Positions 1 to 64,000 of a stretch of 64,000 nucleotides of DNA are shown here, in pieces. The notes beneath the pieces are model-generated. The model was not told where the DNA came from. It made no database searches and worked only from the letters and a program-made list of their open reading frames with translations. Position 1 is the first letter of the stretch, and each line of letters begins with the position of its first letter. The translations under genes were made by a program, and so were the position numbers. The DNA comes from an uncultured Rhodopila sp. (GTDB taxonomy: Bacteria; Pseudomonadota; Alphaproteobacteria; Acetobacterales; Acetobacteraceae): assembly GCF_903944925.1 (NCBI RefSeq), contig NZ_CAJATU010000141.1:1-64000 (forward strand). The letters are read 5' to 3'.

Positions 1-1010
1 ATAGCTGTGAATTACATGGCTACGTTTATGGATGGTCCTGGGCGGTTTTTCCAAGAGTTCCGCCGGATTAAAGTAAGAGCAAGAGGGAAGCTCGGGCTAA
101 AGCGGCATCGTTGCGCCGATCGGAAAGCAACATCAGTGTAGCACCTTGGCTGCCGGAACTAAGGTCCAAAAGAGGCGCATGTAGTCGCGCGTCCTTTCCT
201 CCACGCCGTGTGGTATGCCGCCACCGCGGTCGATCTTTGACAAACTCGACCGGAGCTTGATCGCGGCCACTGTCTATTCGGCAACAATTGCGGCATTAAA
301 GGTGGAGGGGGGTTCGGTTGGCGGCCTCTCAAATGAGGGGGTCGACAAAGGGCTATGTTCTGGCGGAACCACTCCAAAAAACACCAAAATTCAGCACACA
401 CCAGCCAAAAAATGAGCAAGGCTGCCAGACCCAAAGCAACGCGGATATCGTCCTCGCGATCCGCCGCGTGGCGAACGAGGCGGAGGCTGGCCGCCACCAA
501 AGCCAATAGTCGGCGTTCCCGATACAAATCTTGGCGATGAGAAAAGTCCGAGATGGACATTCCTCGCTCAATGGAAAAACAGTGGAGCTACTCCGGCGCT
601 GGTCGCACACTTTGAAGTTTATTGTCCATATTCTATCCAGGCAGCCAGTGACCCAACCAAATTGCCGGCATTTGGATCGACTGCACACCTCGATTCCTTC
701 TTGGGACCCAAGCAGGAAGCTGACGCAGGGGGATGCTATTGTGACGCAACCCATATGAATGCGGCGGCATCCGGGAATATCCACATCTACATGATAGCCA
801 GCGCGGTTTATCGGGATGCTTTGAAAGGTTCCCGCACTCATGTTAAGGAAACCTGCAAAGAAATTGCGCCCTACTCCAAAGCCTGGGATGTTCCGAGTGA
901 ACGGACCGTAGTGGCGATCAACAATTGCGAGGCACGAGACTGTACGGATGATTACTGAGCCGACTATCAAGATCAGATATTAAAGCTGAAATAGCTGTTT
1001 TGTTATCTGC
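1..1010. other. AT-richer stretch without a convincing gene
   Basis: This stretch is visibly less GC-rich than the rest of the window and no reading frame has a recognisable domain. The best candidate is a minus-strand frame (about 560 down to 159) whose first 65 codons encode a charged N-terminus, a hydrophobic helix and a Trp/Phe-rich end, but the rest is low-complexity Pro/Arg sequence, so it is probably not a whole gene. It lies directly against the cut end of the TPR-family gene, which suggests it came in by insertion or rearrangement. No transposase or terminal repeats were recognised. Confidence 0.4.
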
Positions 1011-1529
1011 CTACTCCATGAACGCGCCGGGGGCTTCCCGCAGGCGGCCGGCCCGGAAGCGCCGATCGGCTTCCCGCCGGGCGGCCTCGAACGCCTCGCC
1101 CTCGTTGGTCCGCCGCCCGAGTTCCTGCCGCGCGGCCTCGATCCAGTTGTCCAGCCAGGGGATCAGGTCGTCCGCGACGATGCCCTCGCCGCCGAGCCGC
1201 TCCACGATCGCGCGGACGGCGGCTTCCGGGATGCCCTGCGCGGCTGCACGCTGGAACGCGCCGCCGGTGCGGGCCAGGGCCAGGAGCTGCTGTAGCATCC
1301 CGGTGTGCGCGCCCTGAACCGCCTCGATCCGTTCCAGCACGGCGGCGTTGGCTGCCGCGATGGCCTTGACCAGAGACAGTTGCTCGCCCTGCCAGATCCG
1401 CTCGAACCCGGCGTCGTCCTTCAGCCGGAAGGCGGCACCGCGGACGAACAGGTCGAACCAAGAGGCGGGAAAGCCGCTGCCGTCAAACGCCCGGACGAAC
1501 GCCGCCGGCAACGGACCACCCGGTGGCAA
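1011..1529 (-). pseudogene. Truncated TPR-family hypothetical protein (N-terminal part only)
   Basis: The 172-codon frame carries the N-terminal helical part of a protein I associate, from memory, with larger tetratricopeptide-repeat proteins of Rhodospirillales: a FERIWQGEQL segment near residue 43, an AIVERLGGEGI segment near residue 108, and a charged helix EAARREADRRFRAGRL near the end. In those proteins the helix runs on into an Ala/Glu/Arg-rich repeat region. Here a TAG follows immediately after GAFME and the downstream DNA is unrelated and AT-richer. The likely reading is a gene cut off at its 3' side. The relationship is recalled, not searched, so a naturally short protein remains possible. 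Confidence 0.45.
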
Positions 1530-1838
1530 TACGCCAAGGCCTGGCGTTCACCGCCAATGGCAACGGAGTACCGCACGCAGGCACCAATGAGGCCGGACGG
1601 ACTTGGGCGCTCCAGGCCGTGCCGGCATGGATTGCGGCGCTTCCGCCCGTGCGGTGACCTTATCCGCCGCGTCGGGATCGAACACGCCGGGCGCTTTCAG
1701 GACCACATGCAATGCGTCCCGGGTCTCGTAGCTAAGCAACCGGCGGAGGGCAGGCGGCCGGCGCGCCATGTCCGGGAAACAAACCTCCCCGGAGCGCGAC
1801 CACGCGTGCCGGCGACCGCCGTCGCCAGGGACGATCGC

Positions 1839-2894
1839 TTATGCCTTCAGCAAGACAGCCGGAATGCGCCGGCCGGGCCGCTCGATCCACCGGTAGGTCA
1901 GCTCCGACATCGGCAAAAGCACCGCCACAAATACCGCTAGATGGGTCCAGTGGCCGCCGGGAACCGGGACCCGCTGAATCAAATTCATTAGCGGCGCGTG
2001 CAGCAGGTAGATCGAGAACGACACGCGCCCCAGCCAGACCGTCCCGCGTGACGCCAGCGCCCGGGCGACCGGTCCCAACTCCGGCGACAACGCAAGGATC
2101 AGCGCCGCCGCCGACAGGACGACAGCGACAGGGCTCACCAGCGCGACCCCGGCGGCCATGCCGGCGGTCGCCACCAGCGAGGCCGGGGCAGCCAAACTCG
2201 GCCGCAACCGCGGCGACAGAAAACCCAGCGCCATGCCGAGATGAAAACCCGCAAGGCCGCGCAGCACCGCGCCCTGCCCCGATGTCGCGCCATCGAAGTG
2301 CTGCAGCACGTAGAATTCCGCGGCGGCCAGGCCGATCGCGGCGACGATCGTCACCCAAACTCTGCCCCCGGCGAACAGCCGCGCCACGAACGGAAACAGG
2401 GTGTAGCACAGCATCTCGATCCCCAGCGACCAGCTTGGCGGGTTCCACGGCGTCAGACCGGGTAGGAACGGCTGCAGCAGCAGCGCCTCGACCCAGAACG
2501 ACTTCCAATCGTGCTCGAACCCGCTTCGATGCAGCAGAACGGCGGCAAAAGTCAGTCCGCCGAACGTCGCAAGCACAACCAGATGCAGCGGGTAAATGCG
2601 GCAGACCCGGCGCAGCCAGAACAGCGGCGCCCGGTTCAGCCGCAACGGCCCGTACACGCAGGCGAGGATGAAACCGCTGAGGACGAAGAAGATGTCCACC
2701 GCCGCCTGGCCCAGCCAGAACACCGCTGCGATGCCGGCGGCCGTGCCCGGAAACCAGATGGGTTGAACATGACACAAGACGACCCAGACCGATGCGACTC
2801 CGCGCAGCGCGGTCAATGGCAGGTTTTCACGCTGGCCGGACAATGACATCACCATCTTGTGGCGGCTGCCGACGGAGGCCGCAAGCCGGATCAT
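1839..2894 (-). CDS. Acyltransferase family 3 membrane protein (OafA/YrhL type)
   Basis: Integral membrane O-acyltransferase of about 340-350 residues with around ten hydrophobic helices. It shows the family signature near the N-terminus ([16 protein letters not shown], in which the first Arg and the His are typical), then [10 protein letters not shown], the [10 protein letters not shown] segment, and a C-terminal SFSIYLLH helix followed by ERPGRR. The family transfers acyl groups, usually acetyl, to sugars of exported polysaccharides or lipids; the substrate cannot be told here. Three start codons are possible: ATG at 2894, or ATG at 2855 or 2849, the latter two nearer the usual family N-terminus. 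None has a strong Shine-Dalgarno. There is no polysaccharide cluster next to it, so it stands alone. Confidence 0.88.
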
Positions 2895-3117
2895 GGCGCG
2901 AACGCCGGCTCCGCTTCACCTCAGCGGTTTTGCCAGCAGCCCGGAACAGTTCCGACAAGACAGCCGACAACCAGAAAGCACAAGCAAACGTGCCAGGCCC
3001 GATCGGCCGAACCGGCTTCCCAACCGCCGCGCGGTATGGCAACCAAATACGCCGTCCGGCACAACAACTCGACCGTCGTTCTTGTTACGCCCGTCACCGC
3101 ACGCAAAGGCAAATTCC

Positions 3118-3441
3118 ATGCGGATCAGCAAACTCGTTATCCTCGGCGCCGTCGCCGCCCTGCTCGCGCTACCCGCTTCGGCGCAGACGCCGCAGACGAC
3201 GCCGTCCAAACCCCCGGCCGGCACCACCGCGGCCAAACCCGCCGCCGCGGCCCCGCTGGTGGACATCAACTCCGCCTCGGCGGACGACCTGGACAAGCTG
3301 CCCGGCATCGGCAAATCGCGCGCGGATGCGATCATCAAGGGCCGCCCCTACAAGGGCAAGGACGACCTGGTGAACAAGAAGATCCTGACCCCGGGGGTCT
3401 ATAACGGCATCAAGAACAAGATCATCGCCAAGCAAGCCTAG
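3118..3441 (+). CDS. ComEA-like secreted helix-hairpin-helix protein
   Basis: Small 107-residue protein. Residues 1-22 form a signal peptide (hydrophobic [16 protein letters not shown] followed by AQ). A Pro/Ala/Thr linker follows to about residue 42, then a ComEA-type helix-hairpin-helix: [21 protein letters not shown], with LPGIG as the hairpin, and a second half ending in [10 protein letters not shown]. Such domains bind DNA backbones non-specifically; in the periplasm they can help take up DNA, but many alphaproteobacterial single-domain versions have no proven role. The ATG at 3118 was chosen because it begins the signal peptide. It precedes the glutaminyl cyclase gene by 75 bases on the same strand. 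Confidence 0.85.
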
Positions 3442-3516
3442 CCGAATCGCACCGGTAGTTGCCGAACCCGTCCTCCGGCGGCAAAATCCCGCCTTCCCAG
3501 CAGGAGCACGGCGGCA

Positions 3517-4335
3517 ATGACAGCGCGGACTATCACGACGGCGGCGGCCCTGGTCGCCGGGATTGCGGCGGCGTTGCCACACCCGGTGCGCGCCGCGGTT
3601 CCGGAATACAGCTTCACCGTCGTGAAAACCTACCCGCACGACCCCGCCGCCTTCACCGAGGGATTGCTGTTCCAGAACGGTTTTCTTTACGAAAGCACCG
3701 GCCTGGAAGGACGTTCGTCCATACGCAGGGAAAAACTGGAGACCGGAAAGGTCCTGCAGGAATACGATCTTGATCCGAAATACTTCGGTGAAGGCATAGT
3801 CATCTGGAACGCCAAACTCATCGGCCTCACCTACACCACCCAGATCGGGTTTGTCTACGATGCCGAAACGTTCAAGCCGCTGTCGGACTTTCATTACAAG
3901 GGTGAAGGCTGGGCGCTGACCAAGGACGACACCCGCCTTTACATGAGCGACGGCACCAGCGACCTCCGCATCCTAAACCCCGAAACCCTCGACCAGATCG
4001 GCAGCATCCATGTCACGTGCGACGGGCGGCCGGTGCAGAACATCAACGAACTCGAATGGGTCAAGGGAGAAATCTTCGCCAATATCTGGAAGATTCCCCT
4101 GATCGCCCGCATCGATCCGAAAACCGGCGCGGTCACCGGACTGATCGACGGCAGCAGACTGTTCGCCCTCGCCGCATCTAAAGGCCGCACCATCGACGTC
4201 CTCAACGGCATCGCCTATGACGCCGCAGCCGATCGGCTTTTTGTTACGGGAAAGTTGTGGCCGAAATTGTTCCAGATCAGGCTGTCGCGCCGCCCCGGCG
4301 GGAAGGACCTATGTAGCACGATTCCTGACCGCTGA
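3517..4335 (+). CDS. Glutaminyl-peptide cyclotransferase, plant/bacterial beta-propeller type
   Basis: The 272-residue protein begins with a signal peptide ending near residue 26 (VRA-AVPEY), so it acts in the periplasm. The rest matches the five-bladed propeller glutamine cyclotransferase family: PHDPAAFTEGLLF near residue 40, the FGEGI and LTYTTQIGFVYD segments, NELEWVKGEIFANIW, and LNGIAYDAAADRLFVTGKLWP near the C-terminus. The family converts N-terminal glutamine to pyroglutamate, protecting exported proteins from aminopeptidases. The acidic and aromatic pocket residues lie in these conserved stretches. The 3' end overlaps the convergent MFS transporter gene by 27 bases. Physiological substrates are unknown. 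Confidence 0.9.
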   Translation: MTARTITTAAALVAGIAAALPHPVRAAVPEYSFTVVKTYPHDPAAFTEGLLFQNGFLYESTGLEGRSSIRREKLETGKVLQEYDLDPKYFGEGIVIWNAKLIGLTYTTQIGFVYDAETFKPLSDFHYKGEGWALTKDDTRLYMSDGTSDLRILNPETLDQIGSIHVTCDGRPVQNINELEWVKGEIFANIWKIPLIARIDPKTGAVTGLIDGSRLFALAASKGRTIDVLNGIAYDAAADRLFVTGKLWPKLFQIRLSRRPGGKDLCSTIPDR

Positions 4336-5469
4336 GGCATCAAGAACCGCAGTCCGCGCCAACGGTGCCACCAGCAGCACTGCTGACCCGCCAACCGCCG
4401 CCATCGCCAGGAACACCAATCCGCCGTATCGCGCATACAGCCAGCCCGACAGCACCATCATCAGCCCCGACGGTGCGCCATACCCCAGCGCCGAGTGCAG
4501 CGCCTGCCCGGTCGCCGCCCGCTCCGCCGGCACGAACCGGCTGAGCACAAGCATCGCCGACAGATGCTGCATGGCAAACGTCGCCGCATGGAGTATCTGC
4601 ACCACGACCAGAACCGGCAGCGGCGGCCCGAATGCCGTCACCGTCCACCGCACCACCGACATTGCGGCCGCGCAGGCGGTCAGCCCGGCGGGTCCGAGCC
4701 GATCCACCAGGCGTCCGCCGCGGGTGAACAGCAGGATCTCGGCGATGATCCCCTCGGCGATCAGTAGCCCGATCACCGTGTCGCTGATCCCCTGCGACCG
4801 CCAGAACAAAGCGGCGAAGCCGTAGTAAGCGGCATGTGCGCCCTGGATCAAAGCGGTGCAGCCGATAGCCAGGAGAAAGGCGGGGTTACGCAGCAACCTC
4901 AGCCCGGCAAAGGCCCGGGGTGGCGCCGGAAGGGCCGATGCCTCTGGCAGGAACACGCCCAGCACCGCGGCCGCCCCGTATCCCGCCGCCTGCAGCCAAG
5001 GCACCAGCCACGACCCGGCCCGGCTAAGCAGCCAGCCCGCCACGGCCGTGGCGATCATGAAGGTCGCCGAACCGGCGGCGCGCACCGGCCCGTACTCCAA
5101 CCGCCGTTCGCCCGCCAAAGCCAGCGCCAGCGAGTCCGCCAGCGGCCCGATCGCGCTCGCCGCCAACCCCTGCCCCGCGGCGATCAGCAGCAGCGGCAGG
5201 AACCCGCTGGCCAGGACGAACGACAGCCCAAGCCCGGACGCGACCATGGCGGCCACAACCAGCACCGGCCGCCGCCGCCCGATATGATCAGCCACCGTGC
5301 CCCAGCCCGGCCCCGCCAGCACCCGGAACAGCGCCGCCGCCCCCAGCACCTGGCCGATGGCGGCGGGCGACAGGCCCGCATCGGCGAACCACAGCGGCAT
5401 GAAGGCATTGATCGCATTGGCGGCGAAGACCGCGCCCATGAACGCGGCGACCCGCGCCGCCGCCGGCAT
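4309..5469 (-). CDS. MFS transporter, HcaT/PPP-like
   Basis: A 386-residue major-facilitator protein with about twelve hydrophobic helices. The cytoplasmic loop between helices 2 and 3 carries the usual glycine and basic pattern (WGTVADHIGRRR, near residues 56-67). Overall architecture and length fit the PPP / MFS_1-like subfamily that includes E. coli HcaT (3-phenylpropionate), though substrate cannot be inferred from sequence. The ATG at 5469 is only 7 bases from the sufE stop codon, so sufE and this gene probably share a transcript. The 3' end overlaps the convergent cyclotransferase gene. Confidence 0.87.
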   Translation of the reverse strand: MPAAARVAAFMGAVFAANAINAFMPLWFADAGLSPAAIGQVLGAAALFRVLAGPGWGTVADHIGRRRPVLVVAAMVASGLGLSFVLASGFLPLLLIAAGQGLAASAIGPLADSLALALAGERRLEYGPVRAAGSATFMIATAVAGWLLSRAGSWLVPWLQAAGYGAAAVLGVFLPEASALPAPPRAFAGLRLLRNPAFLLAIGCTALIQGAHAAYYGFAALFWRSQGISDTVIGLLIAEGIIAEILLFTRGGRLVDRLGPAGLTACAAAMSVVRWTVTAFGPPLPVLVVVQILHAATFAMQHLSAMLVLSRFVPAERAATGQALHSALGYGAPSGLMMVLSGWLYARYGGLVFLAMAAVGGSAVLLVAPLARTAVLDASAVRNRAT

Positions 5470-5476
5470 GGCGGGA

Positions 5477-5923
5477 TCAGCCGGCGCGTTGCAGCGCTGC
5501 GACTTCCCTGACCTTGCGCGCCATCGAGGCGATGCCGTTGCCGCGGTTGGTGGACAGAGCCTCTAACAAGCCCAGGTCCTTCAGGAACACCGGATCGGTT
5601 GCCAGGATTTCCTCGGGAGGCCGACCTGAGTATACCCGTAGCAGCAGCGCGATCAGGCCGGAGACGATCGCCGCGTCCGACAGCCCGGCGAAATACAGCG
5701 AGCCGTCGCGCAGCACCGCTTCCATCCACACGCGGCTCTGGCAGCCCGGCACGCGGTGCGCGTCGTTCGCCCACTCATCCGGGAACGGCGGCAGCTTGCG
5801 CCCCATGCCGATGATGAACTCGTAGCGCTCCATCCAATCATCGAACATGTCGAGTTCCTCGCCGATGGCCGCGATCGCCTCGGCGGCGGTGAGTTCTTCC
5901 GGCTTCACGAATGGATCGGTCAT
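5477..5923 (-). CDS. sufE: SufE family Fe-S cluster assembly sulfur acceptor
   Basis: The 148-residue protein matches SufE/CsdE in length and motifs: an N-terminal helix ending in FDDWMERYEFIIGMGRKLP, then the sulfur-accepting cysteine in VPGCQSRVW near residue 64, and the glycine/arginine helix RVYSGRPPEEI. SufE takes persulfide from the cysteine desulfurase SufS and delivers it to the SufBCD scaffold. The ATG at 5923 is preferred over upstream codons because the family N-terminus begins close to it. No other suf genes are near; it pairs only with the MFS gene downstream, so it may be the housekeeping stand-alone copy. Confidence 0.92.
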   Translation of the reverse strand: MTDPFVKPEELTAAEAIAAIGEELDMFDDWMERYEFIIGMGRKLPPFPDEWANDAHRVPGCQSRVWMEAVLRDGSLYFAGLSDAAIVSGLIALLLRVYSGRPPEEILATDPVFLKDLGLLEALSTNRGNGIASMARKVREVAALQRAG

Positions 5924-5972
5924 AGCTTCGATGTGCGGGGCTATGCGACGGAGGTCAAGGACGGATCGCGGG

Positions 5973-6356
5973 TCAGCCCGCCGGAACGGTGTGCAGCCGC
6001 ACCCAGGCGGTGAACTCATCATCCGGCAGTTCCCCGGCCGCCATCGCGAGCGTCATGACCACCGCCTCCGCGTCGCCGACGGTAAACCGGCAGCCGTTAA
6101 GGCGCAGGAACACTTCAAGCGCGACGAAGGCGGTGCGCTTGTTGCCGTCGATGAAAGGATGGTTCTTGGCGATCCCCAGCGCGTAGACCGCCGCCAGTTC
6201 AGCGATATCCGGTTCGCCGTAGCCGGCCCGGTTCAGCGGCCGGGCCAGCGCGCTGTCGAGCAAACCGGCGTCACGGAGGCCTGTCGAGCCCCCGTGCTCC
6301 GCCAGTTGTTCGTCATGGATCGCGAGAATAAGCTGCGGCGACAGCCAGACGGTCAC
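5973..6356 (-). CDS. doc: Doc-type Fic-fold toxin (death on curing)
   Basis: The 127-residue protein contains the Fic/Doc catalytic motif HPFIDGNKRTA near residues 66-76, with His, Asp, Gly, Asn, Lys and Arg in their expected places. The N-terminal WLSPQLILAIHDEQLAEHGG and the GLRDAGLLDSAL stretch are typical of the Doc subfamily. Doc phosphorylates and inactivates elongation factor EF-Tu. Its start overlaps the stop of the AbrB-type antitoxin gene by 4 bases (ATGA), the classic coupled arrangement. No frame damage is visible, so the module looks intact. Confidence 0.93.
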   Translation of the reverse strand: MTVWLSPQLILAIHDEQLAEHGGSTGLRDAGLLDSALARPLNRAGYGEPDIAELAAVYALGIAKNHPFIDGNKRTAFVALEVFLRLNGCRFTVGDAEAVVMTLAMAAGELPDDEFTAWVRLHTVPAG

Positions 6357-6577
6357 TTCGCCAGTTCGCGCAGCACCGCCCGGCGTTCCTTCATGACACT
6401 GCGCGCGACATCCATCTGCGCGCCGAACTCAGGGTCCGCGACGGTCAGCCGCACGCCATCCGGCTGCTCCACGGCGTAGAGCGTATCGCCCTTCACCATG
6501 CCCAGCTTGGCCAGCAGTTCCCTTGGAAGGATAACGCCCACGGAATTTCCGATCTGTGTCAGTTTCAGAGTCTGCAT
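6353..6577 (-). CDS. AbrB/MazE-type antitoxin, partner of Doc
   Basis: The 74-residue protein has an N-terminal SpoVT/AbrB swapped-hairpin DNA-binding domain (TLKLTQIGNSVGVILPRELL, then GDTLYAVEQ) and a C-terminal helix (DVARSVMKERRAVLREL) of the kind that covers the toxin active site. It should neutralise the Doc protein encoded immediately downstream and repress its own promoter. Doc is more often paired with Phd, but AbrB-Doc pairs are also known. The RBS is GGAGGG just upstream of the ATG. Confidence 0.9.
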   Translation of the reverse strand: MQTLKLTQIGNSVGVILPRELLAKLGMVKGDTLYAVEQPDGVRLTVADPEFGAQMDVARSVMKERRAVLRELAK

Positions 6578-6603
6578 GGCATGCCCTCCTGGCTTGCCCA
6601 GCG

Positions 6604-6620
6604 GTTATAACACACGTTAG
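6604..6620 (-). promoter_or_regulatory. Possible promoter/operator of the AbrB-Doc module
   Basis: About 30 bases upstream of the antitoxin start lies the inverted repeat TAAC-acac-GTTA, overlapping TTATAA, which would serve as the -10 element on the minus strand. Autoregulation by the AbrB-type antitoxin at such a site is expected from the family. The repeat is short, so this is a modest inference. Confidence 0.35.
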
Positions 6621-6629
6621 ACGCCCGCG

Positions 6630-7952
6630 CTATAGGATAAACCGGCTGAGGTCGCCCTTCTGCGCCAGCGGGGCCACTTTCTCAGCCACATATGCGGCAT
6701 CGACGACGAAGGTCTCGCCCGCCCGGTCGGTCGCGGTGAAGCTGATATCCTCCAGCAGCCGCTCCAGCACGGTGTGCAGCCGCCGCGCCCCGATATTCTC
6801 CACCCGATCATTGATATCCGACGCCAGATCGGCCAGCGCATCAACCGCGTCGTCGCGGAAGTCAAGCGTGACCTTCTCGGTGCCAAGCAGCGCCGCGTAT
6901 TGCTTCAGCAGCGAGTGCTCCGGCTCCGTCAGAATGCGCCGCAAGTCAGCCCGGGTCAGCGGCAGCAACTCCACCCGTATCGGCAGGCGACCCTGCAGTT
7001 CCGGCAGCAGGTCCGACGGCTTCGCCAGATGGAAGGCACCCGAGGCGATGAACAGGATGTGGTCCGTCTTCACCAGCCCGTACTTGGTGTTGACGGTGGT
7101 GCCCTCGATCAGCGGCAGCAGGTCGCGCTGCACCCCTTCGCGGCTGACATCGCCGCCGCGGAAGCCGCCTTCCGAGGTGCGGGCGCAGATCTTGTCGATC
7201 TCGTCGAGGAAGACGATGCCGTTGTTCTCGGCATGCGACACCGCGTCCTTGGTCAGTTGCTCATTATCCAGCAGCCGATCGGCTTCCTCGGCTTCGAGGA
7301 TGCGGCGGGCGGACTCGACGGTCATGCGGCGCTTTTGCAGCGGCCGATTGCCCATCAACCCCTTCATCATCTCGCTCAGGTTGATCACCTGCCCCGGCGG
7401 CATGCCCGGCATATCGAGCTGACCGATGGGGGAACTGCCGGGATCGGACACCGCGATGTCGATCTCTTTCTGCTCGAACTCGCCGTTGCGCAGCATGCGG
7501 CGGAATTTGGAGCGGGTGTCGGCGGCGGCTTCGTCGCCGACAAGGGCGGATATCAAGCGTTCCTCAGCCGCGGTCTCGGCCTTGGCCTGGACGTTCTTGC
7601 GGCTGGTCTCGCGCAGCATGTTCAGGCTGGCGTCCACGAGGTCGCGCACGATGCTTTCGACGTCGCGGCCGACATAGCCGACTTCGGTGAACTTGGTCGC
7701 CTCCACCTTCAGGAACGGCGCCTGCGCCAGCTTGGCCAGCCGCCGGGCGATCTCGGTCTTGCCGCAGCCGGTGGGGCCAATCATGAGGATGTTTTTCGGG
7801 ACGACTTCCTCGCGCAGGCCCTCGGGGAGCTGCTGGCGCCGCCAGCGATTGCGCAGCGCAATCGCGACGGCCCGCTTGGCGTCGTCCTGGCCGACGATAA
7901 AGCGGTCGAGTTCCGAGACGATCTCTCTCGGGGAGTATGTGGGGACTTCCAT
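6630..7952 (-). CDS. hslU: HslU, ATPase subunit of the HslUV protease
   Basis: The 440-residue AAA+ unfoldase has its Walker A at residues 59-66 (GPTGCGKT), Walker B in VFLDEIDKI near residue 250, the pore-loop GYVGRDVES near residue 90, and a C-terminus ending in SRFIL, the tail that docks into HslV. Length and motif order match HslU/ClpY. HslU unfolds substrates with ATP and feeds them to HslV in the cytoplasm. Its ATG follows the hslV stop codon with no gap, so the two are cotranslated. The pair is usually heat-shock controlled, although no clear heat-shock sigma-factor promoter was picked out here. Confidence 0.97.
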
Positions 7953-8519
7953 CTAGAGCGTCTCGATGATGATGTTGCCGTTGGTGTAGACGCAGATGTC
8001 GGAGGCGATTTTCATCGACCGCCGGGCGATTTCCTCGGACGACAGGTCGGGGACCGTCATCAGCGCGCGGGCCGCGGCCAGGGCGTAGTTGCCGCCGGAG
8101 CCGATGCCGATGACGCCGTCCTCCGGCTCCAGCACATCGCCGTTGCCGGTCAGGGTGAAGCTGCGGTCCTTGTCGGCCACCGCCATCAGCGCTTCCAGCC
8201 GGCGCAGATAGCGGTCGGTGCGCCAGTCCTTGGCCAGCTCCACGCAGGCGCGTTCGAGTTGGTTGGGATAGCGCTCCAGCTTGCTTTCCAGGCGCTCCAG
8301 CAGGGTGAAGGCGTCGGCGGTGGCGCCGGCAAAGCCGGAGATCACCGTGCCGCCCGCGCCGATACGGCGGACCTTGCGGGCGTTACCCTTGACGATGGTC
8401 TGGCCCATACTGACCTGGCCGTCGCCGGCCATTGTGACTTTGCCATCCCGCCTGACGCACAGGATGGTGGTGCCGTGCCATCCGATCGGATCAGCGGCGG
8501 CGGTTGTGAGGTTCTGCAT
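7953..8519 (-). CDS. hslV: HslV, proteolytic subunit of the HslUV protease
   Basis: The 188-residue N-terminal-threonine hydrolase has the mature start [12 protein letters not shown] at residues 17-28; Thr17 would be the nucleophile after removal of a 16-residue propeptide, a feature found in many alphaproteobacterial HslV proteins but not in the E. coli one. [10 protein letters not shown], the [17 protein letters not shown] segment and the [16 protein letters not shown] glycine loop are all present. It forms the double hexamer that degrades substrates delivered by HslU, encoded immediately downstream. The upstream 243-base gap separates it from a divergent glycosyltransferase gene. Confidence 0.97.
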
Positions 8520-8762
8520 GACGGTCCTACATGGCGATCAATCAGACTCCGGGCAAGGGCGGCGTTTCGGTTGCGTGGCAGCGGACGAATTTGACGCGCT
8601 GCGCGGCCGGCTGGAGCTCCGCATGATAGCGCGACTGCAACCATACCGAGGAAAATGTGATCTCGCATACGGAAGCGTGACCACCGGAGCGGCGGATGAC
8701 TCGTTTCCTCCGGCTTATACCTCGGCTCGAAATCGGTACTCGCCCCTGAATGAAGGACCACC

Positions 8763-9899
8763 ATGAGGCGCATCCTGTTCGTAAAGCTCGGGCATTTTTC
8801 CTACACCAACGACGAGGTCATGACCCAGCTCGCCAAGACCTTCCCCGGCCATGACCTGATTGTCGCCGACGTCAAGGATCTGGTAAAACGAGACTATTTC
8901 ACCCTCGGCTATAACGTGCTGACCGAGGTGGCGACGTTCGGGCCGTCCGTGCTGAAAAACCGCGGCGACCTGCACGCGTTCTTCTTCCGCACGCCGTTCA
9001 TGTTCCGTCGCCTCAACGAATTGCTGGTCGAGACGTATGCCGCGATGGCGCCCGAGCTGGACTTCGTGATCCAGACCCAGGGGCTTTTCAATGCGCGCAT
9101 CCCCGGCGCTCCGTTCTTCATCTATACGGATTACACATTCCTCAGCAATCTCGACTTCCCCGGCCACGACAAGCGGCAATTTCGTTCCGAAAAGGCCATG
9201 CGTTACGAAGCCGATCTGTATCGCAGCGCGGACGCGATTGCGGTGACGGGGAGTCATGTGGAGCGGACACTGGTGCGGCAATACGGCTGCGATCCGGCCC
9301 GGGTGCGGACGGTGCATATCGGCGCCAACGTCGTTGTCCGTCCGGTGTCCACCGAGTTGTCGCGCTATGCTGCCAAGCACGTGGTATTTGTCGGCGTGGA
9401 GTGGGAACGCAAGGGCGGCCCGGCGCTGGTGGAGGGCTTCCGCCGCGCCCAGCGGGCTCATCCGGACGCCAGGCTGACGATCGTTGGCTGCTCGCCCGAT
9501 GTATCCGGTCCCGGCATTGTCGTGGCGGGCCTGTTCCCCCGTGCGCAGATGCCGCCGTTCTTCGAGGCCGCATCCGTCTTCTGCACGCCCAGCCTGATCG
9601 AGCCGCTGGGGATCGCCGCGGTCGAGGCCTCGCTGTACCGCCTGCCCGTGGTCGCCACGCAGATCGACGGCTTCATGGAGACGGTGGTGGACGGCGAAAC
9701 CGGCCTGCTGGTGCCGGTAAACGATCCGGACGCGATCGCCTCGGCGCTCGGCCGGCTGTTCGCGGACCCGGACCTGGGACGCCGCATGGGCAATGCCGGC
9801 TTCGAGCGCAACCACGATCGCTTCAACTGGGACGAAGTCGGCAAGCGCCTGCGCGCCATGGCGGAGGGCATCGCGCCGCGTCTGCGGCAGGCGGCCTGA
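8763..9899 (+). CDS. Glycosyltransferase family 4 (GT-B fold)
   Basis: The 378-residue retaining GT-B glycosyltransferase shows the C-terminal nucleotide-sugar site: [19 protein letters not shown] near residue 204, then the E-x7-E motif in [20 protein letters not shown] near residue 281, and [19 protein letters not shown]. The N-terminal half is divergent, with no signal peptide or membrane helix, so it is cytoplasmic. Donor and acceptor are not evident. The gene ends 70 bases before gshB on the same strand; whether this is functional or accidental cannot be told. Confidence 0.88.
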
Positions 9900-9969
9900 A
9901 CGCTGGCCTTCCCCTTGGCGTGTTCAAGCCGTATGGACAAGGCCTCACAGGCCGGACAGGGGACGTTGC

Positions 9970-10953
9970 ATGGCGCGCTCGCTCAAGGTCGCGGTCCAGA
10001 TGGACCCGATCGACAGCATCAATATCGATGCGGATTCCACCTTTGCCCTGATGCTGGAGGCGCAGGCGCGCGGCCATAGGCTGTGGCACTACGAAGTGCG
10101 GCACATGGCGCTGAAGGAGGGCGCATCCCGTCCCGAAGGCGGCCGCCGCGAGGAACGGCTGTTCGCCCGCGGCCACGCAGTGACCGTGGCCCGGCAGCAC
10201 GGCGCGCACTATACGTTCGGGCAGATGGAGACCCGCGACCTCGGCACCATGGACGTGGTGCTGATGCGCCAGGACCCGCCGTTCGACATGGCCTACATCA
10301 CCGCGACCCACATGCTGGAGCATATCCAGCCCGGCACCCTGGTGGTGAACGACCCGGCGGCAGTGCGCAATGCGCCGGAGAAGATCATGGTGACGCATTT
10401 CCCGCACTTGATGCCGCCGACACTGATCACCTGGGACCTCGAAGCGATCCGCGCCTTCCGCGCCGTATATAAGGACATCATCGTCAAGCCGCTGTACGGC
10501 AACGGCGGGGCGGGCGTGTTCCGCATCAAGCCCGACGACGAGAACCTCGCCGCGCTATTAGAGATGCACTTCGCCCGCTCCCGCGAGCCGCTGATGTTCC
10601 AGCGCTATGAGGCTGCGGTGCGGCGGGGTGACAAGCGGATCATCCTGGTGGATGGCGAGCCGGCGGGCGCGGTGAACCGGGTGCCGGCCGAGGGCGAGGC
10701 GCGATCCAACATGCATGTCGGCGGGCGCGCTGAGAAATCGCCGCTGACCGCCCGGGACCTGGAGATCTGCGCGGCGATCGGGCCGACCTTAAGGGACCAG
10801 GGGATGATCTTCGTGGGGATCGACGTGATCGGTGATTACCTGACCGAGATCAACGTGACCTCGCCGACGGGCTTGCAGGAGATCGCCCGGTTCGACGGGG
10901 TGCGGATCGAGGCGTCGATCTGGGACCGGATCGAGCAGAAGGTGGGAGCATGA
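9970..10953 (+). CDS. gshB: Glutathione synthetase
   Basis: The 327-residue ATP-grasp ligase catalyses the last step of glutathione synthesis, joining gamma-glutamylcysteine and glycine. It begins [21 protein letters not shown], the typical start of proteobacterial GshB, followed by [11 protein letters not shown] near residue 98, [12 protein letters not shown] near 129, [15 protein letters not shown] near 175, and the C-terminal [14 protein letters not shown] carrying the Asn metal ligand. The ATG at 9970 was chosen because it gives the family N-terminus; upstream in-frame codons overlap the glycosyltransferase gene. Glutathione is also used by the GloA enzyme encoded 2 kb downstream. Confidence 0.96.
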
Positions 10954-10974
10954 TCCGGTCAGCATGACGATACT

Positions 10975-11235
10975 TTAGTTCGCCCCGAACAGTTCGGAGC
11001 GGAGTTTCTTCAGCACCGCCGCATCGCGTTCGCCGCGTTCGATCTCTGAACCGATCGCGGTGGCCAGGGTGGCATCGGATGCATCCCAGCCGAGTGCACG
11101 GAACGCCAGTTTCAGGCGCTGCTCGACTTCGGGAGAAAGGTTTCCGTTTCGCCGTTCCTGTCCGAGTTCCGCAAGGAACTGACCGCCCGGGGTCGTCCGC
11201 AAGATGAATGCGGATCGGCCTGCAATTTTCGCCAT
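10975..11235 (-). CDS. Small hypothetical protein
   Basis: An 86-residue acidic/basic helical protein beginning MAKIAGRSAFILRTTPGGQF and ending LKKLRSELFGAN; no recognisable domain, signal peptide or membrane segment. The ATG at 11235 is preferred to the one at 11286 because a TTATAG-like -10 and a perfect 12-bp palindrome lie between the two codons. The gene is convergent with gshB, 21 bases from its stop. It could be an antitoxin-like or stress protein, but nothing in the sequence proves it. Confidence 0.5.
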   Translation of the reverse strand: MAKIAGRSAFILRTTPGGQFLAELGQERRNGNLSPEVEQRLKLAFRALGWDASDATLATAIGSEIERGERDAAVLKKLRSELFGAN

Positions 11236-11243
11236 AACCCTAC

Positions 11244-11263
11244 CTATAATTGGCACATGTGCC
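11244..11263 (-). promoter_or_regulatory. Palindrome and -10-like element upstream of the small gene
   Basis: GGCACATGTGCC at 11252-11263 is a perfect 12-bp palindrome. Immediately beside it TATAAT (plus-strand reading, 11245-11250) or ATTATA (minus-strand reading) could be a -10 hexamer. If used on the minus strand, the transcript would begin only a few bases before the ATG at 11235. A repressor dimer site is a natural reading; the regulator is not identified. Confidence 0.35.
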
Positions 11264-11395
11264 GTTTCGCCTGACGCGATGTTCAATTAGTCTGTCGTTC
11301 GAGCGGGCGGCGGTGAAGTTCTGTCGATCATTGGTAATATATTTGCGTTCGAACTGATGAGGTGCGCCGAGCGATAGATCAACTTTGAATTGAAT

Positions 11396-12355
11396 CTAGG
11401 CCGCCCGCCTCCGAAAGGCATCCAAACTCCCGGCGTGGATCAGTTCGCTCGGCAACTGGTGCCCCACGATCGCCTCCGCCAACCGGCCGACCTCGATCAA
11501 CGCGTCGAGGTCGATACCCGTATCGATTCCCATCTCCTCGCACAAAAGCACCAACTCCTCGGTGCAGATATTCCCCGCCGCCTTCGGCTGGCCGGCGAAC
11601 GGGCAGCCGCCCAGGCCGCCGACGGTGGAGTCATACCGAGTCACGCCCAACTTCAGACCCGCATGAGCGTTCGCCACGGCCAGACCCCGCGTGTCATGCA
11701 GATGCAGTGACAGAGCCATGTCGGGCCAGCGCTCCCGCACCGCGCCGATGGTCCGTTCGATGCGGGCCGGCGTTGCCCAGCCCATCGTATCGGCCAGCGA
11801 GAACAGCGTAATGGCCGCCCCGGTCTCCTCGGCTATCGCCATCCCGTCCCGCAGCGTGCTTAACACCTGCTCCGGTGCGATATCGCCCTGGTAGTTGCAG
11901 CCGAACGCCGCCATCACCTGAACCTTGCTGACCGGAACGCCTTTGACCTGCTGGAGCGCGCTGTGCTTTTTCATCGCCTCCAGGTTCTCCGCGTGGCTGC
12001 GGTTGAGGTTCTTGCGGGTGAACGCCTCGGAGGCAGTCAGCGAAATGCTGCCATGGACAGTCAACTTGCCCTTGAAGGCGAGCGCCCGCTCCAGCCCGTT
12101 GCCGTTGAAGAACAGGCCGGTGTATTCGACCGTGGGTCGCGCGGCGAAACCGTCCACCACCGCCTCCGCATCCGCCCATCCGGGCACCAACCGCGTGTTG
12201 ACGAACGAGCACGCCTGGATGTGCCGCACCCCGGTATCGCTCAGCGCCTCGATCAGCCGGATTTTCTCCCCTGTCGGGATCGGCCCCGGCTCGATCTGGA
12301 AGCCTTCGCGCGGGCCTTCCTCATGGATCTCGACATGCTTGGGCAGATCGCTCAC
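11396..12355 (-). CDS. Hydroxymethylglutaryl-CoA lyase family protein
   Basis: A TIM-barrel lyase of the HMG-CoA lyase / DRE family, 319 residues from the GTG at 12355. Supporting motifs are EEGPREGFQIE near the N-terminus (catalytic Arg), LHLHDTRGLA (metal-binding histidines, near residue 210) and the signature STVGGLGGCPFAG with the active-site cysteine near residue 245. The family cleaves HMG-CoA to acetoacetate and acetyl-CoA in leucine breakdown, or related 3-hydroxy acyl-CoAs. The GTG start is favoured by an AAGGA 10 bases upstream and by the family N-terminus; an open frame continues 64 codons further up but with atypical composition. No leucine-degradation genes are adjacent. Confidence 0.87.
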   Translation of the reverse strand: MSDLPKHVEIHEEGPREGFQIEPGPIPTGEKIRLIEALSDTGVRHIQACSFVNTRLVPGWADAEAVVDGFAARPTVEYTGLFFNGNGLERALAFKGKLTVHGSISLTASEAFTRKNLNRSHAENLEAMKKHSALQQVKGVPVSKVQVMAAFGCNYQGDIAPEQVLSTLRDGMAIAEETGAAITLFSLADTMGWATPARIERTIGAVRERWPDMALSLHLHDTRGLAVANAHAGLKLGVTRYDSTVGGLGGCPFAGQPKAAGNICTEELVLLCEEMGIDTGIDLDALIEVGRLAEAIVGHQLPSELIHAGSLDAFRRRAA

Positions 12356-12800
12356 GACGGCGGGTTCCTTGTGCTGGACCGCCGCATCTTGATCATGCCT
12401 CGGGCCGCTGGCAAGCGAGGCGATCGGTCGGCGGTCGGTGTCTTTGGCGGCGCCTTCAACGGGACGGACGTCAGCGACCCGGGTTCGCGAGGTGTCAGGC
12501 TGCACGAGATCGTTTTGAAGCGAGCCGCGTCGGCGGTTCAGCGTCATGGCCAGTGTGTGGTTCGCTGTCCGCTCGCTGAGGTTTGAAGATCGCAGAAGAA
12601 TCCGCGCCTGTTCGACTTATCGTTTCTTCAAAAGCGGTCGCCGAAACAGCTGCGACGGTGCTTGCGATGCACGTTTGTGGCGATGCGGATGTTTTTTCTG
12701 TGAGGGTGGCGAAGGGTTCTCGGGTTACCGGGTTGATCATGAGGGCGATTGGTTAATCCGGGGTCAACGCTACACTTGGTGTTTGGGTTAGACTTGGGTT

Positions 12801-12852
12801 TATTAGCGCAGAGAACGCTGAGATCATGCGATCGCAGAGAGTTCTTTTCTTG
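12801..12852 (+). repeat. Dispersed intergenic repeat, copy A-left
   Basis: Contains TTAGCGCAGAGAACGCTGAG, then ATCATGCGATCGCAGAGAG. The same word order recurs at 12950-13016 (inverted), 24917-24977 (direct) and 25073-25129 (inverted). Copies occur as facing pairs, so each locus can fold into a long imperfect hairpin. It resembles in style the (C)GCAGAG-rich intergenic repeats known from many bacteria. Confidence 0.65.
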
Positions 12853-12949
12853 GCTGTGAGATCCGGGGGTGGTGCTGTTCGCGGCGCTGGGCAGTTTGGT
12901 GCGATGGCACGCACCACAGGCGGTGCCACGCTCGGCGCCGCGCCCAAGG

Positions 12950-13016
12950 CGCAGGAAAGTCTTCTGCGCTTGGATCTCAAAATCTCTGCATCCTCCTAGC
13001 AAAGGCGGAATTCAAC
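12950..13016 (-). repeat. Dispersed intergenic repeat, copy A-right (inverted)
   Basis: Read on the minus strand: GGTTGAATTCCGCC, then AGGAGGATGCAGAGATTTTG and AGATCCAAGCGCAGAAGA. It faces copy A-left about 100 bases away. Its outer end (GGTTgaa..TCCGC) matches both copies of the 25-kb locus, which defines the boundary of the repeat. Confidence 0.6.
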
Positions 13017-13144
13017 CAGTATTTACGGGGTAATCGTCCCCGGTAGTGGCTTCACACGACAAATTCGGCAGCATCCGCCCTTATACGGTCCGCAGCAGGC
13101 AAATCAGTCGCGAGTCAACGCGGACGTCACCGGAACGGCACGGG

Positions 13145-13540
13145 TCAGCGATAGCGGCCATGCTGCTCCAGCAGCTCGATCCGGTAGCCGTCGGGATCTG
13201 TCACGAAGAAGAACCGGGCCATCAGCGCACCGTCTCGGTGAAATTCCTTCACCGGTTCAGGCCGCAGCCCTTCGGCCTCGAAACGAGCGTGCTCCGCGCG
13301 AACATCAGGCACGACGAATGCGATATGCCCGTAGCCGCTGCCATGGGTGTAAGGCTCGCTGCGGTCGTGATTGATCGTCAGTTCCAGCTCGTAATCGGCT
13401 TCCGGCGAGGTCAGATAGACCAGCGTGAAGCCGTCGAACGCATAACGATCCGCGATCAGCAGGCCGAAGGCACGATGATAGAAATCCACGCTGCTTGCTT
13501 CGTCCAGAACCCGGATCATCGTGTGGATTGGCTTTGCCAT
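13145..13540 (-). CDS. gloA: Lactoylglutathione lyase (glyoxalase I)
   Basis: The 131-residue metalloenzyme converts the hemithioacetal of methylglyoxal and glutathione into S-lactoylglutathione. Expected metal ligands are visible: His6 (KPIHTM), a Glu in the YELELTINH strand near residue 60, His in GYGHIAFVV near residue 75, and Glu in GYRIELLEQ near residue 124. FYHRAFGLLIADRY is the typical first-motif helix. The ATG at 13540 gives the standard family start. Glutathione supply by gshB, 2 kb away, fits but does not prove a link. Confidence 0.94.
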   Translation of the reverse strand: MAKPIHTMIRVLDEASSVDFYHRAFGLLIADRYAFDGFTLVYLTSPEADYELELTINHDRSEPYTHGSGYGHIAFVVPDVRAEHARFEAEGLRPEPVKEFHRDGALMARFFFVTDPDGYRIELLEQHGRYR

Positions 13541-13562
13541 GCTTGCCCTCATCCCTTCGTTC

Positions 13563-14048
13563 CTAACCCAGCGCCTCGGCCAGCAGCTCCAGCGCCCGCA
13601 CACCGAACGCCCGCATATTGGCGATGCGATCGTCGCTGCCGGTCTCCACGGTAATCACCTTGGAGAACCCCGCCCCGGTCACCGCGATGCAACTGTGCCC
13701 CGCCCGGTCGCCGTAGCGGTTGCCGGCCGGCCCCGCCGCGCCGCTCTCGCCGATGCCCCAGCTTGCGTCCAGCCGGGCCCGCACCGTGTCCGCCAGCAGC
13801 ACCGCGTACGGCTCGGTCGAGGCGCGGCCGATCGGCGGCGGCAGCTTGGCCGGGATGTCCAGGAACGCCGAACGGGCCTGCGCGGTATAGATCACCCCGC
13901 CGCCACGGAAATAGGCGGAGGCGCCGCCGACGGACAGCAGCGCGGCGGAAATCAGCCCGGCCGTCGAGGATTCGGCGATGGCAATCGTCTCGCCGCGCTC
14001 CTTAAGGCGGGCGGCCAGCGTCTCGGCCAGCGGCAGCAGCGCGTCCAT
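13563..14048 (-). CDS. pncC: CinA C-terminal-type nicotinamide-nucleotide amidohydrolase
   Basis: The 161-residue protein is the stand-alone CinA C-terminal domain. Characteristic stretches are IAIAESSTAGLISAALLSVGGAS near residues 23-45, the GGGVIYTAQARSAFL strand, and GESGAAGPAGNRYGD near residue 100. Enzymes of this family deamidate nicotinamide mononucleotide, recycling NMN into nicotinate mononucleotide for NAD synthesis. This is of interest because a NAD regulator (NadQ) is encoded 350 bases away in the opposite direction. It lies 22 bases upstream of gloA on the same strand, so the two may be cotranscribed. Confidence 0.88.
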   Translation of the reverse strand: MDALLPLAETLAARLKERGETIAIAESSTAGLISAALLSVGGASAYFRGGGVIYTAQARSAFLDIPAKLPPPIGRASTEPYAVLLADTVRARLDASWGIGESGAAGPAGNRYGDRAGHSCIAVTGAGFSKVITVETGSDDRIANMRAFGVRALELLAEALG

Positions 14049-14180
14049 TGAAGTCTCTCCCCGGTCCTACCCATTGGTAGTATTTACGCGCGAGGCCGCT
14101 GCTGTCCATTCTCAGGCGGGTGAACCGTCGTGGCGGTCCGCGCGTAAAGAAAAGATCATAATCCGAAAAGGAGTGCCGGC

Positions 14181-14351
14181 GTGCCAAGACTGAAATCCTC
14201 TCCAGGCTTCCCCGCCCCGCCTCCCCTCGGCTCCTGGCTGGCCGGAGCCTTCATCGGCAGCGCGATCATGACAATCGCCACCAGCGCCGTGCTGCTGGGC
14301 GCCAGCGCGGCGATCCAGAACGCGGCGATCGGCCGGCGGACCGGCGACTGA
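14181..14351 (+). CDS. Small single-helix membrane protein, GTG start
   Basis: A 56-residue frame: a short basic/proline N-terminus (MPRLKSS, Pro-rich to residue 16), then one hydrophobic helix of about 30 residues rich in Ala, Gly, Ile and Ser, and a basic tail GRRTGD. AAAAGGAG lies about 8 bases before the GTG at 14181, a convincing ribosome binding site. It sits directly upstream of nadQ (44 bases) and might share its transcript. No family is recognised. Confidence 0.55.
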   Translation: MPRLKSSPGFPAPPPLGSWLAGAFIGSAIMTIATSAVLLGASAAIQNAAIGRRTGD

Positions 14352-14395
14352 TCCGGCTATAGCGGACTCCGCCGCCGCCGTGGCAGAAGGCCGCC

Positions 14396-15337
14396 ATGTC
14401 CCTGCTGCAAACCCGTAGTGATGACGTCAGCGTGGCGGTTGCCGCGGAATTGACCGCCGTGATCGTCGCGGTGACGCACGGCCAGCCGCGCGTGCTGACG
14501 ATCGACAAGGGCCAGGCGCTGCCCTCCGGCCCGTTCGAGGCGTCCCACCGGTCCTTGCAGGCCGGGCTGCGGAGCTGGGTGGAGACGCAGACCCGGCATC
14601 CGCTGGGCTATGTCGAGCAGCTTTATACGTTCGCGGACGCCGATAGGAAGCAGGGCACGATTGGGCGGGTGGTTTCGGTGAGCTATCTGGGCCTGACCCG
14701 GGAGGCTCCCGCCGCCGCCGGATGGGGGGCGGAGTGGCAGCCCTGGTATCGGTTCTTCCCGTGGGAGGATGTGCGCGGCGCGGGCGCGGCGCTGACCGAG
14801 GCGGTACTGGCGGGGCCGTTGCACGCCTGGGCGGAGAGCGCGGACGATCCGGGCATGGCACGCGATCGTCTGCGGCGGATCGCGATCAATTTCGGCCTGG
14901 ACGGGCAGCGCTGGAACGAGGAATTCGTGCTGCAACGCTACGAAACGCTGTGGGAGGCCGGGCTGGTCGCAGAGGCCGGGGCGGCGCGCGCGGCGGTGGC
15001 TCCGGGTGAGGCGATGCGGCACGATCACCGGCGAATATTGGCGACGGGGATCGCGCGGCTGCGGGCGAAGATCAAATACCGGCCGGTGGTGTTTGAACTG
15101 ATGCCGGAAGCGTTCACGCTGTTGCAGTTGCAACGGACGGTGGAGGCACTGGGCGGGCGGCTGCTGCACAAGCAAAATTTCCGAAGGTTGATCGACCAGC
15201 AGGACCTGGTGGAGGAAACTGGGGAAGTAACGACCGAGACCGGCGGGCGGCCGGCGAAGCTGTTCCACTTCCGGCGGGAGGTGCTGGCGGAGCGGCAGGT
15301 GGCCGGGACGAAGTTGCCCCTGGTGCGGGCGGTGTGA
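14396..15337 (+). CDS. nadQ: NadQ-type NAD biosynthesis regulator (Nudix-like domain plus winged helix)
   Basis: The 313-residue protein matches the alphaproteobacterial NAD regulator family (COG4111). The N-terminal part is a catalytically altered Nudix fold (VIVAVTHGQPRVL, LPSGPFEASH, GYVEQLYTFADADR, VVSVSYLGLTRE), followed by WYRFFPWEDVRG and a C-terminal winged-helix DNA-binding domain with FTLLQLQRTVEALGG and HKQNFRRLI near residues 240-265. Characterised relatives repress de novo NAD genes and sense NAD-related metabolites; from sequence alone the effector is unknown. nadA and nadC are in the same window at 53.5-55.3 kb with palindromic sites at their promoter. The ATG at 14396 was taken because the family N-terminus begins here. 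Confidence 0.86.
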   Translation: MSLLQTRSDDVSVAVAAELTAVIVAVTHGQPRVLTIDKGQALPSGPFEASHRSLQAGLRSWVETQTRHPLGYVEQLYTFADADRKQGTIGRVVSVSYLGLTREAPAAAGWGAEWQPWYRFFPWEDVRGAGAALTEAVLAGPLHAWAESADDPGMARDRLRRIAINFGLDGQRWNEEFVLQRYETLWEAGLVAEAGAARAAVAPGEAMRHDHRRILATGIARLRAKIKYRPVVFELMPEAFTLLQLQRTVEALGGRLLHKQNFRRLIDQQDLVEETGEVTTETGGRPAKLFHFRREVLAERQVAGTKLPLVRAV

Positions 15338-15351
15338 TGCGGAATGAATCT

Positions 15352-15517
15352 TATACCAATCGGCGATGACGTTGACTCTCGGCCGCACCCCGCTAGGCCG
15401 ACGGGGGTCGGCATCCATGCCTTTTCTTTGTGTAAACAAGCGTGGATAGCGGGCCTGCGCCCGCCATGACGATGGTGCGGCCTGCCGACCGGTCAACGTC
15501 AACGCCGGCTGGTATTA
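15352..15517. mobile_element. Non-coding MITE-like element with 25-bp terminal inverted repeats
   Basis: The left end at 15352-15376 (TATACCAATCGGCGATGACG, continuing TTGAC) and the right end at 15492-15517 read as imperfect inverted repeats: the complement of the right end is AATACCAGCCGGCGTTGACG, continuing TTGAC. The 115 bases between them contain a palindromic unit (15407-15470) that recurs at 55.5 kb, and no coding capacity. The element lies just 3' of the broken ParD gene, where a parE toxin gene would be expected. Confidence 0.55.
15407..15470 (-). repeat. Palindromic repeat unit, also found at 55470-55554
   Basis: On the minus strand the unit runs GTCATGGCGGGCGCAGGCCC, then GCTATCCACGCTTG, a variable spacer, and AAGGCATGGATGCCGAC. 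The copy at 55.5 kb has the same order of words (GTCATGG..., ATCCACGCCTG, AAGGCGTGGATGCC, CCATGAC). Both can fold into stem-loops. Confidence 0.55.
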
Positions 15518-15566
15518 CCCCGAAACTCCTGCGCGGGTGCGGATCAGGGCTGCCTGAGGTTAACTG

Positions 15567-15830
15567 TCATCCCCGCTTACGGTGCGCGGCAATGACTTCC
15601 CGAGCCTCCGCGAAGGCATCCTCCAGCGGCACGACTTCGCCGCGATCGAGTTCATCAAGGCCGATCTGGATTTCCGCCCGCAGGCGGGCGATCTTCTGCT
15701 CATCGAAGTCATCGCGCCGGAACAGCAGCCGCAAGCCTTACTCGACCACGTCGCTGGCGGTCGGGTAAAGGCCGCTTGCCACCTTTTCTTCAATCAGTCG
15801 TTCGATATCGGGTAGCAGCGACACGTTCAT
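15567..15830 (-). pseudogene. ParD-type antitoxin gene interrupted by an in-frame stop
   Basis: Starting at ATG 15830 (with GGAGG upstream) the frame reads MNVSLLPDIERLIEEKVASG, LYPTASDVVE, then a TAA at 15738-15740, and continues in the same frame with GLRLLFRRDDFDEQKIARLR and about 35 more residues ending AAHRKRG at the TGA at 15567. The two halves together are a typical 86-88-residue ParD/CC2985 antitoxin: ribbon-helix-helix then a toxin-binding helix. A single base change (for example GAA to TAA) explains the break. No ParE-like toxin is found downstream; the MITE-like element occupies that place. Confidence 0.75.
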
Positions 15831-15858
15831 GGTATTGCCTCCATATTGTACTATTCCG

Positions 15859-17538
15859 TCACCGCGCCAACGGCCGGTACTTAATCCGGTGCGGTTCCGT
15901 CGCATCCGCCCCCAGCCGCCGCCGCTTGTCTTCCTCGTACGCCTGGAAGTTGCCCTCGAACCACTCCACGTGGCTGTCGCCCTCAAACGCCAGGATATGA
16001 GTCGCCAGGCGGTCCAAAAACCACCGATCATGGCTGATGATCACGGCGCAGCCGGCGAATTCCTCCAGCGCCTCTTCCAGCGCCCGCAGCGTATCCACGT
16101 CCAGATCGTTCGTCGGCTCATCCAGCAGCAGCACGTTGTGTTCGATCTTCAGCATCTTCGCCAGATGCACCCGGTTGCGCTCACCGCCCGAGAGTATCCC
16201 GACCTTCTTCTGCTGATCCGACCCCTTGAAGTTGAACGCTGCCGTATACGCCCGCGAGGCAATCGCCCGCTTGCCGAGGTAGATCACCTCCTCGCCGCCG
16301 CTGATCTCCTGCCAGACCGTCTTGTCCGGATCGAGACTGTCGCGCGACTGGTCCACATAGCCCAGCTTCACCGTCTCCCCGATGCGCAGCGATCCGGCAT
16401 CCGGCGTCTCCTGCCCGGTGATCATGCGGAACAGAGTCGTCTTGCCGGCGCCGTTCGGGCCGATTACGCCGACGATGCCGCCCGGCGGCAGCTTGAAGTT
16501 CAGGTTCTCGATCAGCTCGGTATCGCCGTAGCCCTTGCACAGGTTCTCCGCCTCGATGACGATGTTACCCAGGCGCGGGCCGGGCGGAATGACGATCTCC
16601 GCCACGCCGGTGGCCAGTTCCTGCGACTTTTGCAGCATCTCCTCATACTTCGCGATACGCGCCCGGCTTTTCGTCTGGCGGGCGCGCGGCGAGGCGGAAA
16701 TCCACTCCGATTCCGCGGCCAGGGCACGCTGGCGGGCGGACTCTTCCTTCTCCTCCTGCTGCAACCGCTTGCGCTTCTGCTGCAGCCAGGACGAGTAGTT
16801 GCCTTCGAACGGATAGCCCCTGCCCCGCTCCAGCTCCAGCATCCAGCCGGTGACGTTGTCCAGGAAGTAGCGGTCATGGGTGACCACCATCACGGTGCCG
16901 GCGTAGTCGTGCAGCGTGTGCTCCAGCCAGGCGACGCTTTCGGCGTCCAGATGGTTGGTCGGCTCATCGAGCAGCAGCAGGTCGGGCTTTTCCAGCAGCA
17001 GCTTGCACAGCGCCACGCGCCGCTTCTCGCCGCCCGACAGTTTTGTCACTGCCGCATCGGCCGGCGGGCAGCGCAGCGCGTCCAGCGCGATGTCCACCTT
17101 GCGGTCCAACTCCCAGCCGTCCTTCGAGTCGATCAGCTCCTGCAAATCGCCCTGTTCGGCGAGCAGCTTGTTCATCTCGTCGTCGCTCATCGGCTCGGCG
17201 AACAGCATCGAGATTTCGTTGAACCGGTTGAGTGCCGCCTTCAGTTCGGCGAACGCCTCCTCGACATTCTCGCCCACCGTCTTGGTCGGGTCGAGCGGCG
17301 GTTCCTGCGCCAAATAGCCGACGGTGGCGCCCGGCGCGGCCCAGGCCTCGCCGCCGTATTCGGTCTCGATGCCGGCCATGATCTTCATCAGCGTCGATTT
17401 GCCGGCGCCGTTGACGCCCAGCACGCCGATTTTCACACCGGGCAGGAAGGACAGGGTGATGCCCTTGAAGACCTCCCGCCCGCCGGCGAATGCCTTGGTC
17501 AGATCCTTCAACACGTAGACGTACTGGTAACTCGCCAT
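15859..17538 (-). CDS. ettA: Energy-dependent translational throttle protein EttA
   Basis: The 559-residue ABC-F protein has two ATPase domains without membrane segments. Walker A motifs are GVNGAGKST near residue 42 and GPNGAGKTT near residue 355, with LSGGEKRRVALCKLLL and LSGGERNRVHLAKML as signature motifs and two DEPTN-type Walker B ends (LLLDEPTNHLD, LLLDEPTNDLD). The linker between them contains the basic, helical P-site-tRNA-interaction region. Length and the EttA-specific ATPase start (YQYVYVLKDLTKAF) identify the subfamily. EttA binds the ribosomal E site and slows entry into elongation when ATP is low. Confidence 0.96.
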   Translation of the reverse strand: MASYQYVYVLKDLTKAFAGGREVFKGITLSFLPGVKIGVLGVNGAGKSTLMKIMAGIETEYGGEAWAAPGATVGYLAQEPPLDPTKTVGENVEEAFAELKAALNRFNEISMLFAEPMSDDEMNKLLAEQGDLQELIDSKDGWELDRKVDIALDALRCPPADAAVTKLSGGEKRRVALCKLLLEKPDLLLLDEPTNHLDAESVAWLEHTLHDYAGTVMVVTHDRYFLDNVTGWMLELERGRGYPFEGNYSSWLQQKRKRLQQEEKEESARQRALAAESEWISASPRARQTKSRARIAKYEEMLQKSQELATGVAEIVIPPGPRLGNIVIEAENLCKGYGDTELIENLNFKLPPGGIVGVIGPNGAGKTTLFRMITGQETPDAGSLRIGETVKLGYVDQSRDSLDPDKTVWQEISGGEEVIYLGKRAIASRAYTAAFNFKGSDQQKKVGILSGGERNRVHLAKMLKIEHNVLLLDEPTNDLDVDTLRALEEALEEFAGCAVIISHDRWFLDRLATHILAFEGDSHVEWFEGNFQAYEEDKRRRLGADATEPHRIKYRPLAR

Positions 17539-17631
17539 GATCGATCCGCTTTTCTGGTCGGTTGGGGGCTTCTAACGCGCATCCGGTCGCCCGGGTAGCG
17601 GAGCGTTGCAGGATTACATGGGCCGCCGCGT

Positions 17632-18219
17632 CTACGACGCCAGGGCTGTCGTCCTGTAGAACGCGGCCAGCGGCACCGAGAAGCCGATGCTGGCCAGGGC
17701 CAGCGTCTCCGCCCCGGCCACGATCTGCGGTTCCTCCGGCCAGTTGCCGTCGGCGCCGCGGCGCAGCAGTTCCGCCTCGATCCGGGTGCTGTGCACGGCG
17801 AGGATCTCCTGCACGCTGGGGATCGTCGTGTAGGCCCAGATGTTGGCGCGGGTCTGCGCCTCATTGCGCGGCGACAGGATCTCGACCAGCAGCACCGGGT
17901 CCGGCACCATCAGCCCGTCCGCCGGCGGCGCGCAGGTGACGCCGAGATCGGAGATGCGGAAATTGCGGTCGGAGCGGATGCGCGGCACGATCCCGGGCTG
18001 GCTGAGCAGCCGGCACTTGCCGCCCTTGTCGATCAGGTGGTTGGCGATCTGGCGGCCGATCTCGCCTTGCAGCGCGGCGTGGGTTTCGGTGGCGGGGGCC
18101 ATGGCCAGGGCCTCGCCGTCGATCAACTGGCAGGGCGCGCCGGACGGGTCGCCCGCATCCCAGGACAAGAATTCCGCCAGGGTCATGCGGGCGGGCGCGT
18201 GTTGGCGAAGCGCGGTCAT
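17632..18219 (-). CDS. Uma2 family (DUF820) putative endonuclease
   Basis: The 195-residue protein carries the restriction-endonuclease-like Uma2/DUF820 pattern: MTLAEFLSWD near the start, CQLIDGEALAMAPATETHA (the PA.T.H segment near residue 45), ISDLGVTCAP near residue 92, and VLLVEILSPRNEAQTRANIWAY with the Glu of the PD-(D/E)xK-like core near residue 115. The family is abundant in cyanobacteria and Acetobacteraceae; biological roles are mostly unproven. It is alone between ettA and the divergent mscS-type gene. Confidence 0.82.
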   Translation of the reverse strand: MTALRQHAPARMTLAEFLSWDAGDPSGAPCQLIDGEALAMAPATETHAALQGEIGRQIANHLIDKGGKCRLLSQPGIVPRIRSDRNFRISDLGVTCAPPADGLMVPDPVLLVEILSPRNEAQTRANIWAYTTIPSVQEILAVHSTRIEAELLRRGADGNWPEEPQIVAGAETLALASIGFSVPLAAFYRTTALAS

Positions 18220-18247
18220 GGCCGGAGACTAGCACGGCGCCCGGCGG

Positions 18248-19696
18248 ATGACGACCACGGGTTTGCCCGGGAAGGGGGCAAGAAGCGGTGTTCCAGACCG
18301 AACGGCTGTCGCCTCCGATCCGCGTTCGTGCAATGCTTTGCCGCGCTTCGCGGCGGGTACAGTCCGGACACGGGAGGACACGATCGACGCGGTCTCAGTC
18401 TGGCAAATCCTGTCGGCTCATTTGCAACAACTCGAGCAGCGTCTGCTCGGCGATGTTCTCACTGTCGTCAATCTTATCCAGATTCCGGCCGTCATCCTGA
18501 CCGGTGTTGTCGCCCGGGTGGTCTGCCGGCCGATGCAACGCCGGGCCGTGCGCTGGATAGACGGGATTCCGGCGCACCATCATCTCGATTGGATCATCTA
18601 CCACCGCGCCTGGGTCAGCGACCGTTTGGTGCCGCTGCTAACCTTGGCGACATGGACGGTCGGATTGTGGATTTCCGTGACGGTCGCCGAGCAGGAAGGC
18701 TGGCCTCACGCCGTCACGCAAACTGCGGTCAACCTGCTGCTGGCCTGGCTGGTCATCCGCCTGGTGTCGGATCTGGTGCCTTATGCGGCACTGGCCAGGC
18801 TGATCGCGGCGTTCGCCTGGGTCATCGCGGCCCTGAATATTCTGCATCTGCTGACACCGACACTCGATCTGCTCAATAGTGTCGCCATACAAGTCGGCGG
18901 ATTGCGGGTGTCGGTTCTGACCGTCATCCGGGGCGTCGTCTCGCTGGCCGTTCTGCTCTGGGCGGCCAGCCTGGGATCCAACCTGTTCGAACGCCGGTTG
19001 ACGCGCGTGCCCGAGATTACGCCGCGCGCGCAGGTGCTACTCGGCAAGCTGATCAAGGCGACGCTGATTACACTGGCGGTCGTGCTTTCGCTGACCAGCA
19101 TCGGAGTCGATTTTTCCACGTTTGCATTGTTCACCGGGGCGCTCGGCGTTGGTGTCGGTCTTGGCCTGCAGCGCACCGTCTCCAACCTGTTCTGCGGCAT
19201 CGTGCTTCTGCTGGACAAATCGATCAAGCCGGGCGACGTGATCGAGGTTGGCGGCACCTATGGCTGGGTGTCATCCCTGGGTGCCCGCTACGTGTCGGTG
19301 GAAACGCGCGACGGCACGGAGTTCCTCATTCCGAACGAGGACATCATTACGCATCAGGTGATCAACTGGTCGCACAACAGCGACCGGGTGCGCCTGAAGG
19401 TCCCGGTGCGGGTGCCGCACGACTCCGATCTAGACCAGGTACTGGCCCTGATGCTGGAGGCGGCAGGCAGGCCGCCGCGCATTCTGGCGACACCGGCGCC
19501 GACGGCACTGGTGATGGCGTTCGCGGAAACCGCGATCGAACTTGAGCTGCGGGTCTGGATCGAGGACGCGCAAAACGGCGTGCATAACGTGAAAAGTCAG
19601 ATCCTCTACGAGATCTGGCGCCTGTTCCAGCAACACGGCGTTCAAATTCCTTATCCCAAGCGCGACCTTTATGTGCATTCTGAGAAGCGATCGTAA
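18248..19696 (+). CDS. MscS family mechanosensitive ion channel
   Basis: An integral membrane protein of roughly 430-480 residues. About five N-terminal hydrophobic helices precede the conserved MscS pore helix and beta domain: FALFTGALGVGVGLGLQ, SNLFCGIVLLLDKSIKPGDV, GTYGWVSSLGARYVSVETRDG and the FLIPNEDIITHQVINWSH segment. The C-terminal alpha/beta domain ends YPKRDLYVH. It should release solutes at hypo-osmotic shock. The true start is uncertain: the first 45 codons are poor coding sequence, and GGAGG at about 18372 suggests initiation near codon 45-50 at a non-ATG codon. It is divergent from the Uma2 gene and followed by the kup gene. Confidence 0.88.
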   Translation: MTTTGLPGKGARSGVPDRTAVASDPRSCNALPRFAAGTVRTREDTIDAVSVWQILSAHLQQLEQRLLGDVLTVVNLIQIPAVILTGVVARVVCRPMQRRAVRWIDGIPAHHHLDWIIYHRAWVSDRLVPLLTLATWTVGLWISVTVAEQEGWPHAVTQTAVNLLLAWLVIRLVSDLVPYAALARLIAAFAWVIAALNILHLLTPTLDLLNSVAIQVGGLRVSVLTVIRGVVSLAVLLWAASLGSNLFERRLTRVPEITPRAQVLLGKLIKATLITLAVVLSLTSIGVDFSTFALFTGALGVGVGLGLQRTVSNLFCGIVLLLDKSIKPGDVIEVGGTYGWVSSLGARYVSVETRDGTEFLIPNEDIITHQVINWSHNSDRVRLKVPVRVPHDSDLDQVLALMLEAAGRPPRILATPAPTALVMAFAETAIELELRVWIEDAQNGVHNVKSQILYEIWRLFQQHGVQIPYPKRDLYVHSEKRS

Positions 19697-19904
19697 CAAG
19701 ACCATCGCACAGGCGGGCGCGGCTACGGCCGCTTGCGAAGATCTGTGCGGCTGACGCGAACAACCGGATCGGGTCAGGTCATTTTAGTGTGCGCGGCGGT
19801 GTCGGCGCATGCTCACCGCATTTCGCCGCTTCCGTCGCGATCATGGTCAGGTAGGGTGGCGGGTTAAACACCAGGAACAGCGCCATTGTCGGGAGGCTGA
19901 ACGG

Positions 19905-21812
19905 ATGGACCAAACCTTGCCAACGGCGGCGATCGCCCGACCGCACGCTGCGCGCAGCCCGTTGCCGGCGGCCGTCGCCGCACTGGGCATCGTCTATGGC
20001 GACATCGGCACCAGTCCGCTTTACGCCTTCAAACAGGCAGCGGATTCCGGCGGAACAGTTTCGCCCGATACCATCACCGGCATCGTCTCGCTGATCCTCT
20101 GGTCGCTGATCATGATCATCTCGGCAAAATACGCCATCCTCATCATGCGCGCCGATAACCGCGGCGAGGGCGGGATCGTTGCGTTGCTGGCACTGCTCGA
20201 AGCGCGGCACGCCCATCCCGGCACCTGGCGAGCCTCGCTTCTGGTGATCGGCCTTGTCGGCGCGGCGCTGCTCTACGGCGACGGTGTCATTACGCCTGCA
20301 ATCTCGGTGCTCAGCGCGGTGGAAGGACTGAAAGTCGATGCGCCCCAACTCGCGCCGATGGTCGTGCCGATCAGCGTGGTGATCCTCATCGGCTTGTTTC
20401 TTGTACAACGAAAGGGCACCGGTTTCATCGGCAACATCTTCGGACCGGCCATGCTGCTGTGGTTCGCCATCATCGGCATACTGGGCCTGGCCGAGATCGT
20501 GCGCGCGCCGGCGATCCTGTCCGCGCTCAGTCCGTTCAGCGCCGTCGGATTTTTGTTGCATGAAAGGCCGATCGTGAGTTTTGCGGTGCTGGGAGCGGCG
20601 TTTCTGGCGGTCACCGGGGGCGAGGCGATGTATGCCGACATGGGCCATTTCGGCCGCACGCCAATCCGCCTCGGCTGGTTCAGCGTTGTGCTGCCCTGCC
20701 TGGTGCTGAACTATTTCGGCCAAGGCGCGCTGCTACTGGCGGACCCGGGTGCCATCGTCAATCCGTTTTATCTGCTGGCCCCGGCGTGGGCGCATTATCC
20801 GATGGTGGCGTTTGCCACCGTGGCCACCATCATTGCCTCGCAGGCCATCATTTCGGGTGCCTACTCGCTCACCCAGCAAGCCATCCAACTCGGGTTTCTG
20901 CCACGCATGCGGGTGCTGCATACCGCGAGCCAGGAGATGGGCCAGATCTACATTCCGGTCGTCAACTGGCTGCTCGCCGTTGGCACGCTGGGCGCGGTCA
21001 TTACGTTCGGTTCGTCCGATGCGCTCGGGGGCGCCTATGGCATCGCGGTATCGATGCTGATGGCGATCACGACGGTCCTCGCCGCATTGGTCGCGATACA
21101 GTGGGGCTACAACCAGGTCCTTGTCGTTATCGTCAATGGACTGTTCCTGACGGTCGACCTGATCTTCGTCGCGGCGAACGGGACGAAACTGATCGAAGGC
21201 GGCTGGTTCCCGCTGATGCTGGCCTGCGGCGTGGCATTCCTGATGCTGACCTGGCGATCCGGCTGGAAGCTGCTGGAGCAGCAACGCTCGAAGTTGCGCC
21301 AGCGCGAGGACACTTTCGTCGAATGGGTGCTGGAGACACCCCCCATCCGCCTCTCCGGCGCCGCAGCCATCTTTACCGCGGCGAGCACGGGCATCCCGCT
21401 CGCATTGACGCATCACCTGCGGCACAACCGCGTCCTGCATGAGCGCGTATTGCTGATCGCCTCGATCACGACCGACGAACCGCGGGTCGATCCCGACAAG
21501 CGCATCAAGCTGATCCCTGTCGGCGCGGGGATCACCCGCGTGCTGTTTTACTTCGGCTTCATGGAGGCGACGGATGTCATGGAAGGCCTGAAGCTGGCCT
21601 GCCTCGACCCGGAACTTTCAGGCATCGATCCGCACACGATCACATACTACTTCAGGCGCGTGATGGTGATCCCCGGGGAAGCGACCTCCGGCATGGCGAA
21701 ATGGCGGAAATCGCTGTTCGCGGCGATGCATCTCAATGCCAATCTGCCGGCCGCCTCGTTCGGGGTTCCGCCCGCACAGGTCGTCGAAGTCGGAATCGAA
21801 GTCGAGATCTGA
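19905..21812 (+). CDS. kup: Kup-type low-affinity potassium transporter
   Basis: The 635-residue membrane protein has about twelve hydrophobic helices in the first 440 residues and a hydrophilic C-terminal domain, as in Kup/TrkD. Signature stretches are GIVYGDIGTSPLYAFKQ near residue 28, ADNRGEGGIVALLAL, LLYGDGVITPAISVLSAVEG near residue 120 and GGEAMYADMGHFG near residue 240. Kup imports K+ with protons at the inner membrane. GGGAGG lies a few bases upstream of the ATG at 19905; an upstream in-frame ATG at 19809 would add an atypical basic stretch. A tRNA gene follows immediately on the opposite strand. Confidence 0.95.
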   Translation: MDQTLPTAAIARPHAARSPLPAAVAALGIVYGDIGTSPLYAFKQAADSGGTVSPDTITGIVSLILWSLIMIISAKYAILIMRADNRGEGGIVALLALLEARHAHPGTWRASLLVIGLVGAALLYGDGVITPAISVLSAVEGLKVDAPQLAPMVVPISVVILIGLFLVQRKGTGFIGNIFGPAMLLWFAIIGILGLAEIVRAPAILSALSPFSAVGFLLHERPIVSFAVLGAAFLAVTGGEAMYADMGHFGRTPIRLGWFSVVLPCLVLNYFGQGALLLADPGAIVNPFYLLAPAWAHYPMVAFATVATIIASQAIISGAYSLTQQAIQLGFLPRMRVLHTASQEMGQIYIPVVNWLLAVGTLGAVITFGSSDALGGAYGIAVSMLMAITTVLAALVAIQWGYNQVLVVIVNGLFLTVDLIFVAANGTKLIEGGWFPLMLACGVAFLMLTWRSGWKLLEQQRSKLRQREDTFVEWVLETPPIRLSGAAAIFTAASTGIPLALTHHLRHNRVLHERVLLIASITTDEPRVDPDKRIKLIPVGAGITRVLFYFGFMEATDVMEGLKLACLDPELSGIDPHTITYYFRRVMVIPGEATSGMAKWRKSLFAAMHLNANLPAASFGVPPAQVVEVGIEVEI

Positions 21813-21813
21813 T

Positions 21814-21890
21814 TGGTGCGCCCGGCAGGACTCGAACCTGCAACCGAGCGGTTATGAGCCGCCAGCTCTAACCAATTGAGCTACAGGCGC
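21814..21890 (-). tRNA. tRNA with CAU anticodon (elongator Met or Ile2)
   Basis: A 77-base cloverleaf including an encoded CCA end (21814-21816). The acceptor stem pairs GCGCCTG with CGGGCGC (one G-U), the D-arm is TAGCTCAATTGGTTAGAGCT, the anticodon arm is GGCGG-CTCATAA-CCGCT with anticodon CAT at the centre, and the T-arm GCAGGTTCGAGTCCTGC is standard. CAT can be elongator methionine or, if the first base is modified to lysidine, isoleucine AUA; the anticodon arm resembles Ile2 somewhat more. The initiator is excluded because position 1-72 is a G-C pair. It is 2 bases beyond the kup stop. Confidence 0.93.
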
Positions 21891-22071
21891 GCACCGTTGC
21901 CTTCATGCCCGGACTGACCCTGCCGCGTCAACGGCGGCCTTCTCCGGCACCCCGCCAGCCGCCGCCGTTGTATGTGCTGCTCGCGCCAGTCGGCGGCAAA
22001 GGATAGGCAACTCTGGATGCATCTCCCGCACCCGCTCGGCCGCCTGCTACGACTCGTCCAGCAAGCCGGAC

Positions 22072-23391
22072 TTAGGGTGCCCGGCTTTGCGCCCCCCAGT
22101 TCCGCTCCAGATTGCCGATAAGCGCCTCGCTGAAATGGCACGCCGCCTGTTCCCGCGCGTAAACGGCGAAGTAGCGGCGGAACAGGTCCAGCGGCTCCAC
22201 CGCCACCCGGAAAGCGCGCCGGTTGCCGATGGCCCCCACCGCTCCGGCATCGGTCAAAAGCGTCACGGTGCGATCGATGGCGGCGTCCATGCCGGCAGCA
22301 GGGCCGATCTCGTCGCAGATCAGCCGCCCCTCGGCGCTGTCGCACTCCAGCCGCCGCTCCGCCTGGATCAACTGCCGCGCCAGCCGTTCGCCGGTGAAGC
22401 GCGGGAGGCGCAGATTGGCCGCGCCCGGGATGATGCCCTCCTTCCGGGCGGGCAAGGTCATGAACGCATCGGCCGCGGCGAGCACGTAATCCACCGCCAG
22501 CAGAATCTGGCAGTGGCCGCCGATGGCCCAGCCCTCCACCGCGGCGATCCACGGTTTCTCGCTGCCGGCGCCGTTGACGTCGTCCGACAGCACATCGGGC
22601 GAGGCGACCCCGCGCAGCAACTTGTGCACGAAACCGAGGTCGCGCTGCAGGTACCAGACGAACGGGATCGTGCCGCGATACAGGTGTGTCAGGTTGATGC
22701 CGCTGCCGAAGATGCGCCGCCCGGCGTATTTCGGGTTCTGCACCGGCTCGCCGCGAAACACGGCGATGTCGGTTCCGGGGTCCAGAATGGCGACATCGAC
22801 GCCGGTTTCGAAGGCGGCGATCGTCTGCTGGTCCTCGGCATTCAGGTAACGGGCGTTGCTGACCAGAAGATGCGCCGCCCGGCCACGGCGTTCCACCCGG
22901 GCGGCGCCCAGATCGACAACGCCGTTGGCGGCCAGCTTCGCCAGCGCCGCCGCGGTTTCCGGCCGCGGCAGCAGCATCGCGTGGCACAAATGCGTCCCGC
23001 AGCGCGGATGGGCGAGGATTTGCGCGATCAGGATGGCCTGGTCGATCTCCCACCCCTCCTTCTCGCGCAACGGGCGCTGCGCCTCGATGGCAAGTGTTGC
23101 AACGTCAGGAACCAGCCCCGGGAAGGCGTCCGCCGCCTGCAACACCAGATCCTCGACCCGCACGAAGTGGGCGAAGCCACCGGTCAGGGTCGCGTAGACC
23201 TTCTCGACATGCTGGCGCAGGAAGCGATCGCGCGCCTCGCGGGCTTCCCGGTGCAGCGTGGCAGCGGCGATGGCTTCGGCCGGGTTGCGCGACGCCTTGG
23301 GCGGCAGGCGGCCGATCGAGTCGGCCGAACGCTGCCAGTACTGGCCGAAGCTGGCGGTGTCCGTGGCGATGTCCGCGGTGATCGCCGGCAT
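22072..23391 (-). CDS. DpgC-like cofactor-independent arylacetyl-CoA dioxygenase (crotonase fold)
   Basis: The 439-residue protein has an all-helical N-terminal domain (1-165) and a C-terminal crotonase domain (about 166-420), the layout of 3,5-dihydroxyphenylacetyl-CoA 1,2-dioxygenase DpgC rather than ordinary 260-residue enoyl-CoA hydratases. Compared from memory with Streptomyces DpgC, Glu186 (LNAED) corresponds to Glu189, Ile232 (GSGINL) to the oxyanion Ile235, and Gly292/Gln295 (GGHCQ) to Gly296/Gln299; KEGIIPGAANLRL is also shared. DpgC uses O2 with no metal or flavin to turn an arylacetyl-CoA into an arylglyoxylate. The start is 6 bases after the stop of the phenylacetate-CoA-ligase-type gene, so both are one operon. 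Substrate is unknown; a plain hydratase is the main alternative. Confidence 0.78.
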   Translation of the reverse strand: MPAITADIATDTASFGQYWQRSADSIGRLPPKASRNPAEAIAAATLHREAREARDRFLRQHVEKVYATLTGGFAHFVRVEDLVLQAADAFPGLVPDVATLAIEAQRPLREKEGWEIDQAILIAQILAHPRCGTHLCHAMLLPRPETAAALAKLAANGVVDLGAARVERRGRAAHLLVSNARYLNAEDQQTIAAFETGVDVAILDPGTDIAVFRGEPVQNPKYAGRRIFGSGINLTHLYRGTIPFVWYLQRDLGFVHKLLRGVASPDVLSDDVNGAGSEKPWIAAVEGWAIGGHCQILLAVDYVLAAADAFMTLPARKEGIIPGAANLRLPRFTGERLARQLIQAERRLECDSAEGRLICDEIGPAAGMDAAIDRTVTLLTDAGAVGAIGNRRAFRVAVEPLDLFRRYFAVYAREQAACHFSEALIGNLERNWGAQSRAP

Positions 23392-23397
23392 GATGCT

Positions 23398-24687
23398 TTA
23401 TCCCTTCGGCCGCAGGTCCAACACGCGCTGCGCCTTGCCCTGCGAGCGTTCCAAGGTCCCCGGCTCGACCACCCGCACCGTCGTCGTCACGCCGACGAAC
23501 GCCTTGATCTGATGCGCCGCGCTCTTTTCCAGCCCCGCCAAATCGGCGCCGCTGAGCTTGCCGCCCAGGATCGCCCGGGTTTCCACCACCACGTCCACCT
23601 CATCCAAATGCCCCGGCCGCCGCAATTCGATCAGATAGTGCGGCGCAAGGCGATCCTCCAGCGCCAGGGCGGCTTCAATCTGTGAGGGAAACACATTGAC
23701 GCCGCGGATGATCAGCATGTCGTCGCTGCGGCCGTGGATGCGCCCGATCCGCCGCATGGCGCGGGCGGGATTTGGCAGCAGGCGGGTCAGGTCGTGGGTG
23801 CGGTAGCGGATCAGCGGCATCGCTTCCTTGGTCAGCGTGGTGATGACCAGTTCCCCCGGCTCGCCATCTTTCAAGGGCCGCCCGGTGTCCGGATCGATGA
23901 TCTCCGGATAGAAGTGGTCTTCCCAGATCGTCAGGGCGCCCTTCGATTCAGGACATTCCTGCGCCACGCCGGGGCCCATGATCTCCGAGAGGCCGTAGAG
24001 GTCGAGCGCCTCGATCCCCATGCGGTGTTCGATTTCCGCCCGCAGGCCTTCGCCCCACGGCTCGGCGCCGAAAATACCGAGCCGCAGGCTGGACTTTTGT
24101 GAGTCGATCCCGTGCCGCTCGAACGCGTCGGCGATGGCCAGCATGTAGGACGGGGTCGCCATGATGATGTCCGGCCGGAAATCGGTGATGATCTGCACCT
24201 GCCGATCGGTGAAGCCGCCGCTGATCGGGATGACGGCGGCGCCGAGATGTTCGGCGCCGTAATGCGCACCCAGGCCTCCGGTGAACAGGCCATAGGTATA
24301 GGCAACGTGGATCGTATCGCTCCGGCTGCCGCCGGCCGCCTGAATGGAGCGCGCCATCAGCCGCGACCAGGTTTCGATGTCGTTTTTCGTATACCCGGCG
24401 ACGGTCGGCTTGCCGGTGGTGCCGCTGGAGGCATGGATGCGGACGATCTGCTCCATCGGCACGGCGAACATCCCGTACGGATAGTTCTGCCGCAGGTCTT
24501 CCTTGGCGGTCAGCGGGAACCTGGCGATGTCGCTGAGGTGGTGGAGGTCGTCCGGATGCACGCCGGCTGAGGCACAGGCCTTGCGGTAGTGCGGGATGCG
24601 GTCATGCGCGCGGCGCACTGCGTCACGCAACCGCTTGAGTTGCAGCGCGCGCAGTTCATCAACGCTGCCCGTTTCGATCATGTCCAT
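23398..24687 (-). CDS. Phenylacetate-CoA ligase-type arylacetate:CoA ligase
   Basis: The 429-residue AMP-forming ligase matches PaaK in length and motifs: the P-loop SSGTTGKPTVAGYT near residues 90-103, the PISGGFTDRQ region, GAEPWGEGLRAEIE near residue 205, YGLSEIMGPGVAQEC near residue 228 (substrate/AMP site), and RGVNVFPSQIE near residue 325. The C-terminal Lys lies in ERSQGKAQRVLDL. It activates an arylacetic acid to its CoA thioester. The standard paaABCDE ring-epoxidation genes are absent; instead a DpgC-like dioxygenase gene follows 6 bases downstream. An inverted pair of dispersed repeats lies upstream, and no obvious regulator gene is adjacent. Confidence 0.9.
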   Translation of the reverse strand: MDMIETGSVDELRALQLKRLRDAVRRAHDRIPHYRKACASAGVHPDDLHHLSDIARFPLTAKEDLRQNYPYGMFAVPMEQIVRIHASSGTTGKPTVAGYTKNDIETWSRLMARSIQAAGGSRSDTIHVAYTYGLFTGGLGAHYGAEHLGAAVIPISGGFTDRQVQIITDFRPDIIMATPSYMLAIADAFERHGIDSQKSSLRLGIFGAEPWGEGLRAEIEHRMGIEALDLYGLSEIMGPGVAQECPESKGALTIWEDHFYPEIIDPDTGRPLKDGEPGELVITTLTKEAMPLIRYRTHDLTRLLPNPARAMRRIGRIHGRSDDMLIIRGVNVFPSQIEAALALEDRLAPHYLIELRRPGHLDEVDVVVETRAILGGKLSGADLAGLEKSAAHQIKAFVGVTTTVRVVEPGTLERSQGKAQRVLDLRPKG

Positions 24688-24916
24688 CCACTATCCTCCC
24701 CGCGGCGTTGGCGCGGCCTGCCCGGGGCGGGCCAGTCCGATCCTTCCTTTGGTTTGCGTCGCCACCGACTATACCAGTACGAGCGAGGACCGAAATAGCG
24801 GGAAATTGCGGAGATCGCATCGAATTCGAACACCGTGGATTAGGTTCAGGCGGTGCAGCGGCATGGGACCGGGAGATCGCGATGAGGCCGTGGGGCGGTT
24901 CCGCGATTTGGCAGTT

Positions 24917-24977
24917 GGTTCGGCGTCCGCTTTTTTTAGCGCATAGGACGCAGAGATTTTGAGATCGCAGAGAAGAG
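24917..24977 (+). repeat. Dispersed intergenic repeat, copy B-left
   Basis: Reads GGTTCGGCGTCCGC, TTTTTTTAGCGCATAGGACG, CAGAGATTTTGAGATCGCAG, AGAAGAG. It aligns along its length with copies at 12801-12852 and with the complements of 12950-13016 and 25073-25129. Confidence 0.65.
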
Positions 24978-25072
24978 AGCTATAAGTACAGTATAACAAC
25001 AAACTGACTGTGTGGTGATGGCTTAACCATAAGCGCTGGATAACACGGAGCAGCGCGGACGACGCAAGAATA

Positions 25073-25129
25073 TCTTCTCTGCGACCTCATGATCTCAGTG
25101 TCCTCTGCCCTAAAAGCGGATGTTGAACC
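25073..25129 (-). repeat. Dispersed intergenic repeat, copy B-right (inverted)
   Basis: On the minus strand reads GGTTCAACATCCGCTTTTAG, GGCAGAGGACACTGAGATCA, TGAGGTCGCAGAGAAGATA. It faces copy B-left about 95 bases away, as the pair at 12.8-13.0 kb does. Confidence 0.65.
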
Positions 25130-25220
25130 GCCACCGGCGGAGAAAGTATTCCACTCACCCCGTCAGCGCCACTGAAGGCTATGCGAAAATAAATTCGTGT
25201 ATCGAACAAAGCACCCGCCG

Positions 25221-25592
25221 CTACGTGCCCGTCCCCTCAATAAAGCAGATGATCGACCTGCCCGACCAGCAGGCGACGCCTTCCCCGGTCGGGTTGTCAT
25301 GCCGATGCAAAACACTCCCCTCCGGAACGTCCACCCAGTCGAACGGCGGGTTCTGCCAGCGGGCGAATTCACCGCCGATAAAAGCCTGGAAATGACCGTC
25401 AACGACACGGTATTGCACCGTCCGGCAGTCGGAACGATCGCAGCACGACAAATCCGTCTGCGGCTGGCGCAAACTCTTGAACCACGGCGACAGTTCCGGA
25501 TCGGCCCCGGGCGGGGGAGCCGCGCGCAGCGGCGTGCCGCAGTAAAATACCACACCGGCCGCGGCAAGCGCATGGATCACCCGTCGAGGCAT
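25221..25592 (-). CDS. Secreted hypothetical protein with conserved cysteines
   Basis: A 123-residue protein with a signal peptide (basic MPRRVIHALAAAGVVFYCG, cleavage after LRA) and a mature domain containing LSCCDRSDCR near residue 50 and WVDVPEGSVLHRHDNPTGEG near residue 88, ending in a CWSGRSIICFIEG strand. Five or more cysteines suggest disulfides in the periplasm. It resembles small secreted proteins of unknown function that are common in Acetobacteraceae and Bradyrhizobium; that is recalled, not searched. The ATG at 25592 is chosen because GGAAGG lies 9 bases upstream; the one at 25601 directly abuts it. Confidence 0.7.
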   Translation of the reverse strand: MPRRVIHALAAAGVVFYCGTPLRAAPPPGADPELSPWFKSLRQPQTDLSCCDRSDCRTVQYRVVDGHFQAFIGGEFARWQNPPFDWVDVPEGSVLHRHDNPTGEGVACWSGRSIICFIEGTGT

Positions 25593-25702
25593 CCGATCCA
25601 TCCTTCCTGGACAATGACCACCCTGAATTAATGTATTCGATTTCTTGCCAATCCAACCGTTTCGGCGGCCGGGTTCGTGAAGTTGAAGTCGGCGCGCGGA
25701 AC

Positions 25703-26128
25703 TCAGCCGGTTTCGGCGCCCGAGATCACCCGCAGTACCGGCGGCACCGCCTCGGCATCGACCTCGACCAGCGCGCCATCCGGCACCGCGCGGGTAATAT
25801 CGACCTCGAACCCCGACATCATCGTGGCATCGGCCAGCGCCGCGCCCTGCGCCATGATCGGATTGACCGTGTTGAACACCAACGCTGCCGGAACGATCCC
25901 GCGCGCCGCCATCTCGTGCAGCATCCAGGCGGTCGCCACGCCGCCCTTCGCCCGGTCCAGGATCAAAACGACCCCGACATACGATCGCCCGGCCAACTCA
26001 TGCTGCGGCCGCGAAAAGATACCGGCGATCCGGTCGAGGTCGTACCGTGCCGAAAACCCGTCGCTCGCCACCAGCGCCCGGCCGCGTACCGTGCGGCCCA
26101 TCGCGGCGGCGGCCCGGTAGGCCGTCAT
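25703..26128 (-). CDS. Aconitase X small (swivelling) subunit
   Basis: The 141-residue protein is the separate swivelling domain of aconitase X. Typical stretches are GRTVRGRALVASDGFSARYD near the N-terminus, AGRSYVGVVLILDRAKGGVA near residue 55 and PAALVFNTVNPIMAQGAALA near residue 85, the Ser/Asn loop that closes the active site. Its ATG overlaps the stop of the large-subunit gene by 4 bases. With the large subunit it should form a hydro-lyase; bacterial homologues include cis-3-hydroxy-L-proline dehydratase. Confidence 0.87.
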   Translation of the reverse strand: MTAYRAAAAMGRTVRGRALVASDGFSARYDLDRIAGIFSRPQHELAGRSYVGVVLILDRAKGGVATAWMLHEMAARGIVPAALVFNTVNPIMAQGAALADATMMSGFEVDITRAVPDGALVEVDAEAVPPVLRVISGAETG

Positions 26129-27354
26129 GGCAGCCGCCCGGTGCAGGCCGCCTCCACGCATTGCTCCATCGACAGCAGCACCGGAGCATAGCCGTAGCCG
26201 CCGAGAATGTTGGTCAGCTTGGCCGAGTTCGTCGCCAGCCGCCGCCAGCCATTCGCCTCCCCCAATTCGCGCGCATAGCTTTGGTAGAAGCACATCCCGG
26301 ACAGCACCATCGCGCCGGAGGCCTCTATCCGCTGCGTCAACCCCATGCGGTCCGCGTCCGGCTTGACCTGCGGGCTGGTGACCGCCAGCAGCGGCACAAC
26401 GACCCGGCGGTTGTCGAGCATTGCCGCCACCGCCTGCATCTCCAGCAGCGAAAGCTGCGGTGCGGAGAACACCACCACGTCCACCTTATCCCCGCCGGTG
26501 GCGTATTCCGCCAGCAGCGAGGCGACAGCCTGCCGACCCACGGTGACCGGCGCAGGCCGCGGGCTGTCGAACGCATCGGCAGCTTCCGGCGTAACGCCCT
26601 CGATATGGAACATCGCGACGGAGCCGAAGCTCGCCATCGCGGCGCCGAAATGCTTCAGCTCGTCCGATCCCGGGACGCGATCGAAGCCGGCGATCACCGG
26701 CACCCGCCAGTAGTCCCCGGCCAGCCGACCGATGACGCCGCCGAGGGCACCCCATTCGTGCAGCGCCGCGGGGGTCCAATCGGTCTCGACCAGCAGCGAC
26801 CCGCGCCGGCAGGCGTCGAGATGGTAGCCATAGCGCGGCGTGAAACCGGTAAGGCCGGCGGCCAGGGCGGACGGACCGCCCTCGAAGTTGGACCGCGCGC
26901 CGAGGACCGAGTTGCAATAGATCACCACGCCGGTGTCGCCATAGGCCATGTGCTCGCCGCGCACCGGCGGCATGATGGTCTGGTAGTTGATGCAGGTGTT
27001 GGTCATCAGCACGCCGAGCGCTTCAAACGCGGCGACCGCGCGCCGCTCCAGCGCGACCATCCAGTCCTGCTGTTTCAGCCGCACCGCCGCGCCGAAGTCG
27101 GTCCCGCGCGGGTCGGTTATCGTCGGCACGCGGACGCGGCGCTGCTGTTCCGGCATCGCGGCGAAGCGTTCTAGGAAGGCGACGCCGGCTTCGCCGAGCG
27201 ATTCGGTATCCGCCATGATGTGCGCCTGGCCGACGGGCACCAGGTCGCGCGCGCCGAGGTAGCGGCCGACGCGGATCTGGTGTTCCACCGCCCAGCGCCG
27301 CGCCTGACCCTGTTCGCCGCGCAGCATGGCTTCCGCTTCATCGTGCAGGTGCAT
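26125..27354 (-). CDS. Aconitase X large (catalytic) subunit
   Basis: The 409-residue protein has the AcnX catalytic fold: VGQAHIMADTESLGEAG near residue 41, TITDPRGTDFG near residue 79, NTCINYQTIMPPVRGEHMA near residue 118, IYCNSVLGARSNFEGGPSA near residue 144, and the C-terminal SGMCFYQSYARELG / TNSAKLTNILGGYG stretches. Cysteines in NTCINY, IYCNS and SGMCF could bind an Fe-S cluster. AcnX enzymes dehydrate cis-3-hydroxy-L-proline or, in some archaea, mevalonate 5-phosphate. No proline racemase or imine reductase gene is adjacent, so the substrate is open. Confidence 0.88.
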   Translation of the reverse strand: MHLHDEAEAMLRGEQGQARRWAVEHQIRVGRYLGARDLVPVGQAHIMADTESLGEAGVAFLERFAAMPEQQRRVRVPTITDPRGTDFGAAVRLKQQDWMVALERRAVAAFEALGVLMTNTCINYQTIMPPVRGEHMAYGDTGVVIYCNSVLGARSNFEGGPSALAAGLTGFTPRYGYHLDACRRGSLLVETDWTPAALHEWGALGGVIGRLAGDYWRVPVIAGFDRVPGSDELKHFGAAMASFGSVAMFHIEGVTPEAADAFDSPRPAPVTVGRQAVASLLAEYATGGDKVDVVVFSAPQLSLLEMQAVAAMLDNRRVVVPLLAVTSPQVKPDADRMGLTQRIEASGAMVLSGMCFYQSYARELGEANGWRRLATNSAKLTNILGGYGYAPVLLSMEQCVEAACTGRLP

Positions 27355-27555
27355 TATCTGTCTGAGCCGCCTGTTCCATCAACGTGCCGCAATGGGGTGG
27401 CCCGGACAAGCCGGGCGATAACGATGGGCGAGGCGCTACCAGCTTCGATTCGTCCGCCGCACTGTAGCGTTTCACATCGGCCGTTGTACGCGATGTCGTC
27501 TATCTTGATGAGATCCCGGCATGGAAGGTCGCTCGATTCATGCAAGGCGCCGTCG

Positions 27556-28039
27556 ATGCATCCGATCTTCGTTGACATCGAGAATGAATTCTCGAAGATC
27601 GCCACGGAGGCTGAGGGCCTCTGCAACCGGCTCGCCCGCCTCGACGCCGAAGGTCTGCTCCCGGGGTTGCTGGACAGATCGGAAGCGACCCATGTGTGCG
27701 CCTCAGTGAGGGAAAAGATTTACAGCGGATGCGAGCGCATCATGGCCAGGCTGGCGAGCGATATCGACGGTGCGCCCATGACCCGCTCGGATGGCTGGCA
27801 TATGGCACTGTTGCCGAACGGCTCGCCCATACGCCCACCTTCGACCAGCAATCCTTTCGGGAGAATGCTTCGCGCTGCTGGACAAGCTGCGGTCATTCCG
27901 CCATCGCGAGCGCAACTCGTATGGTGTTCGGCTGGATTTTGACATCGTCGTCGCGAGGGGCCGCGAAGCGATTTCCGGGCTCTCCATGTTCCGAGACGAA
28001 GTCCTGGCGTTTCTCATTGACGCCGATTTACACGGCTGA
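27556..28039 (+). pseudogene. HepT-like HEPN ribonuclease gene with frameshift
   Basis: From ATG 27556 the frame encodes MHPIFVDIENEFSKIATEAE and continues through a helical region to GWHMALL near 27810. The next part of the same protein family (LRPAILSGECFALLDKLRSF, then RHRERNSYGVRLDFD and ending FLIDADLHG at the TGA at 28037) lies in the +1 frame from about 27840. FRHRERNSYG is the R-x4-x6-H-type HEPN catalytic stretch. Together they make a HepT-like toxin of about 160 residues; at least one small indel between 27800 and 27845 separates the halves. No intact nucleotidyltransferase (MntA) partner is seen upstream. Confidence 0.68.
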
Positions 28040-28122
28040 GAAGCGACTTCGCCGGGGAGCGAGAGAGCCCTGACCCCGGTTGCGCTCTTTTCGCGTTGCG
28101 CCGACTTCGCTCTCCGCCACCC

Positions 28123-29793
28123 TCAGAACAGCCCTTCGATCTCCCCATCCGGCCCGAGGAAAATCGACTCCGCCGCCGGTAGCCGTGGCAGGCCCGGCAT
28201 GGTCCGGATGTCGCCGCAAATCGCCACCACGAAGCCCGCCCCTGCCGACAGCCGCACGTCCCGCACCGGCAGCACATGCCCGTCAGGCGCACCCAGCACC
28301 CCGGGATCTGCCGTAAAACTATACTGAGTCTTGGCGATACACACGGGAACCCCACCGAAACCCGCCGCCTCGAACGAGGCCAACCGCTTCGCCACCGCAT
28401 CCGGCAGGGCGATATCCGTGGCGCGATAGATCTCCCGCGCAACCGTCCGGATCTTCTCGGCCAGCGGCAAATCCAGCCTGTAGATCGGACGGTAGTCCGC
28501 AACGCCCGACTCAATCCGGGCCGCCACCGCCCGCGCCAGATCCTCCGCCCCTGCTCCGCCATGCGCCCAGTGCCGGCACGATATCGCCTCGGTGCCGAGC
28601 GCCGCCATCGCGTCATGCACCGCGGCAAACTCCGCAGCGGTGTCCAGCTTGAAGTGGTTGACCGCGACCACCACCGGCAGGCCGAATTTCTGCATGTTCT
28701 CGACATGCCGCTGCAGATTGGCGATGCCGCGCTTCACCGCCTCGACATTCTCCAGCCCCAACTGGTCGCGCACCACGCCGCCGTGCATCTTCAGCGCCCG
28801 CACACTCGCCACCACCACGGCGCAGGACGGTTTCAGCCCGGCCGAGCGGCATTTGATATCGAGGAACTTTTCCCCGCCCAGATCGGCGCCGAACCCCGCC
28901 TCGGTCACCACCACATCCGCCAGCTTCAGGCCCAGCCGCGTCGCCATGACCGAGTTGCAACCATGCGCGATGTTGGCGAACGGCCCCCCATGCACCAGCG
29001 CGGGCGTTCCCTCCAGGGTTTGGACCAAATTCGGTGCGATCGCATCGCGCAGCAGCACCGCCATCGCGCCGTCAGCCTTGAGGTCCGCCGCGGTGATATT
29101 GCCGTGGCCGCGCGTCTGGCCGACGATCATCCGGCCGAGGCGGCCTTGCAGGTCATGCAGGTCGCGGGCGAGGCAGAATACCGCCATCACCTCGGACGCG
29201 ACCGTGATGTCGAAGCCGTCCTCCCGCGGGAAGCCGTTGGCGACTCCGCCCAGGCTGCCGACGATGTGGCGCAGCGCGCGGTCGTTCATATCCAGGCAGC
29301 GCCGCCAGGTGATCCGGCGTGGGTCGAGGTTGAACGGGTTGCCCCAGTAGATGGAATTATCGACCAGCGCGGCCAGCAGGTTATTGGCCGAGGTGATGGC
29401 GTGGAAATCGCCGGTGAAGTGCAGGTTGATCTGGTCCATCGGCACGACCTGGGCATAGCCGCCGCCCGCCGCGCCGCCCTTCAGTCCGAAGCTGGGGCCC
29501 AGGCTCGGCTCCCGCAGGCAGACCACCGCGCGCTTGCCGATGCGGTTCAGCGCATCGCCCAGGCCGACGGTGGTGGTCGTCTTGCCCTCGCCGGCTGGTG
29601 TCGGATTGATGCCGGTGACCAGAACCAGCGCGCCGTCCGGCCGCGACTGCAACGTATCAATGAAATCGAGATCGATCTTGGCCTTGAAACGGCCGTACGG
29701 ATCGACGGCATCGGCGGGGATGCCGAGTTTATCAGCGATCTCCTGGATCGGCTGGAGCTTCGCGGCCCGGGCAATGGCAAGATCTGGGTTCAT
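28123..29793 (-). CDS. fhs: Formate-tetrahydrofolate ligase
   Basis: The 556-residue cytoplasmic enzyme makes 10-formyl-THF from formate, THF and ATP. The N-terminal ATP loop [14 protein letters not shown] is near residue 65, followed by [20 protein letters not shown] near residue 93, [25 protein letters not shown] and [17 protein letters not shown] near residue 310. The ATG at 29793 overlaps the stop of the aminotransferase gene by 4 bases, so translation is coupled. The enzyme is found in only some proteobacteria and usually feeds formate into serine/purine one-carbon pools. Confidence 0.96.
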
Positions 29794-30908
29794 GCTATGA
29801 TGGCCTCGCGGTGGGTGACCCCGATCTCCCGCAGCGCGGCATCGATGGCCCGGACCGCGCCCGCCATATCCGCGGGAGTGATCGCACCGATGCAGCCGAC
29901 GCGGAACGTAGGAGTCGGGGTGTTGTCGAAGTTGCTTATCAGAAAACCGCGCGACTTCAACGAATCCACGAAAGCCTGAAGGTTCCAGGCCGGATCGCCC
30001 GGGGCGTGGACGTTGACGATGACCGGCCCCTGCAACGAGGCGGGCAGCCAGGGCGTCAGGCCGAGGTCCGCCACACCATCGTACAGCGTCCGCATGTTGG
30101 CGGTGTAGCGGGCGAGCCTGTCGCCCTGCCCCTCCGCCGCCAGGAAATCCAGCGCCACATCCAGCGCAGCGAGGATCTGCGCGGGCGGCGTGAAGCGGAA
30201 GCTGCCGGGGCCGCTGCGCAGCGCCGCGGCATGGATGTCCGCCAGATCGAACGACCAGCTTCCGGCATTGCCGCCCGACTCCAGCAGGCGGTCGATGCGG
30301 GCGACGGCAAAGCCGATCCCCGGGAGGCTTTCGAGGCATTTGTTGGTGGTGAAGACGGCGGCATCGACCTCCGGCATGGCCGACAGGTCCAGCGGCAGCG
30401 CGCCGAAGGCGGAGACGGCATCGACGATCATCCGCCGCCCGGCCGCCCGGACCACCTCACCGACGGCGCGGATGTCGTGGACGACACCGCTGCCGGTTTC
30501 GGAATAGACCAGACCGACATGCGACAGCGTCGGGTCCTCGGCCAGCGCGCGGGCGACGGCGGAGGGATCGGTGCGTGCGGCCAGGCCCACCGGCAGCGGG
30601 ACGGCGACCCGGCCGGCTTCCTGCGCCAGGCGAATCATGCGGTTCGCGTAGGCGCCGGTCGCCGGGATCAGGATGCGGCCGCCGGGCGGCAGGAAGCTGC
30701 GCAAGGCCGCCTCGGTGACGAAATGGCCGCAGCCTTGCAGCGGCAGGGTGGCGTGCTCCGAGTCGGACCCTCCGGCCAGGCGCTGGATGCGGGCGAGCAG
30801 GCGCGCCATGAAAACGCGAAAATCATTGTCCCATGGGGCGATATCGCGGGTCAGCGCATGGCGGACCTCGGGTCGGGTGGTGACGGGACCGGGGATAAGC
30901 AGCAACAT
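29790..30908 (-). CDS. Class-V aminotransferase, PhnW-like
   Basis: The 372-residue PLP enzyme begins [18 protein letters not shown] with ROD-like IAPWDND, the N-terminal pattern of 2-aminoethylphosphonate-pyruvate transaminase. The PLP-binding lysine is in [12 protein letters not shown] near residue 192, [14 protein letters not shown] carries the Asp that contacts the PLP nitrogen, and [14 protein letters not shown] near the C-terminus carries the substrate Arg. No phosphonate transport or phnX-type gene is adjacent. It shares an operon with fhs by a 4-base overlap, so it may instead act in a serine/glycine or glyoxylate context. Family assignment is firm, substrate is not. Confidence 0.85.
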
Positions 30909-30979
30909 CCGGCGGAATCTCGCATGCGAGGCAGCAGAAATCCATCCACGCAGGCGTCGGTAAGTGCTACGGTTTGGTT

Positions 30980-31408
30980 ATGAACATGCCGTTTGTCCTG
31001 CCCGATTGGGTGCCCTGGTGGGTGCCGTTGGTGCTTATCGTTCCCACGCTGCTGTATGCGTTGGCATTCCTGTTCATGCCGTTCAGCGTGCTGGGCGTGA
31101 AGACTCGCCTGGATGTGATGGAGATGCGGCTGGACGAGATCCAGCAGGAGATCCGGCATCTGGCGTTGCGTCTGCCCGCCGGGCGGCAGGAGCTGGATTT
31201 CGAGGACGTCTACGCCCCGACCCTCGCCCGCCGCCAGTCGGCGGACGCCGATCGGCCGCCGATTCCGCCGGCGGCGCAGGATTTGTACGACGACGACGGG
31301 CCGGTGGAGCGTCCGGCGCCGCCTCCGAACATGCGGCCGATACGCCGGCAGGAGCCCCAGATCGTCCGGCCGGAACGTACCGAGCCGCGGTTGGATCGGC
31401 GCCGGTAG
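30980..31408 (+). CDS. Small membrane-anchored hypothetical protein
   Basis: A 142-residue protein with one or two N-terminal hydrophobic helices (VPWWVPLVLIVPTLLYALAF near residues 11-30), a coiled-coil-like helix VMEMRLDEIQQEIRHLALRL, then a disordered Pro/Arg/Asp-rich tail to the C-terminus. ATG 30980 is used; the TTG two codons earlier is unlikely. It is divergent from the aminotransferase gene and resembles small membrane proteins of unknown function in Acetobacteraceae. Confidence 0.7.
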   Translation: MNMPFVLPDWVPWWVPLVLIVPTLLYALAFLFMPFSVLGVKTRLDVMEMRLDEIQQEIRHLALRLPAGRQELDFEDVYAPTLARRQSADADRPPIPPAAQDLYDDDGPVERPAPPPNMRPIRRQEPQIVRPERTEPRLDRRR

Positions 31409-31410
31409 AG

Positions 31411-32229
31411 TTAGGCGACCCTTGGTGCCACGGAGTGAACGTGGCACCTCAGCGCGCTCATCGGGAAGGCGTCCAGGCCGACGAACCCCGTCCCGGATTG
31501 GTGCAGTTCGGTAACTCCAGCCGCAACTCCGGCCCCGCTGGGGCGGTGCGGCTGGTTCACATGGGCGATGATGACGTCGCCGCTGACTGCCGCGGCGATG
31601 CGGCGCTCAACTGAAGCCGCCGGCAGCGAGGCGCCGTCATCCGCGCCCAGGGAATAGCCGGCGATGCGGACATCCATCGCCTCGATCGACGTGATCGCGG
31701 CAGGGCTGTAGATCGCGGCAGCGGTCCGATACCAGTGCGGCCGCGCCGCACCGGTGGCGGCGACCGCATCGGCGCCGCGTTCCACCTCCCGGCGGACGGC
31801 GTCGAGCGTGCCGGCGACCGGCAGGCCGTAAATGCGGTGGGCGCCCAGGATCGCCGGCAGATGCAGCTCGCCGTGGTTTTGCAGGGTGAACAGATCGGGC
31901 CGGGATCGCAGGATCTCCAGAGTCGGGCCGTTGGAGCGCAGCCACAGGCCGGTGACGAAGATCGTCGCGGGGATCGACAGCGCCAGTAGCGTATCGATGA
32001 TCCGCATGTCCGCCGCGCCGGAACAGGCGTCGAGGGTCAGCGCCACCGTGCGCGGGGTTCCGGGCGGGAGCACCATGCTCATGCGCGGTTCGACAAGGTC
32101 GTCGTGCGCCGCCGGAAAGCAGCCTGGATCGACCGACTGCGCGACCGCGGCCGACAGCATGCCGGTCGTGAATGACCGCCGGGACAGGCGAGGAAGCCAA
32201 TCGCGCGCAGGAAGGCAACGCCAGCACAT
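31411..32229 (-). CDS. Tat-exported polysaccharide deacetylase-like protein
   Basis: The 272-residue protein has an N-terminal twin-arginine signal (RLSRRSFTTGMLSAAVAQS, residues 14-32), so the start must precede it. The mature part is a NodB-homology fold: VALTLDACSGAADMRIIDTL near residue 62 (motif 1, Asp), IPATIFVTGLWL near residue 87, a QNHGELHLPA stretch (motif 2, His-x-x-x-His with shifted spacing) and IIAHVNQPH near residue 222 (final His). Such enzymes remove N- or O-acyl groups from polysaccharides. Motif 1 ends DACSGA rather than the common DDG, so activity may be altered. It is convergent with the preceding membrane protein gene, 2 bases apart. Confidence 0.78.
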   Translation of the reverse strand: MCWRCLPARDWLPRLSRRSFTTGMLSAAVAQSVDPGCFPAAHDDLVEPRMSMVLPPGTPRTVALTLDACSGAADMRIIDTLLALSIPATIFVTGLWLRSNGPTLEILRSRPDLFTLQNHGELHLPAILGAHRIYGLPVAGTLDAVRREVERGADAVAATGAARPHWYRTAAAIYSPAAITSIEAMDVRIAGYSLGADDGASLPAASVERRIAAAVSGDVIIAHVNQPHRPSGAGVAAGVTELHQSGTGFVGLDAFPMSALRCHVHSVAPRVA

Positions 32230-32323
32230 GGATGAAGGCCCCGGGTCCGCCCCTTGGGCGGGACGACGGAAGCCAGCATAGTCTCGGTCCGTACTGAATC
32301 AACACGACGCGAGCAGGGCAGAC

Positions 32324-32764
32324 ATGACGAACCAACCGCCGAGCGTTCCGAACGGGCTCCGGCTGACGCTGGATATCGAGCCGCCGTCCGGTTTCCGGGG
32401 AGAACTGGGGCAGTTCATCAACGCGTTCCATGCCGAGACCGTGCCGTTCCAGACCAGCCGCTTCGGGTTCCGCCTGGATGATGCCGCTGGGCGGCTGGTT
32501 GGCGGGTTGAGCGGGGTGATGGCGTGGGGGTGGCTGTTTATCGACGCAGTCTGGGTGCATCCGGAGCAGCGCGGCCAGGGTGCCGGCCGGGTGCTGATGG
32601 CGCGCGCGGAAAGCCATGCGGCGGCGCAGGGGTGCCACTCGGTGTGGCTGGATACGTTCCAGGCGCGAGGGTTCTACGAGTCGGTCGGATACAGCGTGTT
32701 CGGGACGCTGGAGGATTACCCGGGGCAGCAGACGCGGTGGTTTCTGCGCAAGCGGCTGGAGTGA
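32324..32764 (+). CDS. GNAT family N-acetyltransferase
   Basis: The 146-residue protein shows the acetyl-CoA-binding core of GNAT enzymes: LFIDAVWVHPEQRGQGAGRV with the R/Q-x-x-G-x-G/A loop near residues 82-93, then ARAESHAAAQGCHSVWLDTF and ARGFYESVGYSVFGTLEDY (motif B). The substrate is unknown. ATG 32324 follows GGGCAGAC, a weak RBS. It is a single gene between divergent and convergent neighbours. Confidence 0.85.
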   Translation: MTNQPPSVPNGLRLTLDIEPPSGFRGELGQFINAFHAETVPFQTSRFGFRLDDAAGRLVGGLSGVMAWGWLFIDAVWVHPEQRGQGAGRVLMARAESHAAAQGCHSVWLDTFQARGFYESVGYSVFGTLEDYPGQQTRWFLRKRLE

Positions 32765-32925
32765 CTACCTCGAAGGCCGGCGCCCGTCGGCGGCATCGCT
32801 CCATCCGTCGCCGATGGTGACGGCTTCCCATTCCATCGTCTCGTTGTTGAGGGCGGCGTCCTGTTCGACCGACAGGGTAAAGCGGGTCGCTGTCGGCAGG
32901 GTCTGGATCTTCGGCCATCGGCTGC

Positions 32926-34017
32926 TCACGCCCTGAACCGCGCCACCGCCTTCTCGTCGAACCGCAACCCCAGTCCGGGCTTGTCCGGCAGCACCATCTC
33001 CCCGTTCTCCAGCACCGGCGTCTCCTCATAAAGGCACAGCATCCACGGCATGTATTCCACCGTCAGCCCGTTCGGGCAGGCGGCGACCAGATGCACCAGC
33101 ATCTCCGGCATCACGTGGCTGACCACCGGCAGGTTGAACGCCTCCGCCATGCCGGCGATTTTCATCCATTGGGTCACCCCGCCCGCCCGGCAGATGTCGA
33201 TCATGACGATATCGACCGACCGGGCCTCCAGCATGTGGCGGAACGGTACGATCCCCCACACATACTCGCCCCCCGCCACCGGCGTCTTCAGCGCCGCGGT
33301 CACCCGCGCCAGCCCGGCGTAGTCGTCCGCCGTGGTGACGTCCTCGAGCCAGAACAGGCCGATATCCTCGCAGCGGTGGCCGATGTCGATCGCCTGCTCC
33401 GGCCGCCAGCGCTGGTTGATGTCGCACATCAGCTTGATGTCCGGGCCGATGGCCTCGCGCACCACGCGGACGCGGCGGACTTCCTCGGACGGCGGCGGGT
33501 TGCCTGGCAGCGCCATCTGGGTCTTCATCTCCCGGAACCCCTTCTGCACCAGGGTCTCCGCAGCCTTCTGCGCCTGGTCATGCGTCAGCCCGCGCCGCAG
33601 CGAACCGGAGGCATAGGCCGGGACCCGGTCGCGGTGGCCGCCGAGCAGTTTCCACAGCGGCTGCTCCAGCGCCTTGCCCTTGATATCCCACAGCGCGATG
33701 TCGATCGCCGACAGCGCCAGGGTGAAGATCCCGCCCGGGCCGCAGGTGTCGGCGGCGGCGTGCAGTTTGGCGGCGATGTGCTCGATGCGCAGCGGGTCCT
33801 CGCCGATGGTCAGACCAGCGAGTTCCTCGACCGCGACGCGCAGGCTGCCGGTCATCTTGCCGGCGTAGAAGGTCAGGCCGATGCCTTCGATGCCGGAGTC
33901 GGTGCGCAGCCGCAGGATGACCACCGGGCGCGTGCGGCCGGCTTCCTCCGGCATGTTGGCGAGCGGGTCGTCTTCCGGAATGCGCAGCGTGGCGGCTTCG
34001 AAGCTGGTGATCTTCAT
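32926..34017 (-). CDS. Mandelate racemase / muconate lactonizing enzyme family protein
   Basis: The 363-residue enolase-superfamily enzyme has the capping domain (1-120) and a modified TIM barrel. Metal ligands can be placed at Asp in CDINQRW near residue 196, Glu in WLEDV near residue 222 and Glu in AGGEYVWG near residue 248; a catalytic Lys lies in REMKTQ near residue 164 and a His in VVSHVMPEM near residue 298. This pattern fits acid-sugar dehydratases or racemases. No sugar transporter or regulator is adjacent, so the substrate is not inferable. The ATG at 34017 starts the usual N-terminus MKITSFEAATLRI. Confidence 0.88.
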   Translation of the reverse strand: MKITSFEAATLRIPEDDPLANMPEEAGRTRPVVILRLRTDSGIEGIGLTFYAGKMTGSLRVAVEELAGLTIGEDPLRIEHIAAKLHAAADTCGPGGIFTLALSAIDIALWDIKGKALEQPLWKLLGGHRDRVPAYASGSLRRGLTHDQAQKAAETLVQKGFREMKTQMALPGNPPPSEEVRRVRVVREAIGPDIKLMCDINQRWRPEQAIDIGHRCEDIGLFWLEDVTTADDYAGLARVTAALKTPVAGGEYVWGIVPFRHMLEARSVDIVMIDICRAGGVTQWMKIAGMAEAFNLPVVSHVMPEMLVHLVAACPNGLTVEYMPWMLCLYEETPVLENGEMVLPDKPGLGLRFDEKAVARFRA

Positions 34018-34099
34018 GAGGGTGCCTCCAGCGGGGGAGCGTAGTCGGGTACGGGCGCGGTGCAAGCCGGGTGGCGGGGCTTGCGCCGGGCGAGAGAGT

Positions 34100-34119
34100 T
34101 AGCTAATCTATCTTAGCTA
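34100..34119 (+). promoter_or_regulatory. Operator of the Phd-VapC module
   Basis: A perfect inverted repeat TAGCTAA-tctatc-TTAGCTA sits 12 bases before the antitoxin ATG, followed at once by the RBS GGAGAGAGG (34120-34128). Phd/YefM antitoxins bind such palindromes to repress their own operon, so this is most likely the autoregulatory site, probably overlapping the -10 region (TAATCTAT). Confidence 0.65.
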
Positions 34120-34130
34120 GGAGAGAGGCA

Positions 34131-34364
34131 ATGGACACTGTTACCATTCACACTGCAAAGACGACACTCTCGCAGCTCGTCGCTCGGGTCGAGGCAGGCG
34201 AGGAAATCATCCTCGCGCGGGGCAATGTGCCGATCGCCAAGATCGTTCCATATCAGCCGGTTGCGCCGAAGCGCCGGTTCGGCGCATTGCGCGGTGTCTT
34301 TTCGGTCGGGCCGGAGTTTTTTGAGCCGTTGCCCGAAGACGAACTGGCGGCGTGGGAGCAGTAG
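34131..34364 (+). CDS. Phd/YefM-type antitoxin
   Basis: The 77-residue protein has the Phd/YefM N-terminal DNA-binding fold: TVTIHTAKTTLSQLVARVEA, then GEEIILARGNVPIAKIVPY. The C-terminal tail (VGPEFFEPLPEDELAAWEQ) is the toxin-wrapping segment, typical of antitoxins paired with PIN toxins. It lies 3 bases before the PIN-toxin gene. A perfect palindrome precedes its RBS. Confidence 0.92.
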   Translation: MDTVTIHTAKTTLSQLVARVEAGEEIILARGNVPIAKIVPYQPVAPKRRFGALRGVFSVGPEFFEPLPEDELAAWEQ

Positions 34365-34367
34365 ATC

Positions 34368-34754
34368 TTGGATCTGCTGCTCGACACGCATGCGTTTCTC
34401 TGGTGGGTCACCGGAGATGCCGCGCTTTCGGCCGCCGCCCGCGAGGCCATCGGCGACTCCGGAAACAGGATCTTCGTCAGCGCGGCCTCGGCATGGGAGA
34501 TCGCTACGAAGGTTCGCATCGGGAAACTGCCCGGCGCAGCGGCGGCAGTTGAGAATGTCGCGGGCGTTCTCGCGGACCAGGGCTTTGCCGGCCTGGCAAT
34601 AAGCTTTGAGCATGCGCAGGCGGCGGGAGCACTGCCGGGGCCGCACAAGGACCCGTTCGACCGTATGTTGATCGCACAGGCCATGCTTGACGGGATGGTT
34701 CTGGTGTCGAACGAGCAGCCGTTCGACGGCTATGGGGTCCGGCGGCTCTGGTAG
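34368..34754 (+). CDS. vapC: PIN-domain VapC-type toxin, TTG start
   Basis: The 128-residue PIN ribonuclease carries the acidic residues Asp6 (LLLDTHAFLWW), Glu44 (SAASAWEIATK), and Asp near residue 95 (HKDPFDRMLIAQA), with a final Asp/Asn near SNEQPFDGYG. The start appears to be TTG at 34368, three bases after the antitoxin stop; no ATG is near. VapC toxins cut specific tRNAs or rRNA; the target is unknown. The reading frame is intact. Confidence 0.9.
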   Translation: MDLLLDTHAFLWWVTGDAALSAAAREAIGDSGNRIFVSAASAWEIATKVRIGKLPGAAAAVENVAGVLADQGFAGLAISFEHAQAAGALPGPHKDPFDRMLIAQAMLDGMVLVSNEQPFDGYGVRRLW

Positions 34755-34958
34755 GCTTCGGCTTAAAGAACGGCAGCCTGAGGAACATCGTCCACCACTT
34801 GAGCGAGGCGACGCATGCCTCGAAAACCCGAGGGTTGAGCTTTTGCTGCCGGACCGTCAACGTCGCTGGGCCAGTTGCCCGCTCGACGTAGCTATCATTG
34901 CAATACGGGAGTAAGTTTGGTAACCTAATGTGAGTGGCCGACATAGAGGTTTGGACGG

Positions 34959-36429
34959 ATGAGCACTACCGAAGTGGGTGATCGCTTTCGCGATCAGGTT
35001 GTCGCGCTCTTGCGCGCGGCAGGTTACTCGACCACCTCGGAAATACTTGAGGGACACAAGCGAGTCGACGTGATTTTCGAACGGTCCACCTTCGGGAAAC
35101 GGCGGCGATACGCTTTGGAGGCGAAAAACTGGGCACAGCCGCTAAATCATACGGACTTAGAACATATATTTTCAGGCTATGCTTCTCTAGTTCTAAGACA
35201 CGATATCGAAGAGCTACTGGTCGTATCGCCTTTGGAAATACGCTCGGCGGCAGCAAAAAAGTATGTATGCGAAGATGCTGGCTGAAATAGCCACCGATCC
35301 AAATGTTGACATATCCGGGATATCTCGCTTTACGCTCTACGACCACTTCATCAATCATCTCATTCAGCGCGAGGTAGGCAAACCTGGACGCGGCCATCTC
35401 CATAAGGCTAATGATAGAAGACTGTTCGCTTCCGACCTCGCTTGGCACCTATGGGCCGGCGCGAATAACATGAGCGGCGGCGGATGCCGGTTTGATGAGC
35501 TTCCGGACACGTTGTTCGAGCCATACAGGCCGGGGGAAGAAGATATGCCGTCGGTCAAGCGAGCGTTACTCGCAGGGTCATTCTTAGACGAGAAGCCTGG
35601 TGGAATTTATTATTTTTCTCACCGATCCTTCCAGGAATTTCTTGTAGCGGAACATCATTGGAATAATGTTGGACCGGATCACAGTGGATCGATCGACACA
35701 GTCATTGAAACGCTCACCCAAGAGGTATTTGATTTTTTAATAGAGCGTGGCGAAGATGCCTGGTTTCAAGATCTTTTGAAACGACTGCAACAAGAGGCCT
35801 CGTTGATGATTGCCTCAACGCAAAAAATTCAAGTGCTTTCTACATCGGCGATTTTACTGAGAATGGCGGGCAATGACGCAAGAAACTTTTCTTCATGGAA
35901 CGCTTCAATTTTGATTGTCCGCATCTTCGCATTGGATTGCCCGTCGATGGACGAAGAGCCGGGGCGGCTCTTCAAAATGATCGTCGACCGAACAGCTACC
36001 AAACCAACGGTTGCCGTTACATCCGCCCTTCTATTCCTTAAATTTGGACGCGATTTCGGCCGACCGGTAGGCGACTTGATTCCTTTCGTCGTCGCGCTGC
36101 TCTTCGCCCGCGCAGAAATAGATCTAAAGGCTTTGTCGGCTGAGATAAGCTGGAAAAACCCGAGAGCAGAGCTACAAAATATCATTTTCGACTACGTGGC
36201 TGCCACCCGAAAGCCATCTTCCTTAACGATGGAGATCGACATAGCCGGCCTCTACGAGGCCGCGGTGGTGGCAAGGGGATTTCCATCAGCTAAAGTCGAT
36301 ACAAAAGATACCCCTGCCAGAGTCGAGATCCCTTTCGATGTTTTCTTCGGTCAATGTCGCGAGAGCGTCAAGATTTGCGCTAAAGAATTTTACCTGAGAG
36401 ACGCTTCAATCCCGTTTTCTGCTCCTTAG
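34959..36429 (+). pseudogene. Remnant of a nuclease-NACHT (STAND) defence protein, with internal deletion and frameshift
   Basis: Two pieces of one gene. Piece 1 (34959-35285, 108 codons) is a Mrr-like PD-(D/E)xK nuclease: GDRFRDQVVALLRAAGY, then Asp37 in HKRVDVIFE and Glu54-x-Lys56 in YALEAKNW. Piece 2 (35263-36429, 388 codons) is the C-terminal half of a NACHT-type NTPase: KMLAEIATDPNVDISGISRF, LYDHFINHLIQRE, and the typical FSHRSFQEFLVAEHHW near residue 120, followed by a helical sensor region. The P-loop and Walker B core that should lie between are missing. The frames meet at an A6 run (35255-35260); removing one A would join them. GC content is clearly below that of the neighbours, which suggests horizontal origin. 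Confidence 0.68.
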
Positions 36430-36493
36430 CTAGCCGGGGAACATCCAACTTTATGGGTCAGTCGACCTTTACGTTGACAAGCATCTACGACTT

Positions 36494-37654
36494 CTACCGC
36501 CGCACCGCCATGACGATCCGGTTGGTGTTCGTCCCGCTGCTGTTGTTACTCACCCCCCAGCAATTCGCCGTCTTGGTGAATGCCTGCTGGTTCACCATCA
36601 CTCCCAGCACGTCGAACGGCAGCCCCTCGATTGCCGACGCCACATGCCGCTCCAGCAGCACGCGCCCGCGCACCTCGCCGACTTCGAACGCCACGAACCC
36701 GCCCGGGCGCACCACCCGCGCGAACTCCTTGAAAGCGCGGCGCACGAACGCCTCCCACGACGCAATATCCTTGTGCTTGTCGATCTTCACCGCCGCCGCA
36801 TCGATCCCGGCGAACCAGACCCGCAGCCAGTTGTCGCCAGCATAATCCACCACATCCAGGAACGGTGGCGAGGTTACGATCAGGTCCACCGACCCGCTCG
36901 CCAGCCCCGGCGTCCGCTCCGCCGGACCGGTCATCAGCACCGCCGGAGGGTGCGGCGGAGGCGCCCCGTCAGCCAACAGCAAACGGGTCTTCTTCAGGAT
37001 GATCGCCCGCACATCCCGTTCCGGCGGCGTCTGCCCCCGCGCCGCGTTGATCTTGCGCTGCGACACCGCCGACACCGCCTGGTTCGGCGGCATCGTGTAG
37101 ACCGAGAAAAACCCCGGCGAGTGCCCCGTCAGCCGGTTGATCGCCACCATCCGGATCCATGCATCGACGGAATCCAGCGGACGCTCCAGCAGCCAGGCCC
37201 GCAGCGCGGTGATCTGGCGCAGCGTCTCCGGATGGTAGAAAGCCAGCAGATCCGCCTCGCCAGGATCGCTGACGCCGCGCGACAGGTCGATCGCCGCCAG
37301 CCGCGCCGCCACTTCCGCCAGCGCCGGGGGATCGAGCCGCGGCGCACACAGCATCGCACTCAGCGGGTTGACGTCGTTTGCCGCTGGCGCCCGGCCCATC
37401 AGCGCCGCCTGCACCGCCGTCGTGCCGCGGCCGGAGAACGGGTCGTACACACGGTCGCCCGGCGCCGTCAGGCGTTGGATGAAAAACTCCGGAAGCTGCG
37501 ACTTGAAGCAGGCGCGGTAGCTGATCTCGTGCAGGTTGTGCCCGGCCCGCTGCCCGGCGGTCCAGAACGCGTTGACGAAATACCGCAGCCCCGCATCGTC
37601 CGCTTCGACCGTCGGCGCCCCGTCGAAGCTGAACCGCCGCAGCATATCCAGCAA
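36494..37654 (-). CDS. Orphan DNA methyltransferase (N4-cytosine / N6-adenine class)
   Basis: The 386-residue or longer protein has methyltransferase motif I in YDPFSGRGTTAVQAALMGR near residue 70 and the catalytic motif TSPPFLDVVDY near residue 263, in the order typical of beta-class amino-methyltransferases. GHSPGFFSVYTMPPNQAVS lies between them. No restriction endonuclease gene is adjacent. The N-terminus is uncertain: an open frame extends about 40 codons upstream of ATG 37654, with a TTG at 37663, and reads plausibly. It follows the metallo-beta-lactamase gene on the same strand by about 65 bases and lies next to the decayed nuclease-NACHT gene. Confidence 0.82.
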   Translation of the reverse strand: MLDMLRRFSFDGAPTVEADDAGLRYFVNAFWTAGQRAGHNLHEISYRACFKSQLPEFFIQRLTAPGDRVYDPFSGRGTTAVQAALMGRAPAANDVNPLSAMLCAPRLDPPALAEVAARLAAIDLSRGVSDPGEADLLAFYHPETLRQITALRAWLLERPLDSVDAWIRMVAINRLTGHSPGFFSVYTMPPNQAVSAVSQRKINAARGQTPPERDVRAIILKKTRLLLADGAPPPHPPAVLMTGPAERTPGLASGSVDLIVTSPPFLDVVDYAGDNWLRVWFAGIDAAAVKIDKHKDIASWEAFVRRAFKEFARVVRPGGFVAFEVGEVRGRVLLERHVASAIEGLPFDVLGVMVNQQAFTKTANCWGVSNNSSGTNTNRIVMAVRR

Positions 37655-37719
37655 ATCGTCGGGCGAAACCCGCCCCGGACCTGCCGGCAGCAGCGGCAGC
37701 GCAAGCTGCGGGGCGGCGG

Positions 37720-38373
37720 TCAGCGCAGGAATGGGTTGCTCGCCTTCTCTTCCCCGATGGTCGAGCCGGCACCGTGGCCGCTCAGAAAAGAGAAATCGTC
37801 GCCCAGCGGCAGCAGCTTGGTGGTGATCGCCTTAATCAGCGCGGCATGGTCGCCATACGGGAAATCCGTGCGCCCGATCGAGCCCTGGAACAGCACGTCG
37901 CCCACCACGGCGAACTGCGCGGCGTGATCGACGTAGACCAGCGACCCCGGGGTATGGCCCGGGCAATGCAGCACGTCGAAGCGGTGCGGCCCGAACGTCA
38001 CCGAGTCGCCTTCCTGCAGCCACCGGTCCGGAGTGACGTTCCGCGCCTCGAACCCATAGGCGGCGGCCTGTTCGGCGACACCGTCCAGCAGGAACTTGTC
38101 GCGGATATCCGGCCCCTCTATTGGCACTGTGCCGCCCGACCGCGCCTGCAACGCGTCGCGCAGTCCCGCCGCGCCGCCGGCATGGTCGAGATGCCCATGT
38201 GTCAGCAGAATTCGTTCGATCGTCGCGCCCGTCTTGTCGATCGCCGCCAGGATGCGGTCCACGTCCCCGCCCGGGTCGATGACAACGCCGATCTTGGTGT
38301 CGTCATCCCAGAGGATTGCGCAGTTCTGCTGGAAGGGAGTCACCGGAACGATAGCGCCGCGCAGTCCGCTCAT
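37720..38373 (-). CDS. Metallo-beta-lactamase fold hydrolase (glyoxalase II-like)
   Basis: The 217-residue protein has the MBL metal site: LLTHGHLDHAGGAAGL near residue 55 (HxHxDH), the third-site His in LHCPGHTPGSLVYV near residue 137, the Asp in VVGDVLFQGSIGRTD near residue 156, and a C-terminal His in LSGHGAGSTIGEE. This spacing matches the YcbL / hydroxyacylglutathione-hydrolase-like group. Likely a cytosolic thioesterase; substrate unproven. The ATG at 38373 gives the common start MSGLRGAIVPVTPFQQNC. Confidence 0.9.
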   Translation of the reverse strand: MSGLRGAIVPVTPFQQNCAILWDDDTKIGVVIDPGGDVDRILAAIDKTGATIERILLTHGHLDHAGGAAGLRDALQARSGGTVPIEGPDIRDKFLLDGVAEQAAAYGFEARNVTPDRWLQEGDSVTFGPHRFDVLHCPGHTPGSLVYVDHAAQFAVVGDVLFQGSIGRTDFPYGDHAALIKAITTKLLPLGDDFSFLSGHGAGSTIGEEKASNPFLR

Positions 38374-38453
38374 GTGTTCATACCTCTTCGCCCGCAACCG
38401 GTGTCGCAATCAGGCACAAGTCCACCCCGATCCGGACTCGGGCCGATCGGCGT

Positions 38454-41400
38454 TCAAACCGTATCGTCGCACCAATCCCGCTCGAGTTCCACCACGGCCT
38501 CCTCGACCGCCCGTTCCAGGGTGGGGAACGCCAAAGCCGCGGCACCGAGGTCCGCCGAGGCTTCGAACCGCGCCGCCGCGCCGGCCGCCCGCGGTGCGCC
38601 CAATTGCAGGAACAGCCCCTTCAGGCTGTGCCCGATCGCCTTCGCATCCACAAGATCCGCCGCGTCCATCGCCTCCCGCAGCCGCGACACACAGCCCCGG
38701 CTGAACGGAACCACCTCGGCCATCATCGTTGCAAAGCCCCCCGCCGGAAACATCGCGCGGGCTTCGACCAGGCGCGCGCGGTCGAGCACCGCCTCCTCGC
38801 CGGACGTGTCCTCATCGGGTGCCGCCCGGCGGGCCCGCGGGCCATGCCGCGCCAACATCCCGTCCAACTCGTCCCAATCGATCGGCTTGACCAGAAAGTC
38901 GGTCAGCCCGGACCGCAGGTAAACATCCCGGTTTTCCCCCGCCACATCTGCCGTCAGCGCAATGATCGGCATACCGGAGTATGGTGCCGGCAAGGCCCGG
39001 ATCAGGCGTGTCGCCTCGACACCGTCCATCACCGGCATCTGCATGTCCATCAGGATCGCATCGAAGCGCTTGAGCGCGGCCGCCGCGAGCGCCTGCGCGC
39101 CGTTCTCGACCAGCGTGACGCGATGGTGCCGCCGCTCCAGGCCAAGCCGGACGATCATGCTGTTGATCGGATTATCGTCGGCGAGCAGGATCGCCATGGA
39201 CGGCGCCGGTGCCGCCGCCGCGGCATCGGGCCTTTCATCATCACCGGGCGCGACGACGCAGGTAAAGCGGAACACCGAACCCGAGCCGGGCTGGCTCGCC
39301 GCTTCGATCTCGCCACCCATCAGGCCGACAAGGCGCTTGCAGATCGCCAGCCCCAGGCCGGTGCCGCCGAATTTTCGCGTGGTTCCGGTGTCGGCCTGCG
39401 TGAACGGCTTGAACAGGTGCGCCAGGTCCTCGCCTGAAACGCCGATGCCGGTGTCTTCGACCTCGAAGATCAGCCGAATCTGCTGGCCCGCCGGCTCCTG
39501 CCGCAGCCTGACGGCGATCCGCCCGTCCCTGGTGAACTTGACCGCATTGCTGATGAGATTGCCGAGCACCTGGCGGATGCGAACCGGATCGCCACACACC
39601 GGCAGCCGCCCGGCCCCGAAGGTATCCAGGTCGAGCGTGCAACCATTCTCCACGGCCTTCGGGCGAAACAACAGCACCGTCTCGGCGGCGGCTTCCACCA
39701 CATCGAAGCAGACGCTATCGAGCACCAGCCGATCGGCGTCGATCTTCGAATAGTCGAGGATGTCGTTCAGCACGGTGAGCAGGGTTTTCGCCGACGCCTG
39801 CATGATATCGAGATAGGACCGCTGGTCCGGATCGAGCGCGGTGCGGCCAAGAACCTCCGCCATGCCGATGACTCCGGTCATCGGGGTGCGGATTTCATGA
39901 CTCATCATCGCCAGGAACGCCGACTTCGCGCGGTTCGCGGCATCGGCTGTCCGGCGCGACTCGATCAGTCGCGCTTCGGTCTCCTTGCGCTCGGTCAGGT
40001 CGACGAACTGCACCAGAAGGTGCTGCTCGAGCAGCATACGAGCCGGCAGGATCAGGCAGTCGCACCAGATCTCCTTGCCGGCGGACGAAGCCAGAGCGAT
40101 TTCCACCCGCTGCCGGACGGAGGTCGCAAGGCCCCGTTTGCAAGCCGCCGCAAGGGCCGGACTCTGCCAGTTCCCGGGTTGGCGGAAATTTTGCTTCAGC
40201 AGCGCCTGCTCCGGCACGCCGATCAGGTTGCAGAGCGCTTCGTTGGCCATCACGCAGCACCCGGACGCGGTGTAAACCCCCATCGCCACCGGCGAGGAGC
40301 GCAGGATGGCCTCGTTGAATGCCAGCAGGTCCGCCAGGCTCTGGCGCTCCCGGTTCAATGCCGATGTGCGCTCATCAACCCGGCTGGCCAGCGCCATGCG
40401 CTCGGCTGCCAGGTGCCGCGCGACCGTGTTGCGCTGCCACGCCACCCGGGCGAGCAGCAGCAGCAAGCCGCCCAGCATCGCCATCGCCGCCGCGATGCCG
40501 ACGATCTCGTTGCGATATTGGTCCCAGGCGGCGGGCGAGCGGAAGCGGATGGCAGCACCCCGGATCAGATTGCCGCCCGTGAGATGCCATCGCTCCAGTT
40601 GCCGCCAGTCGTAGGAGGTGCGGAGACTGTCACCCGCGGGAGCGGCGGTCCCGAGGATCGCGGCGCCGATGAGTTCGCCCATCCGTTCCGAGCTCAGCAT
40701 CGGGCCGCCGACGACACCGCTGCCCAGCAGCGATTCCCACTGGCTGAACACCGGCACCGATGCGCGGTCAGCCAACCGGGCGACCATGTCATACGGCCTG
40801 AACATGCCGCCATTGCCGTCGTCGAACGTCAGCGTGTACCAGATCAGCGATCCTTGCGGCAGCGTCGCCGCGCGCGCAACCAGGTCGTCGAACCGCAGGC
40901 CGGAGAGATCATCGATCGGCACCATCCCCGATGTCTCGGCCACGGCGCTGCGGAACTCGGCCTTTTGGATGCGGCCGACGGGGCTCCTGTCGTCGCCGGC
41001 GAGGTAGATTTTGCTCGCCCCGGTCAACGCCAGCGCCTCCCGCACCGGCCGGCTGTCGCTGAAATGCGACGTAACAATTTCCGCGCGATCGTCGAGCGCC
41101 TTGAGTTCGTCAGTCCTGAACGACAGGATACCGGCGTAAAGCCGCCGCGCACCGGCGAACGCCGCGTGGTTGCGGGCCACGCTCACCGCGGCCGGCCAGT
41201 CATAGCTGACGACGACATCGAACTGCGTGGTCGCATATTTGGTTCGCGGCAGCGACTGCAGCCAGGCGTCGGTGTCCCCGGCCGGCAGCCGCGCGCTGTC
41301 CAAAAACTCGAAATAGGCGTTTACCGCACCGCGGCGATAGCCGAGCGTGCGATCGAGTCCCTCTTCGATGGCAATGTGAGCGGGCAGATCGCGGTTGAAC

Positions 41401-41546
41401 GGCGCGACGAACAGAATGTTCAACTTGCGGGCCGGTGCGGCGGTTGCCTCCGGTGCGCTACCGGCATGGGCACGATGCGAGGCCAGGCCCGACATCAGGG
41501 CGACCGACATCACCAGCGCAAGCCGCGTCACGAAGCGTTCAGACAA
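38454..41546 (-). CDS. Hybrid sensor histidine kinase with periplasmic ABC-substrate-binding-like sensor
   Basis: A 1030-residue protein. A signal peptide/anchor (1-28) leads into a periplasmic domain (about 40-345) that resembles ABC_sub_bind proteins (LNILFVAPFNRDLPAHIAIE, SQWESLLGSGVVGGPM). A transmembrane helix lies near 350-372, followed by a coiled coil, a PAS domain (about 405-530), HisKA (SHEIRTPMTG, phospho-His near residue 552), HATPase (LISNAVKFTRDG, DTGIGVSGEDL, GGTGLGLAICKRL), a receiver domain (ILMDMQMPVMDG, phospho-Asp near residue 835) and a C-terminal HPt domain (AIGHSLKGLFLQLGA, His near residue 972). Phosphate can therefore move through the full His-Asp-His relay. No cognate output regulator gene is adjacent; the HtrA-like gene is 157 bases upstream. 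Confidence 0.93.
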   Translation of the reverse strand: MSERFVTRLALVMSVALMSGLASHRAHAGSAPEATAAPARKLNILFVAPFNRDLPAHIAIEEGLDRTLGYRRGAVNAYFEFLDSARLPAGDTDAWLQSLPRTKYATTQFDVVVSYDWPAAVSVARNHAAFAGARRLYAGILSFRTDELKALDDRAEIVTSHFSDSRPVREALALTGASKIYLAGDDRSPVGRIQKAEFRSAVAETSGMVPIDDLSGLRFDDLVARAATLPQGSLIWYTLTFDDGNGGMFRPYDMVARLADRASVPVFSQWESLLGSGVVGGPMLSSERMGELIGAAILGTAAPAGDSLRTSYDWRQLERWHLTGGNLIRGAAIRFRSPAAWDQYRNEIVGIAAAMAMLGGLLLLLARVAWQRNTVARHLAAERMALASRVDERTSALNRERQSLADLLAFNEAILRSSPVAMGVYTASGCCVMANEALCNLIGVPEQALLKQNFRQPGNWQSPALAAACKRGLATSVRQRVEIALASSAGKEIWCDCLILPARMLLEQHLLVQFVDLTERKETEARLIESRRTADAANRAKSAFLAMMSHEIRTPMTGVIGMAEVLGRTALDPDQRSYLDIMQASAKTLLTVLNDILDYSKIDADRLVLDSVCFDVVEAAAETVLLFRPKAVENGCTLDLDTFGAGRLPVCGDPVRIRQVLGNLISNAVKFTRDGRIAVRLRQEPAGQQIRLIFEVEDTGIGVSGEDLAHLFKPFTQADTGTTRKFGGTGLGLAICKRLVGLMGGEIEAASQPGSGSVFRFTCVVAPGDDERPDAAAAAPAPSMAILLADDNPINSMIVRLGLERRHHRVTLVENGAQALAAAALKRFDAILMDMQMPVMDGVEATRLIRALPAPYSGMPIIALTADVAGENRDVYLRSGLTDFLVKPIDWDELDGMLARHGPRARRAAPDEDTSGEEAVLDRARLVEARAMFPAGGFATMMAEVVPFSRGCVSRLREAMDAADLVDAKAIGHSLKGLFLQLGAPRAAGAAARFEASADLGAAALAFPTLERAVEEAVVELERDWCDDTV

Positions 41547-41703
41547 CCCTTTTTCCTCGCCGTGCGGACAGCCTCCGCTGACAGCGGGGCCTCCAGCCGA
41601 GCCGGTTTGTTGCAGTTCGTTGGTGATTTATCAATCGGAAACCGAAGCGATGCCCCGGCCGGGCGGCAAGGCCGCCCAGCCCTTGCGTCGCCTCAGGCTG
41701 CTA

Positions 41704-42729
41704 TCAATGCAGCCTGGGTGACTTGAGGAAGCTGACCCGATCGGCCGAACGCACCGAGACCCGCTTCGGCGAGCCGTCCCGCTCGATGCGCAGCCGCACC
41801 TCGGCTCCCGCGCTGCCGGACGACCAGACGCGCCGCCACAGCCCGGCAAGATCGGGAATTTCCTCATCGTTCACAGTCAGGATCTTGTCGCCAGCCCGCA
41901 CCCCGGCCTGTTCCGCCGGCCCGTTATCCGCCAGGCCGCCGACGACCAGGGTCTCATCCGAGTCGGTGGCATACAGGCCGAGCCATGGCCGTGCCGGCCG
42001 GTTGACCCGCCCGAAGCTCAGCAGATCCGGCAGAATCGGCGCCAGCAGGCCGATCGGCACGATCATGTTCATGTCCAGGCGGCGGCCCTTACCGTCCCCC
42101 TGCTGCATGATCAAAGAGCCGATGCCCATCAGCTTGCCGTCAATGCCGATAAGGCCGCAGCCGCCCCAGAACGGGTGAGCGGGCGCGGTGAACAGCGCGT
42201 CGTCCAGCACATATTCCCAGTAGCCGGCGAATTCCTGGCGGCCGACTATCCGAGTCTCCACCGTGTTGCGACGCCCGCCCGCGGCGGCCATCACCGCCTG
42301 GTCGCCGACTTTCAGACGATCAGAATCGCCCAGTTCCATCGACGGCACATTGAGCTGGCCGAGCGCCTGCACCAGGCCGAAGCCGCTTTCCTGATCGTAG
42401 GCCAAAGCATGGCCTGGCACCGCCTGACCCTCGGACGTGGTGATCCAGATGGTCTCGGCCTCCGTAATCAGGTAGCCGATCGTGGCGATCAGGCCGGTGC
42501 CCTTGATCACGACCCCGTTGCCGCTGCGCTCGGTACCCAGCGTGTTCGCGGTGAAGGCGTCGTCCGGGACATAGGCCTTCAACCCGACGACAGCCTTGAG
42601 CGCCTGTTCAAGGTCGAATGAATAATCCCCCGGGTCGGGCTGGAGATTGGACGGGATTTCCCAGTCTTCCCTTTTCATCCCACGGCGTCTCCCCGGATTC
42701 GGGCGGCCCTTTGGTGGCGTGTCGTTCAT
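41704..42729 (-). CDS. HtrA-fold protein with PDZ domain lacking the catalytic residues
   Basis: A 341-residue protein with a trypsin-like HtrA core (about 45-235) and a C-terminal PDZ domain (LADNGPAEQAGVRAGDKILT near residue 265). The strand that normally ends in the catalytic TAAH reads GTGLIATIGYLIT, without His, and the GNSGGP serine loop reads HPFWGGCGLIG, without the nucleophilic Ser. DTGE-type Asp replaced by DQESGFGLVQ. No signal peptide or membrane anchor is evident. It is therefore probably a non-proteolytic binding protein or chaperone rather than a protease. It precedes the histidine kinase gene on the same strand. Confidence 0.82.
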   Translation of the reverse strand: MNDTPPKGRPNPGRRRGMKREDWEIPSNLQPDPGDYSFDLEQALKAVVGLKAYVPDDAFTANTLGTERSGNGVVIKGTGLIATIGYLITEAETIWITTSEGQAVPGHALAYDQESGFGLVQALGQLNVPSMELGDSDRLKVGDQAVMAAAGGRRNTVETRIVGRQEFAGYWEYVLDDALFTAPAHPFWGGCGLIGIDGKLMGIGSLIMQQGDGKGRRLDMNMIVPIGLLAPILPDLLSFGRVNRPARPWLGLYATDSDETLVVGGLADNGPAEQAGVRAGDKILTVNDEEIPDLAGLWRRVWSSGSAGAEVRLRIERDGSPKRVSVRSADRVSFLKSPRLH

Positions 42730-42792
42730 GGTCTGAGTATATCGTTCCTTTCACTGCAACCGGCAATGCCGTTCAACCCGGATGAAGTCGAA

Positions 42793-43332
42793 TCAACTGC
42801 CGTCAGCATGGCGATTGGCGGCCAATTCGTCCGGTGTAAGCTGAAAGCCGGCGATAATTCCGTAGGACGCCCCTGTTACCGACGGCGTAACCGGCAGCCC
42901 CATGTCGATGTCCGGACTCGACATGGTCAGACGATCGACATTCGGCGGGAACACCACATGCACCGGGAACACCTGCTTGTCGCGCACGGTTTCCCCCTCG
43001 GTGACCGCCAGGAAGACCGGCAGATCCGCCTCTCGCCCGCGCATCGACGGGCCACGCTGCACGGCGATGGAGATCTGCACCTTCGCCGGCAAAATGTTCT
43101 TGTCGTCGCCGGCCTCGCAACTGCCATGCACGCCGATAACGCGGGCCTGCACGATCAGGTCGGTCACGTCAAAGGTAGGACCGGCTCCGGCGTGGCGGGT
43201 CAAATCGGCCAGCGCGGGGATCAGCCGGACATTGGGGCAAAGCGGGGCGAACGCGTTGCGCTCGGGACCGCATCCCGACAACGACAGCAACAGCAGGCCA
43301 AGGCAGGCAACCGGACGCAAACCGACAGACAT
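42793..43332 (-). CDS. Putative lipoprotein of unknown function
   Basis: The 179-residue protein starts MSVGLRPVACLGLLLLSLSG, with a lipobox LSGC giving a lipid-anchored Cys at residue 21. The mature part has IVQARVIGVHGSCEAGDDKN and VQISIAVQRGP strands and ends in AANRHADGS; no enzyme motif is seen. It resembles small outer-membrane-anchored proteins of alphaproteobacteria without known role. It is upstream of the HtrA-fold gene on the same strand, 63 bases away. Confidence 0.78.
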   Translation of the reverse strand: MSVGLRPVACLGLLLLSLSGCGPERNAFAPLCPNVRLIPALADLTRHAGAGPTFDVTDLIVQARVIGVHGSCEAGDDKNILPAKVQISIAVQRGPSMRGREADLPVFLAVTEGETVRDKQVFPVHVVFPPNVDRLTMSSPDIDMGLPVTPSVTGASYGIIAGFQLTPDELAANRHADGS

Positions 43333-43459
43333 ATCTGACTCCGCAAGGCCGGATGAAGCCGATCGGCGACTCCGGACATCGTGAGCGGCATTGTGCAACC
43401 GGCAGGCGCGATGGGCAATGAGACGATTCGCCGTGCAACCGGCGACCGATCCGGGGGCT

Positions 43460-45483
<2,024 letters not shown>

Positions 45484-45582
45484 GCGGGCGATGACGGTTC
45501 GACCGTCGGAGTCCGTTCTTGAACGTCGCATCGCCTCGGCGGGCGTGATCCAAACGATCCCAGCTCGTTTACCAGCGCAGCC

Positions 45583-45816
45583 TTATTTAGCGGCATCTAC
45601 AACAAGGTGCCTCGACGGCAGCGGAACCGGGTGACCTAGATCGTTAGCCGCCTCGATCCAGGTCTCGATCGCGTCCTGCACATTCGCCACCGCTTCCTCG
45701 GGCGAGGCGCCGTCGCTCATGCAGCCGGGGAGATCAGGCACCAACGCAAGGAATCCGCCGCCCTCTTCCGGGGGCAGCACTTCGATGACGATCGGATAGG
45801 TCAGTATCGACATCAC
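45583..45816 (-). CDS. hicB: HicB-type antitoxin
   Basis: The 77-residue protein has the HicB partial RNase-H-like fold: YPIVIEVLPPEEGGGFLALV, PDLPGCMSDGASPEEAVANV and a helix DAIETWIEAANDLG. It begins 4 bases inside the 3' end of hicA (ATGA overlap). There is no C-terminal ribbon-helix-helix or HTH extension, so any autoregulation would need another factor or the complex. Confidence 0.92.
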   Translation of the reverse strand: MMSILTYPIVIEVLPPEEGGGFLALVPDLPGCMSDGASPEEAVANVQDAIETWIEAANDLGHPVPLPSRHLVVDAAK

Positions 45817-46052
45817 AGATCCCTCACCGCATCGACGAATGCGACCAATTCCCGAATATAGACAGACTTTATCGGCCGCTTACAGGGAACGGTCAGTTTT
45901 TCCGCCAACAGCTTGTGCGCAACCTTGTAGTGGGAGCCTGCTCCCCGCGCCGGTTCGCACAGGATGCCATAGCGGCGGCAAACGATCTCCACGTCACGGA
46001 TTGTCCAATCGCCGGCCGGATCGCGCCGCATCCGATCCAGGAGATCGCTCAT
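45813..46052 (-). CDS. hicA: HicA-type mRNA interferase toxin
   Basis: The 79-residue protein has the small double-stranded-RNA-binding-like HicA fold with the catalytic His in RGAGSHYKVAHKL near residue 41, followed by LTVPCKRPIKSVYIRELVAF. It is slightly longer than the shortest HicA proteins because of an N-terminal helix MSDLLDRMRRDPAGDW. HicB is encoded directly downstream with a 4-base overlap. Both frames are intact. Confidence 0.9.
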   Translation of the reverse strand: MSDLLDRMRRDPAGDWTIRDVEIVCRRYGILCEPARGAGSHYKVAHKLLAEKLTVPCKRPIKSVYIRELVAFVDAVRDL

Positions 46053-46096
46053 GTTTGCATTCCGCTCGGCCGGGAGCCGCGATTTACCACCGGCCC

Positions 46097-47278
46097 CTAC
46101 CCCTCCGCCAGGAATGCCATCGCCGCCTCCACGCCACCGCGCCCGTGCGGCACGCCCTCGATTCGCAGCCCCATCTCGATCGCTGCCAGCGCACCCAGCA
46201 GCATCGGTTCGTTCAGATCGCCGAGATGGCCGATACGGAAAATCAGTCCGCTCAGCTTGCCCAGGCCGCCGCCCAGCGAGACGTTGAAGCGTTCGCGTAT
46301 CGTATTGCGCAGAGCATCGCCGGTGAAGCCGTCCGGCATCAGCACCGTGGTCACCGAGTCGGAATACCGCTCGGGCGACAGGCAATACAGCGAGGGCCCG
46401 TTATTCGCCGCCCAGACCCGCACTGCGCGACGCGCCGCCTCCGCAAGGCGGGTGTGGCGGGCATACACGTTGTCCAGCCCCTCCTCCTCCAGCAGCAGCC
46501 GGACCGATTCGCGCAGCCCGTAGATCATGTGCACCGGCACGGTGCCGATAAAGCTCTTCGTGCTGCGTTGCGTCATCATGGTCCAGTCGAAGTAGTAGCG
46601 CGGCAGCTTGGCCGTGCCATGCGCCGCCAGGGCTTTTTCGGACACCCCCGTAAAGCTCATGCCTGTCGGCAGCATCAGGCCTTTCTGGCTGCCGCCGACA
46701 ACGCAATCGATACCCCATTCATCCATGCGGAAATCGAGCGACCCGAGCGAAGAGATCGTGTCCGCCAGGAACAGCGCCGGATGTCCGGCTTCGTCGATTG
46801 CCGCGCGGATCGCCGGCAGCGGCAGTTTCATTCCGGTCAGGGTCTCGTTATGTACCGCGCACACCGCCTTGATGGCATGCCCGGTGTCGGCGGCGAGATG
46901 GCGGCGCACATCGGCGATATCGGCACCGCGCCGCCAGTCGGCTTCCACCAGCCGTACTTCCAGTCCGTGGCTGCGTGCCATCGCGGCCCATTCGTCGGAA
47001 AAATAGCCTGATTCCAGCACCAGGATCGCATCCCCGGGGGACAGCAGGTTGGTCAGGCTGGCCTCCCACGCGCCATGGCCGGAGGCATTGTACATGAACA
47101 GGTGCTGCTCGGTTCGCAGCACCCGCTTCAGCCCGGCGAAGGCGGCTTCGTAGACCGCGACGAAGCCGGGGTCGCTGAAGTCGATGCTGGGGCGGTCCAT
47201 TGCCCGCAGCACGCTGTCGGGAATGTTGGTCGGGCCGGGATTGGCGAAAAAATGCCGCCCGCGGGGTTTTTGCACCAT
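46097..47278 (-). CDS. Alanine/serine-glyoxylate aminotransferase family protein
   Basis: The 393-residue fold-type I PLP enzyme starts with NPGPTNIPDSVLRAMDRPSI and has MYNASGHGAWEASLTNLLSPGD near residue 65, ADTISSLGSLDFRMDEWGID near residue 168 (PLP-ring Asp), and the Schiff-base Lys in GGSQKGLMLPTG near residue 198. FRIGHLGDLNEPM near the end carries the carboxylate-binding Arg. Members convert glyoxylate to glycine using serine or alanine. A serine-cycle role is not supported by other genes here. It lies 44 bases upstream of hicA. Confidence 0.9.
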   Translation of the reverse strand: MVQKPRGRHFFANPGPTNIPDSVLRAMDRPSIDFSDPGFVAVYEAAFAGLKRVLRTEQHLFMYNASGHGAWEASLTNLLSPGDAILVLESGYFSDEWAAMARSHGLEVRLVEADWRRGADIADVRRHLAADTGHAIKAVCAVHNETLTGMKLPLPAIRAAIDEAGHPALFLADTISSLGSLDFRMDEWGIDCVVGGSQKGLMLPTGMSFTGVSEKALAAHGTAKLPRYYFDWTMMTQRSTKSFIGTVPVHMIYGLRESVRLLLEEEGLDNVYARHTRLAEAARRAVRVWAANNGPSLYCLSPERYSDSVTTVLMPDGFTGDALRNTIRERFNVSLGGGLGKLSGLIFRIGHLGDLNEPMLLGALAAIEMGLRIEGVPHGRGGVEAAMAFLAEG

Positions 47279-47660
47279 TCTCTCCTTTGGTCTTCTCCCC
47301 CGTGCTTATACCCCAACCCGGCCCGCCGGCAGCGGATTTCTCGCGGCAGCCTGCATCGCGCCGGTACAAGTAATCGCCGCCGGCAGGACGCCGCCCTGTG
47401 TATTCAATCACGCGCAACTTGACCGAACGGCCCCGCTGTCAGATGCAATTGACGCGCAGCGCCGGATTCCAAGTAACCGCTTTCGTGAACGGAGGCTGCA
47501 TCACCGGTAGGCACTTACGAATTTCTTCAAGGGCCGCCAATGTTCACAAAATACAGCGGTTTTAGTGCACATCTTTGTTAGAATTACAAGTGATGGAACT
47601 TCTGGCGTGCCGCTCTGTTTGCGGATTAGGCTTCACGCGTCTAAAACATGAGGGAATGAC
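47279..47660. other. Intergenic region, nothing coding seen
   Basis: About 380 bases between divergent genes. The right part (47520-47640) is AT-richer and probably holds the promoter of the downstream membrane-protein gene; TAGAAT at about 47578 could be a -10 element. No repeat or RNA gene was recognised. Confidence 0.4.
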
Positions 47661-48263
47661 ATGCCATTCGATGGATTGCTGAAAGCGTATACCGTCGATC
47701 TGAATCGTTGTTCGATCGACGTCTTGCTTGCTTCCCACGGCATCGAAGCAGTGCCTGAGGAGGTTCTCGAGCAACACAAGGCGGAGCAGATTCGTCAGAA
47801 CCCGGCTTCGCTTTTCCACCGACGCCCGCTGCTGCACAGACTGTCGGTACTGGCATCGTGCGGCGCGACGCTCGGGTCGATCGCACTCTTCATGTCCTGC
47901 CAGATCACCCCGCCGTCGAACGCCGCTATCGCCGCGCTCGCGCTGGTCATGGCCTGCCTGATGACAACGGTCGAACTTGTCCTGTTCACTCGGATCAAGC
48001 GGCCGGCGTCGTGGCAGGAAACGCCGCTCAATAAGCAGCAGGCGCAGACTTTACTTCCGCGTCCCGTCCTGGATCTGGTCGAGCGGATCGACGACGGCTC
48101 CAGCGGGGTGAATTTCCTGGTCGGCACCCTGTATCAGGAACATGTCGCGCTCGATCCTTATATCATCGCGGAGAAATACGACCGGGACACGAAGACGACC
48201 ACCCGGGTTTGCCTGGGCATCTGGGATGGCGACCAGATCATCGACATCGCAAGGCAGGTCTGA
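47661..48263 (+). CDS. Hypothetical membrane protein with two hydrophobic helices
   Basis: The 200-residue protein has a soluble N-terminal region (1-60), two hydrophobic helices (about 62-82 and 88-112: LASCGATLGSIALFMSC, AIAALALVMACLMTTVELVL), and a C-terminal domain with RPVLDLVERIDDGSSGVNFL and VCLGIWDGDQIIDI. The N-terminal NRCSIDVLLASHGIEAVPEE and the C-terminal region look conserved but no family is recognised. It is followed by the DUF2382 protein on the same strand, about 200 bases away. Confidence 0.65.
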   Translation: MPFDGLLKAYTVDLNRCSIDVLLASHGIEAVPEEVLEQHKAEQIRQNPASLFHRRPLLHRLSVLASCGATLGSIALFMSCQITPPSNAAIAALALVMACLMTTVELVLFTRIKRPASWQETPLNKQQAQTLLPRPVLDLVERIDDGSSGVNFLVGTLYQEHVALDPYIIAEKYDRDTKTTTRVCLGIWDGDQIIDIARQV

Positions 48264-48462
48264 ACCCGGGGGGCGGCCGGACATGTCCGGCCGCCAGCCT
48301 CCGCACTGCGACATCGCGGCATCTTATTTCCTTCCCTCCGAGCCGCATCGGCATCGTTATCGTCGAACCGGGCGTTCCGATTGACGACATCAAGAGCGCT
48401 GTTGCGATCCATATTGCACCGCACCATGTGCCGCCCGCCGATGATGGCAAGCGGAGAAACAC

Positions 48463-49155
48463 ATGTCATTGAGTTCAGCTAACGTGACGAAGACAGCCTT
48501 CCCGATGTTCGACATGATGCTCGAGATGCAGCGCATCGGCCTCCGGGCGATGTCGATATACCAGCCGATCGGCTCTGCCTTCCTGGAATCCGCGAAGAGT
48601 GCCGAACGGCTGCGGGGATCGGCCTTTGCCGCCGGGCGCGCTCAGGGTGACACCAAGACCGAGCAGGTCGTCGCTATCGGCGAGGAAGTCCTGAACGTCG
48701 GCACCCGCACCGTGCCGGGGAAGACCACGCGGGTGCGTCGTCTGGTTGTCGAAACGCCCGTGGAGAAAGAGGTCACGCTGCATACCGAGACGGTCGTGGT
48801 GGAACGGCGCCAGCCGATCGCCAACATCGGCCAGAACGTTCTGACCGAGGTGACGGTCGAAATGTCCGATTCGAACGAGGTGCCGGTGATTTCGAAGTCC
48901 GTGCACCTTGTCGAGGAGGTTTTGTTGCGCAAGGAGGTTACCGCGCGCACCGAGACGATCCGCGACACGGTCAAGCGTGACACGCTGGAAATCGAGGAGC
49001 CGTCGCAACTGCCGGTGCCGTTCAATGCGGCGAAGCAACAGGACGAGCGGAAGCGCGATGAAAAGCGGGCCAATGAGGCGCGGGAGAAGAAGCAGGCGAT
49101 CGTGCCGGTGCCGGCTGAAACCGAAGGCGGCGACGCCAGGCGCCAGCCGCATTAG
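48463..49155 (+). CDS. DUF2382 (YsnF/AvaK-type) stress protein with phasin-like N-terminus
   Basis: The 230-residue protein has an N-terminal helical stretch (1-60: FDMMLEMQRIGLRAMSIYQP and ESAKSAERLRGSAF), resembling phasin/granule-associated helices, then a DUF2382 domain (about 65-180) with the repeating VGTRTVPGKTTRVRRLVVE, VEKEVTLHTETVVVERR and EVLLRKEVTARTETIRDTVK strands, and a highly charged C-terminus. DUF2382 proteins are linked to envelope or osmotic stress in several phyla. A strong terminator follows at 49215-49244. The ATG is preceded by GGAG. Confidence 0.82.
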   Translation: MSLSSANVTKTAFPMFDMMLEMQRIGLRAMSIYQPIGSAFLESAKSAERLRGSAFAAGRAQGDTKTEQVVAIGEEVLNVGTRTVPGKTTRVRRLVVETPVEKEVTLHTETVVVERRQPIANIGQNVLTEVTVEMSDSNEVPVISKSVHLVEEVLLRKEVTARTETIRDTVKRDTLEIEEPSQLPVPFNAAKQQDERKRDEKRANEAREKKQAIVPVPAETEGGDARRQPH

Positions 49156-49214
49156 GCTCGCTCACCGCTAACCCGGATGCCGCCCCGCGGCCATCCGGTC
49201 AGGCTTTCGAAACC

Positions 49215-49244
49215 AAAGGCTCCGGGCCGCCGCCCGGAGCCTTT
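49215..49244. terminator. Strong bidirectional stem-loop terminator
   Basis: A perfect 13-bp stem AAAGGCTCCGGGC / GCCCGGAGCCTTT with loop CGCC, flanked by A-rich sequence on the left and TTTGTGT on the right. It lies between the convergent DUF2382 gene and the Rap1a-like gene and can end transcripts from both directions. Confidence 0.8.
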
Positions 49245-49257
49245 GTGTGCTTTATAA

Positions 49258-49623
49258 CTACCTGCAGGGAAACCGTTCGCCCAGGAACCGGAACAACCCT
49301 TCAAACGGCGGCAGGGTCCGGCGTTCGGGATTCGCACGCACCCAACTCGCGAATTCATTCAGCGTCGCCGTGCGGCTCGGCGGCGGCGACGGGAAGCAGA
49401 AAGGCTTTCTGTCCCCGGCATGCGCCAACTCCAGATCGACCGCCGCCTGGGCGAAGCCATGGCAGTAATTGATCTTGGCATCCGCCTCCGGCGCCCGTGG
49501 ATTGGCACCGCACAGTTCCGCCAGGTCGCCGGCCGACCTGACGTGCAGGGCGACCGGTTCGGCGGACCACGCCGGCAGCGACAGCGCCACGCCGGCGAGA
49601 ACAAGTAGGACGGGTCTCATCAT
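49258..49623 (-). CDS. Secreted Rap1a/Tai-like protein, copy 1
   Basis: A 121-residue protein with a signal peptide (MMRPVLLVLAGVALSLPAWSA). The mature part has LAELCGANPRAPEADAKINY, CHGFAQAAVDLEL and FCFPSPPPSRTATLNEFASW, ending FRFLGERFPC. This resembles the Rap1a/Tai immunity family (PF18602): small helical periplasmic proteins with paired cysteines, some of which neutralise type VI secretion peptidoglycan amidases. The copy encoded next to it is about half identical. ATG at 49623 has GGAG upstream. No T6SS genes are in view. Confidence 0.75.
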   Translation of the reverse strand: MMRPVLLVLAGVALSLPAWSAEPVALHVRSAGDLAELCGANPRAPEADAKINYCHGFAQAAVDLELAHAGDRKPFCFPSPPPSRTATLNEFASWVRANPERRTLPPFEGLFRFLGERFPCR

Positions 49624-49666
49624 TCGGAAAAGTCTCCAGCCACGGATTGCCTCAAGGTCCAGCAAA

Positions 49667-50035
49667 CTACTTGCAGGGATATTGCTCGGCCAGGAACTTG
49701 AACAGCGCCTCGGTTGACGGCGACCCGGCGCGGTCCGGCGCGGCCTTCACCCAGGCGGCGAACTGGCTCATGGTCTTGGCGCGCGACGGGGTCGGCGTCG
49801 GGAAGCAGAACGGCTTCTTGTCCCCGGCATGGCCGAGTTCGACGCTGATCGCCCCCTGCGCGAAGCCGCGGCAGAAGTTCACCTTCGCATCCGCTCCGGG
49901 CTTCATCGGCTGTGCCGTGCACAACTCCGCCAGTTGGCCCGCCGTGTTGGCGGCCAGGCTGACCGGCTGGGCCGCCCGGGCGCCGGCAACAGCCACGCCG
50001 GAAGCCAGTGCCGCAAGGACCAGAAAACGCTTCAT
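49667..50035 (-). CDS. Secreted Rap1a/Tai-like protein, copy 2
   Basis: A 122-residue paralogue of the adjacent gene with the same plan: signal peptide MKRFLVLAALASGVAVAGAR, then LAELCTAQPMKPGADAKVNF, CRGFAQGAISVELGHAGDKK, FCFPTPTPSRAKTMSQFAAW and FKFLAEQYPCK. Cysteine spacing is the same as in copy 1. Tandem duplication, or capture of related immunity genes, explains the pair. It is 23 bases downstream of queC on the same strand, so queC-copy2-copy1 may be one transcript. Confidence 0.75.
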   Translation of the reverse strand: MKRFLVLAALASGVAVAGARAAQPVSLAANTAGQLAELCTAQPMKPGADAKVNFCRGFAQGAISVELGHAGDKKPFCFPTPTPSRAKTMSQFAAWVKAAPDRAGSPSTEALFKFLAEQYPCK

Positions 50036-50058
50036 CAAACAGACTCCATCAGAACAGG

Positions 50059-50772
50059 TCAGGCCGAGGGACTGCCCGCCGCCACCCAACGCTCCCAGCC
50101 CTGGGCGCGCAACTGGCAGGCCGGGCACGTCCCGCAGCCGAATCCCCACACATGCCGATCGGCTCGGTTGCCCAGATAGCAGGTATGGGTTCGTTCGAGA
50201 ATGACATCCACAAGGATCTGTCCGCCGAGCCGCTTCGCCAGCGCCCAGGTCGCCGCCTTGTCCCGCCACATCAGCGGAGTCTCCAGCACGAAGCGCCGCT
50301 GCATCCCCAGGTTCAGCGCCAGTTGCATCGCCTTGACGGTGTCGTCGCGGCAGTCCGGGTAGCCCGAGTAGTCCGTCTCGCACACCCCGGCGACGATGCG
50401 GCGCAGGCCGCGGCGATAGGCGATGGCGGCGGCGCAGGTCAGGAACAGCAGGTTGCGGCCGGGCACGAAGGTATTCGGCAGGCCGCCCTGCCCCATCTCG
50501 ATGGCGATGTCCGCGGTCATCGCCGTCTCGCCCAGCCCGGCGATCGTCGCGGTCAGCTCGACCACGTGGTCGTCTCCCAGCCGCTCATTCGCCAGAGCCT
50601 GCCGCACCGGCTCGCGGCACTCCAGCTCGATCGCGTGCCGCTGGCCGTAGCGGAAGCCGACGGTTTCGACCCGCGGATAGCGCGCCAGCGCCCAGGCCAG
50701 GCAGGTGGCGGAATCCTGGCCGCCGGAGAACAGCACCAGCGCGGCGTCTTCGGTCTGTCCGGGTTGCGTCAT
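50059..50772 (-). CDS. queC: 7-cyano-7-deazaguanine synthase
   Basis: The 237-residue enzyme converts 7-carboxy-7-deazaguanine to preQ0 for queuosine-modified tRNA. It has the PP-loop [17 protein letters not shown] at residues 12-28, [12 protein letters not shown] near residue 105, and the C-terminal zinc cysteines in [19 protein letters not shown] near residue 208. The [15 protein letters not shown] segment precedes them. Other queuosine genes (queD, queE) are not nearby. It is divergent from moeB. Confidence 0.95.
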
Positions 50773-50816
50773 CGCGCCTCTGTTCCGCTCGATTGGGTCA
50801 TCCTATCATCAGAAAC

Positions 50817-51635
50817 ATGGACCTTGATTTTTCGGAAGACGAAATCCAGCGCTACTCCCGGCACATCCTGTTGCGGGAAGTCGGCGGTACCGGCCAGGCG
50901 AGGCTGAAGGCGGCGCGGGTGCTGGTCATCGGCGCCGGTGGGCTGGGTTCGCCGCTGATGCTGTACCTGGCGGCGGCGGGTGTCGGCACCATCGGCATCG
51001 TCGATGACGACCGGGTGGAGCTGTCCAACCTGCAGCGCCAGGTGGCGCACACGACGGACCGCATCGGCATGGCGAAGGTGGCCTCGGCGGCGCGGGCGGG
51101 CACGGACATCAATCCCGCGCTGCGCGTCGAGGCGCACGAAACACGGCTGAGCGCGGCCAACGCGCTCGACCTGGTCAGCCGCTACGACATCGTCTGCGAC
51201 GGCACCGACAATTTCGCCACCAGGTTCCTGGTCTCTGATGCCTGCGTGCTGGCGCAGCGCACCCTGGTCTCCGCCGCGGTGCTGCGGTTCGAGGGCCAGC
51301 TTTCGGTCTTCAAGCCGCATGCGGGCGGCCCGTGCTACCGCTGCCTCTATCCGGAGCCGCCGCCCGACGGCGTGGTGCCGGCGTGCAGCGAGGCCGGCGT
51401 GTTGGGCGCGGTGACCGGCGTCATGGGCACCTTGCAGGCGACCGAGGTGCTGAAGGAGATCCTCGGCATCGGCGAGTCCCTGTCCGGGCGGTTGCTGGTG
51501 TGGGACGCGCTGGACACGCGGTTCCGCACCATCAGGCTGAAACCCGATCCGGACTGCGCCTCATGCGGACCGGGGCGGACGATCGGCGATCTGAGCGCGC
51601 ACGGCGTGCCGGCGGGGCCTGCCTGTGCCGCCTGA
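50817..51635 (+). CDS. moeB: MoeB/ThiF-type adenylyltransferase
   Basis: The 272-residue E1-like enzyme adenylates the C-terminus of a ubiquitin-fold sulfur carrier such as MoaD or ThiS. It shows YSRHILLREVGGTGQARL at the N-terminus, the nucleotide-binding VLVIGAGGLGSPLMLYLAAA near residue 36, VDDDRVELSNLQRQVAH near residue 62, and CDGTDNFATRFLV near residue 123. Zinc cysteines are in CYRCLYP near residue 165 and CASCGPG near residue 249. There is no rhodanese domain. The ATG at 50817 gives the family N-terminus. Its 3' end overlaps the DsrE-like gene by 11 bases. Confidence 0.92.
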   Translation: MDLDFSEDEIQRYSRHILLREVGGTGQARLKAARVLVIGAGGLGSPLMLYLAAAGVGTIGIVDDDRVELSNLQRQVAHTTDRIGMAKVASAARAGTDINPALRVEAHETRLSAANALDLVSRYDIVCDGTDNFATRFLVSDACVLAQRTLVSAAVLRFEGQLSVFKPHAGGPCYRCLYPEPPPDGVVPACSEAGVLGAVTGVMGTLQATEVLKEILGIGESLSGRLLVWDALDTRFRTIRLKPDPDCASCGPGRTIGDLSAHGVPAGPACAA

Positions 51636-52005
51636 ACCGCTCGGCGTGCTGCTGCTGTCGGGCGCGCATGACCGGGCGCATTATGCTTTCGTTGTCGCCT
51701 CCGGCGCGGCGGCGCTGGGGCGGCGCGTCGTGCTGTTCGCCAGCAACGGCGGCTGCCATGCGCTCTGCCGCAATTGGTCGTCGCTGTCGGACGCCGGACG
51801 GGATGCGGTGATCCAGGCCAGGGGTGTTGCCGGTCTGGACGTGTTGCGTGACGCCTGTCTGGACATGCAGGTCCGGATGATTGCCTGCGAGGCGGGCCTG
51901 CGCGCCGAAGCGCTGGACCCGGGCTTGCTGCTGCCCGGGGTCGAAACGGCGGGCATCGCGACCTTTCTGGAAGCCGTCGGGACCGGGCGGATCATCACGA
52001 TCTGA
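51625..52005 (+). CDS. DsrE family protein, GTG start within moeB
   Basis: The 126-residue protein has the DsrE/DsrF/YchN alpha-beta fold: LGVLLLSGAHDRAHYAFVVA near the N-terminus, GRRVVLFASNGGCHALCRNW near residue 31, and MQVRMIACEAGLRAEALDPG near residue 82 with a Cys in the usual sulfur-carrier position. DsrE proteins often relay sulfur or take part in thiol redox. Translation begins at GTG 51625, inside the last codons of moeB, implying coupling. Association of a sulfur relay protein with an E1-type sulfur-activating enzyme fits. Confidence 0.8.
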   Translation: MPPEPLGVLLLSGAHDRAHYAFVVASGAAALGRRVVLFASNGGCHALCRNWSSLSDAGRDAVIQARGVAGLDVLRDACLDMQVRMIACEAGLRAEALDPGLLLPGVETAGIATFLEAVGTGRIITI

Positions 52006-52060
52006 AGCCAGGGCCAGCCAGCCCTTGACCCGATTCGGGGAGACTTGGTACGGGTGCGTC

Positions 52061-52825
52061 ATGACGAATTTCAGCCGGATTGTTGTTCATGTCGCGTCGC
52101 TGGTTGCCCTGGCGGCTGGCTCCGCCCGGGCGCAGACCGGCACGTTGCAGGTTCCCGCTCACCCGGCGGTGGATCAGCCGGTGAAGCCGCCCGCGGCGGC
52201 GCCCCGGCAGGCTGTGCGCGAGTCGGGCAAGACTCCGGTCGTGCCGCCGCACGGGCCAACCCATCCGCACAAGCCGGCGGTGGCGGCAACCGGCAAGCCG
52301 CCGCCGAAGCCCGAACCGGCTCCGGCGCCCGCCGCTCCCGCGCCGCCCGAAACGCAGGCGCCGGCGGCCGAGAAACTGGCGGATCCGGAGAAGCCCGAGG
52401 GCGGCCCGGCGAAACTGCCGCGCTTCGCCTCCTTGCGGTCCGATGAGGTGAACATGCGCGCCGGCCCCGGACTGCGCTACCGCATCGACTGGGTCTACAA
52501 GCGCCGCGACCTGCCGGTCGAGATCATGCGCGAGTTCGACGTCTGGCGCTGGGTGCGCGACGCCGACGGGATCGAGGGCTGGATGCAGCAGGCGACGCTG
52601 ATGGGCCGCCGCAGCTTCATTGTGCAGAAGGCGGATGCGACCCTGCGGTCGGAAGCGAATGACACCGCCGCCGCGGTGGCGATCTTCAAGCCCGGGGTCA
52701 TCGGCCGGATCAGATCCTGCGAGGCGTCGTCCGACTGGTGCAACGTACAGAGCGGGTCGTATCGCGGTTACTTGAAGCGCGAGCAGTTCTGGGGGGTTTT
52801 TCCCGGTGAGGCTGTGAATCCTTGA
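52061..52825 (+). CDS. Secreted SH3-domain protein
   Basis: A 254-residue protein with a signal peptide (VVHVASLVALAAGSARA, cleaved near residue 24), a long Pro/Ala/Lys-rich linker (30-120) and two SH3b-like domains: EVNMRAGPGLRYRIDWVYKR near residue 128 with WVRDADGIEGWMQQATL, and a second half containing IIGRIRS...CEASSDWCNVQSGSYRG. Related to alphaproteobacterial SH3 proteins that bind peptidoglycan; no enzyme domain. The gene is 56 bases after the dsrE-like gene on the same strand. Confidence 0.82.
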   Translation: MTNFSRIVVHVASLVALAAGSARAQTGTLQVPAHPAVDQPVKPPAAAPRQAVRESGKTPVVPPHGPTHPHKPAVAATGKPPPKPEPAPAPAAPAPPETQAPAAEKLADPEKPEGGPAKLPRFASLRSDEVNMRAGPGLRYRIDWVYKRRDLPVEIMREFDVWRWVRDADGIEGWMQQATLMGRRSFIVQKADATLRSEANDTAAAVAIFKPGVIGRIRSCEASSDWCNVQSGSYRGYLKREQFWGVFPGEAVNP

Positions 52826-52850
52826 CTGCGACGGCGTGTATGGTTTCCAG

Positions 52851-52876
52851 TTCACGTTCATTCACGAATATTCACG
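52851..52876 (+). promoter_or_regulatory. Three TTCACG hexamers spaced exactly 10 bp apart
   Basis: TTCACG occurs at 52851, 52861 and 52871, so all three face the same side of the helix. A related ATCACG lies at 52892. This is 120-145 bases upstream of the receiver-like protein gene. Such phased direct repeats are typical of response-regulator or other activator binding sites. The regulator is unknown. Confidence 0.4.
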
Positions 52877-52997
52877 ACGAAATGTCGTAAGATCACGTAA
52901 AACTTTGCTTACCTTGGCTATTATTAGGCTTTGTAAATCACCACACTGTGACGGTCTTGCTCACCATTCCAGCTCCGACCGTAGAAGGCAGATTTGC

Positions 52998-53468
52998 ATG
53001 AACATGATGAACTCCGCGGCCGCACTCCGCGAACAAGGTTTCCTGAGCGCCCTAGCCTCCGCCTGCCAGGGCGTTGTCGTACTGGTTAGCGACGATCCCG
53101 CTATCGCAGCGAAACTGGAACCGGTCTGCGCCTTCCTGGAACTCAAAACCGAGTGTGTCTCATCGGGCCAGGATCTGCTGACACTGCTGCGCGCGCAGCA
53201 GCCGATCGCCGTCATCAGCGATGTCGAAGGCGACGAGCAGGACGGTTTCCACACCATGAAAGTGGTCGCCGACTATCACCGCGACCTGCCGGTTTTCATG
53301 CTGACAGATGGCGATCCAATCCTGGCGGGCGCCACCGATGCGATGCAGGAGGTGTGCGGTTTGACTTCGGTCGCGCAGTCGAGCGGTGCACCGCTGGCCG
53401 GAGAACTTGTCGGCTTTCTGTTCGGCGCCGGCCGGCGGGCGGGCTGCATGCGTTTGGTGCCGATTTGA
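52998..53468 (+). CDS. Degenerate receiver-like (CheY-fold) protein
   Basis: The 156-residue protein has a receiver-like fold: VVVLVSDDPAIAAKLEPVCA near residue 26 (acidic pair), ISDVEGDEQDGFHTMKVVA near residue 74 (putative phospho-Asp), and VFMLTDGDPILAG near residue 98 (the conserved Thr position). The Lys that normally follows the fifth strand is absent: the stretch reads LTSVAQSSG. No output domain is present. The ATG at 52998 was chosen for domain register. It may bind a partner without phosphorylation. AT-rich upstream DNA carries the phased TTCACG repeats. Confidence 0.7.
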   Translation: MNMMNSAAALREQGFLSALASACQGVVVLVSDDPAIAAKLEPVCAFLELKTECVSSGQDLLTLLRAQQPIAVISDVEGDEQDGFHTMKVVADYHRDLPVFMLTDGDPILAGATDAMQEVCGLTSVAQSSGAPLAGELVGFLFGAGRRAGCMRLVPI

Positions 53469-53503
53469 ACCGGCAAGAAAATCGTAACATCACACAAATG
53501 TGT

Positions 53504-54355
53504 TCAGTCGAGGTGATCCAATCCAATATCCAGCACCGTGGCGCTGTGCGTCAACCAGCCGACTGACAGCAGATCCACGCCGCTCGCGGCTATCGCCGCA
53601 GCGGTGTCGGGCCTGATGCGGCCCGAGGCTTCGGTAATCGCGCGGCCGTCCACCATGCCGACGGCCTGACGCAGCATCTCGGGATCCATGTTATCCAGCA
53701 GCACGGCATCGACCTTCAGCGCCAGCGCCTGCTGCAACTGGTCCAGGGTATCGACCTCCAGCTCGATCTTCACCAGGTGACCAACGGCTGCCCGCGCCCG
53801 TTCGACCGCCGCGCGCACCCCGCCGGCGATGGCGACGTGGTTGTCCTTGATCAGCACGGCGTCATCCAGACCGAACCGGTGGTTTGAGCCGCCGCCCACC
53901 CGCACCGCGTATTTCTGTGCGAAGCGCAGCCCCGGCATCGTCTTGCGGGTGCAGCACACCTGCGCCCGGGTGCCGGCGATGGCATCGGCGATGCCGCGCG
54001 TGCCGGATGCCACGCCGCTCAAGTGACTCAGAAAGTTGAGCGCCGTCCGCTCCGCAGTCAGGATGCCGCGGGCGGGACCGCTGACCGTGGCGATCAGATC
54101 GCCGGGCGCAAGGCGGCTGCCGTCCGGCAACGCCAGGTCGAACGAAATCGTCGGGTCAATCAGCCGGAACGCAATGGCGGCGAAGTCCAGCCCGGCGACC
54201 ATGCCGGCCTGCCTCGCCACCAGCGCACACCGAGTGGTCACGCCGGCCGGGACGATGGCATCAGTGGTCAGGTCGCCGGCGCGACCGAGATCCTCCAGCA
54301 GCGCGGCACGCACCGCCGGTTCGATCATGATCGCCGGCAAGGGAGAAACGGCCAT
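53504..54355 (-). CDS. nadC: Nicotinate-nucleotide pyrophosphorylase (carboxylating)
   Basis: The 283-residue enzyme (quinolinate phosphoribosyltransferase) makes nicotinate mononucleotide from quinolinate and PRPP. Motifs include [17 protein letters not shown] near residue 16, [16 protein letters not shown] near residue 98, [20 protein letters not shown] near residue 127, [20 protein letters not shown] and [12 protein letters not shown] near residue 190. Its ATG overlaps the nadA stop by one base (TGATG), so nadA-nadC are translationally coupled. nadB is not in the operon or window. Confidence 0.96.
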
Positions 54356-55338
54356 CAGCGGACGGCCAGCATACGCTCGACCGACAACCGGGCGCGTTCG
54401 GCCAGGGCGGGGTCGATGGTCACTTCCTCCTGCATGGTTTCCAGCGCCCGTCGGATGTTCGCCAGGGTGATGCGCTTCATATGAGGACAGAGATTGCACG
54501 GCCGCACGAAGGACACGTCCGGATGGTGGACGGAAATGTTGTCGGCCATCGAGCATTCGGTCAGCAGGACGACCCGCGCCGGCTTCTTGCGATCGACGAA
54601 GTTGGACATGTCGGCGGTGGAACCGGTGTAATCGGCTTCGGCGACGACCTCCGGAGGGCATTCCGGGTGCGCCAAAATCACCACGCCGGGGTAATCGGCG
54701 CGCAGGGCGCGGACCTCGGCGGCGGTGAAGCGTTCATGCACCTCGCAATGGCCGGCCCAGGCGATGATTTTTACCCGGGTCTGCGCGGCGATGTTCTTCG
54801 CCAGGTATTCATCTGGCAGCATGATCACCCGGTCCACGCCGAGCGATTCGACGATCTTCAGCGCGTTGCCGGAGGTGCAGCAGATGTCGGATTCCGCCTT
54901 CACAGCGGCGGAGGAGTTCACGTAGGTCACCACCGGCACGCCGGGATGCCGTTGCCGCATCAGCCGCACATCGGCCGCGGTGATCGATTCGGCCAGCGAG
55001 CATCCGGCGCGGCTGTCGGGGATCAGCACCGTCTTCTCCGGGTTCAGCAGCTTCGCCGTCTCCGCCATGAAGTGCACGCCGGCCAGGACGATCACGTCGG
55101 CGTCGGCCGTGACGGCTTCGCGCGCCAGGGCCAGGCTGTCGCCGACGATGTCGGAGACGCAGTGGAAGATCTCCGGGGACATGTAGTTGTGCGCCAGGAT
55201 CACCGCGTTGCGCTGGCGCTTCAGCGCCAGGATCGCCTCGATGTCGTCGGCGAACACCGGCCATTCGATGGGCGGGATCAGCGTCTTGACCCGGTCGTAG
55301 AGCGGGGCGGTGCGCTCGAGCAATGTGGTCGCGGACAT
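54355..55338 (-). CDS. nadA: Quinolinate synthase
   Basis: The 327-residue 4Fe-4S enzyme condenses iminoaspartate with dihydroxyacetone phosphate to quinolinate. It has [20 protein letters not shown] near residue 38, [17 protein letters not shown], the cluster cysteines in SDICCTSGN near residue 133 and CNLCPHMKR near residue 290, and [17 protein letters not shown] 55338 follows GGAGGG. Two palindromes and a consensus TTGACA lie immediately upstream, so expression is probably NadQ-controlled. The iminoaspartate source (nadB or aspartate dehydrogenase) is not encoded nearby. Confidence 0.96.
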
Positions 55339-55352
55339 CGTGAACCCTCCGG

Positions 55353-55409
55353 TAATGCTCGTTGTGAGCATTATGGAGGTTATGCTAGCTATGAGTATAA
55401 GGATGTCAA
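55353..55409 (-). promoter_or_regulatory. nadA promoter with two tandem palindromic operators (candidate NadQ sites)
   Basis: Operator 1 at 55353-55373 is a perfect palindrome with 8-base arms TAATGCTC and GAGCATTA around GTTGT. Operator 2 at 55380-55400 is an imperfect version (TTATGCTA, then GAGTATAA), with its start 27 bases from that of operator 1. On the minus strand TTGACA (55404-55409) is a consensus -35, and CATAAC or GCATAA about 18 bases on is the likely -10, so both operators cover the promoter and the start of the transcript. The NadQ regulator is encoded in this window; the pairing is inferred. Confidence 0.65.
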
Positions 55410-55469
55410 GCGTGGTGTGATCCGGGGCGGTATCCGCATTGGCGGCCACCGGGCTTACGCGCGTGCGCC

Positions 55470-55554
55470 GTCATGGCGAGCGCAGGCCCCGGGCGCAGGC
55501 CCGCCATCCACGCCTGTCGCCGTCGCCAGTACCGCAAGGCGTGGATGCCATGAC
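55470..55554 (+). repeat. Palindromic repeat unit, second copy
   Basis: Begins GTCATGGCGAGCGCAGGCC and ends with CCATGAC, which are inverted to each other. Inside, CATCCACGCCT (55505-55515) and AGGCGTGGATG (55537-55547) form a perfect 11-bp inverted repeat. The same order of words is found on the minus strand at 15407-15470. It sits between nadA and the thioesterase gene and encodes nothing. Confidence 0.55.
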
Positions 55555-55611
55555 GATTAATGGCCGGCCATGACGCTTACCGGCTTTCGCGAACCCGCGA
55601 GCCTGCCCGGA

Positions 55612-56037
55612 TCAGGCCGCCGTCATCGCATAGGTGGTCGTCGCCTGGGAGATCAGCCGCCCGGTCGATTCCTCCGAGATCCGCACCTCGGCGGTGAACA
55701 GCCGCCGTCCGGCACGTAGCGCCGTCGCGACGGCAACCAGCGGCAGGCTCATCGCCGGGCGAAGAAAGTTGATCGTCAGATCGACCGTCACCGCGTGTTC
55801 GTCATGTCGCACGGCCAGGATCAGCGCATAGGTGGCGACATCGGCCAGGGCGAACTGCACGGGGCCGGCAATGCTGCCGCCGGGGCGGGTCACGTGCTCG
55901 CCTTCGCGCAGGCGGACGGCGCCGCGCTCCGGGCTGGCCTCGATCACATCGATGTTGAACAGGGGCACCAGCGGCAGACCCTCCTCGATATGCTGCCGGA
56001 TGCGGTCCAGCGTCCATTTTGTGTCTTGCGCGTCCAC
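55612..56037 (-). CDS. PaaI-type hotdog thioesterase
   Basis: The 141-residue protein has the hotdog-fold thioesterase pattern: VRLREGEHVTRPGGSIAGPV near residue 42 (the acid/Asn-Gly region here RPGGSIAGP), VQFALADVATYALILAV near residue 63, VDLTINFLRPAMSLPLVAVA near residue 87. These act on acyl- or aryl-CoA thioesters; PaaI itself removes stalled phenylacetate intermediates. The substrate is not evident and there is no paa cluster here. It is divergent from the glucosidase gene. Confidence 0.85.
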   Translation of the reverse strand: MDAQDTKWTLDRIRQHIEEGLPLVPLFNIDVIEASPERGAVRLREGEHVTRPGGSIAGPVQFALADVATYALILAVRHDEHAVTVDLTINFLRPAMSLPLVAVATALRAGRRLFTAEVRISEESTGRLISQATTTYAMTAA

Positions 56038-56118
56038 CCTACCATCCTGTCACGTGATAAATCCGGTCCCGCCACGCTATAGGAACCGAGGCACACCTCA
56101 CAACGCGGAGACTCCCCC

Positions 56119-58284
56119 ATGGCCTTCAAGGTTCAGGTCGGCCCGCCGCAAATCGCCATCCACCAGGCCATGACGGTGCTGGTGACCGAGCCAAGCGGCC
56201 AGATCCATTGGCCCGGCGACAAAGGCCTGTATTTCTTCGACACCAGGCTGATCAGCGCGTGGTCGGTTTACGCCAACGGCGCGGAGTGGGATCTGCTGAA
56301 CGGTGGCGCGGTGAATTACGACTCGGCGCGCATCTTCCTGACCAACCAGGCTTTCCTGACGGAAGACGGCCCGGTGCCGCGGCAGACCCTGGCGTTCGGC
56401 CTGTCGCGGGTGATCGACCAGGGCATGCATGAGGACCTGGACATTACCAACCACGGCCAGAAGCCGGTCCGCTTCAACCTGGAGATCGCACTGCGCTCGG
56501 ACTTTGCGGACGTGTTCGACGTCAAGGCGAAGCGCGACATCCGCCGCGGCCACATCAAGTCCGACTGGTCGGAGGCGCGGCAGACGCTGTGCACAACGTA
56601 CTGCAACGCCGATTTCTCCCGGTCCGTGGCGATCATCATCGGCGAGAGCGACTCGCACGCGGTATTCGCCAACGGGCGACTGAGTTTCGAGGTGAACCTG
56701 CCGCCCGGCGGGGCCTGGCATTGCTGCCTGCTGTATGACTTCGCCGACGGCAAGAAGGTTTATCACGCGCCTAAGGAATGCGCGATGTACGCGGAGTCCT
56801 CGCCGCAGGCGAAGGCGCACCGGGACTGGCGCCAGACGGTGCTGAAGCTGCGCACCGGCAACGAGGAGTTCTACCGGTTCTTCCACCAGGCGATCGACGA
56901 CATGGCGTCGTTGCGCCTGCCGCTGACGGGAACCGATCACATGGTGTTCCTGCCGGCGGCGGGGCTGCCGTGGTTCGTGGCGCCGTTCGGGCGCGACAGC
57001 CTGATCGTCTCTTTGCAGAACATTCTGGTCTATCCTGAGTTCGCGCGCGGGTCGCTGGAAATACTCGGCCGCTGGCAATCGAAGGAACGCGACGACTTTC
57101 GCGACGCCGAACCTGGCAAGATCATGCATGAGCTGCGCTATGGCGAATTGGCGCATTTCAAGCTGATACCGCACACGCCGTATTACGGCACCGCGGATGC
57201 GACGCCGCTGTACCTGATCACCCTGCATGCCGCGTGGCGGGCGACCGGCGATCATGCGTTGCTGGAAAAGTACCTGCCGAACGCCGAGGCGGCGCTGGCC
57301 TGGATCGACAATGACGGGGATCGCGACGGCGACGGCTTCCAGGAGTACCAGACCCGTTCTCCGGTGGGCTACGAGAACATGGCCTGGAAGGATGCCGGCG
57401 ATTCGATGACGTACCCGGACGGAACGCCGGTGCGCGGCCCCAAGGCGCTGTGTGAACTGCAAGGCTATGTCTACGACGCCCGGGTGCGCATGGCCGAAGT
57501 GTTCGACGCGTTGGGCCGTGCGGATCGCGCGGCGGAGCAGCGGCGGAAGGCGGCGATATTGTTCGAGCAGTTCAATGAGGCGTTCTGGGACGAGGAGTCC
57601 GGTTTCTACGCCTACATGCTGGATGGCGAGAAACACAAGGTGATGACGGTCGCCTCCAATCCGGGGCACCTGCTATGGTCGGGGATCGTGCCGGCGGATC
57701 GGGCGGCGCGGGTGGTAGCGCGGCTGATGGCGCCGGACATGAACTCGGGCTGGGGCATTCGCACACTGTCGAGTGAGCATCCGGCGTACAATCCTTATTC
57801 TTATCAGAACGGCTCGGTCTGGCCGCACGACAACAGCCTGATCGTCCTGGGTTTCCGGCGCTACGGCTTCGCCGCCGAGGCGGCGCAGATCGCGCGCGAC
57901 ATCAGCGAAGCGGCCAGCCATTTCCTGCTGCACCAGTTGCCGGAGCTGTATTCCGGGGTGGCACGGGACGGGGCGAATTTCCCGGTGCAGTATCTCGGGG
58001 CAAACGTGCCGCAGGCCTGGGCGGCGGGGTCGTGTTTTGCTCTGCTGCAGGCGATGCTGGGCATCCAGCAGGACGCGCCGAATGATCGCCTGTATGTGGA
58101 TCCTCACCTGCCGGAGTGGCTGCCGGACGTTACTTTGCTGGATTTGCGTGTCGGCCGCCGGCATCTGGATATCCGTTTCCGACGAGACGGTGAGAAGACG
58201 GTGTGGGAGGTGTTGCGCGGCGATGCAGGGGTCGTGGCGTATCGTAGCAGCGTGGCGGCGCGGGAGGCATTGACCGGGGTATAA
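56119..58284 (+). CDS. Amylo-alpha-1,6-glucosidase-type glycogen debranching enzyme
   Basis: The 721-residue protein has an N-terminal bacterial debranching-enzyme beta domain (about 10-220; GDKGLYFFDTRLISAWSV) and a C-terminal (alpha/alpha)6 glucosidase domain (about 250-680). Landmarks are LPWFVAPFGRDSLIVSLQNI near residue 285, HELRYGELAHF near residue 337, MAWKDAGDSMTYPDG near residue 423 and YQNGSVWPHDNSLIVLGFRR near residue 560, with acidic residues in the usual active-site places. It should hydrolyse alpha-1,6 or related glucosidic bonds in glycogen or a compatible-solute polymer. No other glycogen gene is near. The protein lacks a signal peptide. Confidence 0.9.
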   Translation: MAFKVQVGPPQIAIHQAMTVLVTEPSGQIHWPGDKGLYFFDTRLISAWSVYANGAEWDLLNGGAVNYDSARIFLTNQAFLTEDGPVPRQTLAFGLSRVIDQGMHEDLDITNHGQKPVRFNLEIALRSDFADVFDVKAKRDIRRGHIKSDWSEARQTLCTTYCNADFSRSVAIIIGESDSHAVFANGRLSFEVNLPPGGAWHCCLLYDFADGKKVYHAPKECAMYAESSPQAKAHRDWRQTVLKLRTGNEEFYRFFHQAIDDMASLRLPLTGTDHMVFLPAAGLPWFVAPFGRDSLIVSLQNILVYPEFARGSLEILGRWQSKERDDFRDAEPGKIMHELRYGELAHFKLIPHTPYYGTADATPLYLITLHAAWRATGDHALLEKYLPNAEAALAWIDNDGDRDGDGFQEYQTRSPVGYENMAWKDAGDSMTYPDGTPVRGPKALCELQGYVYDARVRMAEVFDALGRADRAAEQRRKAAILFEQFNEAFWDEESGFYAYMLDGEKHKVMTVASNPGHLLWSGIVPADRAARVVARLMAPDMNSGWGIRTLSSEHPAYNPYSYQNGSVWPHDNSLIVLGFRRYGFAAEAAQIARDISEAASHFLLHQLPELYSGVARDGANFPVQYLGANVPQAWAAGSCFALLQAMLGIQQDAPNDRLYVDPHLPEWLPDVTLLDLRVGRRHLDIRFRRDGEKTVWEVLRGDAGVVAYRSSVAAREALTGV

Positions 58285-58392
58285 AGTCCGGCATGCCGAT
58301 CGCTTCATGTCCACGTGGATTCGGCTACACCCTTGAGCAACGACGGCGCGGTGGCCCCGGGGCCGCCATGACAACCCCGCCACGGGCTACAC

Positions 58393-59652
58393 ATGACGAC
58401 CTTCGATCTTGGCTCTTTGCTCCTGCTCCTCGCCGCAGTCATCGGCGTGGTCAACGACCGCACGTTGCGGCTGCCGCGGCCGGTGGCACTACTGCTCGGC
58501 TCGCTGCTGGTGGCCTCGCTGATCATCGCGGGCGATGCCGCCTTCGGCAACGCCGACATGCGCGAACGCCTGCGCGACCGGATTCTTGACGCGCATCTGC
58601 CGCAAATTCTGCTCGACGGCTTCCTGGCGCTGCTGCTGTTCGCCGGCAGCCTGCATGTCGATCTGCGCGACCTGCGGCAGCGGGCCTGGACCGTGGGGGC
58701 GCTCGCGACCGTCGGCGTGGTGCTCGCCACCGGGTTGTTTGGCGCCGGTATCTGGGCGGTGCTGCACCTGATCGGGCAGCCCGTTCCGCCCGGATGGTGC
58801 CTCGTGCTCGGCGCGATCCTGGCGCCGACGGACGCTGTCGCGGTCGAGGGGTTGCTGGCGCGACTGCATCTGCCGCCGGGGCTGCGGGCGACCATCACCG
58901 GTGAAAGCCTGTTCAACGATGGCGCCGCGGTTGTGCTGTTCACCGCCGCCCTGGCTCTTACGGCCGGCCGAACCGATGTCCTCGGCCACGGTCGCCTCGC
59001 CGAGGCAATCCTGGTGGAGGGCGCGGGCGGTGCGGCGCTCGGCGCGGCGGCGGGGTATCTGACCTACCGCATCTTCCGGTTCACGCAGGACAGCAGCCTC
59101 GCGCTGACGATTTCCCTGGCCCTGGCGCTGTCCACCTATCGAGGGGCGGTCGCGCTAGGCGTTTCCGGGCCGATCGCGGTGGTGACCGCGGGGGTGGTGC
59201 TGGCTTACGCGCTGGCCGGGAAGCCGGCGGTGGAACGGTGGCGAAGCACGCTGTTCACTTTCTGGTCGCTGGTGGACGACCTGCTGAACACGTTCCTGTA
59301 TTTGCTCATCGGCTTCCTGATCCTGGCGATCGACCTGAGCTGGCAGGGGCTGGCGGCTGTCGCGCTGGCGGTGCCGCTGGCGCTGATGGCGAGGCTGGCA
59401 AGCGTCGGCGGTCCCATGTTGCTGCTGGATATGCGCGTGCCGGGCACGGCGCGCGCCATCGGCGTTTTGACCTGGGCGGGGCTGCGCGGCGGCGTTTCCA
59501 TCGCGCTGGCGCTGCTGCTGCCGGACACACCGTATCGCAGCCTGCTGCAGACGATCTGCTTCGGCGTGGTGATCTTCACGGTGATTGTGCAAGGGCTGCT
59601 GCTGCCGCGCGTCATCGCCGCATTCTACGGATCGCAGCCGCCGCCAGCCTGA
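58393..59652 (+). CDS. CPA1-family Na+(K+)/H+ antiporter, NhaP-like
   Basis: The 419-residue membrane protein has about twelve helices. The functional core is recognisable: GAILAPTDAVAVEGLLAR near residue 136, GESLFNDGAAVVLFTAAL near residue 172 (the N-D pair of CPA1 carriers), and LTWAGLRGGVSIALALLLP near residue 357. It exchanges monovalent cations for protons at the inner membrane. ATG 58393 gives the normal N-terminus. No regulatory C-terminal TrkA domain is present. It follows the debranching-type gene on the same strand, about 110 bases away. Confidence 0.93.
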   Translation: MTTFDLGSLLLLLAAVIGVVNDRTLRLPRPVALLLGSLLVASLIIAGDAAFGNADMRERLRDRILDAHLPQILLDGFLALLLFAGSLHVDLRDLRQRAWTVGALATVGVVLATGLFGAGIWAVLHLIGQPVPPGWCLVLGAILAPTDAVAVEGLLARLHLPPGLRATITGESLFNDGAAVVLFTAALALTAGRTDVLGHGRLAEAILVEGAGGAALGAAAGYLTYRIFRFTQDSSLALTISLALALSTYRGAVALGVSGPIAVVTAGVVLAYALAGKPAVERWRSTLFTFWSLVDDLLNTFLYLLIGFLILAIDLSWQGLAAVALAVPLALMARLASVGGPMLLLDMRVPGTARAIGVLTWAGLRGGVSIALALLLPDTPYRSLLQTICFGVVIFTVIVQGLLLPRVIAAFYGSQPPPA

Positions 59653-59721
59653 CGCCGTTGCGTGCTTGCGAGGCGCGCCGGTTCATGATGTCTTGCGGTT
59701 CCCTGGCCTCGGAGATTTGAC

Positions 59722-60156
59722 ATGCGTGCTGGAGTCGCGTTCGCCACCGTCGTTTTGGTTGCCGCGGTCAGCGGATGCGCGCCATCCGCGCCGCCCGCCG
59801 CCGCACCGCCGCCGGCACCTTCCGTCTCGTTCGACGGCACCTACCAGGGGACGATCCAACTGACGGTTTCCGCGGTGAAGGGTCCCAACAGCAACTGGTG
59901 CGACACGCCGCCGGCGATCTCGCTGGTGGTGCAGAACAATGCGTTCGCCTATGTCCTGTCGCATCCGAACGTTCCGCCGGGTTCCGGCTTCTCCAGTTCG
60001 CCGTCATTTGCGGTCAATATCGGGCCGGACGGGTCGTTCGACGCGTATACCCAGAACAATACAGCCGAGATGACCGGCAGCGTCAGCGGGTCGCAGATTA
60101 GCGGCAAGATCAGCGGCGTTGGTTGCGGCTACGCGTTCTCGGCGCGGAAGGTCTGA
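59722..60156 (+). CDS. Putative lipoprotein
   Basis: A 144-residue protein with a lipoprotein signal (GVAFATVVLVAAVSGC; lipidated Cys at residue 19), a Pro/Ala linker and a beta-rich domain with SFDGTYQGTIQLTVSAVKG, NWCDTPPAISLVVQNN and MTGSVSGSQISGKISGVGCG. The two cysteines in the mature part could form a disulfide. No named family was recognised; similar small extracytoplasmic proteins occur in Acetobacteraceae. Confidence 0.75.
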   Translation: MRAGVAFATVVLVAAVSGCAPSAPPAAAPPPAPSVSFDGTYQGTIQLTVSAVKGPNSNWCDTPPAISLVVQNNAFAYVLSHPNVPPGSGFSSSPSFAVNIGPDGSFDAYTQNNTAEMTGSVSGSQISGKISGVGCGYAFSARKV

Positions 60157-60295
60157 GCCTTCCGGCGGTAGTGCGATGCCAGGCTGAATCCATGCGCTGA
60201 CCAACGGTCTGGTGGCTTGCGCGGCTGGCGGCGATTCGGCGGGTCGAGAGAGCTACGTGTTTGACACGATTGATTTTTGGCGCAGGCAGCCGCTT

Positions 60296-60505
60296 ATGAC
60301 CGTGACCATCGACCTTCGACCTGATGTTGAGGTCGTTGGCGCGATCCGTGCGCCGCGTCTGGAAGAGAAAGTGCCGGAGCCGGCGGCGCTGTTTGCGGCC
60401 GACCGCGCTGCGCTATGGCGGGAATCGGCCAAAGGATTGCCGCACACGCCGCCGCTTTCGGACGAGCCTATCAGCCGTGAAAGCATCTATGATACCCGGG
60501 GATAA
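60296..60505 (+). CDS. Putative antitoxin of a decayed PIN module
   Basis: A 69-residue protein beginning MTVTIDLRPDVEVVGAIRAP and ending with SRESIYDTRG, a tail pattern common in short antitoxins preceding PIN toxins. The central part is Ala/Glu-rich with LPHTPPLSDEPI. A PIN N-terminus follows 2 bases downstream but is cut short. Function is inferred mainly from position. Confidence 0.5.
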   Translation: MTVTIDLRPDVEVVGAIRAPRLEEKVPEPAALFAADRAALWRESAKGLPHTPPLSDEPISRESIYDTRG

Positions 60506-60507
60506 GC

Positions 60508-60606
60508 GTTCTGGTTGATACAACCGTTGTGCTGCGTCGAACGCAGCCCGATCATCCAGCGCATGCAGGTGCCGTTGAGAGAGATGGCCGCCTGCTTGCA
60601 TCTGGC
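60508..60606 (+). pseudogene. N-terminal fragment of a PIN-domain toxin gene
   Basis: In frame directly after the antitoxin stop the sequence encodes VLVDTTVVLRRTQPDHPAHA, then VERDGRLLASG: the first 35 residues of a VapC-type PIN protein (VLVDT with the first catalytic Asp). After about 60606 the frame continues with unrelated Arg/Pro-rich sequence and no further PIN motif. No clear start codon remains. A fragment of an inverted MazF-type gene begins a few bases later. Confidence 0.58.
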
Positions 60607-60619
60607 GCGCCGGCCAAGA

Positions 60620-60841
60620 TTACAGCGGATCGATCATTTCTGTACTTGAAGCGCTTCGTCGGCGGCTTCTGCCGCTTCCAGCCCCGATACGCAGAGCCAC
60701 GGCCAACTGCCGCGTGATCAGTCCCATGGTTTCATCGTCGACACGGCCGATCGGCGGACCCATGTCGGAGAAACGAACTGTGTGCGGGCAATCGACCATG
60801 ACCTGCGACGGTTGCCGAAGCCCGTTTGAGCATGGTGAAGG
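60620..60841 (-). pseudogene. C-terminal fragment of a PemK/MazF-type toxin gene
   Basis: Minus-strand frame from 60841 (TGA boundary) to the TAA at 60620. It encodes SNGLRQPSQVMVD followed by TVRFSDMGPPIGRVDDETMG and LITRQLAVALRIG, the typical last third of PemK/MazF toxins. The N-terminal barrel with RGDI-type start is absent; upstream sequence is another frame. The fragment abuts, tail to tail, the truncated PIN gene. Confidence 0.6.
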
Positions 60842-61050
60842 TCATCCTCGACCGTCTGCTTCCATTCTCGCTGTCGCAGGTCGAACAGCTCTTGTGCGGT
60901 CACCCAATAGAACTTTTCCCCAAATGAAAATACGCGGGGTGCGTTAGGATTGTCGTTTGCTGCTCGGTGATGTTCGTGCCGAAACTTGTCAGGGGCATCA
61001 GCCGTTTCGGCGTCGGGGTCGGGATCGTAGACGTCAAGCATGTCAGTCAT
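60718..61050 (-). CDS. Hypothetical small protein overlapping the MazF fragment
   Basis: A frame of 110 codons: MTDMLDVYDPDPDAETADAP, then a region with AANDNPNAPRVFSFGEKFYW and VTAQELFDLRQREWKQTVED. The last 40 codons run in a different frame over the MazF-type fragment and are probably not meaningful. The first 70 codons may be the remains of a small gene. No family recognised. Confidence 0.3.
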   Translation of the reverse strand: MTDMLDVYDPDPDAETADAPDKFRHEHHRAANDNPNAPRVFSFGEKFYWVTAQELFDLRQREWKQTVEDDLHHAQTGFGNRRRSWSIARTQFVSPTWVRRSAVSTMKPWD

Positions 61051-61218
61051 AAGCGGTTCACATCGTTCAGGCACAACCGATCATATTTCCCTTGCCAAGC
61101 CGTATCAGCCGAGCTCGCTGACCCGCAGGAGATGGGCGGAAGGTGGTCGGAAACCTTCCGGCGCAGATAGCTGCGTGATCGCATCATCTCATCGACGCGC
61201 AAATCCGCGAGCCCGCCC

Positions 61219-62343
61219 CTACACCCGCATCGGCATCAGCACATACAGCGCGCTCGCATCCCCCGCATCCTGCACCACCGTCGGCGCCGATCCGTCCGAG
61301 AACCGAAACTCCACCTGCTCCGGAATCTGGTCCGTAATGTCGTTCAGATACCGCGCCTGGAACCCGATCTCCAACGGACCCGCATCATACTTCACATGAT
61401 CGGCGTCGAGTTCCTCGCTCGCCGTCCCCTGCTCCGGGCTGGACGCCGACAGAGTAAGCAGGTCCCGCGCCAGCGACAGCTTCACCGGCCGCGACCGCTC
61501 CGACGAGATCGCCGCGACCCGCGCCACCGCATCGGCAAAATCCTTCTTCCCCACCCGCAGCACCTTGTCGTTGCCGCGCGGGATCACCCGCTCATACTCC
61601 GGGAACGTCCCGTCGATCAGCTTGCTGGTCAGCAGCATCTGGTCTGCCCGGAACTGGATGCGGGTGTCGGACAGCGCGACCTCCACATTCCCCGTCACCT
61701 CGTCCAGCAGCTTGCGCAGTTCATTGACCGTCTTGCGCGGGATGATCACGCCGGGCATCGAGGCGGCACCCTCCGGCAGCGGCTCCTCCACCCGGGCCAG
61801 CCGGTGGCCGTCGGTCGCGACCGCGCGCAGCACCGGGGTGCCGTCGCTGTCGGCGTGATGCAGGTAGATGCCGTTGAGGTAGTACCGCGTCTCCTCGGTG
61901 CTGATCGCGAACCTGGTGCGGTCGATCAACGCGCGCAGGGTCTGCGCCGGCAAGCTGAACTTGTGCGGCAGGCTGCCGGCCGTCATGGACGGAAAATCCT
62001 CGACCGGCAGCACCACGAGCTTGGTGTCGTATCGCCCGGCGCGCAGCGACAACTGGGCGTCGCCGCCGGGATGGTCCAGTTCGACCTCCGCCCCGTCCGG
62101 CAGCTTGCGCACGATCTCATACAAGGTCGCGGCCGGCGCGGTGCAGGCGCCGTTGCGGACCGAGGTGGCGGCGACGTCCTCGACGATGGCGATTTCCATG
62201 TCGGTCGCCGTCAATGTCAGGGCGCCGTCCCGCACGGCAATCATGACATTGGCCAGGATGGGGATGGTGTTGCGCCGTTCCACCACGCTCTGGACATGGG
62301 CCAGCGCCTTGATCAACGTGGCGCGGTCGGCCTTTAGCTTCAT
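61219..62343 (-). CDS. dnaN: DNA polymerase III beta subunit (sliding clamp)
   Basis: The 374-residue ring-forming clamp has three repeated domains. Landmarks are VERRNTIPILANVMIAV near residue 21, LTATDMEIAI near residue 43, RYYLNGIYLH near residue 153, RAVATDGHRLARVE near residue 172, SRPVKLSLARDLLTLSA near residue 285, and the C-terminal ALYVLMPMRV, matching the family end (VLMPMRL-type). It keeps replicative polymerase on DNA. dnaA and recF, its usual partners, are not beside it, so the locus is not evidently the replication origin. Confidence 0.97.
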   Translation of the reverse strand: MKLKADRATLIKALAHVQSVVERRNTIPILANVMIAVRDGALTLTATDMEIAIVEDVAATSVRNGACTAPAATLYEIVRKLPDGAEVELDHPGGDAQLSLRAGRYDTKLVVLPVEDFPSMTAGSLPHKFSLPAQTLRALIDRTRFAISTEETRYYLNGIYLHHADSDGTPVLRAVATDGHRLARVEEPLPEGAASMPGVIIPRKTVNELRKLLDEVTGNVEVALSDTRIQFRADQMLLTSKLIDGTFPEYERVIPRGNDKVLRVGKKDFADAVARVAAISSERSRPVKLSLARDLLTLSASSPEQGTASEELDADHVKYDAGPLEIGFQARYLNDITDQIPEQVEFRFSDGSAPTVVQDAGDASALYVLMPMRV

Positions 62344-62468
62344 GGTCAGGTTCCTACCAGGTCCGGCCGCTGCTTTTGCACCCCGCCCGGCGGGAAAGCG
62401 AGCGATTCGCGGCGGTCAGTGTAGCAATTCGGGAGGAGTTCCGCCAAGGACCGTCATAAGGTTGCAGG

Positions 62469-62529
62469 CAATCTCCGGTCGCGGGTTCGGTCAGTGCACC
62501 GGCAGGTACCGGATAACCGCCAGCAGGAC
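62469..62529 (+). repeat. Direct repeat at the end of the DUF1640-like gene, copy 1
   Basis: Plus-strand words CAATCTCCGGTCGCGG, CACCGGCAGGTACCGGATAA and CCGCCAGCAGGA. The complement encodes the C-terminus LLAVIRYLPVH and the stop of the small coiled-coil gene. About 350 bases on, at 62819-62880, the same sequence occurs again at roughly 80 percent identity. Confidence 0.7.
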
Positions 62530-62742
62530 CCCGACCGATACCACCAGCATCCCGCCGAGCCGGATCGTCAGACCCTGTTCCAGCGCGACGAACCTGTCGT
62601 CCAGGTAAGGTTTAGTCACGAGGTCGGCGGCGTTGGCGGCATCCGCCAATGAAGACGCAAAGGTCCGGGCCTGTTCGGCGGTAAAGCCACCGGCCTGAAG
62701 ACGATCCGCAAGCTTCAGGGTGTCGAACGGGACGGCGTTCAC
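62491..62742 (-). CDS. DUF1640-type coiled-coil membrane protein
   Basis: An 83-residue protein starting at GTG 62742 with CCAGGAG 7-8 bases upstream. It has FDTLKLADRLQAGGFTAEQA near the N-terminus, a coiled-coil stretch ASSLADAANAADLVTKPYLD, and a C-terminal transmembrane helix LGGMLVVSVGVLLAVIRYLP. This matches small bacterial DUF1640 proteins, relatives of the CCDC90/MCUR1 family. Function is unknown. Its 3' end is duplicated downstream of the marC gene. Confidence 0.72.
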   Translation of the reverse strand: MNAVPFDTLKLADRLQAGGFTAEQARTFASSLADAANAADLVTKPYLDDRFVALEQGLTIRLGGMLVVSVGVLLAVIRYLPVH

Positions 62743-62818
62743 CGCAAAACTCCTGGGACCGATAATGGGAAATGCCGGCGAGTTTTGCAACGGATTCGCC
62801 CCGGAAGGTGCAGCGGGC

Positions 62819-62880
62819 CAATCTCCGGCCGCGGCGGTCGTCAATGCATCGGCAGATACCGGATAGCCGCGAGCAGGATT
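62819..62880 (+). repeat. Direct repeat, copy 2 (relic of a second DUF1640-like gene end)
   Basis: Complement reads ILLAAIRYLPMH followed by a stop, a degenerate copy of the C-terminus of the intact gene at 62491-62742. The rest of the paralogue is gone; only the 3' end and its flanking bases remain. Confidence 0.65.
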
Positions 62881-62927
62881 CGTCTCCCCATCACCGCTGA
62901 TCCCGAACCGTGGCGACAGACCGGCAG

Positions 62928-63584
62928 CTACCGTGCCGCCAGCATCGGCGCCAGCACGTCCTCCACCCCCCTGATCAGGATCTGCACCCCGATGCACAGC
63001 AGCAGAAACGCCGCGATCCGCGAGATCGTCCGCGACCCGCTCGGCCCCGTCATCTCCGCCAGCCGATCGGCGTAGTGGTAGAAGATCCAGATGACCGCGG
63101 CCATCACCAACGCCGCGCCGGTCATGCCGAGGAAGTACCACCCCAGCCCGTCGGACAGCTTCGGATGCCCGGCCCCCAGCGCCACCGCAACCGCAATCGT
63201 CCCCGGACCGGTGGTGAACGGGATCGTCAGCGGGAACAGCGCGACATCCTCCCCGCCCTCGGCCGAGGCGGCCTCTTCCTGCTTCCGCTCCTCATGCCGC
63301 TCCGGCGTGTTCAGCATATGCCAGCCACTGAGCGCGACCGCGATCCCGCCGGCGACCCGCAGCGCCGCTACCGTGATGCCGAAGAACGCCAGGATGTAGG
63401 ACCCCGCCCACAACGCCCCCATCATCACCACGAACGAGTTCAACGCCACCTTCCGCGCGATCACCCCCCTTTCCCGCGCCGATCGGCTGGCGGTGACGCC
63501 CCGAAAGATGAACGCCCCGCTGATCGGGTTGACAATCGAGAACAGCGCCGGGAAGCCCAGCAGGAAGACGCGGACCGCCTCCAT
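62928..63584 (-). CDS. MarC family integral membrane protein
   Basis: The 218-residue protein has six hydrophobic helices in the MarC/UPF0056 pattern: LLGFPALFSIVNPISGAFIF near the N-terminus, GSYILAFFGITVAALRVAGG, LFPLTIPFTTGPGTIAVAVA near residue 110 (the conserved P-x-x-x-GPG loop), and ISRIAAFLLLCIGVQILIRG. Despite the name, the family is not proven to mediate antibiotic resistance. The ATG at 63584 is 10 bases after the stop of the upstream amidase gene, suggesting one transcript. Confidence 0.9.
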   Translation of the reverse strand: MEAVRVFLLGFPALFSIVNPISGAFIFRGVTASRSARERGVIARKVALNSFVVMMGALWAGSYILAFFGITVAALRVAGGIAVALSGWHMLNTPERHEERKQEEAASAEGGEDVALFPLTIPFTTGPGTIAVAVALGAGHPKLSDGLGWYFLGMTGAALVMAAVIWIFYHYADRLAEMTGPSGSRTISRIAAFLLLCIGVQILIRGVEDVLAPMLAAR

Positions 63585-63594
63585 GAACGGCAGG

Positions 63595-64000
63595 TCATCC
63601 AAGCGCGGGACGCTCCTTCGCCCGGGGCTGGATACGTTCGAACGCGGCGGCGGCCTGCAGCACGCCGAGGTCGTCGAACCGCTTGCCGACAATCTGCAGG
63701 CCGACGGGCAGGCCGTCTGCGGTGAAGCCGCACGGCACACTGGCGGCGGGGTTCCAGGACATGTTGAACGGATAGGAGAACTCCGCCCAACTCACCCAGT
63801 CCCAATCGTGGTGCGGCCAGTGAATAGGCATCAGCTTCTCGGCCGGGAAGGCGGCGACCGAGACGGCGGGAGTCAGCAGGAAATCCCAGTCCTCGAACCA
63901 GCGGTGAATGGCGGCGACATAAGGCATCTTGCGCTCCCGCCCGGCCTGGTAATCGGCGATCGAGACGGTGTCCGACGCCTTGATGCAGGCCACCAGGCCG
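63595..64000 (-). CDS. Amidase (amidase signature family), 3' part only
   Basis: The last 130 or so codons of a longer gene that runs out of the window. The visible C-terminal region contains FLLTPAVSVAAFPAEKL, FNMSWNPAASVPCGFTADGL and PVGLQIVGKRFDDLGVLQAA, the typical C-terminal motifs of amidase-signature hydrolases. The catalytic Ser-Ser-Lys core lies beyond the window, so activity cannot be judged. It is transcribed toward marC. Confidence 0.85.
   Translation of the reverse strand, partial: GLVACIKASDTVSIADYQAGRERKMPYVAAIHRWFEDWDFLLTPAVSVAAFPAEKLMPIHWPHHDWDWVSWAEFSYPFNMSWNPAASVPCGFTADGLPVGLQIVGKRFDDLGVLQAAAAFERIQPRAKERPALG

Follow-up and report, generated by a model that had tools for sequence, protein, structure and literature searches.

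A PaaK-type ligase and DpgC-like dioxygenase gene pair that apparently serves an alternative route of phenylacetate breakdown

In the aerobic Paa route, phenylacetyl-CoA epoxidase, a di-iron enzyme, epoxidizes the ring of phenylacetyl-CoA with NADPH. Oxygenases that work free of cofactors are, to our knowledge, few, and one of them, the (3,5-dihydroxyphenyl)acetyl-CoA 1,2-dioxygenase DpgC (PDB 2np9, 2pg8, 4ylh, 5kag, 5kah and 5kaj), is known to us only from pathways of the peptide-antibiotic type, namely in actinobacterial clusters and in Xanthomonas. A search of the open-access PMC literature, whose scope does not extend to the main DpgC structure papers, returned no catabolic relative of DpgC. 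The Xanthomonas pathway with its DpgC is described in an excerpt of PMC3849588. PglA, the phenylglycine dioxygenase of streptogramin clusters, is presented in an excerpt of PMC7089894 as a phenylacetyl-CoA dioxygenase that yields benzoylformyl-CoA, with a separate thioesterase; a table in the same paper and an excerpt of a second paper label it a dehydrogenase. In anaerobic metabolism, phenylacetyl-CoA:acceptor oxidoreductase converts phenylacetyl-CoA to phenylglyoxylate, from which benzoyl-CoA is then formed (PMC9765128, in excerpt).

Here we analyzed a 64,000-nucleotide stretch of DNA from an uncultured Rhodopila sp. (the window), in which a ligase gene is followed by a gene for a relative of DpgC. 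Judging from genome data, the pair apparently serves phenylacetate breakdown as an alternative to the usual route.

The gene pair and its ligase

The first gene of the pair (23398..24687, minus strand) encodes a PaaK-type arylacetate-CoA ligase of 429 aa, and the second (22072..23391, minus strand) a predicted DpgC-like cofactor-free arylacetyl-CoA dioxygenase of 439 aa. Between the ligase stop and the dioxygenase start, the sequence reads AGCATC (23392..23397, minus strand). The coordinates, strand, protein lengths and 6-base gap given in the initial annotation are all correct, and the two-gene operon is real. Promoter-like sites were sought and none was found. Upstream of the ligase lies a small 126-aa ORF (25221..25601, minus strand) that the gene caller skipped; it has no match in NCBIfam, and copies with 75-93% identity were located by tblastn beside the pair in 3 of the 13 other loci of the genus (L031, L032 and L033).

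The ligase carries the Pfam domains AMP-binding and AMP-binding_C_2 and scores 652.4 bits against the PaaK equivalog model TIGR02155, passing the cut-off of 646.3 by just 6 bits, in agreement with the PaaK-type identity first proposed. It is under purifying selection, with dN of 0.043 and 0.053 and dS of 0.44 and 0.40 for two close relatives. For the dioxygenase, dN is 0.04-0.14 and dS 0.36-0.63 across three relatives. The comparison of linked ligases with PaaK proteins of paa clusters had usable PaaK sequences from 2 of 10 paaA loci, one further sequence being too short, and left out the short ligases of L071, L084 and L114.

Family, fold and active site of the dioxygenase

Over residues 23-430, the 439-aa protein matches the DpgC model NF042432 with 404.1 bits (E 8.6e-121), and this homology spans the N-terminal helical part as well as the crotonase core; the second-best model, DpgD, gives 57 bits. 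The score lies below the equivalog cut-off of 530 bits, which is reached by none of the 59 relatives searched, so that the substrate of DpgC cannot be transferred to this protein. The DpgC sequence in the PDB matches residues 26-430 (E 7.5e-92), and the AlphaFold model (pLDDT 81, pTM 0.86) has the same fold as the DpgC chains, with TM scores of 0.85-0.91 and 41-43% identity in the fold alignments. The best 19 PDB matches in the fold search are all DpgC (E ≤ 1.9e-30), the DpgC mutants A319C, V425T and R254K appearing among the titles, while the best hydratase has an E value of 1.4e-7. The protein reaches the NCBIfam cut-off of no ordinary enoyl-CoA hydratase, the best score being 57 bits against cut-offs of at least 237 among the 25 of 48 models listed. 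The DpgC domain plan originally read from the sequence is thus borne out by near full-length profile, sequence and structural matches, and the protein does not group with ordinary enoyl-CoA hydratases. We place it in the wider family of DpgC-fold arylacetyl-CoA dioxygenases, its activity being a prediction. Viral contigs contained no relative of the dioxygenase.

Glu186, Ile232, Arg250, Gly292, Gln295, Ala315 and Ile320 of the window protein occupy the positions of Glu189, Ile235, Arg254, Gly296, Gln299, Ala319 and Ile324 in DpgC, among which we take Glu189, Arg254, Gln299 and the pocket residues Ile235, Ala319 and Ile324 to be functional. The initial annotation was right that the catalytic Glu, Ile and Gly/Gln positions are kept, but it read Asp in place of Arg254. 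That reading is an artefact of an ungapped alignment: a one-residue deletion (YL-QRDLGF in the window protein, FLMRRELGY in DpgC) brings Arg250 into register, and Arg fills this column in 92 of 93 aligned sequences. Going by the gapped alignment, the error is one whose direction helps the predicted dioxygenase activity. Within the window-type set (the window protein and 80 relatives, n = 81), Glu189, Gln299, Ala319 and Ile324 are invariant and Arg254 is found in 80 proteins, with His in the remaining one.

The window protein also differs from DpgC, having Leu424 opposite Val425, Thr for Lys238, His for Gly297 and Cys for Ala298. Thr238 and Leu425 are shared with the PglA-type proteins, which likewise keep the key residues; the four compared were named by operon layout, and PglA of S. 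pristinaespiralis itself is not among them. At 14 columns that split 7 DpgC-type from 4 PglA-type sequences, the window protein agrees with PglA in 7, with DpgC in 4 and with neither in 3; one of the DpgC-type sequences (L197) is doubtfully labelled, since the tree places it next to the PglA-type group. The 81 window-type proteins form a clade apart from the actinobacterial DpgC and PglA-type proteins, and the latter fall within an actinobacterial clade with DpgC (support 1.0). The PglA-type Streptomyces relatives are annotated merely as enoyl-CoA hydratase/isomerase family proteins.

Conservation of the pair and distribution of paaA and boxB

The genetic context differs from those of both described systems. 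DpgC is paired with the type III PKS DpgA, whereas the window protein is paired with an ATP-dependent ligase, and dpgA, dpgB and dpgD are absent among the scanned window neighbours. PglA-type loci have a pyruvate-dehydrogenase-like pair, a hydrolase, an aminotransferase and NRPS genes alongside, the pyruvate-dehydrogenase-like pair of the Streptomyces loci lying beside the dioxygenase relative. Among the scanned window neighbours, no such pair, thioesterase or aminotransferase lies alongside, a class-V aminotransferase being found 6 kb off.

The ligase adjoins the dioxygenase in 13 of 14 loci of the genus, and among the 80 closest public loci, 43 have a same-strand ligase immediately upstream. 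No adjacent ligase is present in 27 of those 80, all with flanks long enough for the call, and only the window's own locus among 16 in the class sample has a ligase within 1.5 kb. The expectation that the two genes are conserved as neighbours therefore holds for the genus and for part of the closest relatives, and does not extend to the class sample. A search for PaaK elsewhere in the genome, which took in 20 of the 27 ligase-free loci, found a match of at least 600 bits in 18 of the 20 carriers, 11 of them over the cut-off. At one locus with no adjacent ligase (L061), the dioxygenase is accompanied by an IorA-like protein (233.6 bits, below cut-off) and an IorB-like protein (550 bits, above cut-off), and homologues are found beside the dioxygenase at a second such locus (L062). 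IorAB converts phenylpyruvate to phenylacetyl-CoA (PMC9765128, in excerpt), and the neighbours at these two loci are a predicted further maker of arylacetyl-CoA, a place that the pyruvate-dehydrogenase-like pair takes in the Streptomyces loci. In carrier G108, a gene set for molybdopterin, Fe-S and NrfD proteins immediately precedes PaaK, and in carrier G060 the distance between PaaK and a comparable molybdopterin and Fe-S pair is about 6 kb.

The claim that the paa genes are missing is confirmed for paaA, the subunit searched, which has no match in the window's whole genome. Among carriers of the dioxygenase, paaA exceeds its cut-off in 0/14 genomes of the genus, 1/50 outside it (G083, which has both) and 0/15 of the class sample. 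By contrast, boxB is present in 14/14, 41/50 and 11/15, respectively, leaving 9 carriers outside the genus and 4 in the class sample that are devoid of it. Cultured carriers of the dioxygenase include Rhodopila globiformis DSM 161 and Hyphomicrobium sp. CS1BSMeth3. In the class sample, boxB occurs in 11/15 carriers vs. 82/372 non-carriers (P 5e-5), or 7/9 vs. 51/255 when counted by genus (P 5e-4); the absence of paaA is by itself not significant there (0/15 vs. 51/372, P 0.12). Within the genus, boxB hardly tells the groups apart (14/14 carriers vs. 11/15 paaA genomes). Of the 33 genus genomes, 14 carry the dioxygenase, 15 carry paaA and 4 have neither, with no overlap between the first two groups, but the naive P of 4e-6 cannot be read as coming from independent cases because all 13 carriers on the dnaN tree fall into one clade (support 1.0); we therefore rejected this exclusion as a series of independent events. 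In the window's genome, genes for benzoate-CoA ligase, BoxC and BoxB lie in one cluster. Because most carriers lack paaA and possess boxB, arylglyoxylate chemistry and a catabolic role become likelier.

The predicted route and its alternatives

We infer the reaction, its substrate, the direction of the pathway and the enzyme that follows phenylglyoxylate as set out here. The pair probably makes an arylacetyl-CoA and then, in an O2-dependent and cofactor-free step, an arylglyoxylate, thereby replacing the paa step and feeding the Box pathway. The ligase would form the CoA thioester of phenylacetate or of a hydroxy-phenylacetate, which the dioxygenase would then turn into arylglyoxylate and CoA, using O2 but neither metal nor flavin nor NAD(P)H. 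As for DpgC, the oxyanion hole of the crotonase fold would stabilise the arylacetyl-CoA enolate, O2 in a hydrophobic pocket would add to C2, and the resulting peroxide would attack the thioester and expel CoA. The proposed product differs from the benzoylformyl-CoA given for PglA in the excerpt of PMC7089894. In the cell, this step would stand in for the paa epoxidase step, the two routes having in common that they are aerobic and start from the same PaaK product. The whole route would run from phenylacetate through phenylacetyl-CoA, phenylglyoxylate and benzoyl-CoA into the aerobic Box pathway.

Phenylglyoxylate could reach benzoyl-CoA through a 2-oxoacid oxidoreductase; the alternative is a decarboxylation followed by oxidation of the aldehyde and the action of benzoate-CoA ligase. 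The box cluster was considered as carrier of this step and rejected, no IorA/IorB-like protein being encoded among the genes called at 11 box loci. Benzoylformate decarboxylase was rejected as well: the window's genome has a similar gene (445 bits, cut-off 493) and two carriers, G022 and G029, are the only genus genomes of 33 above the cut-off, but matches with E ≤ 1e-80 occur in 32/33 genomes, including those with paaA, and so do not identify the next step. In the window's genome, the decarboxylase-like gene has a neighbour encoding a periplasmic binding protein; three other carriers have a protein of 58-60% identity to it close to the pair, an observation that is suggestive only.

We lean towards regarding PaaK and a catabolic DpgC-type enzyme, acting via Box in place of the paa epoxidase, as a third, cofactor-free aerobic phenylacetate route in many Pseudomonadota. 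The pair is proposed to be the O2-dependent counterpart of the anaerobic phenylacetyl-CoA:acceptor oxidoreductase, with the same overall conversion and intermediate, although the latter is a molybdenum-iron-sulfur enzyme that uses no O2. If so, the family would have two branches, one being the metal-free oxygenase of antibiotic clusters and the other working in ordinary carbon metabolism. A catabolic branch would explain how carriers lacking paaA could use phenylacetate aerobically, give an aerobic mirror of the molybdenum reaction, and supply many natural variants for studying the reaction of O2 without metal or flavin.

Less likely, yet deserving some weight, is the same dioxygenase chemistry on another natural substrate, i.e. 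hydroxylated phenylacetyl-CoA or indole-3-acetyl-CoA, with a different route of ring cleavage. IorAB also accepts indole- and hydroxyphenylpyruvate, and a 4-hydroxybenzoate 3-monooxygenase gene adjoins the dioxygenase in two boxB-free Afifellaceae genomes (G086 and G087; one locus, L098, was scanned and the copy at L100 assigned by 95% identity), which fits 4-hydroxyphenylacetate. Glu189 and Arg254, which presumably touch a phenol hydroxyl in DpgC, are kept too, but we rejected them as a sign of a hydroxylated substrate since the four PglA-type proteins keep both and the substrate reported for PglA has no hydroxyl. The narrow pass of the window ligase over the PaaK cut-off and the frequency of boxB among carriers also speak for phenylacetate.

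A biosynthetic role is very unlikely; in this reading, transamination of the arylglyoxylate would yield an arylglycine destined for a peptide or another metabolite. Those relatives whose role has been reported, DpgC and PglA, act in this way, NRPS and/or aminotransferase genes flank the actinobacterial loci examined, and an aspartate-aminotransferase-type gene lies just upstream at three Bauldia loci (at L082, 570 bits against a cut-off of 617). However, no dpg or NRPS model matches the window neighbours scanned against NCBIfam, in keeping with the earlier claim that no DpgC-type antibiotic pathway is present here, and the longest gene called between positions 13 and 36 kb of the window encodes a Kup-type transporter of 635 aa. 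Across the 14 loci of the genus, the longest genes likewise encode at most 635 aa, save those of 652, 930 (a sensor kinase) and 1349 aa. Genes above 1000 aa make up 7 of 960 called at the 80 public loci and the window; the family scan covered the 1349-aa one alone, which has no NCBIfam match. An IclR regulator and a periplasmic binding protein at three loci of the genus look catabolic, as does the association with boxB.

Finally, it is very unlikely that the protein is an ordinary crotonase-family hydratase, isomerase or hydrolase that has a DpgC-like N-terminal domain and uses no O2: the crotonase superfamily spans many chemistries and Pfam yields ECH_1 alone (44.6 bits), but the DpgC residues and fold are kept across the protein, and the best other family model stays at 57 bits.

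The pair of ligase and predicted dioxygenase in the window

The first gene of the pair encodes a 429-aa ligase (window 24687-23398, minus strand) and is separated by six bases (AGCATC, minus strand) from the second, which encodes the 439-aa DpgC-like protein (23391-22072, minus strand). What the initial annotation described holds here in all but one residue, discussed below. Against the curated model for PaaK, the ligase reaches 652.4 bits, with the cut-off at 646.3. The DpgC model matches residues 23-430 of the second protein with 404 bits, below its cut-off of 530, and the runner-up model, DpgD, gives 57 bits. In a PDB sequence search, the top five matches are all DpgC (E 7.5e-92 to 2.9e-91), and the sixth lies at 3e-10. 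An AlphaFold model built from 36 aligned sequences has a mean pLDDT of 81 and a pTM of 0.86, with residues 311-350, which include pocket residues, at a pLDDT of only 52-68. In a fold search with this model, ranks 1-19 are DpgC chains (TM 0.85-0.91) and hydratases start at rank 20 (E 1.4e-7). Profile, PDB and fold matches all support the proposed assignment to the DpgC family.

Active-site residues were compared in 93 aligned sequences, namely: DpgC, the window protein, 80 public loci (the best kept of at least 505 relatives) and, from plasmid records, a further 11 relatives. All 93 have Glu189 and Gln299 (DpgC numbering), and 92 have Arg254, with His in the remaining locus (L065). The Asp previously read at position 254 is an artefact of gapless alignment: the window protein is one residue shorter just ahead of this site, which places its Arg250 opposite Arg254. 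Among the window and the 80 public loci, Ala319, Ile324 and Leu425 are invariant and Ile235 is found in 79 of 81. In DpgC, residues at these positions bind substrate and O2; PDB titles show the DpgC mutants R254K, A319C and V425T. The window protein has a DpgC-like fold and the key residues.

By analogy with DpgC, the enolate of arylacetyl-CoA would be held in an oxyanion hole, while O2 would sit in a hydrophobic pocket and add to form a peroxide at C2; attack of the peroxide on the thioester would then release CoA and leave arylglyoxylate. The window protein is predicted, on the same analogy, to convert arylacetyl-CoA to arylglyoxylate. The explanation that we favour, with moderate confidence, is that the pair serves a catabolic route from arylacetate through arylacetyl-CoA to arylglyoxylate.

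Family tree and the PglA comparison

In a midpoint-rooted tree, the window protein and the 80 public loci form one clade (support 0.85), separate from an actinobacterial clade of 11 sequences (support 1.0) that contains a PglA-type group as well as DpgC; a single protein, from Tistrella, lies on its own branch outside both. More widely, the window-type proteins can be regarded as a branch of the DpgC family that is distinct and looks catabolic, mostly from Alphaproteobacteria as labelled in the records, and this branch is worth testing at the bench. One locus on a Chloroflexi-labelled contig (L122) carries the dioxygenase with neighbours of families found in Reyranella loci, and is perhaps mis-binned.

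At the PglA-type loci, a pyruvate-dehydrogenase-like pair, a hydrolase and an aminotransferase lie alongside NRPS genes, according to record annotation or, for L196, our own gene calls. A passage of PMC7089894 describes pristinamycin PglA as a dioxygenase that converts phenylacetyl-CoA to benzoylformyl-CoA, followed by the thioesterase PglD; a table in the same paper calls it a dehydrogenase, as does a passage of PMC10685826. If PglA is indeed a dioxygenase, the family accepts an unsubstituted ring. The group was named by its operon layout. Because the comparison rests on operon layout and the paper is inconsistent on the enzyme's name, our confidence in the favoured explanation was slightly lowered.

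Ligase adjacency and co-occurrence with paaA and boxB

Among 33 genomes of the genus, including Rhodopila globiformis DSM 161, 14 carry the dioxygenase. The suggestion that ligase and dioxygenase are conserved neighbours is supported in part. The two adjoin in 13 of these 14 carriers. The 80 public loci are skewed towards close relatives; in 43 of them the ligase shares the dioxygenase's strand and lies upstream by no more than 500 bases, and 27 have 1.5 kb or more of flank upstream and no ligase. An even sample of the class (16 loci in 15 carriers) speaks against wide pairing: a ligase was found within 1.5-kb flanks only at the window's own locus. In 6 further public loci the ligase is elsewhere in the locus, and the remaining 4 are too short to judge. 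Flanks beyond the ligase vary by lineage. For 20 of the 27 ligase-less loci, the genome was searched for PaaK, and 18 have a match of at least 600 bits elsewhere (11 above cut-off).

All 14 carriers lack the epoxidase marker paaA, which occurs in 15 of the 33 genus genomes. A dnaN tree of 30 of these genomes (G002, G004 and G020 left off) places all 13 carriers present in a single clade (support 1.0), so the genus-level pattern amounts to a single event. Of 68 loci outside the genus, 50 were examined; paaA is above cut-off in 1 of these 50 carriers, and 12 have weak profile matches of 79-102 bits (cut-off 280; genomes G079, G085, G089, G091, G095, G096, G098, G099, G101, G103, G107 and G108). 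The class sample of 387 genomes gives 0/15 carriers vs. 51/372 others (P 0.12). At five genus paaA loci (L232-L236), tblastn detected no PaaK-like gene within 18-19.5 kb around paaA.

The Box pathway marker boxB is found in all 14 genus carriers (in 3 only as below-cut-off fragments), in 11 of the 15 genus paaA genomes, and in 41 of the 50 outside carriers (39 over cut-off). In the class sample it is present in 11/15 carriers vs. 82/372 others (P 5e-5), or 7/9 vs. 51/255 when counted by genus (P 5e-4). Of the four boxB-less carriers there, three have a Tistrella-type protein (97-100% identity to the one from Tistrella that branches separately).

Possible source and fate of the thioester, and other neighbours

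In two Burkholderiales MAGs (G059 and G060), the dioxygenase gene has no adjacent ligase and is preceded by an IorA-like gene, an IorB-like gene and a small gene. At L061, a locus of this kind, the IorA-like gene scores 233.6 bits (below its cut-off of 651), the IorB-like gene 550 (above 348), and the small gene matches thioesterase models. IorAB forms phenylacetyl-CoA from phenylpyruvate, according to a passage of PMC9765128. In genome G108, NrfD-like, Fe-S and molybdopterin genes are directly followed by PaaK, with benzoyl-CoA reductase subunits close by; in G060, a molybdopterin and an Fe-S gene are separated from PaaK by about 6 kb that holds other genes. This make-up is that of the anaerobic phenylacetyl-CoA oxidoreductase, for which these genes are candidates. 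R. globiformis (G029) is the sole genus carrier without an adjacent ligase, and its contig with PaaK also bears a 2-oxoacid:acceptor oxidoreductase pair, a GltD-like flavoprotein and benzoylformate decarboxylase. In the window's genome, boxB clusters with boxC and benzoate-CoA ligase; an enzyme linking phenylglyoxylate to benzoyl-CoA was not found in it. These gene contexts fit phenylglyoxylate as product and benzoyl-CoA as target.

At another locus (L126, 4872-6488), an acetolactate-synthase-type thiamine-diphosphate enzyme (382 bits, cut-off 509) is encoded one base from the ligase that neighbours the dioxygenase; it could act on the 2-oxo acid. In two Afifellaceae MAGs, whose genomes yielded no boxB, a 4-hydroxybenzoate 3-monooxygenase gene adjoins the pair (L098 9512-10684, 643.9 bits; L100 9437-10645, 95% identical), which hints at 4-hydroxyphenylacetate.

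Upstream of the window pair lies a two-part aconitase X (25703-27354, minus strand). Its large part (409 aa) scores 368 bits against Pfam AcnX and 185 against the NCBIfam cis-3-hydroxy-L-proline dehydratase model (below the cut-off of 700), and among the 14 genus loci compared no same-family protein occurs at the others. Also by the pair is a 126-aa protein with no assigned function (25221-25601, minus strand), found at 3 of the 13 other genus loci as copies 75-93% identical (L031 8805-9182; L032 7601-7978; L033 10454-10831). In R. globiformis, a copy lies directly upstream of the dioxygenase.
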